Shown in pieces: positions 1 to 64,000 of a stretch of DNA of 64,000 nt; positions within the stretch are counted from its first letter, which is position 1, and each line of letters starts with the position of its first letter. The notes under the pieces are model-generated. The model did not search any database and was not told the origin of the DNA. It saw only the letters and a list, made by a program, of their open reading frames with translations. A program made the translations under genes and the position numbers. The stretch lies in assembly GCF_029946005.1 (NCBI RefSeq), contig NZ_JAQSDR010000002.1:1-64000 (forward strand). Reading direction: 5' to 3'. Source of the DNA: Aquabacterium sp. (lineage in GTDB: Bacteria; Pseudomonadota; Gammaproteobacteria; Burkholderiales; Burkholderiaceae_C).

Positions 1-182
1 GCCAAAAACACGGCGGTAAACCGTCTGGCAAGGACGTCGGCGAGTTACCGCTTACACAGCAACATCGCTGATCGCGGGAGTGTCGCAGGCGCACACGATT
101 CGACGAACCGCCTGTTTCGGTGGGAATTGTCGCAAACGGTTAACGGTGCTCGAATAAACAACGTCATTTTTCCAGCCATGAA
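1..182. other. left-edge intergenic stretch
   Basis: No credible gene is visible on either strand. The 88-aa minus ORF crossing it starts inside groEL as a shadow and has no family signature. Short imperfect palindromes (CGG..CCG around base 12) could be part of a promoter for a gene to the left, but nothing decisive is seen. Confidence 0.5.
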
Positions 183-210
183 AAAAGGGCCGCATCGCTG
201 CGGCCCTTTT
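183..210 (-). terminator. rho-independent terminator of groESL
   Basis: A 12-bp perfect stem (AAAAGGGCCGCA with TGCGGCCCTTTT) has a 4-base loop. On the minus strand the stem is followed by a further run of T. It sits about 35 bp beyond the groEL stop codon, the right place and orientation to end the groES-groEL transcript. Confidence 0.9.
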
Positions 211-243
211 GATGACAAGAGCTTGAAAAGCTCAGGTCGGCAT

Positions 244-1947
<1,704 letters not shown>

Positions 1948-2238
1948 TTACTTCTCGACGACTGCGAACAGGTCGTCTTCCTTCATGACCAGCAGTTCTT
2001 CGCCATCGACCTTGACGGTCTGGCCGCTGTACTTGCCGAACAGAACGCGGTCACCGACCTTGACGTTCAGGGTGACGAAGTCGCCCTTGTCGTTGCGCTT
2101 GCCTGGGCCCACGGCCAGGACTTCGCCTTGGTCGGGCTTTTCAGCGGCGTTGTCAGGAATGATGATGCCGGAATTGGTCTTGGTTTCTTGTTCCAAGCGC
2201 TTGACGATCACGCGATCGTGCAAAGGACGAAGTTTCAT
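1948..2238 (-). CDS. groES: 10-kDa co-chaperonin GroES
   Basis: Heptameric lid of the GroEL chamber. The ORF track begins eight codons early (MSDQTGDT). I place the start at the ATG giving [14 protein letters not shown], the usual N-terminus, because AGGAG lies six to seven bases upstream; this gives 96 aa, the standard length. The mobile-loop region ([14 protein letters not shown]) and the C-terminal beta segments are intact. It is first in the groESL operon, downstream of a sigma70/sigma32-like promoter and CIRCE element. Confidence 0.97.
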
Positions 2239-2337
2239 CGTATCTCCTGTCTGATCAGACAACGGTTTTTGACATTGGGTTGCAACGTGAGTGAATGCTC
2301 ACATTACAGCAGCTCGAATGGGCAACCTTGCAGGTTG

Positions 2338-2364
2338 TTAGCACTCAAGCCTAACGAGTGCTAA
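2338..2364 (-). promoter_or_regulatory. CIRCE operator (HrcA site)
   Basis: A perfect match to the CIRCE consensus: TTAGCACTC, nine spacer bases, GAGTGCTAA. It lies immediately downstream of the groES -10 box, so bound HrcA would block transcription start. The hrcA gene is not in this window. Confidence 0.95.
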
Positions 2365-2368
2365 ACCT

Positions 2369-2396
2369 ATTATAGGGATGCTTGGCCAGGTTTCAA
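2369..2396 (-). promoter_or_regulatory. groESL promoter (sigma70, overlapping sigma32-like boxes)
   Basis: On the minus strand TTGAAA (2396-2391) is separated by 16 bases from TATAAT (2374-2369). The same -35 reads CTTGAAA, the heat-shock sigma32 consensus, and CCCTATAA resembles a sigma32 -10, so the promoter may serve both factors. Confidence 0.8.
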
Positions 2397-2467
2397 GGGG
2401 CAGCGCGCTGAGTTCATTGAAGTTCTTGGTCTACCCTCGCGCATCCACAAAACCTTGGAAGACTGAC

Positions 2468-3337
2468 ATGGCCGTTTCGCAATTGATGGGCAAATGGGTG
2501 CTGGTGACCGGCGCCGCCTCGGGCATCGGCCTGGAAACGGCCCGGGCCTTCGCACGCCAGCGCAGCAACCTGATCCTCACCGACATCAACGAAGCCGGGC
2601 TGGCGCCCATCCAGCGCGAAATTGAGGCCCTGGGCGTGCGCTGCCTGAGCCATGGCCTGGATGTCGCCGACGAATTTGCCGTGCGGCGCGTGGCCGACGC
2701 CGTGATCGCCAGCGTGGGCGCCCCCCACATCCTGGTGAACAACGCGGGCATCGGCTTCCTGGGGCCCCTGCTCAACACACCGACGGACGCCTGGCGAAAA
2801 GTGCTGGACGTTAACGTGATGGGCGTGGTGCACCTGTGCCAGGCGTTTCTGCCCGCCATGCTGGAAGCGGGCGATGCGCGCCAAGTGGTGAACGTGGCCT
2901 CGGCCATGGGCATTGGGTCGGCGCCCAACCTCAGCGCCTACTGCGCCTCCAAACACGCGGTCATGGGCTTGAGCGATGCACTGGCGATGGAGCTGGCGAA
3001 AACATCCGTCGGCATCACCATCGTGTGCCCTGGCGTGATCGACACGCCCATCGTGCGCAACCGCCGCGCCATCGCCGACGTGGTGCCTGATGCCCAGATG
3101 GACAAGATCGAAGCGCACTACAAGAAGACCGGTGCGCACCCCTCGGTCGTGGGCGAGCGCATTGTGCGGGCCGTGCTGCGTGGCGAAGACATCGTCTTTG
3201 TGGGCCCCACGGCCAAGGCCTTGTACAACGCCAAGCGCGTGTCCCGCAAACTGGCCAGCACAGCCACTTTGGCCGGGTGCAAGGCCAATGGCTATTGGTG
3301 GCCCTACCCTGCCAAGCGTTCGGCCGGCCAACGCTGA
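2468..3337 (+). CDS. SDR-family NAD(P)-dependent oxidoreductase
   Basis: Short-chain dehydrogenase with a Rossmann fold. TGAASGIG near the N-terminus binds the dinucleotide, NNAG stabilises the central sheet, and YCASK carries the catalytic Tyr and Lys with a Ser in the preceding VASAMG segment. I start at the ATG of MAVSQLMGKWVLVTG because GGAAGA precedes it by seven bases; the 30 residues added by the ORF track run into the groESL promoter. The 289-aa protein has a basic C-terminal tail beyond the core. It is transcribed divergently from groES. The substrate cannot be inferred; steroid, polyol or acyl substrates are all possible. Confidence 0.85.
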   Translation: MAVSQLMGKWVLVTGAASGIGLETARAFARQRSNLILTDINEAGLAPIQREIEALGVRCLSHGLDVADEFAVRRVADAVIASVGAPHILVNNAGIGFLGPLLNTPTDAWRKVLDVNVMGVVHLCQAFLPAMLEAGDARQVVNVASAMGIGSAPNLSAYCASKHAVMGLSDALAMELAKTSVGITIVCPGVIDTPIVRNRRAIADVVPDAQMDKIEAHYKKTGAHPSVVGERIVRAVLRGEDIVFVGPTAKALYNAKRVSRKLASTATLAGCKANGYWWPYPAKRSAGQR

Positions 3338-3598
3338 TCGCGCACCGACAGCGCCAGCACGCACCAGGCCATCCACACCAGGGCTTCCAGCACCCCGGCC
3401 AGGACGTCGGTGAAGAAATGCACCTCCAGGTACACGCGGCTCCACGACACCAGCCCGATGATGAGCAGGGCCCATGCCCCCAACACCCCGCGCCACAAGG
3501 GCCGGGGCACATGGGTCAACACCACCAATGGAAAACGCGTGTCCACTGGGGAAGCTGAAGGTGGTGTTCAGGTGCCCCTGCGTGGACACCCCACGCAC
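3304..3598 (-). pseudogene. decayed PAP2-family phosphatase (C-terminal remnant)
   Basis: Two minus-strand frames together resemble the C-terminal half of the intact PAP2 protein at 40936-41616. One frame carries TFSFPSGHA, the conserved phosphatase signature. The next frame continues FPLVVLTHVPRPLW and WSRVYLEVHFFTDVLAGVLEA, matching WSRVYLGVHFLTDVLAGVVEA of the intact copy. About eight codons are missing between them and the reading frame shifts. The N-terminal half is absent, the chemoreceptor gene ending just upstream. It overlaps the 3' end of the SDR gene by 34 bp. Confidence 0.75.
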
Positions 3599-3625
3599 AA
3601 GGCATCAACTGTCGGCTCGGGCCGC

Positions 3626-5164
3626 TCAGGCCGACACTTTGAACACCGACACGATCTGCGCCAGGTTCACCGCCTGGTGCTTGAGGCTTTCGGCCGCAGC
3701 GGCCGACTCCTCCACCAGTGCCGCGTTCTGCTGCGTGACCTGGTCCAACTGCGTGACGGCATGGCCAACCTGGCTGATGCCGGTCGATTGTTCGCGCGTG
3801 GCGTGCGAGATCTCGGCGATCAGGTCGGTCACGCGCTTGACCTGCTGAACGATCTCGCCCATGGTGTCGCCCGCCTCGGACACCAGGCGCGCGCCGGTGT
3901 CCACCTTGTCCACGCTGTCGTTGATCAAGCTCTTGATCTCTTTGGCAGCCTGGGCGCTGCGTTGCGCCAGGGTGCGCACCTCGGCGGCCACCACGGCAAA
4001 GCCACGGCCTTGCTCGCCAGCACGGGCAGCTTCGACCGCGGCGTTCAGGGCCAAGATGTTGGTTTGAAAGGCGATGCCGTCGATCACGCCGATGATGTCG
4101 GCAATCTTCTTGCTGGCCTGGGTGATGGTGTCCATGGTGGCCACCACCTGCCCCACCACCACGCCGCCGCGTTCGGCCGTGGCACAGGCGCTGGAGGCCA
4201 GTTGCGTGGCCTGCTGCGCGGTCTCCGAGTTGTGCTGAACGGTGGCGGTGAGCTGCTCCATCGAGGCGGCGGTCTGTTGCAGGTTGGAGGCTTGCTCTTC
4301 CGTGCGCTGAGACAGGTCAGCGTTGCCGGTGGCGATCTGCGACGTGCCGGTGGCGATCGACTCGCTGCTGTCGCTCACCTCGCTGACCAGGCGGCTCAAG
4401 CCGTCGTTCATGAGTTTGAGCGCGCTCAGCAACTGGCCGGTTTCATCGGTGGAGCGCACTTCGATGCGCGAGGTTAGGTCGCCGGAGGCCACGGTCTGCG
4501 CCACGATCACGGCCTGGCTGATGGGCCCCACGATGGACCGGATGATGTACCAGGCCAGGCCCGTGCCCGCCAGCAAGGCCAGCGAGGTCAAGGTGATGAT
4601 GGTCCAGATGGTGTGCTGGTAAGCGGTCTGGCTGGCCTCGTACTCGCCCTTGGCCACGTCAAGCTGCACCCCGATCAACTGGTCCAGCACGCCACCGATG
4701 GGGTCGATGGCTTCGTACATGCCTTTGGCGGTGAAGGCCTTCAAACCGTCCTGGTCCTTGGCCTGGATGAGTTTGAGGAGTTGGTGCCCACCGGCATCAG
4801 CCTGCTTCATCAGCGGCAAGGCCTTGGCCACCAGGTCTTTCTCGGCCTGCACGAGGTAGGTGGCGGTGTAGGCCGCCCACTGCTTGTCGATGTCGCCGAA
4901 AGCTGCCGTCAACTGCCTGGCACCCTCATCGCCATTCAGCGAACCATCGCGCACCTTGTGGGCCACGTCCACCATGCTCACGGCGTAGGCATCGGCCATG
5001 ACCTTGAGCTGCTGCAACGGGACCACGCGGTCCTGGTACACCGTGGCCAGCGAATCATTGCCCCGAGCAACCCAGCGCAGCGTCAGTGCCCCAGACAAGG
5101 CCAGGAAGGCCAGCAGCACCAGCACCAGCAGAGACAGGCGCGCCTTGATGTTGAGTCGGTTCAT
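3626..5164 (-). CDS. methyl-accepting chemotaxis protein
   Basis: Inner-membrane chemoreceptor signalling to CheA/CheW. Order of parts: a TM helix at about residues 10-30; a periplasmic four-helix-bundle (4HB_MCP type) sensor of roughly 160 residues; a second TM near 190-210; a HAMP linker ([13 protein letters not shown]); then the cytoplasmic signalling hairpin with the highly conserved [20 protein letters not shown] tip. The protein ends VFKVSA without a CheR-binding pentapeptide. The 512-aa length is typical. No che genes are nearby, so this is an orphan receptor with unknown ligand. Confidence 0.95.
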
Positions 5165-5351
5165 GGCCTGAGCCGCTTTCGGTTTGTGGATGAATGATGC
5201 GTGCCACTGTGGGTCACTGCGGCGACTGGATTAATCGGAAATAACCAGATAAAAATGCGCGTTTGCACCAATATGCGGCAACCTTGCGCGACCGGGCGGT
5301 TGGACGCCTTAATTTGGTGCATAAATCCACTAAAAGGACTATGCTGAAAGC

Positions 5352-6743
5352 ATGGCCCTCTCCGTCTTCGACCTCTTCAAGGTGGGCATCGGCCCTTCCA
5401 GCTCGCACACGGTGGGGCCAATGCGCGCGGCCCGCTTGTTCGCCTCGCGGTTGGCTGCGGACGGCCTGCTGCCAGGCACGGCCAGGTTGACGGCCGAGTT
5501 GTTTGGCTCGCTGGGCGCCACGGGCAAGGGGCATGGCTCGGACAAAGCCGTGCTCTTAGGGCTGTTGGGGCATGAACCCGACACGGTGGACGTGGACGCC
5601 ATCCCTGGCTGGCTGGCCGAGGTTCAACAAACCCAGGCTTTGCCCGTGTTGGGGCACCACTCGGTGATGTTCGATGCCAAGCAAGATCTGGTGTTCAACA
5701 AACGCCAGAGCCTGCCTTTTCACCCCAATGGCTTGCGCTTTTCCGCCTTCGATGCCGAAGGACAGTTGCTGTGCGCGCGCGAGTATTACTCGGTGGGTGG
5801 CGGCTTCGTGGTCAGCGAAGAGGTCGCGTCCGATGGCAGCCAGCACAAACGCATCGCGCCCGACAGCAGCGTGTTGCCCCACCCCTTTCACAGCGGTGCC
5901 GACCTGCTGCGCTTGACCCAGGAGTTGGGCTGCAGCATGGCCGAACTGATGCGACGCAATGAACGGCATTGGCGCAGTGATGCCGAAACCAGCGCAGGGC
6001 TCCTGCGCCTGTGGTCGGTGATGCAGGGCTGCGTGGAGCGGGGCTGCATCACCCCGGGGATCCTGCCCGGAGGCTTCAAGGTGGCGCGCCGCGCGCCGGC
6101 CTTGTTCGCCACCTTGTCAGCGCAAGCCCAAGCGCCCGTGACCGACCCCCTGGCGGTGATGGACTGGGTCAACCTGTACGCCCTGGCCGTGAACGAAGAG
6201 AACGCGGCGGGCGGACGGGTGGTGACCGCGCCCACCAACGGCGCCGCGGGCATCGTGCCCGCCGTGCTGCACTACTACCGGCGCTTCGTGCCAGCGGCCA
6301 GCGACGAGGGCGTGAAGGACTTCCTACTCACGGCAGCGGCCATTGGCATGCTCTACAAGGAAAACGCCTCCATCTCGGGCGCCGAAGTGGGCTGTCAGGG
6401 TGAAGTGGGCGTGGCTTGCTCGATGGCGGCTGCGGGCCTGTGCGCTGTGATGGGCGGCACCCCCGAACAGGTCGAGAACGCCGCCGAGATCGGCATGGAA
6501 CACCACTTGGGCCTGACCTGCGACCCCGTGGGCGGCCTGGTTCAGATCCCCTGCATTGAGCGCAATGCCATCGCTTCCGTCAAGGCCATTAACGCAGCAC
6601 GATTGGCACTCCACGGCAACGGCTCGCACCGGGTCAGCCTGGACAAGGTCATCAAGACCATGCGCGACACGGGCGCCGACATGATGAGCAAATACAAGGA
6701 GACCGCGCGGGGCGGTCTGGCGGTCAACATCGTCGAATGCTGA
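5352..6743 (+). CDS. sdaA: L-serine ammonia-lyase (L-serine dehydratase)
   Basis: Iron-sulfur enzyme deaminating L-serine to pyruvate and ammonia. The 463-aa single-chain form has the N-terminal beta domain ([21 protein letters not shown]) fused to the alpha catalytic domain with [12 protein letters not shown] and [18 protein letters not shown], whose cysteines are cluster ligands of the family. The start is the ATG giving MALSVFDL, the usual family start, although the ribosome site (GAAAG) is weak. A possible promoter, TTGGAC-16-TAAATC at 5300-5327, would give a very short leader. It converges on the glycan operon with only 10 bp between stop codons. Confidence 0.96.
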
Positions 6744-6753
6744 CCCGGCTGGA

Positions 6754-7350
6754 TCAGCCTTTGACGATGGCGGCAAGCGTGCGAGCGATCAAACGAATGT
6801 CCGTCCACACCGAGGCCTGGTCCACATAGCGCACGGCCAGAGCCAGCTTGTGCGGCAGGATCTCGTGAATGTAGGCCTGCTCGGGGTCTGGCGACCGAGC
6901 CAGCACCCTGCTTTCATCGCGGTACTCGATAGAGGCGAGGTCGGTGATGCCGGGGCGCACGGACAGCACCTTGTCGCGCACCGTGGCGGGGTAGTGGGCC
7001 ACGTAGCGTGGCACTTCCGGGCGCGGCCCGACCAGGCTCATGCGACCCAGCCACACATCGATCAGTTGGGGCAATTCATCGAATTTGCTGCCGCGCAAGG
7101 CATGGCCGATGCGCGTGATGCGGCGATCAGTGCCCACGGTGATCTGCGGGCCCACGCTCTGTGGAGCGTGCCGCATGGTGCGGAACTTGTGGATGCGAAA
7201 CGGCTGGCCAAAGCGCCCCACGCGCTCTTGGCGGAAAAACACCGGTCCGGGCGAATCCAGCTTGATGGCCAGCGCCACCAACAGCAAGGCCGGGCTCAGC
7301 ACGAGCAGGCCCAGCGAGGCCAGCACCCAGTCGAACAGCCGCTTGCTCAC
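6754..7350 (-). CDS. bacterial sugar transferase (undecaprenyl-phosphate sugar-1-P transferase, PglC-like)
   Basis: Initiating enzyme that moves a sugar-1-phosphate from a UDP-sugar to undecaprenyl phosphate at the inner membrane. At 198 aa it is the short monotopic PglC/WecP-like form: one hydrophobic helix (residues about 6-28) and then the catalytic core with [20 protein letters not shown], the [21 protein letters not shown] block, and [10 protein letters not shown]. It is last in a minus-strand operon, overlapping the aminotransferase stop codon by four bases (ATGA), which suggests translational coupling. The nearby aminotransferase and acyltransferase suggest an acylated amino sugar as the first residue. 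Confidence 0.92.
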
Positions 7351-8516
7351 AATGCCCCAAAGGCCTTGCGCACCGACGTGATCACGCGCTCGACATCGGC
7401 ATCCGTCATCTTGGTGTACAGCGGCAGGCTGACCATGCGCTCATAGGCGCGCTGGCTGTGCGGGAACTGCTCGGGCTGGAGCTTGTAGCGCTCGCGCCAG
7501 TAGGGGTGCAGGTGCAGCGGGATGTAGTGCACGCTCACACCGATGCCATCGGCGAACAGCGATTCGATCAGCTGATCGCGGTTGATCTTCGCCTCGTCCG
7601 ACAAGCGCACAACGTACAGGTGCCAGGCGTGCAGGTCGCCCTCGTTCACGGGGCGTGGGGGCGCGATGATCGGCAGGTCGGCGAAGGCCTCGTCGTAGCG
7701 CTGGGCGATCTGCTCGCGGCGCACCTGAAAGCCCCGCACGCGCTTCAACTGGTGCAGGCCCATTGCGGCGGCGATGTCGGTCAGGTTGTACTTGAAGCCC
7801 GGCGCCACGATCTCGTAGTACCAGCTGGGCACCTTGGCTGTGAAGCGGTCAAAGGCATCGCGGCTGATGCCATGCAGGCGCATGACCTTGCAGCGGGCGG
7901 CAATGGCCTCATCACGTGTGACCAGCATGCCGCCTTCACCCGTGGTGATGGTTTTGTTGGCGTAGAAGCTGAACACGGTCACGTCGCTTTGCAAGGTGCC
8001 GATGGTCTGCTGCTTGAAGGTGGTGGGCAGCGCGTGCGCGGCGTCTTCGACCACCTTCAGGCCGTGCTTGCGCGCGATCGCCATCACCGCGTCCATGTCC
8101 ACCGACAAACCCGCGTAGTGCACCGGCATGATGGCCCTGGTCTTGGGCGTGATGGCCGCTTCAATCGCCTTGGGGTCGATGTTGAGCGTGGCCGGGTCGA
8201 TGTCGACCAGGACCACGTCGGCGCCCATGTAGCGCACCACTTCGGCGGTAGCGGTGAAGGTGTGCGTGGTGGTGATGACTTCGTCGCCAGGGCCGATGCC
8301 CAGGGCTTCCAGCGCCAGGTGCAGGCCGGCCGTGGCCGAGTTCACCGCGATGGCCTGCAAGGAGTCATCGCCCAGGAACTGGACGAAGTCTTGCTCGAAA
8401 CGGCGGGCCTTGGGGCCGGTGGTGACCCAGCCGGAACGCAGGGTGTCGACCACTTCGGCGATCTCTTCTTCACCGATCTCGGGCAGGGCAAAAGGCAGGA
8501 AGTCAGCTTGGCTCAT
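7347..8516 (-). CDS. DegT/DnrJ/EryC1/StrS-family sugar aminotransferase
   Basis: PLP-dependent enzyme installing an amino group on a nucleotide keto-sugar. The 389-aa protein shows the family start [25 protein letters not shown], the PLP-binding region [11 protein letters not shown], and the internal-aldimine lysine in [14 protein letters not shown]. PglE/ArnB-type enzymes are the closest functional analogues. It sits between a glycosyltransferase and the PglC-like transferase. No 4,6-dehydratase for making the keto-sugar is in the window, so that step must be encoded elsewhere. Confidence 0.95.
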
Positions 8517-8545
8517 GGGGTGTCCAATTCAAACAGTTCATTCAT

Positions 8546-9646
8546 TCAGCGGGTGAGGCGGCCAAAGGCAGGGTCGGGTCGGCCGCGCACCAGCGCGTCG
8601 AACCAGCCCCGGATGGAGCCCAGGCCGTAGCCAAAATGATAGGCGGCGATCACGCGTGGCAAATGAGGCAACAGGTCCATGCCCTGCTGGCGGGCGATCA
8701 GCAGGCAGACGGCAGCAACGGCGCCCGCGTAAAGCAAGACCTGCGCAGCACACAGCGCCAGCACCCACCAGGCGGCACAGGCCACGGCTTGCAAAGGCAG
8801 GGTGTCCAACTCGATGCCCCAACCGGCCCACAGGCTCAGCGCCAGGAGCAACACCAACAACACGCCCATGCTGGCCACGAACAGACCTGGGATCAGGTGA
8901 CGCAGCGCCGCAGCCTGGCCGTGCTTCTTCATCACGAAGGGCTTCCAGTAGCCATATTGGCGGTACTGGCGGAAGACATCGCCCGTGCTGGCACGCGGAA
9001 AGTAGGTCGAGCGGATGCGGGGCGATTGCCAGATGCGCCCGCCGCCCTGGCGGATGCGCAGGTTGTGCTCGTCGTCCTGGTTGCGCACCAGGGTCTCGTC
9101 AAAGCCGCCAAAGCGCTCGAAGGTCTGGCGCGGCCAGGCGCCGAGGTAGACGGTGTCGACCTCGCCTTCGTAGGCCAGATCCCGCGACAAGGCGCCGCCC
9201 GCCACCCAGCGCGACTGGAACGCGGCCGCGACCGCACGCTGCTCGGTGCCTTTGACCCCGACCGCACCTTCGGCCCGCCAGGGACCGCCCACGTTGTCGG
9301 CGCCGGTGGCCTGCCAGGTGGCCAGGCATTGCGCGATGTAGTCGGGCGCGTAGACAGTGTGCACATCCAGGCGCACGATGAACTCGCCGCGCGCACGCTC
9401 GATGCAGCGGTTCAAGCCACAAGACACGATGCGGCCGGGGTTGTCCAGCATGACGAAGCGCGGGTCGCTCAGGCACCAGGCGGCCAGGCGCTCGCGCGTG
9501 CCGTCTTCGCTTTGGCCATCGGCCACCAGCACTTCCAAGGCCCAGCCTTCGGGCAAGGTCTGTGCAGCCACGCTGCGGCAGAACGCTTCGATGTGGTCGC
9601 GTTCATGGCGACACGGCACGATCACCGAGACGACGCGCATCGTCAT
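8546..9646 (-). CDS. family 2 glycosyltransferase (ExoA-like)
   Basis: GT-A fold glycosyltransferase of glycan assembly. SVIVPCRHERDHIEAF opens the nucleotide-binding fold, DGQSEDGT follows, the metal-binding DxD-like RLDVHT is near residue 100, and the later RNQDDEHNLRIRQGG resembles the ED-type acceptor motif. The C-terminal 80-100 residues form two to three membrane helices as in succinoglycan ExoA. I start at the ATG of MTMRVVSVIVP (366 aa): the 41 extra N-terminal residues of the ORF track read back into the upstream glycosyltransferase gene, and this ATG lies four bases after that gene's stop. Confidence 0.9.
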   Translation of the reverse strand: MTMRVVSVIVPCRHERDHIEAFCRSVAAQTLPEGWALEVLVADGQSEDGTRERLAAWCLSDPRFVMLDNPGRIVSCGLNRCIERARGEFIVRLDVHTVYAPDYIAQCLATWQATGADNVGGPWRAEGAVGVKGTEQRAVAAAFQSRWVAGGALSRDLAYEGEVDTVYLGAWPRQTFERFGGFDETLVRNQDDEHNLRIRQGGGRIWQSPRIRSTYFPRASTGDVFRQYRQYGYWKPFVMKKHGQAAALRHLIPGLFVASMGVLLVLLLALSLWAGWGIELDTLPLQAVACAAWWVLALCAAQVLLYAGAVAAVCLLIARQQGMDLLPHLPRVIAAYHFGYGLGSIRGWFDALVRGRPDPAFGRLTR

Positions 9647-9650
9647 GGCC

Positions 9651-10784
9651 TCAAGACACCTTGTCGGCGACCGCGTTGCGCTTGACGCCTTTGGCCACCG
9701 GCGCCAGCAGCTTTTCATACAGGCGCCACATCGCATCCATCTGGCCGCGCCGCGAGGCTTGGCGCTCAATCAGGTCACGGTTGTGGGCACCCATCTGGGC
9801 CAGGCGTTCGGGGTGGTCATAGGCCGTCAGCAGGGCTTGCGCCACGGCATCGACGTCGCGCACCGGCACGATCCAGCCGCCCCGCTCGGTGACCCATTGG
9901 CGGTTGGCCGGCAGGTCGGTCGCGATGATGGGCAGGCCACAGGCCATGGACTCCAGCACCGACACCGAGGTGGCATCGCTGGTGGGCACCGAGACCGACA
10001 CGCGGCAGCGCTGGATGGCCTGCACCATGGCCTGGTCGCCCACGCGGCCGTGAAAACGCACTTGCTGCAACAGGCGCAAGGCGGCCACGCGCTCTTGCAA
10101 GCCAGCCTCCATCGGGCCACCGCCCAGCAAATGCAGCAGTGCGTGCGAATGCGGGCGCAAGGTCAAGAAGCGCGCAAAGGCCTCGATGACCAGGTCGATG
10201 TTGTAGTTGCGCTCCCACGATCGCAGGCTGACCACTTCGAAGTCGGACGCGGGCGTGGCGGGCGTGAACTTGTCGGTGTCGGCGCCCCACAAGATCTGGT
10301 GCACGGGCGCGGCCGGGTGGTAGCGGGCAATCTCTTCGACCATGTCCATGGAATCGGCCGTGATCAGGTCGGCGCGGCGCAATGACCAGCCCACCACCCA
10401 GCGCATCAGGCGGCTTCGCTTGGGCGTGACCAGGATGTCCGATCCCCAGGCCGTGAGCACCTTGGGGCAGCTCAGGCCGCACGCTGCCGCCCACATGCCG
10501 TAGGACGTGACGTAGTGGCCATGAACCAGGTCGGGCTGGAAGCTCTTGCCCAGCTCGCGCACCACGCGGCGCACTTCGGGCAAGGCCTTGAACCACGAGG
10601 CCTTGTCGGCCCCGGGGCGGATGGCGATGACCTGGCGCGCGCCGGGCACCTCGCCAGGCTGGCGCGTGATGACCACGGCCTCGGCGCCGCGCTCGACCGC
10701 AGACGCGACCCAGCGGCGGGTGTGCACACTGGACGCGTCGGCGAAGAAAAGGATGCGCAATGGCGTTTGCCGGGTTGGGCTCAT
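9651..10784 (-). CDS. family 4 glycosyltransferase
   Basis: GT-B fold, retaining glycosyltransferase adding a sugar to the growing lipid-linked glycan on the cytoplasmic face. The N-terminal domain begins RILFFADASSVHTRRWV, with DLVHGHYVTSYG in the acceptor side. The C-terminal donor domain has LRSWERNYNIDLVIEAF and the glutamate-containing VSVLESMACGLPIIAT signature. It is 377 aa, normal length. Its ATG overlaps the stop of the upstream acyltransferase (10781-10784) and its stop is four bases from the next start, so the three genes are tightly coupled. Confidence 0.93.
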   Translation of the reverse strand: MSPTRQTPLRILFFADASSVHTRRWVASAVERGAEAVVITRQPGEVPGARQVIAIRPGADKASWFKALPEVRRVVRELGKSFQPDLVHGHYVTSYGMWAAACGLSCPKVLTAWGSDILVTPKRSRLMRWVVGWSLRRADLITADSMDMVEEIARYHPAAPVHQILWGADTDKFTPATPASDFEVVSLRSWERNYNIDLVIEAFARFLTLRPHSHALLHLLGGGPMEAGLQERVAALRLLQQVRFHGRVGDQAMVQAIQRCRVSVSVPTSDATSVSVLESMACGLPIIATDLPANRQWVTERGGWIVPVRDVDAVAQALLTAYDHPERLAQMGAHNRDLIERQASRRGQMDAMWRLYEKLLAPVAKGVKRNAVADKVS

Positions 10785-11413
10785 GGGCGGTCACCGCCCA
10801 GCGCGCGGCGCAGATTGTCCTGCCCGGCCCACTGGGCGTAGATGGGCTGCAGCTCAGGGTGCCTTTGCAGCAGCGCGCCGTCCAGCTTGCGGCTGTCGCC
10901 AATCACCTCGGCGGGCCGCCCCGGCGCGCCTGCGCCCACGATGGCAAAGTCTGGCACCTCGCCCGACACAAAGCAGTAGGCCTGCACGATCACACCCTTG
11001 CCGATGCGCGCGCCCGGCGCGATGACGCTGTGCGGGCCGATGAAGCTGTAGGCCCCGATGCGCGTGGGCCTGCGCACATAACCGGCCGGATTGGGGTTGT
11101 TCACATACCGCCGCCCCATGATCCGCACCGATTTGTGGCTGGAGTGGCTGAGGACGGACACGTAGTTGGTGACCTGGCAGCCTTCTTCGATCACCAGGCC
11201 GTTGGAGCCGTCGATGCGGTTGAAGTGGCCGATGAAGACATGGTCGCCCAGCACCAGGCCTTTGGCTTCTTCCAAGACCGCATGGGTGCTGATGCGGGTA
11301 TGGGGGCAATACACGCCATTGGCGTTGCGCCAGCCGTAGACGATGCGCGGGCCGGTGAAGGCCGAAAGCCACCGCGCGGTGAAGCGCTTGAGGTGCTGGA
11401 ACAAAGGCATCAT
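10781..11413 (-). CDS. left-handed beta-helix acyltransferase (hexapeptide repeat)
   Basis: Predicted O- or N-acetyltransferase acting on a sugar. Residues about 55-170 show hexapeptide-type turns (VLGDHVFIGHFNRIDG, LVIEEGCQVTNYVSV, RIGAYSFIGPHSVIAPGARIGKGVIVQ). An insertion carrying HSSHKSVRIMGRRYV probably holds the catalytic His. The segment FAIVGAGAPGRPAEVIG is the usual end of the helix. It is first of five coupled glycan genes, with a 109-bp gap from the flippase gene upstream. PglD-like acetylation of the amino sugar made by the DegT enzyme is an inference; decoration of the glycan is equally possible. Confidence 0.85.
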   Translation of the reverse strand: MMPLFQHLKRFTARWLSAFTGPRIVYGWRNANGVYCPHTRISTHAVLEEAKGLVLGDHVFIGHFNRIDGSNGLVIEEGCQVTNYVSVLSHSSHKSVRIMGRRYVNNPNPAGYVRRPTRIGAYSFIGPHSVIAPGARIGKGVIVQAYCFVSGEVPDFAIVGAGAPGRPAEVIGDSRKLDGALLQRHPELQPIYAQWAGQDNLRRALGGDRP

Positions 11414-11522
11414 GTAGAAAAGGCGGCGGGCGAGTGCGGGTGGGCGGTATAGCCCGGTATTGTCGCCGCTTCTCGTCTGGCAGGAGACCCTTGAGTGCGG
11501 GGCTCCAGTCCGCCCAGTCGGC

Positions 11523-12848
11523 TTAAAGCCGTGTCAGCGCTGGCGTCCACAGCGCTTTCACCGGCAACCCCGCTTGCCGCAAGAACACCGCATAGGCCAC
11601 GGTGATCGCCACAATGTAGCCAATGCTGGATGAAATACCGGCACCCAGGGCACCAAAACCAGGCACCAGGCACCACCCCAAGCCAAAACTCACCGCCAGC
11701 GACAGACCGGCGATCCCGCCCGACAAATGGGGCCGCCCCAGGTGGTTGGTGTAAAACGCCGACAAGCTCGATGCCGCCGCGTAGGCCGCCACACCCGGCA
11801 GCAAGGCCGCCAAAGGCCCCACCGAATCCGCGTAGGCCGGGCCCATCACCTCCGGCAAGGCCCAGTGGGCCAGCACCAGCAAAATCGGGGCGGCCAGCAC
11901 CGTGGCCAGCACATTGATGCGCACTGCCTGCACGGTCATGCTGGAGGCCACGCGCACATCCGGATTGCCGATGCGAGAATACGCCGACACCGTGACCGAT
12001 TGCGACAGCAGCCACAGCAACTCGGCCACGGTCACCGCCACTGAATACGTGCCCACCGCCCCCAGGCCATGAAAGCGCTCCACCAGGAACAAAGAAGCCC
12101 GGTAGTTCAACAGGCTGATCACATTGGTGACCCCGATGGTGGCCACGAAGCGCCAATCGTCCCACCACACCGCCGAAGGCGCTTCAGTGGTGATCGATTC
12201 ATCGCGCCGGTCCGCATCGTTCAAGGCGTAGATGGCCGTCAACACGGCCACCAGCGATTTGCCACTGACCCAGGCCATCAGCACCACCAGTACGGTGGAT
12301 GTGTGCCGCTCGGCGCCCTGGCTGAACCACCATGCCACGGCCAGGCCACTTAGCACCGAGGCGGGCGCGGCCACCTGCGCGGCATTCAAGGGCCACATGC
12401 GGCCTTGGCCCAACCACAAGCCCGTGGCCGTGGGCACCAGCAGCAAGAACGGCGCGGCCAAGGCCAGCAGCCACAACTGGGCATAAGGCATCTTGTCCGC
12501 CCACCACGACACGGCCAGCAGCACGCCCGAGGCCAGCAAACCCAAGCCCAGCGCTGCCCGCAGCAGGCTGCGCAACATGGGCCGTGCGCGCACCGACTGC
12601 CCGGTCTGCTGGCGCGACATCTGCCGGGCCAGCCACAGGCCCAGCCCCGAAAACAAGGTCAGCAAGATCGATTCGACCGCCACGAACAGCGCAAACGCGC
12701 CCTGCACCCGTGGCCCCTGCCGAGCCACCAGCACCGTGATGCCCAGCCCCAGGCCCACGATCAGCAACTTGGCCACCAGGTTGCCCAACGCCGCCCGAGG
12801 CACGCTGGCCCAGGCATTTTTCAAAGCCCTCAAAACTTGAATCGACAT
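11523..12848 (-). CDS. polysaccharide flippase (Wzx/MATE-like membrane protein)
   Basis: Polytopic membrane protein of the polysaccharide-export family with about twelve hydrophobic helices. The N-terminus ([26 protein letters not shown]) and mid-region [20 protein letters not shown] match the Wzx pattern. It probably flips the lipid-linked oligosaccharide made by the downstream enzymes. Start choice is open: GTG 12872, ATG 12857 and ATG 12848 are all in frame and none has a good ribosome site; I use 12848 ([13 protein letters not shown]), giving 441 aa. It is transcribed divergently from lysS. No Wzy polymerase or Wzz chain-length regulator is seen in the cluster. Confidence 0.85.
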
Positions 12849-12921
12849 GGGTGGCATTGTCGCCCAGCCCACTGAGCGGCCAGGGTTTCATACAATCGCC
12901 CATTCACCCAAGCCCAGACCT

Positions 12922-14460
<1,539 letters not shown>

Positions 14461-14533
14461 CGCACCGCGCGGCGTGATCCTGGCCCGCGCCCTTCCCTTG
14501 GCGCCTGCCGTCGCCGCCTAATCCTGCGCGGCA

Positions 14534-14893
14534 GCGACCAGCGTGGCCGACACCGCGTCCACCCAGCGCGCCAAGATTGTTGCCCGCCGTGATCGGCAGC
14601 GCGCTGGTGGCGGCGCTGGTGGCCATCACACATGCGAACCTGTTCGCCCTGACCCTGTGCGTGCTGGCCGTCAGTTTCACCTCCGTGATGTGGACCGCCT
14701 GGGGCAAGCGCGGCGGCCCGCAAACCTTCGCCATGGTGCTGTCGCTGGTCTTCCAGATGGCCGCCCACGCCAACCACCCCATGGATGCAAGCGCTACTTG
14801 ACAGCACCTGGCCTGGGTCACCGTGGGCGCGCTCAGCCTGGCCGTGTGGTCGCCCCTCACCACCATGGTGTTGGCTGGCACAGACAGTGGATG
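14534..14893 (+). pseudogene. decayed FUSC/YccS-type membrane protein fragment
   Basis: Three successive frames give a patchy match to the N-terminal membrane region of FUSC-family (aromatic acid exporter-type) proteins: SVADTASTQRAK; then AVIGSALVAALVAITHANLF with VMWTAWGKRGGPQTFAMVLS and FQMAAHANHP; then after another shift HLAWVTVGALSLAVWSPLTT. At least two frameshifts, and loss of the first helix and the whole C-terminal half, indicate a remnant. The family assignment comes from recognising the WG-R-G-FA-VL-FQMA pattern and is moderate. Confidence 0.55.
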
Positions 14894-15085
14894 AAGCCCA
14901 GGCCCTGACGCACGCCGCGCAAGCCGTCGCGCAACAACCCAGGCACTGAAGCAGGTCAGAGTCCGGCCCCCTCCTTGCGGGCGCCAACACGCACGAAAAC
15001 CCTCGATATTAGCGGTTAAAGGCAGAGTCATCCCAAGCGATAATCATCCACATTCAACGATTGGCAACATGCCGCAGGGAGCCCC
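14894..15085 (+). promoter_or_regulatory. upstream region of the HAF-repeat gene with weak sigma70 promoter
   Basis: TTAAAG (15016-15021) and GATAAT (15039-15044) are 17 bases apart, about 40 bases before the ATG. A GGGAG ribosome site lies just before the start at 15086. The -35 box is poor, so the promoter call is tentative. No gene is seen in the rest of this gap. Confidence 0.35.
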
Positions 15086-16192
15086 ATGAAATTCACCCGA
15101 AAAACCGTCGCCGCGATCGCAGCAGCCAGCCTGTGCCTGGGTTTCGTGTCATCTGCCACGGCGCAGCGCTACTCGGTTCTGGACCTGGGCAATGTCACTG
15201 GCACATCCTTGAACTCTCTGGGTCAAGTCGCCGGATACCGGTACACCGACGACTACTCAACGATCGAAGCTTTCTACACAGGCGCCAACGGCACGGGCCT
15301 CACCTCCCTCGGCGCGCCTCAAGGCAGCAGCAGTACCTGGGCCTACGGCATCAATGACCAGGGACAGGTGGTGGGCCAGTACACGACCAGCACGGGCGAT
15401 GCGCACGGCTTCGTCACCAGTGCTGGTGGTCAGGGCGCGAGTGATGTCAGCTACGGTAGCGCTGGCTCCGTCAGCTTGGTGGCCATCAACGCCAACGGGC
15501 AGTACGCTGGCTGGGCCGATCAGACGGCCATCACTTCCGGACCGAACGGCACGGGACTGCAGGCCGTGAACCTGCCAGGCAGCCTCGGCAGCCTGGTCAC
15601 CGCCATCAACGGCAGCGGACAGGTGCTGGGCATCGCCTTTACCAACGACAGCGGCTACACCTTCCTCACCGGCTCCAATGGCCAAGGCATCAGCCAAGTG
15701 GGGCCGACTGTCGGCACGGGCCTGGCCCTCAACAACCAGGGTGACGTCGTGGGCCAAGTGTTCACCGACGAGGGCGACGCACGCGGTTTCCTCACCCTGG
15801 CCAATGGCGCCACCACCCTACTGGGCACCCTGGGCGGCAATTTCAGCCGGGGCACGGGCATCAACGACCAGGGTGTGATCGTCGGCACCTCTCTTCAAAT
15901 CGATGCCTACGACAGCACCCAAACCACAGCCTTCGTCATCCCGGGACAAGGCCAGGACATGGTCAGCCTGGCCAGCCTGGCCAACGTAGCAGCAGACTAC
16001 GATGGCACCTTCGCCGAAGCCATCGCCGTGAATAATTCGGGTCAGATCCTGGTCACAGGTTATGGCAGAAGCTTCCTGCTCACGCCCACCGCCATCCCCG
16101 AGGCACAAACCAGCGCCATGATGCTGTTGGGCCTGGGCGCCATCGCCTGGATCGGCGTGCGCCAACAGCGCCCCCGCCAAGCCCAGGCCTAA
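15086..16192 (+). CDS. secreted HAF-repeat protein with PEP-CTERM-like sorting tail
   Basis: A 368-aa exported protein. A Sec signal peptide (KFTRKTVAAIAAASLCLGF..SATAQ) is followed by about six HAF-type units with the core hN-x-x-G-x-hhG, for example INDQGQVVGQ, INANGQYAGW, INGSGQVLGI, LNNQGDVVGQ, INDQGVIVGT, VNNSGQIL. The C-terminus reads IPEAQTSAMMLLGLGAIAW then a basic RQQRPR stretch. This is the PEP motif-TM helix-basic tail layout recognised by exosortase/EpsH, with PEA in place of canonical PEP. No exosortase gene is in the window. The function is probably extracellular or matrix-associated; HAF repeats have no defined activity. Confidence 0.85.
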   Translation: MKFTRKTVAAIAAASLCLGFVSSATAQRYSVLDLGNVTGTSLNSLGQVAGYRYTDDYSTIEAFYTGANGTGLTSLGAPQGSSSTWAYGINDQGQVVGQYTTSTGDAHGFVTSAGGQGASDVSYGSAGSVSLVAINANGQYAGWADQTAITSGPNGTGLQAVNLPGSLGSLVTAINGSGQVLGIAFTNDSGYTFLTGSNGQGISQVGPTVGTGLALNNQGDVVGQVFTDEGDARGFLTLANGATTLLGTLGGNFSRGTGINDQGVIVGTSLQIDAYDSTQTTAFVIPGQGQDMVSLASLANVAADYDGTFAEAIAVNNSGQILVTGYGRSFLLTPTAIPEAQTSAMMLLGLGAIAWIGVRQQRPRQAQA

Positions 16193-16200
16193 AAGGGATA

Positions 16201-16240
16201 GCATCATGCCCACCTTGACTTCCAATGGTCGGCATGATGC
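16201..16240. repeat. 10-bp inverted repeat covering the start of the molybdoenzyme gene
   Basis: GCATCATGCC at 16201-16210 is mirrored perfectly by GGCATGATGC at 16231-16240 with a 20-bp spacer. The right arm contains two of the three in-frame ATG codons of the next gene. It could be an operator, an mRNA hairpin hiding the start, or the end of the HAF transcript; there is no T-run to support an intrinsic terminator. Confidence 0.7.
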
Positions 16241-18423
16241 AAATCCTTACGACAACGTCTGCCCTCACGACCCCTGAAACCCGCCAGGGGGTCTGCAACC
16301 TGTGCGAGGCCATTTGCGGGCTAACCTTCCAGGTTCAGGGTGAACAGATCGTGTCCATCAAGGGCAACGACGCCGACCCGTTTTCTCGCGGCCACATCTG
16401 CCCCAAGGCCGTGGCGTTGAAGGACGTTCACGAAGACCCCGACCGCCTCCGCCGCCCGGTCAAGCGCGTGGGCCAGGGGCCCGATGCCCGGTGGGTCGAG
16501 ATCTCGTGGGATGAAGCCTTTGACCTGGTGGCGCGCGAGCTGGTCCAGGTGCGCCAGCAGCATGGCGCCAACGCCGTGGGCATCTACCAGGGCAACCCCA
16601 CCGTGCACAACTGGGGCAACATCACGCACGGCCCCTTGTTCATGGGGCAACTCAAAACGCGCAACCGCTTTTCGGCCACCTCGGTCGACCAGTTGCCCCA
16701 CCACCTGACCTCGTACTGGCTGTATGGGCACCAGTTCCTGCTCCCCATTCCTGACATCGACCGCACGCAGTACATGCTCATGCTGGGCGGCAACCCGCTG
16801 GCCTCCAACGGCAGCATCATGACCGTGCCCGATGTGCGCAAGCGCCTGAAGGCCTTGCAGGCGCGTGGCGGCAAGCTGGTGGTGGTTGACCCTCGCCGCA
16901 CCGAAACCGCCGCCATCGCTGACGAATACCTGGCCATCAAACCTAGCGGCGACGCGGCCTTTCTGCTGGCCATGGTTCATGTGCTGCTCCACGAATCGCT
17001 GGCCCAGCCCGGCCACCTGCAAGGCTTGCTCAAAGGCCTGGAGGACCTGAAACACGCCGTGGCCTTCTTCACCCCCGAGGCCACGGCCGCCTCATCGGGC
17101 ATCGACGCCGACGCCACCCGCCGTCTGGCGCGCGAGTTGGCCCAAGCCGAATCGGGCGTCTGCTATGGGCGCATGGGCGTGTCCACCCAAGTCAACGGCG
17201 TGGTCTGCCAATGGGCCATCCAGGTCATCAACATCCTGACCGGCAACCTGGACAAGGAAGGTGGCGCCCTGGTCACCCACCCGGCCATCGACCTGGTCAA
17301 GACCGGCTTGATCGGCCCGGGCCACGTGGGCGCCTGGCGCAGCCGAGTGCGCAAGGCGCCCGAGTTCGGTGGCGAGCTGCCCGTGTCCGTGTTGGCCGAA
17401 GAAATCCTCACCCCCGGGCCCGGCCAGATCCGCGCCATGGTCACGTCCTGCGGCAACCCGGTGCTGTCCACGCCCAACGGCCGACAACTGGACCAGGCCC
17501 TGTCGCAACTTGATTTCATGGTCTCGGTCGATTTCTACATCAACGAAACCACGCGCCACGCCCACGTCATCCTGCCCCCAACCTGCTTGGTGGAGCACGA
17601 TCACTACGACTTGGTGTTCATGCATTTCGCGGTGCGCAACGTGGCGCGTTACAGCCCGGCCATCCTGCCCAAACCCGATGGCGCCCTGCACGATTGGGAG
17701 ATCTACGCGGGGCTGGCAAAGCGCTACGCTCAGCACGCCTGGGCGCTGGAGCGTGGTGGCACGGTGCAGCGCCTGAGGGGCATGCTGACCCGCTCGGCCA
17801 TGAGCCGCCTGCGGCCCGACCAGCTTCTGGCGCTGGGCTTGCGCAAAGGCGCCTACCCGCTGCGCATGAAGCAATTGCGTGCCGCCCCACAAGGCATCGA
17901 CCTGGGGCCCCTGCGGCCGGGCCTGGCGCAAAGCCTGCTCAAAAAGGGACGCGCCATCGGCCTGCTGCCCCTCGCCATCGCGAACGAACTGCCCTTGTTG
18001 GCGGCCACCTTGCCCAAGGCCACGCCCGACGCAGACTCCCTGACCCTGATCGGCCGACGCGATGTGCGCAGCAACAATTCCTGGATGCACAACAGCGAGC
18101 GGCTGGTGTCTGGCAAAGCCCGCTGCGTGCTGTGGATGCACACCCACGATGCCGCCCAACGCGGCTTGAGCGAAGGCCAGACCGTGCAGATCACCTCGCG
18201 CGTGGGCCAGGTTGACGCCCCGGTCTTCATCACCGCAGACATCCGCCCCGGCGTGGTCAGCCTGCCGCACGGCTGGGGCCATGGCCGCCAGGGCGTCAAG
18301 CTGGGTGTGGCCTCACAGTACCCCGGTGTCAGCCTGAACGACCTGACCGACGACCAGTTGACCGACCGGATCAGCGGCAACGCGGCCCTCAACAGCCTGC
18401 GCGTGCACGTGAAGGCGGCTTGA
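16225..18423 (+). CDS. molybdopterin-dependent oxidoreductase (formate dehydrogenase/nitrate reductase superfamily)
   Basis: A 732-aa member of the DMSO-reductase superfamily. An N-terminal 4Fe-4S motif (CNLCEAICG ... GHICPKA) precedes molybdopterin-binding domains, with GGNPLASNGSI and VVDPRRTETA in the cofactor regions and a C-terminal molydop-binding domain (SNNSWMHNSERLV). In the stretch where the Mo ligand usually lies the sequence reads SATSVDQLPHH, which looks like Ser rather than Cys or Sec; that alignment is inferred. No twin-arginine signal is visible, so it is probably cytoplasmic. ATGs at 16225, 16234 and 16237 are all possible; none has a clear ribosome site. The stop overlaps the next start (TGATG). 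The substrate is unknown. Confidence 0.88.
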   Translation: MVGMMQILTTTSALTTPETRQGVCNLCEAICGLTFQVQGEQIVSIKGNDADPFSRGHICPKAVALKDVHEDPDRLRRPVKRVGQGPDARWVEISWDEAFDLVARELVQVRQQHGANAVGIYQGNPTVHNWGNITHGPLFMGQLKTRNRFSATSVDQLPHHLTSYWLYGHQFLLPIPDIDRTQYMLMLGGNPLASNGSIMTVPDVRKRLKALQARGGKLVVVDPRRTETAAIADEYLAIKPSGDAAFLLAMVHVLLHESLAQPGHLQGLLKGLEDLKHAVAFFTPEATAASSGIDADATRRLARELAQAESGVCYGRMGVSTQVNGVVCQWAIQVINILTGNLDKEGGALVTHPAIDLVKTGLIGPGHVGAWRSRVRKAPEFGGELPVSVLAEEILTPGPGQIRAMVTSCGNPVLSTPNGRQLDQALSQLDFMVSVDFYINETTRHAHVILPPTCLVEHDHYDLVFMHFAVRNVARYSPAILPKPDGALHDWEIYAGLAKRYAQHAWALERGGTVQRLRGMLTRSAMSRLRPDQLLALGLRKGAYPLRMKQLRAAPQGIDLGPLRPGLAQSLLKKGRAIGLLPLAIANELPLLAATLPKATPDADSLTLIGRRDVRSNNSWMHNSERLVSGKARCVLWMHTHDAAQRGLSEGQTVQITSRVGQVDAPVFITADIRPGVVSLPHGWGHGRQGVKLGVASQYPGVSLNDLTDDQLTDRISGNAALNSLRVHVKAA

Positions 18424-19034
18424 TGGACCTGGACCACACCACCCCCGCCGATGCCATCGCCGCCACCGCCGCCCGTCTGGTGGTGGAAGAAGGCCTGGAC
18501 TACGGTGCCGCCAAGCGCCGCGCCGCCAAACAACTGGGCCTGAGCAACCGGGGCGACCTGCCCGACAACGACCTGATGGAGGCGGCCGTTTTTGAATACC
18601 TGGCCGTGTTCTGCGCCGACACCCAACCGGCCGAGCTGGCCGCACTGCGCCGCCTGGCCGCCGTGTGGATGGAACGCCTGCAGGAGTTTCGGCCTCACCT
18701 GAGCGGCGCCATCTGGCGCGGCACCGCCACGCGCCTGAACGACGTTCACCTGCAGCTCTACTGCGACGACTCCAAATCCGCCGAGATCGCCTTGCTCAAC
18801 AAGGGCATGGACTACGATGTCGGCAGCGTGCCCGGCCCCCGGGGCGACCTGGTCGATTGCCTGAGTCTGACTGTGGACTGCCCCGAGCTGGGCGAGCCGA
18901 TCGGCCTGCACCTGACCATCCTGGATTACGACGACCTGCGCGGCGCCCTCAAAAGCGACGCCAAGGGCAAGACCGAGCGAGGCGACCTGAACGCCTTGCG
19001 TGCCCTGCTTGCCACCACAGCCCAACCATCATGA
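18423..19034 (+). CDS. conserved protein of unknown function, coupled to the molybdoenzyme
   Basis: I do not recognise the family with certainty. The 203-aa protein is soluble, with no signal or TM segment. An N-terminal Ala-rich helical part (residues 1-60, EGLDYGAAKRRAAKQLGL) is followed by a mixed region with HLSGAIWRGTATRLNDVHLQLYCDD and a terminal half rich in Asp/Leu. The GAIWRGTAT..D.H stretch loosely recalls minimal nucleotidyltransferases, but no clear GS..D-x-D is seen. The ATG overlaps the stop of the molybdoenzyme and its own stop overlaps the next start (ATGA), so the three genes look co-translated. Confidence 0.75.
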   Translation: MDLDHTTPADAIAATAARLVVEEGLDYGAAKRRAAKQLGLSNRGDLPDNDLMEAAVFEYLAVFCADTQPAELAALRRLAAVWMERLQEFRPHLSGAIWRGTATRLNDVHLQLYCDDSKSAEIALLNKGMDYDVGSVPGPRGDLVDCLSLTVDCPELGEPIGLHLTILDYDDLRGALKSDAKGKTERGDLNALRALLATTAQPS

Positions 19035-19600
19035 CCGCTGATTCTTCTCGACCAAACACCCGCCGCGCTCTCCTGGCCTGCGTGGGACTCGCCGCGGCGG
19101 CCGGTGGCGGCTGGTGGGCCCTGAAGCACCAGGCGGCTTCGTCCGGGGAGGGCGGCCAGGCATCCGCAGGCGATCCATTGCCCGCCGATTTCTGGGGCAA
19201 GCAGTTCGACACCCTGGAGGGCCCCGCCTTGGCCCTGTCCAGCCTGAAAGGCCGCCCCCTGCTGATCAATTTCTGGGCGACCTGGTGCCCGCCCTGCGTC
19301 AAGGAGATGCCCGAGCTTGACCGCTTTCACCGCGAGTTCAGTGGCCAGGGCTGGAACGTGCTGGGCCTGGCGGTCGACAGTCCCACCCCGGTCCGAGGAT
19401 TTCTGGCCAAAAAACCCGTGGCTTTCAAGATTGGCCTGGCCGGATTTGGCGGCACGGAGCTGGCCCAGGAACTGGGCAACAGCGTCGGTGGACTGCCTTT
19501 TTCCGTGCTGATCGACGCCCACGGCGGGATCCGCCAGCGCAAGATGGGCGCCACGAGTTTTGAAGAGCTGGCCGCCTGGGCCAAAGCCTTCGTCGCCTGA
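19031..19600 (+). CDS. TlpA-like thioredoxin-fold protein, membrane-anchored
   Basis: Predicted periplasmic thiol-disulfide oxidoreductase. A basic N-terminus and hydrophobic segment (RRALLACVGLAAAAGGGWWAL) act as anchor or signal. The thioredoxin domain follows, with LKGRPLLINFWATWCPPC giving the active-site WCPPC, and the cis-Pro loop GLPFSVLID. The ATG overlaps the previous stop by four bases; the ORF track fuses it to an antecedent open frame, which I reject. The 189-aa length is usual for the ResA/TlpA group. Link to the molybdoenzyme is by gene order only. Confidence 0.9.
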   Translation: MTADSSRPNTRRALLACVGLAAAAGGGWWALKHQAASSGEGGQASAGDPLPADFWGKQFDTLEGPALALSSLKGRPLLINFWATWCPPCVKEMPELDRFHREFSGQGWNVLGLAVDSPTPVRGFLAKKPVAFKIGLAGFGGTELAQELGNSVGGLPFSVLIDAHGGIRQRKMGATSFEELAAWAKAFVA

Positions 19601-19721
19601 TGCTTTGGTAGACTCAACCCGCCCCAGTCAAGGGGGATCCAGGGTTTTGACGCCAATTGCGCGTAAAATACGTTTACTTTCATTTTCTTGACTGAAGGCT
19701 CACCCCCTAAGTCAACGACGC

Positions 19722-20171
19722 ATGCAGATTCTTGTTCTCCATGGTCCCAATCTGAACCTGCTGGGCACACGTGAGCCGCAGGTCTACGGGACCGCCACCC
19801 TGGAGCAAATCAACACAGGCCTGACCCAGCACGCCGCCGCTCGCGGCGCGTCGCTGTCGGCCTTTCAAAGCAACCACGAAGGTGCGTTGATCGACCGGGT
19901 GCACGCTGCCCGCCTGGACGGCACCCGCTTCATCATCATCAACCCGGGCGCCTACACCCACACCAGCGTGGCTTTGCGCGACGCTCTGGCGGGCGTGAGT
20001 CTGCCCTTCATCGAAGTGCACTTGTCCAATGTGCACCAGCGCGAACCCTTTCGCCACCACTCCTATTTTTCCGACATCGCCGAAGGCGTCATCGTTGGAC
20101 TGGGCGTGCTGGGCTACCAGTTGGCCGTTGACGCGGCCCTGGAGAGCCTGGGCGTCCCTCCTCGCGGCTGA
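19722..20171 (+). CDS. aroQ: 3-dehydroquinate dehydratase, type II
   Basis: Converts 3-dehydroquinate to 3-dehydroshikimate in aromatic amino-acid synthesis. The 149-aa dodecameric-type enzyme has the N-terminal [18 protein letters not shown], with the catalytic Arg and Tyr, then [16 protein letters not shown] and [18 protein letters not shown] with the catalytic His. It starts the conserved Burkholderiales run aroQ-accB-accC-prmA. The 120-bp upstream gap is AT-richer than its surroundings and probably holds the promoter, but no box pair stands out. Confidence 0.97.
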
Positions 20172-20239
20172 GCGACAAGCCCCCGCACCCCGAATATCCC
20201 TGAGCTTTTGCTCGCCCGACTTGCTGGAGATCGCAGATC

Positions 20240-20686
20240 ATGGACTTGCGCAAACTGAAAACCCTCATCGACCTCGTCTCGGAGTCCAACGTCTCTGAAC
20301 TGGAAATCACCGAGGCCGATGGCAAAGTCCGCATCGTGAAGGCTGGCGCCGCCCCCGTGGTGATGATGCAACCCATGCAGGCGCAGCAGCAGCCCATGGC
20401 CGCCCCCGCCGTGGCCGCCGCACCCGTGGTGGCCGAAGTCCCTGAAGAGACCGGGCACGTCGTCAAGTCCCCCATGGTCGGCACCTTCTACCGCTCGTCC
20501 AGCCCCGGTGCCAAGGCCTTTGCCGAAGTCGGCGACCAGGTCAAGGAAAACCAGCCCATCTGCATCATCGAAGCAATGAAGATCATGAACGAGATCGAAA
20601 CCGACTTGGCGGGCACGGTCACCAAGATCCTGGTTGAAAACGGCCAGCCGGTGGAATACGGCCAACCCTTGTTCGTCATCGAATAA
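20240..20686 (+). CDS. accB: biotin carboxyl carrier protein of acetyl-CoA carboxylase
   Basis: Carries biotin between the carboxylase and carboxyltransferase sites during malonyl-CoA formation. The N-terminal helix region (residues 1-35) is followed by an Ala/Pro/Gln-rich flexible linker (residues about 38-65) and the biotinyl domain, with EAMKIMNE giving biotinyl-Lys114. Length is 148 aa. GGAG precedes the ATG. accC follows after 11 bp. Confidence 0.97.
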
Positions 20687-20697
20687 GGCAGGCTTCC

Positions 20698-22050
<1,353 letters not shown>

Positions 22051-22078
22051 CCTTTTCCGCAAAAGCAAGCAGCACACC

Positions 22079-22996
22079 ATGCATGAACTCACCCTGCTGG
22101 CCTTTGAAGCCCAGGTCGACATCCTCAGCGATGCCTTGATGGAGCTCGAAGCCCTGTCGGTCTCGGTCGAGGATGCCGATGCCGACACCGAGCAAGAAGA
22201 AGCCCTGTGGGGCGAGCCCGGCATGCCCGTGACCAAGGAAGCCTGGCAGCGCTCCACCATCAAATCGCTGTTCCCGGGTGAAGCCCAAGCGTTAGAAGCC
22301 GTGACCCTGATCCTGGCGCAGGACTGGGCCACCGACATCCACGTGCAAGGCATTCAAGAGGTCGAGGACCAGGACTGGGTGCGTTTGACGCAATCGCAGT
22401 TCGCGCCGGTGCCCGTCACCGACACCTTCTGGATCGTGCCCACCTGGCATGAAGTGCCGCTTGAGGCCAAAACCGTGATCCGCCTGGACCCGGGCCTGGC
22501 CTTTGGCACCGGCACGCACCCCACCACGCGCATGTGCCTGAAGTGGATCGCCCGCAACGAGGCGGCCTTGAAGGGCCAGCGCGTGCTGGACTACGGCTGT
22601 GGCTCGGGCATCCTGGCCATCGGCGCAGCCCTGCATGGCGCGGCCGTGGTTGACGCGGTGGACATCGACCCCGCCGCCGTGGAATCGACCCTGGCCAATG
22701 CCGAGGTCAATCTGAAGAACGTGGGCGCCCAGCTCAACACCGGCCTGCCCGATCTGGTGGGCGAGGCACAAGCGGCCTACCCCGTGGTGCTGGCCAACAT
22801 CCTGGCCACGCCGCTCAAGCTGCTGTCGCCCTTGCTGTCCGGCCACGTGGCGCCTGGCGGCCACATCGTCATGGCGGGCATCCTCGCCCGTCAGGAAGAC
22901 GAACTGAAGGTGGCTTACGGCGCCGTTGGCCTGCAGCTGAGCGTGGCCGATGAAGACGATGGCTGGATCCTGATGACGGCGCAAAAGGCGGCCTGA
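22079..22996 (+). CDS. prmA: ribosomal protein L11 methyltransferase
   Basis: SAM-dependent methylation of ribosomal protein L11. The N-terminal substrate-recognition domain (MHELTLLAFEAQVDILSDALMEL) is followed by the Rossmann-like domain: FGTGTHPTTRMCL, VLDYGCGSGILAIGA (SAM motif I), and LANILATPLKLL in the NxxxxP-type region. I start at MHELTLLAF (305 aa), since the extra ORF-track residues overlap the accC 3' end and are not conserved in style. Confidence 0.95.
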   Translation: MHELTLLAFEAQVDILSDALMELEALSVSVEDADADTEQEEALWGEPGMPVTKEAWQRSTIKSLFPGEAQALEAVTLILAQDWATDIHVQGIQEVEDQDWVRLTQSQFAPVPVTDTFWIVPTWHEVPLEAKTVIRLDPGLAFGTGTHPTTRMCLKWIARNEAALKGQRVLDYGCGSGILAIGAALHGAAVVDAVDIDPAAVESTLANAEVNLKNVGAQLNTGLPDLVGEAQAAYPVVLANILATPLKLLSPLLSGHVAPGGHIVMAGILARQEDELKVAYGAVGLQLSVADEDDGWILMTAQKAA

Positions 22997-23056
22997 GCAT
23001 CCCCAAGGGCTAACCGGGGTCGGAACACCCCTCGGCTCATGGCATCATCCAGCGCC

Positions 23057-24511
23057 ATGAGCCTGGCTACCCGATGCACCCACTGTGGCACGATCTTCAA
23101 GGTCGTGCAAGACCAATTGAAGGTCTCTGAAGGCTGGGTGCGTTGCGGCCGCTGCAACGAGGTCTTCAACGCCCTGCCTGGCCTGTTCGACCTGGACCGC
23201 GACCCGCCGCCCCAACGGCCCGCCTCCGCGCCGCCACGCCCACCCGAGCCGCCAGCCGAGTACGCGCCACCGCCCCCGGAGCCGGTGGCCGACACCCAGG
23301 ATTCGACCTGGCCCAGCACCGCGCCCGCCCCGCACATCGAGCAGAACGACTTTGGGCTGGACGACCACCGCCCACACGCGCCCATCGACGACCTGCTGTC
23401 GGCCACCGACTTCGAGCTGGACACCTCGGTGGCCATGCCCGGCCAAACCGAGCCACCGGCACCGTCGTTCGAGGCCTACGCACCCACAGCGCCTGAGCCC
23501 ACCTTCTACGCGCAGCAGCCCGAGGCGCCCAGCCCACCTGAATTCCTGCCCAGCAACCTGCCGGTGACCGACGAGTCCGACGCGCTCGACTCGCGTTACC
23601 TGATGCCCTCGGACACCGAACGGCCGCAACGCCGCCGCCGTCGCCGAGGCCCCGATTTCGCGGACGCCGAGTTCCCCACCGACGCCGTGGGCGCGATTCA
23701 GGATGACTGGGCTTCTGACTTCGGCCCTTCGTCCACGCCCTACATCGACGAACCACCGCCCCCCCCGGTGAAGCCCTCGGTGGCGGTCAAGGCATCAGCC
23801 ACCGCCGCGCCCGAAGCCACCGTCGAGGAAGAGACCGCGCCCTCCCGCCTGAGCGAAAATTTCGTGCCTGAGCAGGCCCTCAAGCCGCCCAGCCAACGCA
23901 AAGGCCGACCCGGCACGCGCGGCCGCGACCCTGGCGCCGCCAAGACCCCCGAGTTCCTGCGCCGCGCCCACCGTCGTGCGTTCTGGCGCCATCCCGCCAC
24001 CCGCACCGTGCTCTCGCTGATCAGCCTGGCCTTGGTGACCGGCCTGGCCTTGCAAGCCGCGCACCAGTTTCGCAACACCCTGGCCGCCCACTACCCCGAG
24101 ACGCGCCCCTACCTGGCGCAGTGGTGCGAGGCCATGGACTGCAAGATCGAAGCGCCTTTGCGCATCGACAGCCTGCAGGTGGAAAGCGCCACCCTGGTGC
24201 GCACCAGCTCTGAAGGCGAAGGCACCTACCGATTGGTCGTGGTTGTGCGCAACCGCGCGCCCATCGGCCTGGCCTGGCCCGATGTCGACCTGACCCTGAC
24301 CGACACCAATGGCGCCGTCGTGGCGCGCCGTGCCTTCTCGCCACGCGATGCCCAATGGCTGGACAGTGCCGACACCAGGGCCGACCCCGACGTGGCCCCC
24401 GGCCCCCTGCCCTTGGCCGCCCCGGCCGAACGCAGCACCACTTTGCAATGGCGCCTCCAGGCGCCTAACCTGAAACTGGCGGGCTACACCGCCGAGCTCT
24501 TTTACCCCTGA
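23057..24511 (+). CDS. zinc-ribbon and DUF3426 domain membrane protein
   Basis: Burkholderiales-type protein of unknown role. An N-terminal MJ0042-like zinc ribbon (TRCTHCGTIFKVVQDQLKVS ... VRCGRCNEVF) is followed by a long Pro/Ala/Glu-rich disordered stretch (residues about 50-300). A single TM helix follows (TVLSLISLALVTGLALQAAHQF), and then the DUF3426 domain, probably periplasmic (LRIDSLQVESATLVRTSSEG, VVVRNRAPIGLAWPDVDLTL). I use the ATG of MSLATRC; six upstream codons lack support. It follows prmA in the conserved order and precedes a PfkB kinase by 13 bp. Confidence 0.88.
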   Translation: MSLATRCTHCGTIFKVVQDQLKVSEGWVRCGRCNEVFNALPGLFDLDRDPPPQRPASAPPRPPEPPAEYAPPPPEPVADTQDSTWPSTAPAPHIEQNDFGLDDHRPHAPIDDLLSATDFELDTSVAMPGQTEPPAPSFEAYAPTAPEPTFYAQQPEAPSPPEFLPSNLPVTDESDALDSRYLMPSDTERPQRRRRRRGPDFADAEFPTDAVGAIQDDWASDFGPSSTPYIDEPPPPPVKPSVAVKASATAAPEATVEEETAPSRLSENFVPEQALKPPSQRKGRPGTRGRDPGAAKTPEFLRRAHRRAFWRHPATRTVLSLISLALVTGLALQAAHQFRNTLAAHYPETRPYLAQWCEAMDCKIEAPLRIDSLQVESATLVRTSSEGEGTYRLVVVVRNRAPIGLAWPDVDLTLTDTNGAVVARRAFSPRDAQWLDSADTRADPDVAPGPLPLAAPAERSTTLQWRLQAPNLKLAGYTAELFYP

Positions 24512-24524
24512 GGATTTTTCAAAC

Positions 24525-25433
24525 ATGTCCGTTCTGATTTGCGGCTCGCTGGCCTTTGACACCATCAGCACCTTTGACGGCCGCTTCGCGCAGCAGATCC
24601 TGCCCGACCAGCTGCACATCCTGAACGTGTCCTTCCTGGTGCCCACGCTCAAGCGCGAGTTCGGCGGCGTGGCCGGCAACATCGCTTATGGCCTGCACCA
24701 GTTGGGCGGCGAACCTTTGGTCATGGCCGCGCTGGGCGTCGATGGCGCCCCCTATCGCGACCGCATGCAGCAATGGGGCATCAGCCTGGAGCACGTGCTG
24801 ACCGTGACCGACAGCCACACCGCCCAGGCCATCATCATCACGGACAAGGACAACAACCAGATCACGGCCTTTCACCCCGGCGCCATGCAGTACGCCGCGC
24901 AGTTGCAGATCACCGCCGATCCCAAGGTGAAACTGGCCATCATTGGCCCCGATGGCCGCGACGCCATGATCCAGCACGCCGAGCAACTGGCCGCCGCCAA
25001 GATCCCCTTCGTGTTCGACCCGGGCCAGGGCCTGCCGATGTTCGATGGCGACGACCTCAAGCGTTTTGTCTCGCAAGCCAGTTGGGTGGCCGTCAACGAC
25101 TACGAAGGCAAGATGCTGGCCGACCGCACCGGCCAGAGCCTGGCCGACATCTCCAAATCGCACCTCAAGGGCCTGATCGAAACCCTGGGCGCTGAAGGCT
25201 GCAACGTGTACATCCAGGGCGAAAAAACCCACGTGCCGGGCGTCAAGGCCACCGCCGTGGTCGATCCCACTGGCTGCGGCGATGCTTTCCGTGGCGGCCT
25301 GCTCTACGGCCTGTCCAATGGCTGGGACCTGGTCAAGTCCGTGGCCTTGGCCAACCGCATGGGCTCGCTCAAGATCGCCGTGTCGGGCCCGCAAAACTAC
25401 ACGGTCGACCGCGCTGCTTTGCTGGCCGGCTGA
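24525..25433 (+). CDS. PfkB/ribokinase-family carbohydrate or nucleoside kinase
   Basis: Phosphotransferase of the ribokinase fold, 302 aa. The N-terminal SVLICGSLAFDTI, the di-Gly GGVAGNIAYGLHQLG hinge region, and VVDPTGCGDAFRGG with the catalytic Asp and anion hole are all present. Annotation of homologues varies between adenosine kinase-like and sugar kinase; the substrate cannot be read from the sequence. It closes the aroQ-acc-prmA gene run. Confidence 0.92.
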   Translation: MSVLICGSLAFDTISTFDGRFAQQILPDQLHILNVSFLVPTLKREFGGVAGNIAYGLHQLGGEPLVMAALGVDGAPYRDRMQQWGISLEHVLTVTDSHTAQAIIITDKDNNQITAFHPGAMQYAAQLQITADPKVKLAIIGPDGRDAMIQHAEQLAAAKIPFVFDPGQGLPMFDGDDLKRFVSQASWVAVNDYEGKMLADRTGQSLADISKSHLKGLIETLGAEGCNVYIQGEKTHVPGVKATAVVDPTGCGDAFRGGLLYGLSNGWDLVKSVALANRMGSLKIAVSGPQNYTVDRAALLAG

Positions 25434-25504
25434 TCGTTCGGCAATCGTTCGACCAGAGGGCGCTCGCCAGAAGCGCCCCTGTAAAAATCCAGAGGAATCA
25501 CCCC

Positions 25505-26527
25505 ATGTCTTGCCCTACCGGCCGCCACGCGCTCAGCGTGATGGCGGCGTTCGCGTCTGCCTTGAGTTTGCTGAGCGCCTGTTCTCAGACCAGCGCCGCC
25601 CAAGGCGATGGCCTGCGCCTGGCCACCTGGAACCTGGAGTGGCTGCTCACCCCCGCCGACCGAGCCGAGCTGGGCAGCCGGTGCGTGCGCCAGCAACCCC
25701 GCAGCGATGAGCACGCCTTGCCCTGCACACCGGGCAAGGCCCAGCCACCCACGCGCACCTCGGCCGACTTTGACGCCTTGGCCCGCACGGCCGAGCAACT
25801 GCGCGATGCGCTCAAGGCCGACGTCGTCGCCCTGCAGGAAGTGGATGGCGCCGGGGCCGCCCGCCAGGTGTTCCGCCAAGGCTGGAAGCTGGACTGCTTC
25901 GTGAACCGCGCCCACCCGCAAAAGGTGGGCTTCGCCATCCGCGAAGGCACCCCCTACCGCTGCAATGGCGACCTGGGCGCCTTGGACATCGACGGCAGCA
26001 CCCGCGCTGGCGCCGACATGACGCTCTACCCCGGCACCCCCCGCGAGGTGCGCCTGCTGTCCGTGCATTTGAAGAGCGGTTGCTTCAACGGCAAGCTGGA
26101 CCGCCAGTTCGGGCCCTGCCAGAAGCTGCGTCAGCAGGTGCCTGTGCTGGAAGCTTGGGTCGATGCCCGCGTGCGCGAAGGCAAGGCCTTTGCCATCCTG
26201 GGCGACTTCAACCGACACCTGGACAAGGACGCTCACTATCCCGCCGGGCCGGATGAGTCCCAGCCCTTGAACCTGTTCAACGCCTTGAGCGACAACGAGC
26301 CGACGGGCGCCGTGCTGGTACGCGCCACTGAGGGCGCGAGCAGCATGCCCTGCAGTCAGGATGACCGCCACACGCGCTACATCGACGACATCCTGGTCAG
26401 CGAGTCACTGGCTGCGCGCGCGGCACAGAAGCAATTCACGCGGGTGCCCTTCGCTGCTGAGGACCAAGGGCGTTTGCTGTCAGATCACTGTCCGGTGGTC
26501 TACAGCTTGACTGGGTTGGGGCGCTGA
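25505..26527 (+). CDS. secreted endonuclease/exonuclease/phosphatase-family lipoprotein
   Basis: A signal sequence ends in a lipobox (LSLLSAC), so the protein is probably lipid-anchored outside the inner membrane. The 340-aa chain carries the EEP signature set in order: ATWNLEWLL, VALQEVDG (metal-binding Glu), VHLKSGC, ILGDFNRH (Asp/Asn) and SDHCPVVYS (catalytic His). Substrate could be nucleic acid, phospholipid or another phosphodiester. Paired cysteines (CVRQQP/CTPGK, CFNGK/CQKL) suit an oxidising compartment. Confidence 0.87.
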   Translation: MSCPTGRHALSVMAAFASALSLLSACSQTSAAQGDGLRLATWNLEWLLTPADRAELGSRCVRQQPRSDEHALPCTPGKAQPPTRTSADFDALARTAEQLRDALKADVVALQEVDGAGAARQVFRQGWKLDCFVNRAHPQKVGFAIREGTPYRCNGDLGALDIDGSTRAGADMTLYPGTPREVRLLSVHLKSGCFNGKLDRQFGPCQKLRQQVPVLEAWVDARVREGKAFAILGDFNRHLDKDAHYPAGPDESQPLNLFNALSDNEPTGAVLVRATEGASSMPCSQDDRHTRYIDDILVSESLAARAAQKQFTRVPFAAEDQGRLLSDHCPVVYSLTGLGR

Positions 26528-26617
26528 TGCGGTCGTGACGTTTGAAGCTTGCTGCGCTTTTGGTGGGGAGCGCGGGGCGCGGGCTGGGGCGGTCTCCGGC
26601 AGGGCTTCGGCTTGGTG

Positions 26618-26636
26618 GTCCCGCTGTTAGCGGGAC
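26618..26636. repeat. module 1 hairpin a
   Basis: GTCCCGCT, loop GTT, AGCGGGAC: a perfect 8-bp stem. The matching element in module 2 is at 27049-27069 (GTCCGCCGC, loop AAA, GCGGTGGAC), with one G-T wobble on the plus strand. Confidence 0.8.
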
Positions 26637-26681
26637 TGCCTTGCGATGCTCGTGCCGAGGTGGGGCCGTGGAACTCACTGC

Positions 26682-26696
26682 GCGGATTTCATCCGC
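26682..26696. repeat. module 1 hairpin b
   Basis: GCGGAT, loop TTC, ATCCGC: a perfect 6-bp stem. The counterpart in module 2 at 26988-27003 is GCGGCC, loop ATCA, GGCCGC. The inner stem bases changed on both sides while pairing was kept. Confidence 0.8.
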
Positions 26697-26731
26697 TTCG
26701 TTCAAACAACCACGGCCGGTCAGATGTTGAT

Positions 26732-26747
26732 GCACGCTGTCGCGTGC
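26732..26747. repeat. module 1 hairpin c
   Basis: GCACGC, loop TGTC, GCGTGC: a perfect 6-bp stem. Module 2 has CGAAG, loop TGCG, CTTCG at 26943-26956 in the equivalent position, just before the shared GCCCACCT block. Confidence 0.75.
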
Positions 26748-27137
26748 CCACCTTGGCACTCCGCTTCTCAGCACCAAGCCAGGCGCCCTGCCGGAGACCG
26801 CCCCAGCCCTTGTGCCGCCCCGCTGGTGGCGTGCCACGGTTCCTTTTTCGTGCTGCGCCACCAGCGAGGCGATCAGGGATGAGTCGGTGGCTGGCAGGGC
26901 GACGTCGGGGGCGTCGAGGAGCGCAGGGGTGAGGTGGGCGCGCGAAGTGCGCTTCGTCAACTGACTTGCTGTGGCTGTTTGAGCGCAGCGGCCATCAGGC
27001 CGCGCAGCGAGTTCCACAGCACCACCTCGACCCGAGCACCGCAGAGCAGTCCGCCGCAAAGCGGTGGACCGCCACCATCGGAGCCCTGCCAGCCACCGGC
27101 GATTCCCAGCCTCGCGTTCCCCGGCAAAGCGCTTGAA

Positions 27138-27881
27138 TCAGGCCTTGCCTTGGCTCGCCACCGCAGCCGCCGCCTTCGCGATTGAATCAGCATCGCCCAG
27201 GTAGTAACTCTTGATCGGCTTCAGATCAGCGTCCAGCTCATACACCAGCGGGATGCCGTTGGGGATGTTCAGGCCCACGATCTCGTCATCGCCGATGTTG
27301 TCCAGGTACTTGACCAGGGCGCGGATGCTGTTGCCGTGCGCCGCCACCACAAGGCGCTGGCCCGACTTGATGGCCGGGGCCATGGCCTCGTTCCAGAAGG
27401 GCAGCACGCGCTCCACCGTGTCTTTCAGGCATTCGGTCAGCGGGATCTGCTCGGGCTTGAGCTTGCTGTAGCGGATGTCCTGGCGTTGCCCGCGCGGGTC
27501 GTTGGCGTCAAGCTCAGGCGGCGGCGTGTCATAGCTGCGGCGCCACACCAGCACTTGCTCGTCGCCGTACTGCTTGGCGGTTTCGCCCTTGTTCAGGCCC
27601 TGCAGGCCACCATAGTGGCGCTCGTTCAGGCGCCAGGAGTTGACCACGGGCAGCCAGGGGCGGTCCATCTCGTCCAGCGTGTGCCACAAGGTATGGATGG
27701 CGCGCTTGAGCACCGAGGTGTAGGCCACGTCGAATTCGTAGCCCTCGGCTTTGAGCAAACGCCCGGCCTGTTTGGCCTGTTCGACGCCCGTGGGGGTCAG
27801 GTCCACATCGGTCCAGCCGGTGAAACGGTTTTCGAGGTTCCAGGTGGATTCGCCATGGCGAATCAGCACAAGCTTGTACAT
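27138..27881 (-). CDS. gpmA: 2,3-bisphosphoglycerate-dependent phosphoglycerate mutase
   Basis: Glycolytic interconversion of 3- and 2-phosphoglycerate. The 247-aa protein has the phosphohistidine motif [12 protein letters not shown] at the N-terminus, the [12 protein letters not shown] substrate loop, and [14 protein letters not shown] with the second active-site His. The full-length N-terminus and the ENRFTGW segment identify the dPGM type. It is divergent from the rhodanese gene, with a 76-bp intergenic region. Confidence 0.98.
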
Positions 27882-27957
27882 GGCTTCAAGTCCGGTCGCG
27901 TAAAGGGAGTCGGAGATTATAAAATCCCATGTTTGCTACCCACACGAAAGATTTTCC

Positions 27958-28368
27958 ATGAGCTATCTGCTTGAGAACTGGTACTGGCTTGTCGCAGCCT
28001 TGGCCTCCGGGGGCCTGCTGTTGTGGCCCCAGATCAAGGGCGGCGCCAATGGTGGCCTGACGCCCGCGAACGCGGTGCACCTGATCAACCGCGAAAAAGC
28101 CCAGGTGATTGATGTGTGCGATGCAGCCGAATTCGCCGCTGGCCACGTGGTGGGCGCCAAGAACATCCCCCTGGACACCCTGGCCGACAAGGTCAAAGGC
28201 CTGCCCGGCAACAAAACCACCCCCCTGGTGGTGGTGTGCGCCACCGGCGCCCGCAGCACCAAGGCCGTGGCCCAGCTCAAAACCATGGGCTACGAGAAGG
28301 CCCAGGTGCTGGCCGGTGGCCTGAAAGCTTGGCGTGAAGCCAACCTGCCGGTCGAGAAATCGGCCTGA
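27958..28368 (+). CDS. membrane-anchored rhodanese-like protein
   Basis: A single N-terminal TM helix (LENWYWLVAALASGGLLLWP) is followed by a rhodanese domain: INREKAQVIDVCDAAEFAAGHVVGAKNIPL and the active-site loop CATGARSTKA, with the catalytic Cys. Sulfurtransferase or redox role is likely. The 136-aa length and position between gpmA and grxC match the usual Burkholderiales arrangement. Confidence 0.92.
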   Translation: MSYLLENWYWLVAALASGGLLLWPQIKGGANGGLTPANAVHLINREKAQVIDVCDAAEFAAGHVVGAKNIPLDTLADKVKGLPGNKTTPLVVVCATGARSTKAVAQLKTMGYEKAQVLAGGLKAWREANLPVEKSA

Positions 28369-28472
28369 TGCCACACAAGGGGCGCCCGGTGGGTGACCCC
28401 ACAGATCAGACGGTCATGCCAAGCGCAGGACAATGTCACCTGGATTGAACTCAAGCCTTAAGCCGAGCCGCC

Positions 28473-28730
28473 ATGCAAGCCGTCAAGATGTACACCACCC
28501 AGGTCTGTCCCTACTGCATCCGGGCCAAGATGCTGCTCAAGCAGCGCGGTGTCGAGCACATCCAAGAAATCCGCGTCGACCAGGACCCGGTGCAGCGCCA
28601 GCACATGATGGACATCACGGGCCAGCGCACCGTGCCGCAGATCTTCATTGGCGACACCCACGTGGGCGGCTGCGACGATTTGATGGCCCTGGACCACCGA
28701 GGCGGTTTGATGCCTTTGCTGGCCGCCTGA
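28473..28730 (+). CDS. grxC: glutaredoxin 3
   Basis: Glutathione-dependent disulfide reductase of 85 aa. The dithiol active site CPYC is at residues 12-15 (TTQVCPYCIRAKMLL), TVPQIFIG supplies the cis-Pro loop, and GGCDDL is the glutathione-binding turn. secB, which commonly follows grxC in this lineage, is absent; the lipase gene follows instead. Confidence 0.96.
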   Translation: MQAVKMYTTQVCPYCIRAKMLLKQRGVEHIQEIRVDQDPVQRQHMMDITGQRTVPQIFIGDTHVGGCDDLMALDHRGGLMPLLAA

Positions 28731-28820
28731 AGCCTCACCCCTCACCTGAGGGGGTGCAGGGAGAAGGGCCGCCGTGCCTAGGGAATCCACGGGATGCCGT
28801 GAACCACCCAGGGCGTGAAT

Positions 28821-28841
28821 ATAGTTCTACTGTATAACTAT
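28821..28841. promoter_or_regulatory. 21-bp palindromic operator upstream of the lipase gene
   Basis: ATAGTT-n-TAC-n-GTA-n-AACTAT reads symmetrically about its centre. It ends 12 bases before the lipase ATG, in a locally AT-rich patch that probably includes the promoter -10. This is a typical dimeric-repressor site; the regulator cannot be named from the sequence. Confidence 0.6.
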
Positions 28842-28853
28842 CTCACACCCACC

Positions 28854-29777
28854 ATGCGCAGCTCCTCCCAAACCTTCTCCGCCGTGGCACTGGCCACCGG
28901 CCTGTTCTGCGGCGCCGTCTCCTCGGCCCATGCCGGGCTGTTCGGTCCCAAGCCCACCGAGGCGCAAACGCGCTACCCCATCGTGCTGGTGCACGGCCTG
29001 ATGGGCTTTGACGACATCCTGGGCCTGGACTACTTCTACCAAATCCCCGCCGACCTGCGCAAGAACGGCGCCACCGTGCTGGTGGCCAAGGTCTCGGCCG
29101 TCAACGACAACGATGTGCGCGGCGAACAATTGCTCAAGCAACTCAAGGAATGGCAGGCCGCCAAGGGCTACACCAAGTTCAACCTGATCGGCCACAGCCA
29201 GGGCGGCCCCACGGCACGCTATGCCGCCGGCATCGCGCCCGGATTGATCGCCAGTGTGACCACGGTGGGCTCGCCCCACACCATCCCGGTGGGTGGCCGC
29301 GTTGATGCCATCGGCACCTTGCTGAACAACTACGTGGGCGTGGTTTCCTTCCTGGGCAATTTCGTGGACTGGGCTTCCGGCCACAAAGATCTGCCGGTTG
29401 ACGAAGTCGCCCTGAAAGCCTGGTCCGAGAACACCGCCGCCTTCAACGCGCGCTTCCCCGCCGGCATGCCCGCCACACCGTGCGCCAGCGGCCCGGCACT
29501 GGCCAGCAATGGCGTGATCTATTACTCGGCCACGGGCAACGTGCCCAAGACCAATGCCTGGGACCCGGCCGACTTGCTGATGGCCGCCGGTGACGTCCCC
29601 AGCGATGGCCTGGTGGGGGTGTGTTCAGCCGCCTGGGGGCAGGTGCTGCGCAACGACTACCCCTGGAACCACTTCGATGAAGTCAACCAGGTTTTGGGTT
29701 TGATGGGCAAGGGCGCCCCCGACCCGGTCGCTTTCTACCGCCAGCAGGCGGCCCGGTTGAAGCTTCAAGGCCTGTGA
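28854..29777 (+). CDS. secreted triacylglycerol lipase (family I.1/I.2 type)
   Basis: Extracellular alpha/beta-hydrolase of 307 aa. The start is the ATG giving MRSSSQTFSAVALATGLF, a Sec signal ending near SSAHA. YPIVLVHGLMGFD provides the oxyanion region, GHSQG holds nucleophile Ser115, and SDGLVG and WNHFDEVN supply the probable Asp and His. Two cysteines (ATPCASG, GVCSAA) sit where these lipases form a disulfide. Members of this family often need a Lif foldase; none is adjacent, so the protein either folds unaided or uses a distant partner. Confidence 0.92.
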   Translation: MRSSSQTFSAVALATGLFCGAVSSAHAGLFGPKPTEAQTRYPIVLVHGLMGFDDILGLDYFYQIPADLRKNGATVLVAKVSAVNDNDVRGEQLLKQLKEWQAAKGYTKFNLIGHSQGGPTARYAAGIAPGLIASVTTVGSPHTIPVGGRVDAIGTLLNNYVGVVSFLGNFVDWASGHKDLPVDEVALKAWSENTAAFNARFPAGMPATPCASGPALASNGVIYYSATGNVPKTNAWDPADLLMAAGDVPSDGLVGVCSAAWGQVLRNDYPWNHFDEVNQVLGLMGKGAPDPVAFYRQQAARLKLQGL

Positions 29778-29806
29778 TCCCACAGGCCTGAAACCACAAA
29801 CTGTCT

Positions 29807-31858
29807 TTACTTCAGAGCACTGCGGGGCACCAAAGGCAACACCAGGCTGGAGGGCCGACTTGGGTCGTTGTAGATGGTGCTCACGTTGCCATTGGCCTTC
29901 AGCTGCTGCGGCGTGGGCCAGATGCCCTGAGCCTGGTTGCTGGCGCTGATGGCAATGCGCAGCTTGTGGCCCTTGCGGATCAAGGCGGCGGCAGGGAAGA
30001 CTTCCACAGGCACCAGCATGGCCTGGCCAGGCACCACAGCTTGTTTGGCGGCCATGGTGAACGGGTGCCAAGGCTGGACCATCACGCCCTTGATGTAGCG
30101 CGAGCGGCTGGTGTCCACCGCGCGGTGGCTGGCAGACTGCAAGCCGGTCGAGATGGGCGTGGCATTGCCCCACACATCCACGTCATCGATGCGAACCGCC
30201 ACAGCCGCTTCGGTGTTCGTGGCCGACATCCAGATGTCCGCCTGCATGGGGCCGTTGATGTACATGTCTTCGGTCAAGGGCGCCGTTTGATAGATCAGCG
30301 CCTTCTGCGCTTTCTCGACGGTGTTGCTGTTGGTGTAGCACAGCTTGGGCAACAAGCCGCCAATGCCCAGTGACCACTGCACATAGCTGGACGAGCAATC
30401 GCTGCCATCGTTCAAGGTCACCTTGGCCTGCACGGTCTTGCCGGTGTCGCTGGCGCTGTAGGTGACCACAGCACCCGTGGGCTCGGCGATGGTGTGGCTG
30501 GCCTCAGGCCAGAACGGCGCCTGGGTGGTCAACTTCATGCTGCCGCGCAGGTAATAGCGCTGCGGGGTGACCTGGGGATGCGGCCAGTCGGTGGTGCTGG
30601 CAAAGCGCTTGCCCAAGATGCCGTAGCCCTCCACGTACTGCGTGACGTTGGGCAAGGCAGCGGCGCCCACGTTCATGCCACGCAGGTATTGGTCGAACCA
30701 CTGCAGCATCAAAAACTTGGTGGGAGGTGCGCCATTGGCCGTGCTGTCGTTCTCATCCTTCTGAGCGTTCAGCACCGCCTGAACGTGCGCGCCCGGCACG
30801 ATCAGCAGCTTGGTGGTGACCTGGTTCTTCAGTTGCTCATAGAGCAGGGGCTCGTCGCGCTGGAAGATGTCGTTCGAGCCCCCCACGATGAAGGTGGGCA
30901 CCTTGATGCGGGCCGCTTTTTCCAAAGGCGAACGGGTCGACCAGAAGTCGCCGTCGTCGGTGGCATAGCCCGTCAGGCCACTCACGGCGCGGTCGACGGT
31001 GGGCAGGTACCAGCTGTCGATGGCCGCGATGTGTTCCTGGTTGGCGGCTTCGATCTGCGTGGCGAAGGTGGGGTGCAGGCTCTTGGCGATGTCGTTCTGC
31101 ACGCTCAGCGACTGCGTCAGGGGCAACCACAGGCTGATGAACTGGGCGTTGAGCAAACCACCCACACCCACCGTTCCGCGGTAAGCGTCGCCCATGGGCA
31201 CTTGGGCAAACACGGCCTTCACGGCGGGGTTTTGCTGCTCGGCGGTGAACAAGCTGGTGATGCCCAGGTAGGACGTGCCCGCCAGGCCCAGGTTGCCGTT
31301 GAACCAAGGTTGCTTGGTCACCCACTCGACCGCTTCGCCATAGGCGGCCTGTTCGGCCGCGCCCAGCAGGGCACCTTGCCCGTCGGACATGCCGGAGCCC
31401 AGCACATCGACCGCGACCGAAATGTAGCCGCGCTTGATCATGAACTCATCTTTGCCACCCACCAGCAAGGTGTTGCCGGTCACGGCAAAGCCGCCCAGCA
31501 GTTGGCCCAGGTCAATGCGGTAGGCCGTTTGCGTCAGGACCGCGGGGAAGGCGCCAGGCACGGGAACGCCATTGCCATCGGCGGGCACGGAGACCAGCAC
31601 CGCCAGCTTTTGACCATTCTTCATCGTGATGAACTGCAGCGGCAGGGTGACGGCCTTGGCATGTTCTTCAGCGCGCGAATAATCCTTCCAAGCCCCACTG
31701 GCATTGGCCGTGACCGCCGTGTTGGTCTGGCTCAGGCTGCCCCGCGTGCCCAGGGTGGTCGTGGTCGCAGCCAAGGCGTTGGTGACGCCAGCGGTGAGAA
31801 GGACGGCGGCCAGACTGCTGAGTGCGAAGGCGCGCACGCCCTGGTTGGATCGTTGCAT
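29807..31858 (-). CDS. secreted CocE/S15-type hydrolase (X-Pro dipeptidyl-peptidase family)
   Basis: Exported alpha/beta-hydrolase of 683 aa. A signal peptide (VRAFALSSLAAVLLTAGVTNALA) precedes the catalytic domain with Ser in LAGTSYLGITS, a probable Asp in VGGSNDIFQRDE and His in VPGAHVQAV. The C-terminal third is the PepX_C jelly roll (QADIWMSATNTEAAVAVRIDDV, FPAAALIRKGHKLRIAISASN). Substrate may be an ester, amide or acylated metabolite. It is transcribed divergently from an AraC regulator that may control it. The 487-aa plus-strand ORF over it is a shadow. Confidence 0.9.
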   Translation of the reverse strand: MQRSNQGVRAFALSSLAAVLLTAGVTNALAATTTTLGTRGSLSQTNTAVTANASGAWKDYSRAEEHAKAVTLPLQFITMKNGQKLAVLVSVPADGNGVPVPGAFPAVLTQTAYRIDLGQLLGGFAVTGNTLLVGGKDEFMIKRGYISVAVDVLGSGMSDGQGALLGAAEQAAYGEAVEWVTKQPWFNGNLGLAGTSYLGITSLFTAEQQNPAVKAVFAQVPMGDAYRGTVGVGGLLNAQFISLWLPLTQSLSVQNDIAKSLHPTFATQIEAANQEHIAAIDSWYLPTVDRAVSGLTGYATDDGDFWSTRSPLEKAARIKVPTFIVGGSNDIFQRDEPLLYEQLKNQVTTKLLIVPGAHVQAVLNAQKDENDSTANGAPPTKFLMLQWFDQYLRGMNVGAAALPNVTQYVEGYGILGKRFASTTDWPHPQVTPQRYYLRGSMKLTTQAPFWPEASHTIAEPTGAVVTYSASDTGKTVQAKVTLNDGSDCSSSYVQWSLGIGGLLPKLCYTNSNTVEKAQKALIYQTAPLTEDMYINGPMQADIWMSATNTEAAVAVRIDDVDVWGNATPISTGLQSASHRAVDTSRSRYIKGVMVQPWHPFTMAAKQAVVPGQAMLVPVEVFPAAALIRKGHKLRIAISASNQAQGIWPTPQQLKANGNVSTIYNDPSRPSSLVLPLVPRSALK

Positions 31859-32037
31859 GGTGGGGTCTCCTGTTTGGATCCGACAAGCCTAGGGTCCACC
31901 AGCACCGCCCGCATTGTCCCAATCGGCCACTTATTGACCATCAGCAGCGCGTTCTAGGGAAAGCCCCGACCGCGATTTGCGCATTGCTGCATGGAAAACC
32001 CCCAGACTGCTGCCTACCTTGCCAGCACCCGTGCCTC

Positions 32038-33054
32038 ATGCGAATTTCCCCCCTCAATCTAAAAATCCTGGCCTACGTCCTCGAAGTGGAAGGCTTCAAC
32101 TCTGAGGCTGCCCTGCAGCGGTGTGGCATCGAATCGGCCGACGATCTGCAAGAGGAAGGCGCTTGGGTTCCCTTGGAACTGTTTGACCGGCTGATGGCCG
32201 CCGTCATCGAGGAGACGGGCGACGCGGCCTTTGGCCTGGTGGCGGGCAAGAGCATCGCGCTGATGCGCTATGGCGTGCTCACGCCCTTGGTGCTGGCCAC
32301 GCCCTGCCTTCGGCAGATGCTCGACGACATCCGCCGCTTTGCCGTGCTGGCCCTCGAACGGTCTGAGGTGGAACTGGCAGAGAGCGGGGCCACTGCCCGC
32401 CTGGTGGTGCAGCCCGCGGTTCAAAACGGCTTGAGCCGACACTTTCGCCTGGAGCAGGTGGCCACCAGTTCCATTCAGATGCTGAGATTCGCGGGCGCAA
32501 GCCATGCCGACATCCACCACGTCACCTTTCCGCACACCCCCTCGCCCGAGCATGAACAACGCTATGCGGCCACCTTTGGCCAGCGCCTCAGCTTTGGTCA
32601 AAAGGAATGTGCGATCACCTTCAACGCCTCCTTGCTGGACACGAAGCTGCCCACCCACGACCCAGTCGCCTACGTGGCCGCCAAAACGCGCGCCGACTCG
32701 CTGTTAGCCGCGATGAAAGCGGGCTCCGACATGGCGAACACGGTGCGTGCCTGGTTGCTGAGCGCGTTCCCCAAGCAGCCCACCGTGGCGGAAACCGCCG
32801 AGCATTTGGGCTTGAGCGAGCGCAGCTTTCGCAGGCACTTGAGCCTGCTCGACACGACACACGCCGAGCTGTCCCAGGAGTGCCAACGCCTGACGGCCCA
32901 ACGCCTGCTGGCCGAGGGCAAGCTGCCCCTCAAGCAGATCGCGGACGCGTTGGGTTTCTCATCGGTGCACAGCTTTCACCGCGCCTTCAGAAGGTGGTCG
33001 GGCCTGACGCCGTCGGATTGGCGTGAAAGCCGGGGCGGCAAGCCCACGCGCTGA
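32038..33054 (+). CDS. AraC-family transcriptional regulator (Arabinose_bd N-domain type)
   Basis: A 338-aa regulator. The N-terminal effector domain (MRISPLNLKILAYVLEVEGF) is followed by a C-terminal double helix-turn-helix: VAETAEHLGLSERSFRRHL and LKQIADALGFSSVHSFHRAF ending RRWSGLTPSDWR. I start at the ATG of MRISPLNL, since its paralog at 35587 begins [15 protein letters not shown] at the same place. Divergent from the S15-type hydrolase and upstream of the LVIVD gene, either of which could be its target. Confidence 0.93.
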   Translation: MRISPLNLKILAYVLEVEGFNSEAALQRCGIESADDLQEEGAWVPLELFDRLMAAVIEETGDAAFGLVAGKSIALMRYGVLTPLVLATPCLRQMLDDIRRFAVLALERSEVELAESGATARLVVQPAVQNGLSRHFRLEQVATSSIQMLRFAGASHADIHHVTFPHTPSPEHEQRYAATFGQRLSFGQKECAITFNASLLDTKLPTHDPVAYVAAKTRADSLLAAMKAGSDMANTVRAWLLSAFPKQPTVAETAEHLGLSERSFRRHLSLLDTTHAELSQECQRLTAQRLLAEGKLPLKQIADALGFSSVHSFHRAFRRWSGLTPSDWRESRGGKPTR

Positions 33055-33239
33055 TCGCAGACAAGCGCCTGGGCTTGCTTGCAGCACTGCCCCAGACGGC
33101 CAAGTATTGACCGACGGCATGCGCTCAAGGGTTTAGCCCATGCAGCCCCAAACATGGCATCAACATACTGAAAAGCTTCCCTGGCAGTTGGCCCGTCGAC
33201 GCCCTGAGCTCGGCGCGAATCCACCATCGAGAAGCAATC

Positions 33240-34754
33240 ATGATCACGCTACTTCAACGTTGGTACTCAAGCCCCACGCTTCAGCTCACTGCTGCCATGC
33301 TGGCCGTTCTTTACTGCCTGACCTGTGCGGCCGTCGCCGCCGAAGACCACGCCACCGATGTCAACATCGCCGTGCCCCCCGCACTGTGCGGGCCAGGCTC
33401 GCGGCCAGAAACAGGCCTGCAAGGCCAAGTGCCACTCCAAGACCGGCTCAACGGCCGCAGCCGTCAAGGCTATGCCTGCAACCTGGAACTGGTCGGCCAA
33501 TACCAAGGCGAAGGCTCGGCCACCATCAGCGCCGTGGGTGGCCATTGCGCCTACATGGCCACGTCGTACGCAGGGCGCGCGCTCAAGAAATCACCCGGCG
33601 TGCAAGTCATCGACGTGTCCGATCCGTCCAAGCCCAGCCTGGTTCGGGCATTGGCCACCCGCGCTTTCGAGTACGGAACCTGGGAGTCACTGAAGGTCAA
33701 TGATGCCGGGACGATGCTGGCAGGGGCCGGAGTTGGCGGAGGCCTCGGCGTTGGCAAGCTCGACCTCTATGACATCACCGATTGCGCCAACCCGAAGTTG
33801 CTCAACAGTTCGGCACAAGGCGACTCTCTGCCCGTGAACAACATTGCCCATGAGGGTGAATGGTCGCCCGACGGCAGAACCTACTGGACCTCAGGCCTGG
33901 CGGCAGGCGCCCTGACGGCCATCGACGTGAACAACCCCACCAAGCCCAGAACCATCTATTTCGGCGGCTCCACCATCTTTGTCAACCATGGCATGTCCTT
34001 CAATGCCGATGGCACGCGCTTGTACATGGCCAGCATCTTCCCTGCAGGCATCGTGATCCTCGATGTCAGCGACATCCAGAACCGCAAAGCCTCGGCCCCA
34101 CGGGTCAGGCAGATCGCCAAGGTCACCTGGAAGGACGGCTCCACCACGCAACGGGCGGTACCCGCCACGATCAAGGGCCGCCCCTACCTGATCGCCATCG
34201 ACGAACTCGGGGCTGAGAAATCGGGCGGCGGCATTCGCTTCATTGACATTTCAGATGAGCGAAATCCGATCATCGTCTCGCACATCCGGCTGGCGATTCA
34301 GCTGAAAGAAAATTTCGAGACCACCAAGCAAGACAGCGCTGGCAATGGCATCTTCAAGTACGACGCGCACTACTGCGCCCTTGATCGCCAGGTCGAGCCC
34401 ACGGCACTGGCTTGTGGCTATTTCCAATCCGGCATCCGGGTGTTTGACATCCGCGACCCGTTCAAGCCCAAGGAAATCGCCTACTTCAACCCACCCGCCC
34501 AGACCGGCAAGAACGCGCTGTTGCCGGGCTCGGACCACGCGGGCTCGCCTGTGTTTGGCAGCATCCTGGGCAACAGGATCACGGACCCAGCCTTGCTGCA
34601 GGTCCAGGCCAGCAAGAGCAAGCTGCCAGACCTGACCGCCGACTGGTGCTCATCGGCACCGCAGTTCGTCAATGGCCAGCTGTGGACGACCTGCAACGAC
34701 AACGGCTTCATGGTCCTCAAGTTCACCAATGGCATCTACCCGCTCACCCGTTGA
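33240..34754 (+). CDS. secreted LVIVD-repeat beta-propeller-like protein
   Basis: A 504-aa exported protein. The signal segment LQLTAAMLAVLYCLTCAAVAAE is followed by repeats of the LVIVD type, in which an hhDhxD-hxxPxhh core recurs: VQVIDVSDPSKPSLV, LDLYDITDCANPKLL, TAIDVNNPTKPRTI, VILDVSDIQNRKAS, IRFIDISDERNPIIV, IRVFDIRDPFKPKEI. These form propeller blades. Conserved His/Asp patches (NIAHEGEWSPDG, FVNHGMSF, YDAHYCALD) may bind metal. Function unknown. The DUF305 gene starts within its last 26 bases, so the two are co-expressed. Confidence 0.85.
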   Translation: MITLLQRWYSSPTLQLTAAMLAVLYCLTCAAVAAEDHATDVNIAVPPALCGPGSRPETGLQGQVPLQDRLNGRSRQGYACNLELVGQYQGEGSATISAVGGHCAYMATSYAGRALKKSPGVQVIDVSDPSKPSLVRALATRAFEYGTWESLKVNDAGTMLAGAGVGGGLGVGKLDLYDITDCANPKLLNSSAQGDSLPVNNIAHEGEWSPDGRTYWTSGLAAGALTAIDVNNPTKPRTIYFGGSTIFVNHGMSFNADGTRLYMASIFPAGIVILDVSDIQNRKASAPRVRQIAKVTWKDGSTTQRAVPATIKGRPYLIAIDELGAEKSGGGIRFIDISDERNPIIVSHIRLAIQLKENFETTKQDSAGNGIFKYDAHYCALDRQVEPTALACGYFQSGIRVFDIRDPFKPKEIAYFNPPAQTGKNALLPGSDHAGSPVFGSILGNRITDPALLQVQASKSKLPDLTADWCSSAPQFVNGQLWTTCNDNGFMVLKFTNGIYPLTR

Positions 34755-35418
34755 AGGCGCATGGCGCAATGCCTGTGTGCTGATGGTTCTATTTGCAGCG
34801 GGCGCCGCCCCGCTCGTCGGCCATCACTGGCTGGGGCTGCCCGCTGCCAATGCCCCCACGGAGACAGCGCCCGCCCACCTTGCCCACGGCCCGGTCGACA
34901 TCGGATTCGCCCAGGACATGTCGGTGCACCACGAACAGGCATTGACCATGGCACGCATGGCCCTGGCGCAAGGATCGCCCCAGGTGCGGCTGCTGGCGCA
35001 AGGCATCATCAACCAGCAGTTGAAAGAGATCGGCTATCTGCAAGGCTGGCTGATGCTGTGGAATGCCCCCAGCGTCGCGGACTCGGGCGAGATGACTTGG
35101 ATGAGGACGGCCTATGCCCAGGCCCGTCAGCGCGTCCCGGCCTACGACCAGTTCATCGAGAGCTGCGCCCAGGGCCAGGGCATGCCCGGCTTGGCCACGC
35201 CCGTGGAGCTGGAAGCGCTTGAGGCCTTGTCCTTGCCAGACCAATTCGACCGGACCTTCCTGGCGTTGATGATCCGTCATCATCAGGGGGCCATCGTCAT
35301 GGCCCAGTTCACCTCCGAGCACGCGGCATCGGACATGGTTCGTGGCTTTGCCAAGGCCATCGCCGCCGAGCAGCTGCAGGAAATGTCTCAGATGCTGACG
35401 CTGCTGAGAGCCGGTTGA
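34729..35418 (+). CDS. DUF305 (CopM-like) protein
   Basis: A 229-aa protein with an N-terminal membrane or signal segment (ACVLMVLFAAGAAPLVGHHWLG) and the ferritin-like DUF305 domain, recognisable from two HHxxA motifs: DMSVHHEQALTMARMAL and LMIRHHQGAIVMAQF. Members of this family have been linked to copper or other metal binding. I start at the ATG at 34729 (MASTRSPVEGAW), which overlaps the LVIVD stop by 26 bases; ATG 34783 is an alternative inside the hydrophobic stretch. Confidence 0.85.
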   Translation: MASTRSPVEGAWRNACVLMVLFAAGAAPLVGHHWLGLPAANAPTETAPAHLAHGPVDIGFAQDMSVHHEQALTMARMALAQGSPQVRLLAQGIINQQLKEIGYLQGWLMLWNAPSVADSGEMTWMRTAYAQARQRVPAYDQFIESCAQGQGMPGLATPVELEALEALSLPDQFDRTFLALMIRHHQGAIVMAQFTSEHAASDMVRGFAKAIAAEQLQEMSQMLTLLRAG

Positions 35419-35586
35419 GCACCCCGCCGGGTTGACCGCGCAGGCCAAAGATTCACCCTGGCCCGTCACTCAAGGGAAAACCCCTCGGCCCGACGCCCTG
35501 AACCGTGAGCGATCGCCCCCAAAATGCGCCCGACCATTGCAGCCAAAATGTCAGGCTGTGCGCATCGCTCTTTGCATCGGCTCACC

Positions 35587-36606
35587 ATGTTGATCTCCCC
35601 CATCCACCTTCGTGTCCTGGCCACGGTTCTTGACCTGGAGGGCCACGCCTCCAAGCTGGTTTTGAAAGCCTGCGGGATTGAATCCATCGAACGACTGGAT
35701 GATTCGAACTGGGTGCCCTTGAGCTGGTATGACCGATTGGTGCAAACGGCGATGGCGCACACGCGATCGCCACACCTGGGCTTGACGGCGGGCACCAGCC
35801 CGGCCAATCACCGGTATGGCCTGCACCCCATGCTGGCCGTGCACATGCCGAGCTTGCGCCAGGGCCTGACGGACATCATGAAGTTCACTCCGCTGCTGCT
35901 GGAGCGCCCCGAGATCTCGCTTCAGGAAACCGGCGATCTGGCCAAGGTCATCATCAGCCCCATCCTGGAGCGTGGGCCCGCCGCCCTCTTCAGGATTGAA
36001 TTCATCGCCGTGGCGATGATGCAGATGCTCCGGTATGGCGGCGCCGCGGCGATCCGCATCTCGGGCGTCCATTTTTCTTACCCACAGCCCGCACACCACC
36101 TCAAGTACCAAGCGCACTTCGGGTCGGGCCTGGTGTTCAACGCATCGGAAAACGCCATCGTTTTCAACCGCGCGGCCTTGGACCAGCCCCTGCCCTGGCA
36201 TGACCGGGTCAGCTACCTCGAACTCAAGACCAGGGCAGAGTTGAGTTTGAGCACCCTGACCAGGCAGACAGACCTGATCCAGCGCGTCAAGAACGTGCTG
36301 ATCGCGTCGTTTGAAGAGGCCCCGTCGATGGAATACGTGGCCCAGCAGCTGGGCATGAGCCAACGCAGCCTGCGCAGGCACCTGAGCGGTCTGGGCACCA
36401 GCCACACCGACCTGGTGAAGGCATGCCGACAACTCATGGCCGAAAACCGGCTGGCCGACACCGCGGTGCCCCTCAAGCAAATCGCGGGTGAACTGGGTTT
36501 CTCGTCGGTCACCTGCTTTCACCGCGCGTTCAAAACTTGGACCGGCATGACGCCGCAAGCATGGCGAGACCAAGGCCGCAGCCACGGCGGGCTCACGCCT
36601 TCTTGA
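35587..36606 (+). CDS. AraC-family transcriptional regulator, paralog of the one at 32038
   Basis: A 339-aa protein with the same build and near-equal length as the 32038 regulator. N-terminal [35 protein letters not shown] paralleling ITFNASLLDTKLP of the paralog, and a C-terminal HTH pair: [19 protein letters not shown] and [20 protein letters not shown], ending [12 protein letters not shown]. The ORF track adds 21 codons without support. It follows the LVIVD-DUF305 pair and converges with the phnA-like gene, overlapping it by 14 bp. Confidence 0.93.
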
Positions 36607-36931
36607 TGAACTCCGACTTCAACTGCATCGAACCAAAGCCTTCGATCTTGCAATCGATGTCGTGGTCGCCCTCGATCAGTCGGATGTTCTTGACCTTGGT
36701 GCCCACCTTGACGACCGAGGACGAGCCTTTGATCTTGAGGTCCTTGACCACGGTGACCGAGTCGCCATCTTTCAGCACATTGCCGTAGGCGTCTTTCCAC
36801 ACGCGAGGCTCGGTCGCGGCCACGGCAGCGTCCTGACCCCACTCATGAGCGCAATCCGGGCAGATGAACAGATCGCCATCCGCGTAGGTGTGCTGGGAAT
36901 GGCATTGAGGGCAGGACGGCAGATCACTCAT
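36593..36931 (-). CDS. PhnA/YjdM-family zinc-ribbon protein
   Basis: A 112-aa protein with an N-terminal zinc ribbon ([28 protein letters not shown]) and the C-terminal PhnA domain ([40 protein letters not shown]). Despite the historical alkylphosphonate name, its role is not established. I use the MSDLPSC start because AGGAA lies just upstream; the nine extra codons of the ORF track lack a ribosome site. Confidence 0.93.
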
Positions 36932-36988
36932 CGGGTTCCTTGTGGGGTGGCCGGACATTGTCGTGGAGAACAGTCGGCAAGCAGCGGC

Positions 36989-37894
36989 TCACCAAGGCGG
37001 CGTCGATGCCGAGTCGAAGCGCTCCACCAGGAAATCCAAAAAAACGCGCACCTTGGCCGACAGGTGATGCCGCTGAGGATAGATGGCGTGGATGTCCGCC
37101 ACCTCACCCCCCCAAGGCGCCAGGATGCGAGACAAGCGGCCGCTGCGCAGGTAAGCGGCCACGTCCCACTCCGACCGCAGCACGATGCCATGGCCAGCCA
37201 AGGCCCAATCCAGGGCCACTTCGCCATGGTTGGTGCTCAAGGGGCCCCGCACTTTCAGCATGAGCTGGTCCTGGCCGTTGGTGAGCTGCCAATGGTTGAA
37301 GGTGGCGGTGTTTTCGCGGATGACGATGCAGCGGTGCTGGGCCAAGTCCTGCGGCGCGCTCGGCACCCCGAACTCAGCAAGGTAGTTGGGCGAAGCGCAC
37401 AGCCATCGCCGGTTGCTCGCGACGCGCCGGGCCAGCACGCGGGCATCGGGGGGCGTGCCGAACTGGATGCCGACATCGATCGCGTGCTCGATCAGGTCCA
37501 GCGGGTGGTCCGTCAAGGTCAGGATCACCTCCACCTGCGGATACCGCAAGGTGAAATCGGAGATCGCCGGGGCCAGGTGGCGCCGCCCAAAGCCGAACGT
37601 GGCATTGACCCTCAGCACGCCCCTGGGCGCTTGGCGGTCTGCCGCCAACGACTCCTCCAGCCCCTCCAGGTCGCGCAGGATCTGCTCACCCTCGCTGAGG
37701 TAACGCTGCCCTTCGGCGGTGAGGCTCAAGCGTCGGGTCGTGCGGTTGAGCAAGCGCAATCCGAGGCGCTTTTCCAAAGCGGCCAGTCGGCGGCTCACGT
37801 TGGGCGGGGTGATGCCCATCTCCTGGGCGGCCGCGGCCAAGCTGGGCTGGCGCGCCAGGGCCACGAAGAAAGCCAGGTCAGAGACAGTGTTCAT
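36989..37894 (-). CDS. LysR-family transcriptional regulator
   Basis: A 301-aa LTTR. The N-terminal winged HTH (LAFFVALARQPSLAAAAQEMGITPPNVSRRLAALEKRLG) is followed by the type 2 periplasmic-binding effector domain (GVLRVNATFGFGRRHLAPAI). Divergent from the TauE-family permease gene with 65 bp between, so it most likely controls that gene and itself. Confidence 0.94.
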   Translation of the reverse strand: MNTVSDLAFFVALARQPSLAAAAQEMGITPPNVSRRLAALEKRLGLRLLNRTTRRLSLTAEGQRYLSEGEQILRDLEGLEESLAADRQAPRGVLRVNATFGFGRRHLAPAISDFTLRYPQVEVILTLTDHPLDLIEHAIDVGIQFGTPPDARVLARRVASNRRWLCASPNYLAEFGVPSAPQDLAQHRCIVIRENTATFNHWQLTNGQDQLMLKVRGPLSTNHGEVALDWALAGHGIVLRSEWDVAAYLRSGRLSRILAPWGGEVADIHAIYPQRHHLSAKVRVFLDFLVERFDSASTPPW

Positions 37895-37918
37895 TCGTGC
37901 GCCTTTCGCAAGGATGAA

Positions 37919-37946
37919 TTGCGAACAAGTCGATTGTATTTATTTT
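37919..37946 (+). promoter_or_regulatory. possible promoter of the TauE-family gene
   Basis: TTGCGA and TATTTT are separated by 16 bases in the AT-rich LysR/TauE intergenic region, ending about 13 bases before the ATG. The leader would be very short, so the call is tentative. Confidence 0.3.
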
Positions 37947-37959
37947 ACGCATCAATACC

Positions 37960-38736
37960 ATGGAAGGCATGCTTGCCATCCTCCCCCTGCTCACCGCTTT
38001 GCTGATCGGCGCCAGCCTGGGTTTCATGGGCGGGGTCTTCGGCATCGGGGGCGGCATCATCGCGGTGCCTTTGCTGGTGCTGGGCTTTGGCCTGGACCAA
38101 CCCATCGCGCAAGGCACGGCCCTGGTGCTGATGGCGCCCAACCTGCTGGTGGGCTGGTGGCGCTACCACCAGCGTCATCCCATGAAATGGCAGGCCATGT
38201 CCGCCATCGCCTTGTCGGCCTCGCTGACGACCTGGCTGGTCGCCCAGGTGGCCACCCGGATGGACCCGCTGGTGCTGCGGGTGATTTTCAGCGTGTTCAT
38301 GGTCGTGCTGGCCCTTCGCTTGTGGCACACCGCCCAGCACCATCAAGCCGACGCCCCGCCCGTGGAGCGCCCCCTGAACCTGCGCGTGCTGCCCCTCGTC
38401 GGCATGGTCGGTGGCTGCAGCATGGGGCTGCTCGGCATTGGCGGCGGCCTCATGGCGGGGCCTTTGCTGTCCGGCTGGCTGGGGCAGCGCCAAACCACGG
38501 CACAAGGCTTGTCCCTGGCCCTGGTCGCGCCCAGTTCGGTCGTGGCCCTGGCCACTTACGCGGGGGCCCACCACGTCGATTGGGCCTTGGGCCTGCCCAT
38601 GGCCGTCGGGGGCGTGCTGACCGTGTCAGCGGGTGTGGCCCTGGCCCACCGCCTGCCTGAGCGGCCCATGCGCTTGTCGTTCGTGGCCATCCTGATGGCG
38701 ACCGCCTTGTGGCTGGTCGCGGCCCCACATGGATGA
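37960..38736 (+). CDS. TauE/SafE-family sulfite or anion exporter
   Basis: Integral membrane permease of 258 aa with about eight hydrophobic helices in two homologous halves. The repeat hallmark GASLGFMGGVFGIGGGIIAVPLL in the first half recurs as VGGCSMGLLGIGGGLMAGPLL in the second. Family members export sulfite, sulfoacetate or related anions; the real substrate is unknown. The divergent LysR gene suggests induction by a substrate. Confidence 0.92.
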   Translation: MEGMLAILPLLTALLIGASLGFMGGVFGIGGGIIAVPLLVLGFGLDQPIAQGTALVLMAPNLLVGWWRYHQRHPMKWQAMSAIALSASLTTWLVAQVATRMDPLVLRVIFSVFMVVLALRLWHTAQHHQADAPPVERPLNLRVLPLVGMVGGCSMGLLGIGGGLMAGPLLSGWLGQRQTTAQGLSLALVAPSSVVALATYAGAHHVDWALGLPMAVGGVLTVSAGVALAHRLPERPMRLSFVAILMATALWLVAAPHG

Positions 38737-38826
38737 GTGCTGGCGGCCAGGTGCCCATGCCAAGCCGATACACTGACCGCAGGCGACATGGGGCGCCTGC
38801 TGGCCCTGCTGCACGAGATTGAGCAC

Positions 38827-39063
38827 ATGAAAACTTACGACATTGAAATACAGCGCCTTAAATCGGCGAAGCATTACAACGGCCTGATCGAAATCGGCGT
38901 GGATGTGTTGGTGCAAGCCCGGCCAGCGCGTGATGAGCACACCGGCACCACCTGCCTGTCCCTGCCGGTCGATGACGCGCGCACCCTGCTGATTTTGCTC
39001 AAGCAGCAAATCACCGAGCTGGACAAATTGCAGCCGCGCAGCCGGCGATCGGGACGGTGCTGA
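38827..39063 (+). CDS. small hypothetical protein
   Basis: The 78-aa reading frame starting MKTYDIEIQRLKSAKHYNG looks protein-like (mixed charged and hydrophobic residues, VDDARTLLILLKQQITELDKLQ helix at the C-terminus), with no recognised family. The ORF track begins 30 codons earlier without support. The ribosome site (GAG six bases upstream) is weak. It lies between the TauE-family gene and the lipid-kinase gene. Confidence 0.55.
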   Translation: MKTYDIEIQRLKSAKHYNGLIEIGVDVLVQARPARDEHTGTTCLSLPVDDARTLLILLKQQITELDKLQPRSRRSGRC

Positions 39064-39189
39064 GGCCCAGCCCCGTCAATGGCGGCCTGTCGGACTGAGC
39101 CTACGCCTGGCGTAGGTCCTGGCTGGCTGCAATGGGCCCGCCCCCTGGTCATGATCGTGGACACACACCCTGCCCACGAAAGCCCCAAC

Positions 39190-40164
39190 ATGTCCACCAG
39201 CCCCGCCCTTGCCGCACAGGCACCCATTGCCGAAGGCTCGCCGTGGTCCCAAACTGCCCCATTGTTCGTGGTGCTGAATGGCGGATCGGGGCACATCCAG
39301 GCCCAGGAAAGGGTGGACACGGTGAGGCGCGTTTTTCAGGAAGCTGGTCGGCATTTCGAACTGTTGGAAGTGAGCGATCCCCAGCAACTGCCTCCCACCA
39401 TTGCGCGCGCCATTGAACTGGCCAGGCAGCACCACGGCGCCGTGGTGGCAGCCGGGGGCGATGGCACCATCAATGCGGTCGTGCAACAGGTGTTGCCCAC
39501 GGGCCTGCCGCTGGGCATCTTGCCGCAGGGCACGTTCAATTACTTCGGCCGCAACCAAGGCATCTCGTCTGACATCGAAGAGGCGGCCCGTTCACTGCTG
39601 ACCGCCCAACTCAAGCCGGTGCAAGTGGGCCTGATCAATGAACAGGCCTTCATCGTCAACGCCAGCATGGGCTTGTACCCCACCTTGCTGCAGGACCGCG
39701 AAGCCTTCAAGCAACGCTTTGGGCGCAGCCGGGTCGTGGCCCTGCTCGCCAGCCTGGCCACCATGCTGCGCGAGCACCGCGACTGGGTCATCAAACTGAC
39801 GCTGGACCACAGCACGCACACCATCGTCACGCCCACCTTGTTCGTCGGCAATAACGCGCTGCAGATGGAACAGATCGGCATCCCCGAGGCACCCGCCTTG
39901 CAGGATGGCCAACTGGTGGCCATTGCCGTCAAGCCCGTGGGCAAGCTGGCCATGCTGGGTTTGCTGCTGCGTGGCGCTCTGGGCCAACTGGGCGATGCCG
40001 ACAAGGTGTCGAGCTTCGCCTTCACCAGTTTGACCGTGTCACCCCGGCGCCCTCACCGGCCCCGGCGCCTGAAGGTGGCCACCGACGGCGAAGTGATCTG
40101 GATGAACACACCCTTGCACTTTCGGCCCTCACCACGGCCGCTGATGCTGCTGGTGCCGATGTGA
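39190..40164 (+). CDS. diacylglycerol/lipid kinase family protein
   Basis: DAGK-catalytic-domain protein of 324 aa from the chosen MSTSPALAAQ start (ATG 39151 is possible). PLFVVLNGGSG begins the nucleotide-binding fold, VVAAGGDGTINAVVQ is the signature GGDGT, and LPQGTFNYFGRNQGI follows; the C-terminal domain has FVGNNALQMEQIG. Likely phosphorylates a lipid or long-chain base. The next gene starts within its stop codon, and a PAP2-type phosphatase follows on the other strand, suggesting lipid-phosphate turnover. Confidence 0.9.
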   Translation: MSTSPALAAQAPIAEGSPWSQTAPLFVVLNGGSGHIQAQERVDTVRRVFQEAGRHFELLEVSDPQQLPPTIARAIELARQHHGAVVAAGGDGTINAVVQQVLPTGLPLGILPQGTFNYFGRNQGISSDIEEAARSLLTAQLKPVQVGLINEQAFIVNASMGLYPTLLQDREAFKQRFGRSRVVALLASLATMLREHRDWVIKLTLDHSTHTIVTPTLFVGNNALQMEQIGIPEAPALQDGQLVAIAVKPVGKLAMLGLLLRGALGQLGDADKVSSFAFTSLTVSPRRPHRPRRLKVATDGEVIWMNTPLHFRPSPRPLMLLVPM

Positions 40165-40973
40165 GCGTGTTGCTGCAGATTTCCGACCCTCATTTCGGGA
40201 CCGAGCAGTCCCCCGTGATGGCGGCCTTGCTGCGGTTGGCCCAAGCGCAGAAGCCCGACATCGTCGTCTGGTCGGGCGACATCACCCAAAGGGCACGGCG
40301 CTCGCAATTTTCCGCGGCACGGCGCTTTGCCGATGAGATCACGACCCCTCACCGCCTGGTCATTCCCGGCAACCATGACATCCCCTTGTTCAACGTGGCG
40401 GCGAGGCTGCTGGCGCCTTATGCCAACTTTCAACACGCCTTCGGCCCGGAACTGGCGCCCTGCATCTCGACCCCACAGTGGCTGGTGATCGGGGTCAACA
40501 CCACGCGCCCCTGGCGCCACAAAAATGGTGAGGTCTCGGCCGCGCAGATCGGCCACGTGGCCGACCGGCTGAAGGCCGCGCAGCCAGGCCAGGTCAAGGT
40601 GGTGGTGGTGCACCAGCCAGTGTGCGTGACCCTCGACAGCGATCGCGAGAACCTGCTGAAGGGGCATGAAGCGGCCTTGTTGAACTGGGGCGCGGCCGGT
40701 GTGGATCTGATCCTGGGTGGGCACATCCACCTGCCCTATGTGGTGCCGCAGCACAGCTGTGGCGGCGCCACCGAACGGGCCTTCTGGGTGGTGCAGGCGG
40801 GCACGGCTTTGTCGTCCAGGGTGCGGGGGGGCCAGGCCAACTCGGTCAATCTGATCCGGCGGGCCCGCATGCCCGGTCAAGCCACATCCATTGAGCGCTG
40901 GGACTACGACCAACAACACGCGGCCTTTGCGCTGGTCAGCAGGTTGGACGTGAACGTGCCGACAGCGCGATGA
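40161..40973 (+). CDS. calcineurin-like metallophosphoesterase
   Basis: A 270-aa phosphoesterase with the dinuclear-metal motifs in order: ISDPHFG, VWSGDITQRAR, IPGNHDIPLF, VVVHQP and GGHIHLPY. It starts with GTG overlapping the kinase stop (GTGA), so the pair is translationally coupled. Related to the Icc/CpdA and LpxH-like groups. Possible substrates are cyclic nucleotides or lipid pyrophosphates; neighbours favour lipids. Its 3' end overlaps the convergent PAP2 gene by 38 bp. Confidence 0.9.
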   Translation: MSVLLQISDPHFGTEQSPVMAALLRLAQAQKPDIVVWSGDITQRARRSQFSAARRFADEITTPHRLVIPGNHDIPLFNVAARLLAPYANFQHAFGPELAPCISTPQWLVIGVNTTRPWRHKNGEVSAAQIGHVADRLKAAQPGQVKVVVVHQPVCVTLDSDRENLLKGHEAALLNWGAAGVDLILGGHIHLPYVVPQHSCGGATERAFWVVQAGTALSSRVRGGQANSVNLIRRARMPGQATSIERWDYDQQHAAFALVSRLDVNVPTAR

Positions 40974-41616
40974 CGCACAAAGCCATCCACACCAGCGCCT
41001 CCACCACACCGGCCAACACGTCGGTGAGAAAGTGAACGCCCAGGTACACGCGGCTCCAGCACACCAGGCCGATCACTAGCAGAGCGGCCACGCCCGTCAC
41101 CCATCGCCACCCCGGGCCGCGCACGTGCACCAAAACCACCAGCGCAAAAAAACCATACAGCAGGGTGGTGCCAGACGCATGCCCACTGGGAAAGCTGAAG
41201 GTGGCCAAATGCAGCAGGGCCTCGTCCGCGCCGGGCCTCGGCCGCGCGAACCCATGCTTGAGCAACACATTGAGCGCGGAGCCTGCCGGGAAAAACAGCC
41301 ACAAGGGCAGCAACCAATGGCGGTGCCCGCGCATCACCCACAGACACACGGACAAGCCCACGGTGTAGACCGAGATGGCCATGACCGAATGCAGGTTCGT
41401 GATGAGCAGCAAGGCCTGCGTCAGGGCGGGTGAACGCGATTGAAGGGCCCATTCGGTGGCCTGGGTGTCCAGCCCATTCTGATGTCCCTGGGTCATCACC
41501 AGCCAGGCCAAGCCCATGAACCCGGGCACGCCCAGGCACAGGATACCCACCGCCAGCGGGCGCAGGCGCTGAAACGCCGCCCGGGGAAAATTGCCCAGCC
41601 GCCCCAGGCCCGCCAC
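40936..41616 (-). CDS. PAP2-family membrane phosphatase
   Basis: Polytopic phosphatase with the three PAP2 signatures: KHGFARPRP, SFPSGHAS and SRVYLGVHFLTDVLAG, in the order expected for a lipid-phosphate or undecaprenyl-pyrophosphate phosphatase. I start at GTG 41616 (VAGLGRLGNFPRAAF), 226 aa, because the 46 extra ORF-track residues lie inside mltB. The active site faces the periplasm in this family. A decayed paralog lies at 3304-3598. Confidence 0.9.
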   Translation of the reverse strand: MAGLGRLGNFPRAAFQRLRPLAVGILCLGVPGFMGLAWLVMTQGHQNGLDTQATEWALQSRSPALTQALLLITNLHSVMAISVYTVGLSVCLWVMRGHRHWLLPLWLFFPAGSALNVLLKHGFARPRPGADEALLHLATFSFPSGHASGTTLLYGFFALVVLVHVRGPGWRWVTGVAALLVIGLVCWSRVYLGVHFLTDVLAGVVEALVWMALCVIALSARSRPTC

Positions 41617-41617
41617 G

Positions 41618-42847
41618 CTACTGGTCCTGCTGCAAACGCTGCAGCAACTCGGCCGTGGGATGGCCATCCGCTGGCCAACCCACACTGCTTTGAAACGCCC
41701 GCAAGGCCTTGCGTGTGGCGGGCCCCATTTGCCCATCGGGTGGGCCGCTGTCAAAGCCGCGGCGATTCAGGGCCGCTTGCAGGGCCAGCATTTCGCCACG
41801 GGTCAGCGCACGCAAATCCAGGGGCCAGGGGGCCTGAACGCCAGGCCCACCGCCAATGCGCTGCGCCAGCAGGCACACGGTGAGCGCGTAACTGGCCGAG
41901 TTGTTGTAGCGCAAGATGGTGCGGTAGTTGCGGCCCACCATGAAGGCGGGCCCACGTGCCCCGGCGGGCATCAAGATGGCCGCATCCGCCAGCGACGGCC
42001 ACGGCGCATCGCCCATGGAGCGCACCCCTTCGGCCGCCCATTGCGCTGATGACTGCAGCACGGCTGGGTCGGCGCGAGCCGGATCGAAACCCGCGGGCAG
42101 TTGAACCTCCAGGCCCCAGCCCTCATCAGCCCGCCAACCCGACTTCGCCAGGTAGTTGGCGGTGGAGGCCAGCACGTCGGCCATGCTGCCCCAGATGTCT
42201 CGGCGCCCGTCGCCATCGGCATCCACCGCATAGGCCAGGTAAGACGACGGCATGAACTGTGTCTGGCCCATGGCACCCGCCCACGAGCCAATCATGCGGG
42301 CCCGGTCAATGTCACCCTGCTGAAGGATCTTCAAAGCCGACAGAAGCTCGCCGCGCGCCCAGGTTTCGCGCCGCCCCTCGAAGCCCAGTGTGGCCAAGGC
42401 ATCGATGACGGGCACATCGCCGTAGTTGCCCCCGTAGTTGCTTTCGATGCCCCACACCGCCATCAAGATGGGGCCGGGCACACCATGGCGCGCCGTGGCC
42501 GCCTCAGCCTCCAGGCGCAAGTCCAGCTGCTTTTGCTGACCCGTGGCCACGCGCTGCGGCGTGATGACGGCGTCCAGGTAATCCCAGACAGTGCGCGTGA
42601 ACTCAGGCTGGGCGCGATCCGCCTCGACGGCCCGATGCCGAAGTTGCACGCCATCCAAGGCGCTGTGCAAGGTGGCCTCGTCGATGCCTGCAGCGCGGGC
42701 GGTTTCACGGTAGTTCGCCACCCATTGCGCGAAGCGCTGCTCAATGGGCACGTCGGTGGGAGCCTGCGTCGCGGGGCCCGAGGCACAGCCTGACAGGACG
42801 GCCAGCGCCAGCAGGGCTGACCTGAGGTGAAGGGAAGGCAAAGGCAT
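41618..42847 (-). CDS. mltB: lytic murein transglycosylase B
   Basis: Outer-membrane lipoprotein that cleaves the MurNAc-GlcNAc bond of peptidoglycan. The lipobox LSGC puts the lipidated Cys at residue 21. The catalytic domain has MAVWGIESNYGGNYG with the general-acid Glu, WAGAMGQTQFMPSSYLAYAVD and DIWGSMADVLASTANYL. The C-terminal PG_binding_1 domain is LQAALNRRGFDSGPPDGQMG. Length 409 aa is standard for this fused form. The PAP2 gene start almost touches its stop. Confidence 0.94.
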   Translation of the reverse strand: MPLPSLHLRSALLALAVLSGCASGPATQAPTDVPIEQRFAQWVANYRETARAAGIDEATLHSALDGVQLRHRAVEADRAQPEFTRTVWDYLDAVITPQRVATGQQKQLDLRLEAEAATARHGVPGPILMAVWGIESNYGGNYGDVPVIDALATLGFEGRRETWARGELLSALKILQQGDIDRARMIGSWAGAMGQTQFMPSSYLAYAVDADGDGRRDIWGSMADVLASTANYLAKSGWRADEGWGLEVQLPAGFDPARADPAVLQSSAQWAAEGVRSMGDAPWPSLADAAILMPAGARGPAFMVGRNYRTILRYNNSASYALTVCLLAQRIGGGPGVQAPWPLDLRALTRGEMLALQAALNRRGFDSGPPDGQMGPATRKALRAFQSSVGWPADGHPTAELLQRLQQDQ

Positions 42848-42893
42848 GAGGACTCCAGAAGCCCACCCAGTCTACTGAACCCATGATGACCCC

Positions 42894-44456
42894 ATGGACT
42901 CCCTGATCACCGCCGCTGCGCGCGCCCTCGCAGCGGGCGATGCGCTCGGTGCACTCAAGCGTGTCGCCCTGCGCGATGACCCACCCGCGCTGGCACTGCG
43001 CGGCATCGCCATGGCCCAACTGGGGGAACACCCCCGCGCCCGGGAGTTGCTGCGCCTCGCCGCCCGTGGATTTGGCGCCAAGGAAGAACTGGCGCGTGCA
43101 CGTTGCGTGGTGGCCGAAGCAGAAGTGGCCCTCGCGATGCGCGACCTGAGTGGCCACGTCAGTTCGCTGCGCGCGCTGGCCGCGGCAACGGCCACGCTGG
43201 ACGCACGCGCCGACCATGCCAATGCCCAGCAAGCCCGCCTGATCGCCGTGCGTCGGCTCCTGCTGCTGGGCCAACTTGACGAAGCCGCCGCCACCCTGGA
43301 CCAGGCCCAGGCAGCACTCACCCGTGCGCACGAGGCGGCCCTGCACGCGGGCGTCCCGGCCTTGCTGGCCGAAGTGGCCGAGCTGCGGTCTTCGCTCGAA
43401 CACACGGCCGCTCGGCGACTCTCGCCACAAGGCGAGCAAGCCTTGCGTCTGGACGAGGTCGCGGCACTGATGGACTCAGGCGCCTTGGTGCTGGATGCCT
43501 GCCGCCACGGCCTGCGCGCGGGCGATGCCTGGTTAGCGCTGGTGCGTCGGCCCGTGTTGTTCACCCTGGCCCGAGCGCTCGCCGACGCCTGGCCCAGCGA
43601 TGCTGACCGCACCCAGCCAGCAGCCCACCAAGCCGAAATCGTGCGCGAGTACGGACCTTTCGGCGACGCTGATCGCATCCACGGTGTCACCCACGACGGC
43701 CAGCGCGTTTGGGCGGCCACGGGCGCCCAACTGCTCGCCTTCGACCCCCAAAGCGGCGAAGCCAGCCGCACACTGAACGTCGCCTGCGATGCCGGCACGG
43801 CCTTCGATGGCACCCACCTGTATCAGATCGCCGAGACCCGCATCGACAAGATCGACCCAGCCACCGGCCAGGTGGTGGCGTCGATCCCCGCCCCCGGCAG
43901 TGGCAGCGATTCGGGCTTGACGTGGGCCGAAGGCAGCCTTTGGGTGGGGCAGTACCGAGACCGCAAAATTCACCAGGTCGATCCGCAGACCGGCCGGGTG
44001 CTGCGCCGCATCCATCCGCAAAGCGGTGCCGTGCTGGAGCGCTTGGCCATGCCCAGTGGCACCGGGGTCAGCGGGCTGGAGTCGGATGGGGCCGAGCTTT
44101 TTTATTGCGGCGGGGGCATGAGCGGCAAGGTCCGCGCTGTGCAACGGCCCAAAAGGACGACGGCCATCAGCGGCTCGCGATCACAGGCTCGATTTTCTGA
44201 GCGCGCTGAGTTGCCTTTTCAAGGCTTGAATGGCTTTTATGTGGGCCTGCTGGGCGTCTTGCTCATACTGCGCCACCGCCAATCGGCGCAACTCAATGCC
44301 CTTGGCCAAAGCCGCACGGTACTTGGATTCCGTGTAAGTGTTCTGGCTGCCGATGTAGATGTTTTTGATCTGCGAAGGACGGCCCAAGCGCGGCAGCAGA
44401 ACGGAAAGCCCAGCGACCATCGGCCGACCTGGGCGAGCCCGAACAATCGGGCCTGA
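42894..44456 (+). CDS. TPR-like plus glutamine cyclotransferase-like propeller protein, 3' end uncertain
   Basis: The first 220 residues are helical, Ala-rich and TPR-like (ALALRGIAMAQLGEHPRARELLRLAARG). Residues about 245-410 carry propeller-like repeats of a vWAATGAQLLAFDPQSGEA, LYQIAETRIDKIDPATGQVV, LWVGQYRDRKIHQVDPQTGR type, similar to glutaminyl cyclotransferase-like proteins. The family-like part ends near GKVRAVQRPKR (about base 44160). The remaining 95 residues look like antisense of the 44181-44723 gene, so the natural stop has probably been lost or shifted. Function unknown. Confidence 0.65.
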   Translation: MDSLITAAARALAAGDALGALKRVALRDDPPALALRGIAMAQLGEHPRARELLRLAARGFGAKEELARARCVVAEAEVALAMRDLSGHVSSLRALAAATATLDARADHANAQQARLIAVRRLLLLGQLDEAAATLDQAQAALTRAHEAALHAGVPALLAEVAELRSSLEHTAARRLSPQGEQALRLDEVAALMDSGALVLDACRHGLRAGDAWLALVRRPVLFTLARALADAWPSDADRTQPAAHQAEIVREYGPFGDADRIHGVTHDGQRVWAATGAQLLAFDPQSGEASRTLNVACDAGTAFDGTHLYQIAETRIDKIDPATGQVVASIPAPGSGSDSGLTWAEGSLWVGQYRDRKIHQVDPQTGRVLRRIHPQSGAVLERLAMPSGTGVSGLESDGAELFYCGGGMSGKVRAVQRPKRTTAISGSRSQARFSERAELPFQGLNGFYVGLLGVLLILRHRQSAQLNALGQSRTVLGFRVSVLAADVDVFDLRRTAQARQQNGKPSDHRPTWASPNNRA

Positions 44457-44723
44457 AATGCCAGAAGGCAAATCAGAGGTCTTGCTCGAGCTGGGTGCCC
44501 TTTGGGTGGCAACAGGGGGCGGCACGGCCGCCGCGCGTGCGATCAGTTCGGCCATCGCATTGGCCAGCGACTTTTGGGGGTCAGCGCTCGGCCCATCTGA
44601 GAACAGCTTGGTGCCCTGAAACCGAACTTGCCAACCATGGGTTGACTGGGAATCAATGCGCTGGATGCCCTGAGGAACCTCCAAGGCGAGACCGGTGGGA
44701 AGCGTGATGGTGCGAAATTTCAT
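44181..44723 (-). CDS. hypothetical protein
   Basis: A 180-aa reading frame from MKFRTITLPTGLALEVPQG. The first 70 residues form a beta-rich stretch (GWQVRFQGTKLFSDGPSADP) followed by a helix (LANAMAELIARAAA) reminiscent of a small DNA-binding-like fold, then a Ser/Pro linker. The C-terminus is a basic coiled-coil-like tail (QDAQQAHIKAIQALKRQLSALRK). I do not recognise the family. The ribosome site is poor, but composition favours this strand over the overlapping 3' end of the 42894 ORF. Confidence 0.55.
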   Translation of the reverse strand: MKFRTITLPTGLALEVPQGIQRIDSQSTHGWQVRFQGTKLFSDGPSADPQKSLANAMAELIARAAAVPPPVATQRAPSSSKTSDLPSGISGPIVRARPGRPMVAGLSVLLPRLGRPSQIKNIYIGSQNTYTESKYRAALAKGIELRRLAVAQYEQDAQQAHIKAIQALKRQLSALRKSSL

Positions 44724-44886
44724 GGGGCAGTTGTTGGATGCAAGCTGACTCCCTAATGAGTTTTGGGCGATTATGCCTCTTAGAGAAAGCGCCATCAAAC
44801 CCATGCTTGACGTGGTTTTTTCGTCCGCTTGGCCAATCAGTTAGGCGCGCATGCATCATGCACCATGCAGTTCCGCCGAGCACCCC

Positions 44887-45543
44887 ATGGACCTCACCGC
44901 CCTCCCCCTCTTTCCCCTGCACACCGTCCTCTTCCCCGGGGGCCTGCTGCCCTTGCAGATCTTCGAAGTCCGTTACCTGGACCTCATGAAACGCTGCGAG
45001 CAAAGCGGCGAGCCCTTCGGCGTGGTTTGCCTGCAAAGCGGCCACGAAGTGCGGCGTGCGCCACGCCCGGGCGAGTCCGAAGGCCAGGGCGTCCACGCCG
45101 AAACCCTGGCGCCCATCGGGACCCTGGCCACCCTGGAGCGCATTGAGCGCCCTCAACCCGGCCTGATGCTGATCCAGGCGCGCGGCACTCAACGCTTCCA
45201 ACTGCAACACAGCCACCGCCTGCCCCATGGCCTGTGGACTGGCCACGCCCAACTGCTGCCCAACGACACACCCGCCGCCGTGCCCACTGAACTGGCGTCA
45301 CTGAGCCAGCGCCTGCAAGACGCCCTCACCGCCTTGGCAGAGCAGGAAGGTGCGCTACCCACACCCGCGTCAACCGGCGACCCTCGCTGGCAAGACGCTG
45401 GCTGGCTGTCCAACCGCTGGGCCGAATGCCTGCCCCTGCCTGCGGCAGAACGACAGCGTCTGATGAGCTTGGACAACCCGCTGTGGCGCCTGGAACTGGT
45501 CGCCGAGTGGCTGGACCGCTTGGAGCGCCTTAACCAGCAGTGA
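44887..45543 (+). CDS. LON peptidase substrate-binding domain protein
   Basis: Stand-alone LON N-domain (LonN/PUA-like) protein of 218 aa. MDLTALPLFPLHTVLFPGG opens the domain, followed by LQIFEVRYLDLMKRC and the GTLATLERIERPQPGLMLIQARGTQRF strand set. No ATPase or protease domain is present. Function is unknown; an adaptor role is suggested only by homology to the Lon N-domain. I start at the MDLTALP ATG. Confidence 0.92.
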   Translation: MDLTALPLFPLHTVLFPGGLLPLQIFEVRYLDLMKRCEQSGEPFGVVCLQSGHEVRRAPRPGESEGQGVHAETLAPIGTLATLERIERPQPGLMLIQARGTQRFQLQHSHRLPHGLWTGHAQLLPNDTPAAVPTELASLSQRLQDALTALAEQEGALPTPASTGDPRWQDAGWLSNRWAECLPLPAAERQRLMSLDNPLWRLELVAEWLDRLERLNQQ

Positions 45544-45549
45544 AGCTTG

Positions 45550-47031
45550 TCAGGGCTGCACAGCCTTGGCGATCGTCAGCGACGCCTCGGGCGACCAACC
45601 GCCACCCAGGGCACGCGCCAAGTTCACCGCGGCCAGCAAGCGTTGCGTGCGAATCTGCGCGGCCGCGCGGTCAGCGGCCAGGCTGCTGCGCTGCGCGTCG
45701 GTCACGTCCAGGTAGTTGGACACCCCGCGCTCGTAGCGGGCACGCGCCACTTCATGAGCACGCCCGGCGGCCTGCTGGGCCTGAGCCTGCGCATCGGCCT
45801 GCAACTGGCGCTGCTGCAGATCGGACAGGGCATCTTCCACCTCGCGCAAGGCCGTCAACAACTTGCCCCGGTGCGAAGCCAAAGCTTGGGCATACCGGGC
45901 CTGCGACGCGGCCAGATTGGCCTGGTGGTGGCCACCATCGAAAATGGGCAAGGACAGCGCCAGCGGGCCCACGCTGAACTGTTGCGATCCGCTGTTGGTC
46001 AGCTCGCGCAGCTTCTCGGAGGCGAAGCCATGATTGCCCGTCAAGATCACCGAAGGGTAGAAGGCGCTTTCGGCCACGCCCACTTGGGCATTGAGGGAGC
46101 GCAGCCCCGCCACGCTGGACGACAGGTCCGGCCGCTGGGCCAGCAGGCTGGCAGGCAAACCCACGGGGATCGCAGGCGGCACGGGCAAGGCGTCCCTGGC
46201 CGCGCTGCCCAAGCTGGCGATCAGCGGCTCGCTGGGCGAGGCGCCCACCAGCACCGCCAGCCCGTGCTCCAGCGTCTGGCGCTGGCGCCGTGCTTCATGC
46301 AGATCGGCTTCCGCGTTGGCCCGCTCGATGCGAGCGCGCGAAAGATCCAGCTCGTTCGACAGGCCGGTGTCAAAGCGGGCGCTCACCAGTTGCTCAGTTT
46401 CGCGCCGGGTGTCCAGCGCGCTGCCCAGGATGGCGATTTCGGCATCCGCGCCGCGCAACTGGAAATAGCCCACGGCCACCTGGTGGGTCAGCATCAGCAG
46501 CACACCATCGCGGTCGTAGCGGGCGGCCAAGGCCTGGGCATCGGCCGACTCGACCGCGCGGCGCACGCGGCCCCACAGGTCCAACTCGTAAGACAACGAA
46601 GCCCCCAGGCTGAAGTGGCTGCCCTTCACCGAGTGGCGGCCCAGCATGATGGCTTGCGAGGTGTTCTCGGACGAACGCGAATACGCGGTGGAGGTGCTGA
46701 CGTCCAGCTTCACGCCGTCATCGGCATTCGCCACGCCCAACAGGGCCTGGGCTTCCAGCATGCGCTGGCCCGCCGCCTGCACATTGGGGTTGTCGCGCAA
46801 GGCACGCTGCTCCAGGGCATTCAAGGTGGCGTCGCCAAACAAGGTCCAGCTGTCGAGTGGCATCTGCGCGGCATCGGGGCCCTGGCTGGCAGCATGGCGG
46901 TAGCTGGGCACCGGCTCGAACCTCGGTGCGGCAAAGTCAGGGCCCACCGTGGTGCAGGCACTCAGCAGGGCCACTGCAGACAAGGTGGCCGCAGCGACCG
47001 CACTGCGGCTCAAGGGATTGATGAACGACAT
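45550..47031 (-). CDS. outer-membrane efflux lipoprotein (TolC/NodT family)
   Basis: Outer-membrane channel of a tripartite efflux pump. The start is MSFINPLSRS, where GGAGAAAAC precedes the ATG. The lipobox LLSAC places the lipidated Cys at residue 26. Two homologous OEP halves follow, with YELDLWGRVRRAVESADAQ in the first and LPIFDGGHHQANLAASQARY in the second. Length 493 aa. It is last in the operon emrA-emrB-omf, 31 bp after emrB. Confidence 0.93.
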   Translation of the reverse strand: MSFINPLSRSAVAAATLSAVALLSACTTVGPDFAAPRFEPVPSYRHAASQGPDAAQMPLDSWTLFGDATLNALEQRALRDNPNVQAAGQRMLEAQALLGVANADDGVKLDVSTSTAYSRSSENTSQAIMLGRHSVKGSHFSLGASLSYELDLWGRVRRAVESADAQALAARYDRDGVLLMLTHQVAVGYFQLRGADAEIAILGSALDTRRETEQLVSARFDTGLSNELDLSRARIERANAEADLHEARRQRQTLEHGLAVLVGASPSEPLIASLGSAARDALPVPPAIPVGLPASLLAQRPDLSSSVAGLRSLNAQVGVAESAFYPSVILTGNHGFASEKLRELTNSGSQQFSVGPLALSLPIFDGGHHQANLAASQARYAQALASHRGKLLTALREVEDALSDLQQRQLQADAQAQAQQAAGRAHEVARARYERGVSNYLDVTDAQRSSLAADRAAAQIRTQRLLAAVNLARALGGGWSPEASLTIAKAVQP

Positions 47032-47062
47032 GTTTTCTCCAGCGATTTTCAACGGCATCAAC

Positions 47063-48667
47063 TCAATGGGCACCGGCGCCGCCCCCCGAAGGCGACTTCA
47101 CCTTGTCGGCGAACCACAGCACGGCAATGCAGGCGAACAGCACCCCCGCCATCACCAGGAAGCCATCGTTGTAGGCCATCACGTAAGACTCTCGGCGCAC
47201 GATGCGGTCAATCACCAAGATGGCCTGGTCGGCCGCCCGGGATGGATCAATGCCGCTGGCGATGAAGCCTTGCGTCAACTGGTCCAGGCGCGATTGGGTG
47301 GCCGCCGACATCAGCGACACCGATTCACCGAGCACCGCCGAGTGGAAGTGCTGGCGGTTGGTCAACATGGTGGCCAACATGGCGATGCCGATGGAGCCGC
47401 CCAGGTTGCGCGTCATGTTGAACAAGCTGGAGGCTGATGGCATGTCCTTGGGCGAGATGCCCGACATGGCAAAGTTCGACAGCGTGAGCATGATGAAAGG
47501 CTGGCCCAGCGCGCGCACCACTTGCGAGGCCAACAACTGGTCATAGCCCACCGAGGCGTCCATGAAACCATTCATCAGGCAAGACGTGCCGAACAGGCCC
47601 AGGCCGATGGTGCACATCACCCGGTTGTCCACGCGCGAAGACATGATGGCCGCCACGGGCATGATGAACAGTTGCGGCAAGCCCGCCCACATGATCACTT
47701 CGCCAATCTGCATGGGCGTGTAGCCCGCGATCTGGCCCAGGTACAACGGCAGCAAGAAAGACGAGCCGTACAAGGCCATGCCCGTGACCGCGGCCAGCAA
47801 GGCCGACACGAAGAAGTTTCGGCGCAGGTAAAGGCGCAGGTTCACGAAAGGCTCGTCGCGCAACAAGCTGGTGGCCACCCAGCCGACCAGGCCCACGGCG
47901 GCGAGGGTGGCAAAGAGGCGGATGAAGTCGGAGTCAAACCAATCCTTCGAATTGCCCTCTTCCAGGAAGATGGTCAGGCTGCCCAGGCCCACGGCCATGA
48001 AGGCGATGCCCACCCAGTCGGCCGTGGCCAATAGCGACCAGTTGCGGCCTTCCTTGTCCAAGCCCCACAAGATGCCCAAGATCAGCAGCACGCCCGGCAC
48101 CCAGTTGATGTAGAAGATCGAAGGCCAGCCGTAGAGCTCGGACAGGTAGCCCCCCAAGGTCGGGCCCAGCGTGGGCGCCATCGTGGCAGTCAGGCCAAAC
48201 ATGGCCATGCCCACCGCGCGCTTGGACGGCGGCAGCTTGGTCATCACCAGGGTCAAGGCCATGGGGATGAGCGCACCGCCCGTGAAGCCCTGCATCATGC
48301 GGAACACGATCATGCTGGGCAGGTTCCACGCCGCGCCGCACAAGGTGGAACAGACCAGGAACAGGGCCGTGGTGCTGACCATGTAAGTGCGCAGGCCCAG
48401 CACGCGCGCCATCAGCCCGGTCAAGGGGATGACGACGATTTCGGCGCACAGGTAGGCGGTCGAAATCCAGGAACCTTCCTCCTGCGTGGCCGACAAGGAA
48501 CCGAGGATGTCCTTCAGCGAGGAGTTGGTGATCTGGATGTCCAGCACCGCCATGAAGGCGCCCAGCAGACCGGCCGCGACAGCGAACCAGGTGCGCAGTT
48601 CAATGCGCTGGTTCGGGTCGGCCAGGGCGGGCACGAAAGGGGCAGGAGGGGAGGCCGCGCTCGACAT
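47063..48667 (-). CDS. DHA2-family MFS drug efflux permease (EmrB-like)
   Basis: Proton-driven inner-membrane transporter of 534 aa with about fourteen TM helices. The N-terminal WFAVAAGLLGAFMAVLDIQI with LDIQITNSSL is the DHA2 signature, motif A-like RVLGLRTYM follows TM2, and motif C-like GPTLGGYLSELYGW lies in TM5. It works with the HlyD-type adaptor and OM factor in the same operon. Confidence 0.95.
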   Translation of the reverse strand: MSSAASPPAPFVPALADPNQRIELRTWFAVAAGLLGAFMAVLDIQITNSSLKDILGSLSATQEEGSWISTAYLCAEIVVIPLTGLMARVLGLRTYMVSTTALFLVCSTLCGAAWNLPSMIVFRMMQGFTGGALIPMALTLVMTKLPPSKRAVGMAMFGLTATMAPTLGPTLGGYLSELYGWPSIFYINWVPGVLLILGILWGLDKEGRNWSLLATADWVGIAFMAVGLGSLTIFLEEGNSKDWFDSDFIRLFATLAAVGLVGWVATSLLRDEPFVNLRLYLRRNFFVSALLAAVTGMALYGSSFLLPLYLGQIAGYTPMQIGEVIMWAGLPQLFIMPVAAIMSSRVDNRVMCTIGLGLFGTSCLMNGFMDASVGYDQLLASQVVRALGQPFIMLTLSNFAMSGISPKDMPSASSLFNMTRNLGGSIGIAMLATMLTNRQHFHSAVLGESVSLMSAATQSRLDQLTQGFIASGIDPSRAADQAILVIDRIVRRESYVMAYNDGFLVMAGVLFACIAVLWFADKVKSPSGGGAGAH

Positions 48668-48679
48668 GCTGCGCCGCGC

Positions 48680-49777
48680 TCAGCGCTGCTCGGAAGGCGA
48701 CTGACGCAAGTCCACTTCGGCCAGGGCCGACATGCCCGGCACCAGGCGACCAGCCAGGCGCAGCAAATCTGCCTCGGCAAAGGTCACCTTGACCGGCACG
48801 CGCTGCACGATCTTGGTGAAATTGCCCGTCGCGTTGTCGGCCGGCAGCAGCGCGAACTGGTTGCCCGAGGCGGGCGAGAAGCTGTCCAGCCTGGCCTTCA
48901 GGTGTTCGCCCGGCAGCGCGTCAATCACAACGTCCACCTCCTGGCCGGGCTTGAGGCCCGCCAACTGTGTTTCCTTGAAGTTGGCGGTGACCCAGACCTT
49001 GTCTTCCACGATGGCAGCCAGTTGCTGGCCCGGCTGCACGCGCGCGCCCACTTCAACGTTGCGCTTGCCCAGGCGCCCACCGACCGGCGCCACGATGCGG
49101 TTGTAGCTCACTTGCAGCTGGGCATCCTTGGCCTGCGCCTGCAGCACCTTGATCTGGGCCTTGAGCACCTCGCGCGCCGCCTGGGCCGCGCCCACCTGCG
49201 CCTGGGCCGCCAAGGCTGCGTCCTTGCGGGCGGCCACATCGGCCAGGGCGCCAGTGCGGGCGGCGTTGGCGGCGTCCAGCTCGGACTTGGCCACGGCCTT
49301 CATCTGCGTGTTGTAGAGCTGGCCATAGCGCTCGGCATCCTGCTGGGCACGCAGCGACTGGGCTTGCGCCTGCGCCACTTGCGCCTGCGCGGCGCTGGCC
49401 GAAGCGCGCGTCTGGGCGGTCTGGGCATCGGCCTGCAGAACCTGCTGCTCGACCGAGGCAATCTGCGCCTGGATCTGCTCCAGCTTCACGCCTTGGTCAG
49501 CCGGATCGAGCTCGGCGATCACCTGCCCCTCTTTCACGATCTGGTTGTCCTCGACCAGCACCTTGGTGACCACGCCAGAGATGCGCGCCGAGATGGGATG
49601 CACGTGGCCCGCCACGTAGGCGTTCTCGGTCTCGACGAAGTTCTGGCTGCGCCAATACATGCGCCCGCCAAAGCCCAGGCCCGCCAGGATCAACACCCCG
49701 AGCACGCCAAACACCCGGCCTTTGGAGGGCGGCTTGTCAACGGGATTGACGGGTTCGGTCTTGGCCTGAGTTTGCAT
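48680..49777 (-). CDS. HlyD/EmrA-family membrane fusion protein
   Basis: Periplasmic adaptor of the efflux pump. One N-terminal TM helix (VFGVLGVLILAGLGFGGRMYW) is followed by a biotinyl-lipoyl half-domain (AYVAGHVHPISARISGVVTKV), a long Ala/Gln-rich coiled-coil hairpin (residues about 95-210), then LQVSYNRIVAPVGGRLGKRN and the beta-barrel domain. It is 365 aa and first in the operon, preceded by a strong promoter and TetR-type operator. Confidence 0.95.
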   Translation of the reverse strand: MQTQAKTEPVNPVDKPPSKGRVFGVLGVLILAGLGFGGRMYWRSQNFVETENAYVAGHVHPISARISGVVTKVLVEDNQIVKEGQVIAELDPADQGVKLEQIQAQIASVEQQVLQADAQTAQTRASASAAQAQVAQAQAQSLRAQQDAERYGQLYNTQMKAVAKSELDAANAARTGALADVAARKDAALAAQAQVGAAQAAREVLKAQIKVLQAQAKDAQLQVSYNRIVAPVGGRLGKRNVEVGARVQPGQQLAAIVEDKVWVTANFKETQLAGLKPGQEVDVVIDALPGEHLKARLDSFSPASGNQFALLPADNATGNFTKIVQRVPVKVTFAEADLLRLAGRLVPGMSALAEVDLRQSPSEQR

Positions 49778-49796
49778 GGCTCGAACGCTTCTAAGA

Positions 49797-49810
49797 ATGA
49801 AATGGATTCA
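49797..49810. promoter_or_regulatory. secondary TetR-type half-palindrome near the emrA start site
   Basis: TGAA-ATGGA-TTCA lies just downstream of the emrA -10 box, around the expected start of transcription. It resembles the main operator arms (ATGAAA/TTTCAT), which would allow two-site repression. Confidence 0.4.
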
Positions 49811-49814
49811 GCGC

Positions 49815-49843
49815 ATTATTTGCCTCCGACCGGCGAGTGTCAA
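49815..49843 (-). promoter_or_regulatory. sigma70 promoter of the emrAB-omf operon
   Basis: On the minus strand a perfect -35 TTGACA (49843-49838) is followed by 17 bases and AATAAT (49820-49815). This is among the best promoters by consensus in the window. Confidence 0.8.
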
Positions 49844-49844
49844 G

Positions 49845-49863
49845 AAATGAAACGCTTTCATTT
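49845..49863. promoter_or_regulatory. TetR-type operator in the emrA/tetR intergenic region
   Basis: AAATGAAA-CGC-TTTCATTT is a perfect palindrome with 8-bp arms. It abuts the emrA -35 box and overlaps a possible tetR promoter (TTTCAT-17-TAAAGT), so the regulator could control both directions. Confidence 0.75.
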
Positions 49864-49891
49864 CATTAAATAGTTGGGTAAAGTGCGGTTC

Positions 49892-50548
49892 ATGTCCAAA
49901 GCGATCGTTGCCGCCAAGAAAGTACCCAGCAAAGGCGCTGGCCGACCGCGCGCCGCTGAAGTCGAAGCCCGGCTGGCCGACCTCAAGCGCACGGCGGGCC
50001 GCCTGTTCCTCGACAAGGGTTACGGCAAGGTGAGCCTGGAGATGATCGCCCGCGAAGCGCGCGTGGCCGTGCGCACCATCTACATCAAGTTCGGCGGCAA
50101 GGACGGCTTGCTGAGCGCCTTGCTGCAAGACAAGCGCGCGCAGTTTTTCGCCGACATGGACCTGGACAAGGACCAGCGCGCCATCCGCGAGGTACTTGAT
50201 GATTTCGCGGCCCGGCTCTACAGCTTGTTGACCTCACCCGAGGCCACGGCGCTGCAGCGCATGCTGGCCGCCGAAGCGCGAGCCAACCCCGAACTGGTCG
50301 AGACGTTTTTTGCCATGGGGCCGAACGTCACGCGCGATGCCATCGCGCGCTTTCTGCAACGCCCCGATGTGCGCGCCCAGTTGCGCGATGACCTGCCCGA
50401 AGACCAGTTGCCCGTGCACCTGATCAACTGCGTGCTGGGCGACCAACTCTCACGCGTGCTGCGCGGTCAGCAAGAAGGCACGCCCGAGCAATGCGCCGAG
50501 GCCCGGCGCAAGCGCATGGCGCTGTTCTACCGCAGCGTGCTGCGCTGA
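49892..50548 (+). CDS. TetR-family transcriptional repressor of the efflux operon
   Basis: A 218-aa regulator. Its N-terminal HTH is [39 protein letters not shown], and the C-terminal ligand domain is all-helical. I start at [12 protein letters not shown] rather than the GTG-like upstream codons. Divergent from emrA with the palindromic operator between, so it is the likely local repressor. Its 3' end overlaps metE (convergent) by 22 bp. Confidence 0.93.
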
Positions 50549-52857
50549 CTTGACGCTGTTACGCGCAGCCAGGCCTCGTCGCCCTGCTCACCCACCTTCA
50601 GGCGCAGGGCCTTGGCCGCCTTGACCATGTTGGACAAGGCCGCCTCGGTCTCGGTCCAGCCACGGGTCTTCAAACCGCAATCCGGGTTGACCCACAGGCG
50701 TTGCGGCGGGATCACCTCGCAGGCGCGCTCCAGCAGCTTGAGCATCGCGTCCACGCCGGGCACGCGCGGCGAGTGGATGTCGTACACGCCCGGCCCGATG
50801 TCGTTGGGGTAGTCAAAGGCCCCAAAGCCATCCAGCAACTCCATGGCCGAGCGCGAGGTCTCGATGGTGATCACATCGGCGTCCATGGCCGCGATCGAAG
50901 GCAGGATGTCGTTGAACTCGGCGTAGCACATGTGGGTATGGATCTGGGTTTCATCCTTCACGCTGGCGGCCGAGATCTTGAAGGCGCGCACGGCCCATTC
51001 CAGGTAGGCGGCCCAGTCGCGCTGGCGCAAGGGCAGGCCTTCCCGGATGGCGGGCTCGTCGATCTGGATCACCTTGATGCCCGCCTTCTCCAGATCAGAC
51101 ACCTCATCACGGATGGCCAGGGCCAGTTGCAACGCGGTGGTCTCGCGGGGCTGGTCGTCGCGCACGAAGGACCATTGCAGCATCGTCACGGGGCCGGTGA
51201 GCATGCCTTTCATCAGGCGGTCAGTCAGCGACTGAGCGTAGCGCGTGGTCTCGACCGTCATCGGCTCGGGGCGGAAAACATCGCCGTAGATGATGGGCGG
51301 CTTGACGCAACGTGAGCCATAGCTTTGCACCCAGCCGTTCTCGGTGAAGGCGTAGCCCCACAGTTGCTCGCCGAAGTACTCGACCATGTCGTTGCGCTCA
51401 GCCTCACCGTGCACCAGCACGTCCAGGCCCAGTTCTTCCTGCTTGCGCACGGCCAGCTCGATCTCGCTGCGGATGCGTTGCAGGTAGTCCAGCGCACTCA
51501 ACTCGCCACGCTTGTGCGCGGCTCGCGTCTGGCGGATGGCCGCCGTTTGCGGAAAGGACCCGATGGTGGTGGTGGGCAGTGGCGGCAGCTGCAAAGCCAG
51601 GCGTTGCTTTTCAATGCGTTGGGCAAAGGGGCTGGCGCGGTGGGCCATGCTGGTGGTCACCGCCGCCAGGCGCTTTTGCACCACGGCATTGACGACGCGC
51701 TTGGACTGGCGCCGCGAAGCTTGCGCCGCATCGGAGGCGGCCAACTCGGCAGCCACAGCCGCCTCGCCCTGGTTCAAGGCTTGGCCCAGCACCTTCAATT
51801 CGCCCAGCTTCTCGGTGGCAAAGGCCAGCCAGGACTTGACCTCGGCATCCAGCTTCTGCTCGCTGGCCAGGGCCACCGGCGTGTGCAGCAAGGAGCATGA
51901 AGGCGCCACCCAAAGGCGGTCGCCCAGTTCGGCTTGCAGCGGCTGCAACAGGGTCAGCACTCGGCGCAAATCTGTGCGCCAGATGTTGCGGCCATCGACC
52001 ACACCGACGGACAGCACCGCGTCCGGGGGCAGCACCTGGCGCCAGGCATCGAGCTGCTGCGGCGCCCGCACCAGGTCGATGTGAAACCCCTGCACCGGCA
52101 GCTGGGCGGCCAGCACCGCGTGGTCCGCGGCCGTGTCGAAGTAAGTGGCCAACAAGATCTTGACGCCCGTCCCTGCCAGGTCGGCATAAGCCGGGGCATA
52201 GGCGGCGCGCCAATGGGCGTCCAGGTCCAGGCACAAGGCGGGCTCGTCGATCTGCACCCAGCCGATGCCACGGTCGGCCAGGCGCGTCAGGATGCGCTGG
52301 TAGGCGGCCACGATCTTGGGCAGCAGGCTCAAGCGGTCAAAGCCCGCCACGTGCGACTTCGACAGCCACAAATAGGTGAGTGGGCCAATCAGCACCGGCT
52401 TGACGGACAGGCCTTGGGCCAGGGCTTCATCGATGTCTTGGAACAACCAATCCACGCCACCTTCAAAGGTGGTCTGTGCATCCAGCTCGGGGACCAGGTA
52501 GTGGTAGTTGGTGTCAAACCACTTGGTCATCTCCATCGCGGGTTGCGCCGGGTTGCCACGCGCCATCTCGAAGTACTGCGCCAGGCTGAGTTGCTTAGCG
52601 TCGAAGCCAAAGCGCCGGGGCAACGCGCCCAGCAAGGCGGAAGTCGACAGCATCTGGTCGTACCAGGCGAAGTCGCCCACGGCCACGGTGTTCAAGCCCG
52701 CGTCTTTCTGCACCTGCCAATGACGTTGGCGCAGTTGCACGCCCACTTGGCGCAAACGGGCCTCGTCAGACTCACCCCGCCAGAAAGACTCTTGCGCGAA
52801 CTTGAGTTCGCGGTGGGCGCCAACGCGGGGAAAACCAAGGATGTGGGTGCGGGCCAT
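50527..52857 (-). CDS. metE: cobalamin-independent methionine synthase
   Basis: Transfers methyl from 5-methyltetrahydropteroyltriglutamate to homocysteine. At 776 aa it has the two-barrel structure: N-terminal [20 protein letters not shown], interdomain [16 protein letters not shown], and the C-terminal zinc-site residues in [12 protein letters not shown] and [13 protein letters not shown]. The gene is complete. A MetR-type box lies about 90 bp upstream. Confidence 0.98.
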
Positions 52858-52943
52858 GGAAGCTCTCTGAGGAATGAGTTGGGATGCGCCGCAGTTTGAG
52901 CAAATGCAGGATCTGAATCAAGCGACATGTTTTCACAATCAGT

Positions 52944-52956
52944 TGAATTTCATTCA
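52944..52956 (-). promoter_or_regulatory. MetR-type box upstream of metE
   Basis: TGAA-TTTCA-TTCA matches the TGAA-N5-TTCA MetR consensus and lies 87-99 bp before the metE start. No metR gene is in the window. The site is short and could occur by chance, but its position is right. Confidence 0.55.
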
Positions 52957-53030
52957 TGTCTCAATCGTTGCTGGCCGGGTACGCGATTTGCCACTCCAAA
53001 AGGGTCCCATCAACCACTTGAGGAAACATC

Positions 53031-53408
53031 ATGAGCAAATTGAACAAAGGACTGACCATCGCCGCCGTGACCGCCGCTTTGACCGGCGCTTTTGGCCTGG
53101 CTTACGCGCAATCGTCCGGTACCGGGCAAGGCTCTGCGGTCAACCCCAGCGCCACCACCAACGGCACGGTGAGCACGCCTGCGGGCTCGGGCATGAACAG
53201 CACCACCGACAACCGCGTGGCGCCCATGAACAACACCACTGGCCCCAACAGCACCAATAACAGCACCAGCACCAACCTGGAACAAAATACCGGCACCACC
53301 GCGAATGACGGTTTGAACACCATGCCAGCCACCAGCGCTGGCAATGAAACGTCTACCCGTGCACGCCAGATCAACCCCGAGCGCCCACCACGCGCTGACC
53401 GCAACTGA
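53031..53408 (+). CDS. small secreted Asn/Thr/Ser-rich protein
   Basis: A 125-aa exported protein. A signal peptide (NKGLTIAAVTAALTGAFGLAYA) is followed by a low-complexity chain of Asn, Thr, Ser and Gly (NNTTGPNSTNNSTSTNL) with a short basic C-terminus (PERPPRADRN). A good GAGGAAA ribosome site precedes the ATG. No family recognised; a disordered periplasmic or surface protein is likely. Confidence 0.75.
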   Translation: MSKLNKGLTIAAVTAALTGAFGLAYAQSSGTGQGSAVNPSATTNGTVSTPAGSGMNSTTDNRVAPMNNTTGPNSTNNSTSTNLEQNTGTTANDGLNTMPATSAGNETSTRARQINPERPPRADRN

Positions 53409-53466
53409 GTGAGTTAACCCCACTCAGTGATGCGAACAAACCGGGTCACGAGCCCGGTTTGTTCGC
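53404..53466 (+). terminator. double hairpin terminator after the small secreted gene
   Basis: A first hairpin, ACTGAGTG with CACTCAGT (53404-53411 / 53421-53428), overlaps the stop codon. The second is a 14-bp perfect stem, GCGAACAAACCGGG with CCCGGTTTGTTCGC (53432-53445 / 53453-53466), followed by TTTC. The stop codon of the convergent transpeptidase gene lies in the loop of the second hairpin, so it may serve both directions. Confidence 0.75.
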
Positions 53467-54069
53467 TTTCAAATCGGAGAACACATCGCGAGCTGCCCGG
53501 GTTTCAGGCAGCACGTACATCACGCCCTGGTGCCCGCTGAAGGTCGGTTGCACCACCGTGTTGAAGAAAACGACCGGCACGTTGATGCAACCATACGAGA
53601 TGCGGTTGTCGGCAGTTGTGGCCGTGGCCAGCCGCTGCAGGCGACGCTCAGAAGCCTTGGTGGCCCGCACCCGGTGCATGGAGATGGCCGCGTCGTAGTC
53701 GATCCAGAAAATGTCTTCGCCCTGAGCGTTGCGCCCGGCCTCGATCGTAAACCGACCGGCGGGCGTGGTGCGCTCGGCAGGTCGGATGTCTTGCAATTTG
53801 CGCTGACCAATGCCGGGCACCGAATCATCCCCCCGGGCGCTGCCCAACAAGATGGGCGTGGTGCCCTGCACTCGCCCATCGGGATGGAACACGAACAACC
53901 GCGCCTGGACCTTGTCGATGACGGCAAAGGGTTGCCCTCGGCTGTCTTTTGTTTGCACCACCGAGTCGGCCAAGGTTTGAATGTGGGCTGCAAGTTCTTC
54001 TGCAGCCCACGCCGGGTGCAAGGCCACACAGGCCAGTCCCAACATCGTTGCATTGATTTTTATTTTCAT
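53446..54069 (-). CDS. L,D-transpeptidase family protein (YkuD domain)
   Basis: Predicted periplasmic enzyme acting on peptidoglycan cross-links. A signal peptide (NATMLGLACVALHPAWAAEE) is followed by the YkuD domain. The active-site stretch reads SMHRVRA, then about twenty residues on, SYGCINV with the catalytic Cys. The usual motif has His before Gly-Cys (S/T-HGC); here it is Tyr. I start at MKIKINATML (207 aa). No SPOR or LysM domain. Confidence 0.85.
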   Translation of the reverse strand: MKIKINATMLGLACVALHPAWAAEELAAHIQTLADSVVQTKDSRGQPFAVIDKVQARLFVFHPDGRVQGTTPILLGSARGDDSVPGIGQRKLQDIRPAERTTPAGRFTIEAGRNAQGEDIFWIDYDAAISMHRVRATKASERRLQRLATATTADNRISYGCINVPVVFFNTVVQPTFSGHQGVMYVLPETRAARDVFSDLKANKPGS

Positions 54070-54233
54070 CCTGCAATTGCAGCAACTGGTGTTCCCAGGG
54101 CGCGCCAAGGCCTCGGAACATTGTTCGGAAAAAAATCCCGATCAGAACGGTGCGTGGGGTACTGAGATACCGGGTACGCAGATTGCCCCACAACCTGCAG
54201 CACACCCCATAAAACCATGGAGCACCCCACCAC

Positions 54234-56126
54234 GTGTTGACCGACCAAGACCTCTATCTGTTTGGCGAAGGCACGCACGCACGTTTGCATGACCAACTGG
54301 GCTGCCACCTGTCGCAAGAACTGGAAGGGGCGCACTTCAGGGTTTGGGCGCCCAATGCCGTGAGTGTCTCGGTCATTGGCGATTGGAACCAGTGGGATCC
54401 CCTGGCCCACCCACTGCAGCTTCGCGGTGACCGCAGTGGCCTGTGGGAGGGCCAGGTGCCTCAGGCACGTCACGGTCAGGCTTACAAGTACCGTGTGCAG
54501 GGCCATGGTGGTTTGTACGTGGCCGACAAGGCCGACCCCTTTGCCGTGTACGCTGAAGTTTCACCGGCTAAAGGTAGCCGAGTCTGGTCTCTGGAGCATG
54601 CCTGGGGTGATGGCGACTGGATGCGCACACGCGGCGCCCGCAATGCGCTGGATGCCCCCATGTCGATTTACGAGTTTCACGCGGGCTCATGGCGACGCGA
54701 TCAGGGCCCCGTGAACTACCGCGACCTGGCGCATGAGCTGGCCGACTACATCCTCACGATGGGCTTCACCCATGTGGAGTTGATGCCCATCACTGAGCAC
54801 CCATTTTACGGTTCATGGGGCTACCAGACCACGGGCTACTTCGCCCCCACCTCGCGCTACGGCACTCCACAAGACTTCATGTACTTCGTGGACCACCTGC
54901 ACCAGCAAGGCATCGGCGTGATCCTGGATTGGGTGCCCTCGCACTTCCCCACCGATGAACATGGCTTGCAGTATTTCGACGGCACCCACCTGTTCGAGCA
55001 TGCCGATCCGCGCCAGGGCTTCCACCCGGAATGGAGCTCCAGCATCTTCAATTACGGGCGTGGTGAGGTGCGCAGCTTCCTGATCTCGTCGGCCCTGTTC
55101 TGGCTGGAGAAGTACCACCTTGATGGGCTGCGCGTGGACGCGGTGGCCTCCATGCTTTACCTGGACTACGCGCGCAAGGATGGCGAGTGGATCCCCAACC
55201 AGCATGGCGGCAAGGAAAACCTCGAAGCCGTTGATTTTCTGCGCAAGCTCAACGAGGCTGTTTACCGCGAGCACCCCGATGTCATCACCATCGCGGAAGA
55301 ATCGACCGCCTGGCCGCAGGTGTCGCGCCCGACCTCGATGGGTGGCCTGGGCTTTGGCATGAAGTGGAACATGGGCTGGATGCACGACACCCTGGCCTTC
55401 ATGCACGAAGACCCCATCCACCGCAAGTACCACCTGGGCAAGCTGACTTTTTCGCTGGTCTATGCCTTCAACGAGAACTTCGTGCTGCCCTTGTCGCACG
55501 ACGAGGTGGTCTATGGCAAAGGCTCGCTGTTGGGCAAGATGCCGGGCGATCAATGGCAACGCTTTGCCAACCTGCGAGCCATGTATGGCCTGATGTGGAC
55601 CCACCCCGGCAAGAAGCTGCTGTTCATGGGCGGAGAGTTCGCGCAGGAGCGCGAGTGGACGCACGAAGGCCAGTTGGATTGGGGCTTGACGCAGGACCCG
55701 GCGCACCAGGGTGTGCAACGGATGGTCAGTGAACTCAACCGCGTTTACCGCAGCGAGCCCGCCTTGCACCAGATCGACTTCAGTGACGCGGGGTTTGAGT
55801 GGATCGAAGGCAATGACGTGAGTGCCACGGTGGTGGTTTTTCTGCGCAAAGGCCAGGTCGGCACCGCCCCCTTGCTGGTGGCAGTGAACCTCACCCCCCT
55901 GCCCCGCGAGCATTACCAGGTGGGCGTGCCTTTGGCAGGCCATTGGCGCGAGATTTTCAACAGCGACGCCAAGGAGTTTGGGGGATCTGGCTGGGGCAAC
56001 CTGGGCGGGGCAGACACCAGTCCTGAAGAGTCGCACGGCAGGCCGCACTCCCTGCAGCTGATCTTGCCGCCCCTGTCCACCCTCATCCTTAAACTGGAAG
56101 CGCATGGCATCTCGGAAACCACCTAG
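54234..56126 (+). CDS. glgB: 1,4-alpha-glucan branching enzyme
   Basis: Introduces alpha-1,6 branches into alpha-glucan. The N-terminal CBM48-type domain (GAHFRVWAPNAVSVSVIGDWNQWD) is followed by a GH13 catalytic barrel with YEFHAGSW, the nucleophile Asp in GLRVDAVASMLYLDY, the acid Glu in TIAEESTAWP and LPLSHDEVVYGK. It lacks the extra N1 domain (630 aa total). It starts at GTG 54234; the nearby ATG at 54217 runs into a stop. The gene overlaps glgE by 23 bp and opens the GlgE-pathway operon. Confidence 0.95.
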   Translation: MLTDQDLYLFGEGTHARLHDQLGCHLSQELEGAHFRVWAPNAVSVSVIGDWNQWDPLAHPLQLRGDRSGLWEGQVPQARHGQAYKYRVQGHGGLYVADKADPFAVYAEVSPAKGSRVWSLEHAWGDGDWMRTRGARNALDAPMSIYEFHAGSWRRDQGPVNYRDLAHELADYILTMGFTHVELMPITEHPFYGSWGYQTTGYFAPTSRYGTPQDFMYFVDHLHQQGIGVILDWVPSHFPTDEHGLQYFDGTHLFEHADPRQGFHPEWSSSIFNYGRGEVRSFLISSALFWLEKYHLDGLRVDAVASMLYLDYARKDGEWIPNQHGGKENLEAVDFLRKLNEAVYREHPDVITIAEESTAWPQVSRPTSMGGLGFGMKWNMGWMHDTLAFMHEDPIHRKYHLGKLTFSLVYAFNENFVLPLSHDEVVYGKGSLLGKMPGDQWQRFANLRAMYGLMWTHPGKKLLFMGGEFAQEREWTHEGQLDWGLTQDPAHQGVQRMVSELNRVYRSEPALHQIDFSDAGFEWIEGNDVSATVVVFLRKGQVGTAPLLVAVNLTPLPREHYQVGVPLAGHWREIFNSDAKEFGGSGWGNLGGADTSPEESHGRPHSLQLILPPLSTLILKLEAHGISETT

Positions 56127-58122
56127 CCAGCGCGAAGGGCGGCAACGCGCGGTGATCGACGCAGTGCTGCCCGTGGTGGACGCTGGCCGCTTCGCGGTCA
56201 AGACCATTGCTGGCGAGCCCATGCGCATCCAGGCCAATTGCTTCACCGACGGGCACGATGTGCTGCGCGTGATGCTGCGCTGGCGCTCCGAGCACGACAC
56301 CACGCCGCAAGACATCGAGATGAAGCTGGCCTTCAACGACGAGTGGTTCGCCGAGTTCACGCCCGAAAAGCCCGGCCGTTACTTCTACAGTGTGCTGGCC
56401 TGGGTCGATCCCTTCGAGTCCTGGCGCCATGAATTGACCCGACGCGTGGACGAGGAAGACATTCGCCTTGCAGCCCTGGTGGGGGCGGAACTGATCGACG
56501 ACGCCGCCAAGCGCGCCAAGGCCACCGACAAGGCCGAACTGGGGGCCTGGGCCCAGCAACTGCGCAAACACCCAGGCGATGCCCAGACCCTGAAAGCCCT
56601 GGCGCTAGGCGAGGCTCAGGCCGACGTGGCCCGCCGCTACCCCGACCGCCAACTGGCGACCCACTTCCCCATCGAACTGCCCTTGGTGGCCGACCGGGCG
56701 CGCGCCCGCTACAGCAGCTGGTACGAGCTCTTCCCGCGATCGGCCTCGTTCGAGCCCGGCCAGCACGGCACCTTCCAGGACGTGGCGCGGCGCCTGCCCT
56801 ACGTGGCAGCGATGGGCTTTGACGTGCTGTATTTCCCACCCATCCACCCCATCGGGCGCGAGAAGCGCAAAGGCCGCAACAACGCACTCACAATCGAGCC
56901 TGGTGATGTTGGCAGCCCTTGGGCCATCGGGGCACTGGAAGGCGGCCACAAAGACCTGCTGCCCGAGCTGGGCACCATCGAAGACTTCCGATCCCTGGTG
57001 AGCCAGGCCCGCGATCTGGGCCTGGAGATCGCCCTCGACATCGCCTTCCAGTGCGCCCCCGACCACCCTTATGTGCAGGCCCACCCCGAATGGTTCAAAT
57101 GGCGCCCGGATGGCACGGTGCAATACGCCGAAAACCCGCCCAAGAAGTACCAGGACATCTACCCCTTCAACTTCGAGACTACCGACTGGCGCGCTCTGTG
57201 GCAAGAATTGAAAAGCGTGTTTGATCATTGGATCAACGAGGGCGTGACCATCTTCCGGGTGGACAACCCGCACACCAAGGCCTTCCCCTTCTGGGAGTGG
57301 GCCATCACCGCCATCAAGCGCGAACATCCCGAGGTGCTTTTCCTGGCCGAGGCCTTCACGCGGCCCAAGGTCATGCACCGCCTGGCCAAGCTGGGTTACT
57401 CGCAGTCGTACACCTACTTCACCTGGCGCAACACCAAGCAGGAGTTGACCGACTATTTCACCGAACTTTCCCAAGGCCCCGGCAACGATTACTTCCGCCC
57501 CAATGTGTGGCCCAACACGCCCGACATCCTCAACGAACACCTGCACGCAGGCGGTCGCCCCATCTTCGCGCTGCGACTGGTGCTGGCCGCCACACTGTCC
57601 TCCAACTATGGCGTCTACGGCCCGGCCTATGAGCTGTTGGACAGCGCACCCCGCAGCCCCGGTAGCGAGGAGTACCTCAACTCCGAAAAATACCAGTTGC
57701 GCCACTGGGGCGAGTGGGACGTGGCCCGGCCCGACAGCCTGGCCCAGCTCATCGCGCAGATCAACACCATCCGGCGCGAGAACCCCGCCTTGCAATCGAA
57801 CGCCAGCTTGCGATTCTTCAACACCGACAACGACCAGCTCATCGCCTACGTCAAGCAGACGGCCGATGGTGACAACATCATCCTGGTCGTCGTCAACCTG
57901 GACCCGCACAACCCGCAGTCCGGTTGGATCAACCTGGATGCCGAAGCCATGAACCTTGACCCTGCTTCCCAGTATGAAGTGCATGACTTGTTGAGCGCGC
58001 AGCGCTTCACCTGGCAGGGTTTGCGCAACTTCGTCATACTGGATCCGACACAAGCGCCTGCCCACGTTTTCCGCTTGCGAAAGCGGGTGCAGGACGAGCG
58101 CCACTTCGACAATTTCGCCTGA
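56104..58122 (+). CDS. glgE: alpha-1,4-glucan:maltose-1-phosphate maltosyltransferase
   Basis: Extends linear alpha-1,4-glucan with maltosyl units from maltose-1-phosphate. The 672-aa GH13_3 protein has the N-terminal beta-sandwich (LRVMLRWRSEHDTTPQDIEM), WYELFPRSAS, the FPPIHPIGREKRKG loop, NPPKKYQDIYPFNFE, nucleophile Asp in FRVDNPHTKAFPFWEW, and acid Glu in LAEAFTRPKVM. It lies between the branching enzyme and the trehalose synthase-maltokinase fusion. Confidence 0.96.
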   Translation: MASRKPPSQREGRQRAVIDAVLPVVDAGRFAVKTIAGEPMRIQANCFTDGHDVLRVMLRWRSEHDTTPQDIEMKLAFNDEWFAEFTPEKPGRYFYSVLAWVDPFESWRHELTRRVDEEDIRLAALVGAELIDDAAKRAKATDKAELGAWAQQLRKHPGDAQTLKALALGEAQADVARRYPDRQLATHFPIELPLVADRARARYSSWYELFPRSASFEPGQHGTFQDVARRLPYVAAMGFDVLYFPPIHPIGREKRKGRNNALTIEPGDVGSPWAIGALEGGHKDLLPELGTIEDFRSLVSQARDLGLEIALDIAFQCAPDHPYVQAHPEWFKWRPDGTVQYAENPPKKYQDIYPFNFETTDWRALWQELKSVFDHWINEGVTIFRVDNPHTKAFPFWEWAITAIKREHPEVLFLAEAFTRPKVMHRLAKLGYSQSYTYFTWRNTKQELTDYFTELSQGPGNDYFRPNVWPNTPDILNEHLHAGGRPIFALRLVLAATLSSNYGVYGPAYELLDSAPRSPGSEEYLNSEKYQLRHWGEWDVARPDSLAQLIAQINTIRRENPALQSNASLRFFNTDNDQLIAYVKQTADGDNIILVVVNLDPHNPQSGWINLDAEAMNLDPASQYEVHDLLSAQRFTWQGLRNFVILDPTQAPAHVFRLRKRVQDERHFDNFA

Positions 58123-58132
58123 GAGCGCCTAG

Positions 58133-61477
<3,345 letters not shown>

Positions 61478-61489
61478 GAGAAAAAATCC

Positions 61490-62173
61490 ATGGAAAGAGT
61501 CGACGTGTACCTTGAACCTGTCAGGGCCTTCCTGTTTGAGCTGGGCGCCTTCCTGCCCCGCTTGGGCGTGGCCATCCTGGTGATGCTGCTCGGCATCCTG
61601 CTGGCCAAGGCCGCGCGGTTTGCCATCCAGCGCGGCCTGCGCGCCATCAACTTCCACATCCTGACCAAACGCTCGGGCATGGACAGCTTCCTTAAAAAGG
61701 GCGGCACCCTGATCGACACGGTGGACCTGTTCGGCCTGCTGGCTTACTGGCTCGTCATCTTGATCGCGCTGGTGGTGGCCTTCAATGGCCTGGGCCTGAC
61801 CCATGTGACCGAGTTGCTGGGCCGAGTGATGTGGTTCGTGCCCAAGGTGATCGTGGCGCTGCTGATCCTGGCCTTTGGCGCCTACTTCGCGCGCTTCGTG
61901 GCCAACGCGGTCTACACCTATTGCGAAAACGCTGGCATCCACGATGGCGACTCGCTATCCCGCCTGGCCCGGTACGCCATCATGGCCTTTGTGGTGATGA
62001 TCGCGCTGGACCAGATGGAAGTGGGCGGCACCATCATCCGCGATGCTTTCCTCATCGTGCTGGGTGGCGTTGTTCTGGCCATCGCCCTGGCGTTTGGCCT
62101 GGGCGGGCGAGAATGGGCTGCGGCCCGCCTGGAAGAGTGGTGGCCCACCAGCAAGCGGGACAAGATCCCCTGA
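61490..62173 (+). CDS. membrane protein with conserved TM-helix repeats (mechanosensitive-channel-like)
   Basis: A 227-aa protein with about five hydrophobic helices. The helices LPRLGVAILVMLLGILLAKAAR and VPKVIVALLILAFGAYFARFV belong to the TM_helix repeat class found in MscS-like proteins, and IVLGGVVLAIALAFGLGGREWA resembles the pore-lining end. The MscS beta domain is absent. It sits 12 bp after the treS fusion in a compatible-solute operon, which would suit an osmotic role; that is an inference. Confidence 0.8.
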   Translation: MERVDVYLEPVRAFLFELGAFLPRLGVAILVMLLGILLAKAARFAIQRGLRAINFHILTKRSGMDSFLKKGGTLIDTVDLFGLLAYWLVILIALVVAFNGLGLTHVTELLGRVMWFVPKVIVALLILAFGAYFARFVANAVYTYCENAGIHDGDSLSRLARYAIMAFVVMIALDQMEVGGTIIRDAFLIVLGGVVLAIALAFGLGGREWAAARLEEWWPTSKRDKIP

Positions 62174-62251
62174 TCGCCGGTTGTTCCTGAGAACGGCCTG
62201 CCAAGATGGGTGTCAACATGCCTGTCGTCAGATCTTGCGATGGAGACCGCC

Positions 62252-63445
62252 ATGAACAACCACGCTGCCCTGGTCGAAGAGTCGCTGGTCCAGCTCTGCA
62301 CCACCGAATCCCTCGAATTGCTGCGCCGCAACCTCACGCCCCGCGGCATCCTCGCGGCCAGCCGCACCGAGGCCGCCGAAGCGCGCAGCTACACCCGCGT
62401 GTTTGGCCGGGATGCCGCCATCTGCGTGCTGGCCATGGCGGGCAGTGGCGATGCCGCGCTGGAGCAAGGCGCGGTGGCCAGCCTCGACTCGCTGGCCGAA
62501 CTGCAAGCCCGCAACGGCCAGATCCCCAAGTACGTGGACCCCGAAGGCCAGGATGCCGATTTTTGGTACCTGGGCTGCATCGACGCCACCCTGTGGTGGT
62601 TGATCGCGGTGGACCACGTTCGCCGCCATGGCCAATGGCCCGACATGGCCCAGCGGTGGCAGCCGCAGGTTGATCTGGCCATCAACTGGCTGATGGCGCA
62701 AGAGCATCAGAAGTTCTTCTTGCTGCAGCAAAACGAGGCCAGTGACTGGGCCGACATCATGCCGCGCTCTGGCTTCGTGCTGTACACCAACGCCCTGTGG
62801 TACCGCGTCAAGCTGCTGTTCGAACTGCCCTGCCTGGAAGAAACGCACTACCACTTCAACCACCTGTTCCACCCTTTCAAGCGCGACCTGCCCGAGTACC
62901 GGCGTGGCCGCCTGCTGAGCCACTACGCACGGCGCGGCCAACGCAACCCGGGCCTGTACCTCAGCTTCGTCAACCTGTCCTTCGTGGGCGACGAGGGCGA
63001 TGTGTTTGGCAACATTTTGGCCGTGCTTTATGGCCTGGCGGACGATTCGATGGCCAAGGAGGTGGTGAAGACCCTGCAAACGGCGGCCGTGGCCGAGCCC
63101 TACCCAGTGCGCGCCGTGACCACCCCCATCGACACCGACCACGAGCTGTGGCGCGCCTACATGGGCCGCCACCAGCAGAACCACCCGCACCAGTACCACA
63201 ACGGCGGCATCTGGCCCTTCATTGGTGGCTTCTGGGCGCTGATGCTCGCCGAGATGGGCAAGAAGGCCTGGGCCGAGCAGGAGCTGGCCAAGTTGGCGCA
63301 TGTCAACAGCCTGGACGACTGGCGCTTCACCGAGTGGTTTCATGGGCAGACGCTCAAACCCATGGGCATGGCGGGGCAGAGCTGGAATGCGGCGGCTTAT
63401 TTGATGGCGCAGAAGGCGTTGGGGGAAACCGGCTTGAGCGCTTAA
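62252..63445 (+). CDS. GH100/GH15-like glycoside hydrolase (amylo-alpha-1,6-glucosidase or invertase-like)
   Basis: A 397-aa (alpha/alpha)6-barrel-type protein. It begins MNNHAALVEESLVQL with GGAG upstream. Motifs: YTRVFGRDAAICVLAMAGSG, QIPKYVDPEGQDADFWYLG with DATLWWLIAV, QNEASDWADIMPRSG and NGGIWPFIGGFWALML. These resemble GH100 invertases and related glucosidases. Probably cytoplasmic, with no signal. The operon context favours alpha-glucan or sucrose metabolism; the substrate is undecided. Confidence 0.82.
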   Translation: MNNHAALVEESLVQLCTTESLELLRRNLTPRGILAASRTEAAEARSYTRVFGRDAAICVLAMAGSGDAALEQGAVASLDSLAELQARNGQIPKYVDPEGQDADFWYLGCIDATLWWLIAVDHVRRHGQWPDMAQRWQPQVDLAINWLMAQEHQKFFLLQQNEASDWADIMPRSGFVLYTNALWYRVKLLFELPCLEETHYHFNHLFHPFKRDLPEYRRGRLLSHYARRGQRNPGLYLSFVNLSFVGDEGDVFGNILAVLYGLADDSMAKEVVKTLQTAAVAEPYPVRAVTTPIDTDHELWRAYMGRHQQNHPHQYHNGGIWPFIGGFWALMLAEMGKKAWAEQELAKLAHVNSLDDWRFTEWFHGQTLKPMGMAGQSWNAAAYLMAQKALGETGLSA

Positions 63446-63458
63446 TTTTTGCTGGGCG

Positions 63459-63590
63459 AAAAAGACAGAAGGCCGCATGTAGCGGCCTTCTCATTTGGTG
63501 CTCTTCAGCTTGTTAGCGGACAGAACGCATATCCCGATCATCTAACGTGATGCCGAGTATATGCTGTAGCCTGCTACCGTTGTAATCAAA
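63459..63590 (-). ncRNA. candidate tracrRNA (structured RNA divergent from cas9)
   Basis: Read on the minus strand, this gap has a possible anti-repeat end (GGCTACAGC at 63572-63564). It is followed by a long hairpin at 63564-63527 (outer stem GCATAT/ATATGC, then CTCG/CGGG and CATC/GATG), a linker and an intrinsic terminator. One U-G pair in the CTCG/CGGG stem becomes A-C on the plus strand, favouring minus-strand RNA. The hairpin loop GTTAG can pair with CTAAC downstream (63516-63512). Type II-C loci often encode tracrRNA near cas9. The 5' end and promoter are not defined, and no CRISPR repeat is available here to test pairing. Confidence 0.5.
63467..63491 (-). terminator. intrinsic terminator of the candidate tracrRNA
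   Basis: AGAAGGCCGC (63467-63476) and GCGGCCTTCT (63482-63491) form a perfect 10-bp stem with a 5-base loop. On the minus strand it is followed by GTCTTTTTC, a proper U-tract. On the plus strand only CATTTGG follows, so it is a poor terminator for the upstream operon. Confidence 0.8.
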
Positions 63591-63606
63591 TGCAGGGAGA
63601 AAAGGC

Positions 63607-64000
63607 ATGCTGCCTAAAATGCGCTACCGCTTGGCGTTGGACCTTGGCACAACCTCCATTGGGTGGGCCATGATTCGCCTGGATGCAGAAAAGGCTCCGG
63701 TGGCCATCATCCGCATGGGCGCTCGCATTTTCCCAGATGGGCGCAATCCCAAAGACGGCAGCTCCTTGGCCGTCACACGGCGAGCCGCTCGTCAAATGCG
63801 ACGCAGGCGTGATCGTTTGCTGAAGCGAAAAGAGCAGATGCTGGCCTCGCTGACGCGCCTGGGGTTTTTCCCCACCGATGAAGTGCAGCGCAGAGCACTG
63901 GTCACTTTGGACCCTTACGTGCTCCGCAAAAAAGGTCTGCATGAAATCCTAACCGGACCTGAGTTTGCGCGAGCACTGTTTCACATCAATCAGCGCAGAG
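63607..64000 (+). CDS. cas9: Cas9 endonuclease, N-terminal part (runs off the window)
   Basis: The frame is open to the window end (131 codons) and absent from the ORF track. RuvC-I is RYRLALDLGTTSIGWAMIRL, with the catalytic Asp. IRMGARIFPDGRNPKDGSS leads into the Arg-rich bridge helix (RRAARQMRRRRDRLLKRK). DPYVLRKKGLHEILTGPEF and ARALFHINQR match the start of the recognition lobe. The pattern is that of compact type II-C proteins. AGGGAGA lies six bases before ATG 63607; ATG 63619 is an alternative. HNH, RuvC-II/III, cas1, cas2 and the array should lie to the right. GC content looks lower than in the operon before it, suggesting acquisition by transfer. Confidence 0.93.
   Translation, partial: MLPKMRYRLALDLGTTSIGWAMIRLDAEKAPVAIIRMGARIFPDGRNPKDGSSLAVTRRAARQMRRRRDRLLKRKEQMLASLTRLGFFPTDEVQRRALVTLDPYVLRKKGLHEILTGPEFARALFHINQRR

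Follow-up and report, generated by a model that had tools for sequence, protein, structure and literature searches.

A type II-C tracrRNA gene divergent from cas9 in Aquabacterium sp., and candidate natural single-guide RNAs among its relatives

The non-coding gap adjoining cas9 in an Aquabacterium genome almost certainly holds the tracrRNA gene of a type II-C CRISPR-Cas9 system, read on the minus strand from 63548 to 63459, leftward and away from cas9. The sequence evidence behind this assignment comprises pairing with the array repeat, uniqueness, conservation, covariation in the terminator, promoter position and the gene content of the locus. The tracrRNA itself is of the ordinary type II-C kind; what is of broader interest is found among its relatives.

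The stretch analysed, here called the window, is the first 64,000 nt of a 408-kb contig from a genome of 4.53 Mb. The gap runs from the end of the upstream ORF (63445) to the cas9 ATG (63607), and the features in and beside it are as follows.

63459 to 63548, minus strand: tracrRNA gene, predicted RNA of about 90 nt, with the start (plus or minus 3 nt) placed from the promoter
63459 to 63466, minus strand: terminator tail GTCTTTTT, a U tract
63467 to 63491, minus strand: intrinsic terminator hairpin, 10 pairs, loop of 5
63500 to 63509, minus strand: putative nexus-like small hairpin GCU-GAAG-AGC after CUAACAA, from the minimum free energy fold
63512 to 63547, minus strand: anti-repeat, 30 pairs with the repeat, 20 of them uninterrupted, −48.4 kcal/mol
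63556 to 63561, minus strand: putative −10 box TATACT for the tracrRNA, 39 nt before CTAAC
63580 to 63586, minus strand: weak −35 region, TTACAA (spacing 18) or ATTACA (spacing 19)
63594 to 63599, plus strand: cas9 ribosome-binding site AGGGAG, from the sequence
63607 to 64000, plus strand: 5′ part of cas9 (full product 1021 aa, to contig position 66672; TIGR01865 at 609.7 bits, HNH_4, RuvC_III)

The CRISPR-Cas locus

Downstream of cas9 come cas1 (TIGR03639, the type II Cas1 model) and cas2, followed directly by the array, 26 repeats of 36 nt with a 66-nt period at about 68025-69707, just to the right of the window. No csn2 or cas4 was found between cas2 and the array. Because the locus consists of cas9, cas1 and cas2 only, and its Cas9 carries both HNH and RuvC domains, we type it as II-C. 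Right of the array lie a ParE-like gene and a small partner, toxin-antitoxin-like by eye (L009:7751-8292, contig 69751-70292).

Anti-repeat and upstream hairpin

Among the 1584 segments scanned over the final 4 kb of the window, 63507-63548 pairs most strongly with the array repeat (−48.4 kcal/mol), and the pairing continues up to the repeat's first bases (GUU with AAC). A pattern search for the repeat across the 4.5-Mb genome, allowing up to 3 mismatches, returned the 26 array copies and the anti-repeat site and nothing else; the site is thus complementary to the repeat, outside the array and unique in the genome.

The original prediction had placed the anti-repeat about 25-50 nt too far upstream, within the tracrRNA promoter. 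The segment that it named, GCTACAGC (63563-63570), is the promoter spacer between the −10 and −35 elements and shows no pairing with the repeat, whose sequence in guide-RNA orientation is GTTCCGGTCAGATCGCATATCCCGATCATCTAGACT and does not have the start then proposed, GCTGTAGC. Pairing the repeat with the reverse complement of 63560-63600, the check proposed at the time, gave −13.5 kcal/mol, a value equalled or bettered by 1098 of the 1584 segments and unremarkable against −48.4 kcal/mol at 63507-63548, and we rejected this stretch as the anti-repeat. The anticipated continuous pairing of about 20 bases or more is absent from 63560-63600 but present, with its 20 uninterrupted pairs, at 63512-63547. 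The supposed overlap of the anti-repeat with the cas9 ribosome site also falls away, as about 46 nt separate the anti-repeat from AGGGAG.

A long bulged hairpin, likewise predicted, does exist at 63517-63583 (z −3.6, with 0 of 200 shuffles as stable). However, it is not conserved, and one of its arms is the true anti-repeat while the other is the promoter; its inclusion in the mature RNA is unsupported, and it probably lies outside that RNA. It nevertheless bears on whether a long-form tracrRNA is also produced from the window, with a 5′ extension that pairs with the anti-repeat to give a natural single guide or a sequestering hairpin. We consider this very unlikely. The stability of the hairpin, a nominal p = 0.01 for pairing of the upstream segment with the anti-repeat, and the likely long forms in related genomes all speak for it. 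Yet as a copy of the repeat the 5′ arm is at chance level (p = 0.25), and it coincides with the promoter; the pairing is not a conserved feature of the relatives, and p = 0.01 is about what would be expected for the best of 55 loci. Nor did we find, in the window genome, a guide segment recurring beside a motif resembling a PAM. A repeat mimic in the window was rejected on identity, with the pairing value judged insufficient. The window genome therefore appears to carry a plain tracrRNA only, with no sign of a natural single guide.

Promoter and 3′ tail

The best −10 box stands 35-40 nt before CTAAC in most of the 55 units compared, and from its position here the tracrRNA would start near 63548 and be about 90 nt long. 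This length, with an end near 63459, agrees with the earlier expectation of 90-140 nt at its low end. A strict consensus promoter scan found no tracrRNA promoter; the hexamers in the gap are weak. The divergent promoters of tracrRNA and cas9 may interfere with each other, because the tracrRNA promoter (about 63556-63586) occupies most of the roughly 58-nt gap from the tracrRNA start to cas9, so that the cas9 promoter must overlap the tracrRNA promoter or gene.

As had been foreseen, a terminator with a U tract is found on the minus strand only (63491-63467, tail to 63459), and none was found on the plus strand of the gap. In an alignment of 41 units, compensatory changes occur in 9 of 17 predicted pairs, mostly in the terminator stem, where most pairs show them; the conserved 3′ tail and the intrinsic terminator lie on the same strand. 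The GC/GC positions of the nexus-like hairpin are invariant in the 41 relatives. The consensus fold of the free tracrRNA draws a different pairing at this position, and we therefore propose the nexus only by its likeness to other tracrRNAs. As a whole, the RNA from 63548 to 63459 folds more stably than its shuffles (z −3.7).

Conservation and orientation

A Cas9 search of bacterial genomes yielded 56 loci, mostly in Beta- and Gammaproteobacteria. A minus-strand unit upstream of, and divergent from, cas9 was found at 54 of those loci as well as in the window. The 54 related loci share the anti-repeat, the order of parts, the orientation and the promoter position, and the anti-repeat fits the repeat of its own locus wherever an array was found. 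The core of the RNA is near-invariant (CGCUAACAAGC...GCAC(C/A)AAAUG). The tail is short and has one terminal hairpin only, which sets the family apart from other type II-C tail shapes. A covariance model of the family has a single match in the window genome (63462-63541, minus strand, E 5.8e-18), and it matches 38 of 401 genomes sampled from the family and 13 of 399 from the order; a scan of the window with Rfam at gathering thresholds brought no family to threshold. The existence of a minus-strand RNA unit in the sole gap next to cas9, its identity as a tracrRNA and its divergence from cas9, all put forward in the original prediction, are borne out by the stability of the fold, the covariance match, the conserved promoter position and the 54 related loci.

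Solitary tracr-like units were seen in four genomes with no cas9 above the cut-off (L092/L117 in G370, of the same genus as the window; L123 in G820; L116 in G122; L091 in G303). In a fifth, G019 (L088/L119), which has no cas9 match, a repeat, a 30-nt spacer and another repeat lie directly 5′ of the tracrRNA; we did not count this arrangement as a single guide. Because no cas9 above the cut-off was found, we treat these five units as possible orphans or relics.

The repeat-like inverted pair would in principle permit a tracrRNA on either strand, and thus one whose anti-repeat is read rightward into cas9, with the array co-directional with the cas genes. We regard this as highly improbable: the plus strand lacks a terminator, the 54 relatives have their conserved tail, terminator covariation and promoter on the minus side, and it is in the minus reading that the pairing reaches the first bases of the repeat and adjoins the conserved tail. 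In the published description of type II-C, moreover, the direction of the array is the reverse of that of the cas operon (PMC3936727). The notion that the gap holds the terminator of the upstream gene (ORF end 63445) plus chance complementarity, and no tracrRNA, draws on the U-tailed hairpin near that gene's end, but it is effectively refuted by conservation and unique pairing that, with the uniqueness of the site, go far beyond chance, and by a U tract on the strand opposite the upstream gene.

For the leftward tracrRNA, known type II systems suggest how the locus would work. The tracrRNA would be transcribed away from cas9 by its own promoter at about 63556-63586, and the array leftward as well, opposite to the cas genes. 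This array orientation rests on that of the tracrRNA, because searches of phages, plasmids and family genomes found no perfect protospacers for the spacers of the window genome's own array. The 5′ part of the tracrRNA (63547-63512) would base-pair with the repeat of crRNAs expected to carry GUUCCGGUCAGAUC... at their 3′ side, Cas9 would bind the 3′ tail (CUAACAA, nexus and terminator hairpin), and the crRNA:tracrRNA duplex, after transcription and processing, would load Cas9 for the cutting of phage DNA.

Type II-C tracrRNAs, such as those of Neisseria meningitidis and Pasteurella multocida, likewise consist of an anti-repeat, a linker, a small hairpin and a terminator, and their loci likewise have cas9-cas1-cas2 with the array opposite to the cas genes (PMC3936727). 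The window family differs from them in its one near-invariant core and in its site, immediately upstream of cas9 and divergent from it.

Probable natural single-guide RNAs in related genomes

Comparison of the related sequences suggests that this tracrRNA family has probably become a natural single-guide RNA several times in type II-C systems, in which Cas9 would repress its own locus. In seven related genomes a copy of the repeat is joined to a tracrRNA, and the guide end matches a site near a promoter of the cas locus.

In four of them (Curvibacter sp. CHRR-16, Aquabacterium parvum B6, G280 and G1215) the repeat copy lies 5′ of the tracrRNA. That of Curvibacter sp. CHRR-16 (L057:7500-7760) scores 23/27 by local alignment to the genome's own repeat, a score reached by 0 of 300 shuffles, and is located 54 nt to the 5′ side of the anti-repeat. 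The 11 nt that immediately precede this repeat copy, TGTGGTTCGTG, are found again 58 nt upstream, within the cas9 intergenic region, where they are followed by AGGGAT. The same arrangement, each time with a 10-nt guide of its own sequence, is found in A. parvum B6 (L051:7712-7930, flank GGGTGT) and in G280 (L080/L118:730-960, flank GGAAAT), where cas9 is cut off at the contig end. Among 91 distinct units, direct repeats of at least 10 nt with one copy ending at the start of the repeat copy occur only in these three. In G1215 (L184:1200-1560) the guide is GGTGTCGTGTA; the site that it matches, GGTGTCGTATA, lies immediately upstream of the cas9 start, differs from the guide by one mismatch and has the flank GGAAAT.

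The remaining three genomes, the sister species G330 (L190), G1218 (L189) and G1221 (L188), possess a second tracr-like unit, at a distance of about 1 kb from the tracrRNA and on the far side of an NYN-domain gene. This separate, putative single-guide unit has a GTTCCGG start and a compact hairpin, after which comes the tail of the tracrRNA. Its three seeds of 9 nt (TGCGAAGGT, TGTGGAGGT and TGCGGAGGT) each recur exactly upstream of the −10-like box of their own unit, with the flanks AGAAAT, AGAAAT and GGAGAT. Since the seeds differ and yet each recurs exactly at its own target, guide and target have changed together at two positions.

The motif RGRNRT, whose frequency in these regions is 0.7% of positions, follows all seven targets; it was read off the first six targets, and the seventh was found afterwards. 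Searches of phages and plasmids with four arrays gave no usable protospacer. Spacers compared with 300 family genomes gave two exact protospacers, one for the A. parvum B6 array and one a self-match of L027, too few to define a PAM. The flank of the former, TGGTGC, is similar to the flank of the A. parvum B6 single-guide target, GGGTGT, though this is one protospacer only.

Two further observations may be added. The NYN-domain gene (PF01936; L176:5337-6098 in G330, and also in L186 and L185) is conserved in three species, with the tracrRNA on one side of it and the putative single-guide gene on the other. The self-matching spacer of L027 (genome G137) has its exact match elsewhere in its own genome (L166, contig 7, 239016-239046), with the flank GAAGTTCA.

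Discussion

Like the type II-A tracr-L of Streptococcus pyogenes, the relatives carry a copy of the repeat on the 5′ side of the anti-repeat, and their guide, here of 9-11 nt, matches a site near a promoter of the cas locus (PMC11417352, PMC8616872, PMC8730458). Unlike tracr-L, they belong to type II-C, and in three sister species the unit is a gene of its own, with a compact hairpin and a short loop; in the window genome a counterpart of tracr-L is absent. According to a 2021 review, tracr-L had not been found outside some type II-A systems (PMC8616872). We found no report of a type II-C tracr-L in the literature searched, with most papers in subscription journals outside its reach.

For the window itself, the tracrRNA and the repeat complete the set of components known for this compact II-C Cas9 (1021 aa), enabling single-guide design and testing of the enzyme. 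If our reading of the relatives is true, self-repression by Cas9 would be more widespread than type II-A and would have arisen repeatedly, and II-C systems would include natural single guides in which guide and target co-vary. The relatives are systems on which this could readily be tested, some of them with compact hairpins similar to engineered sgRNAs.
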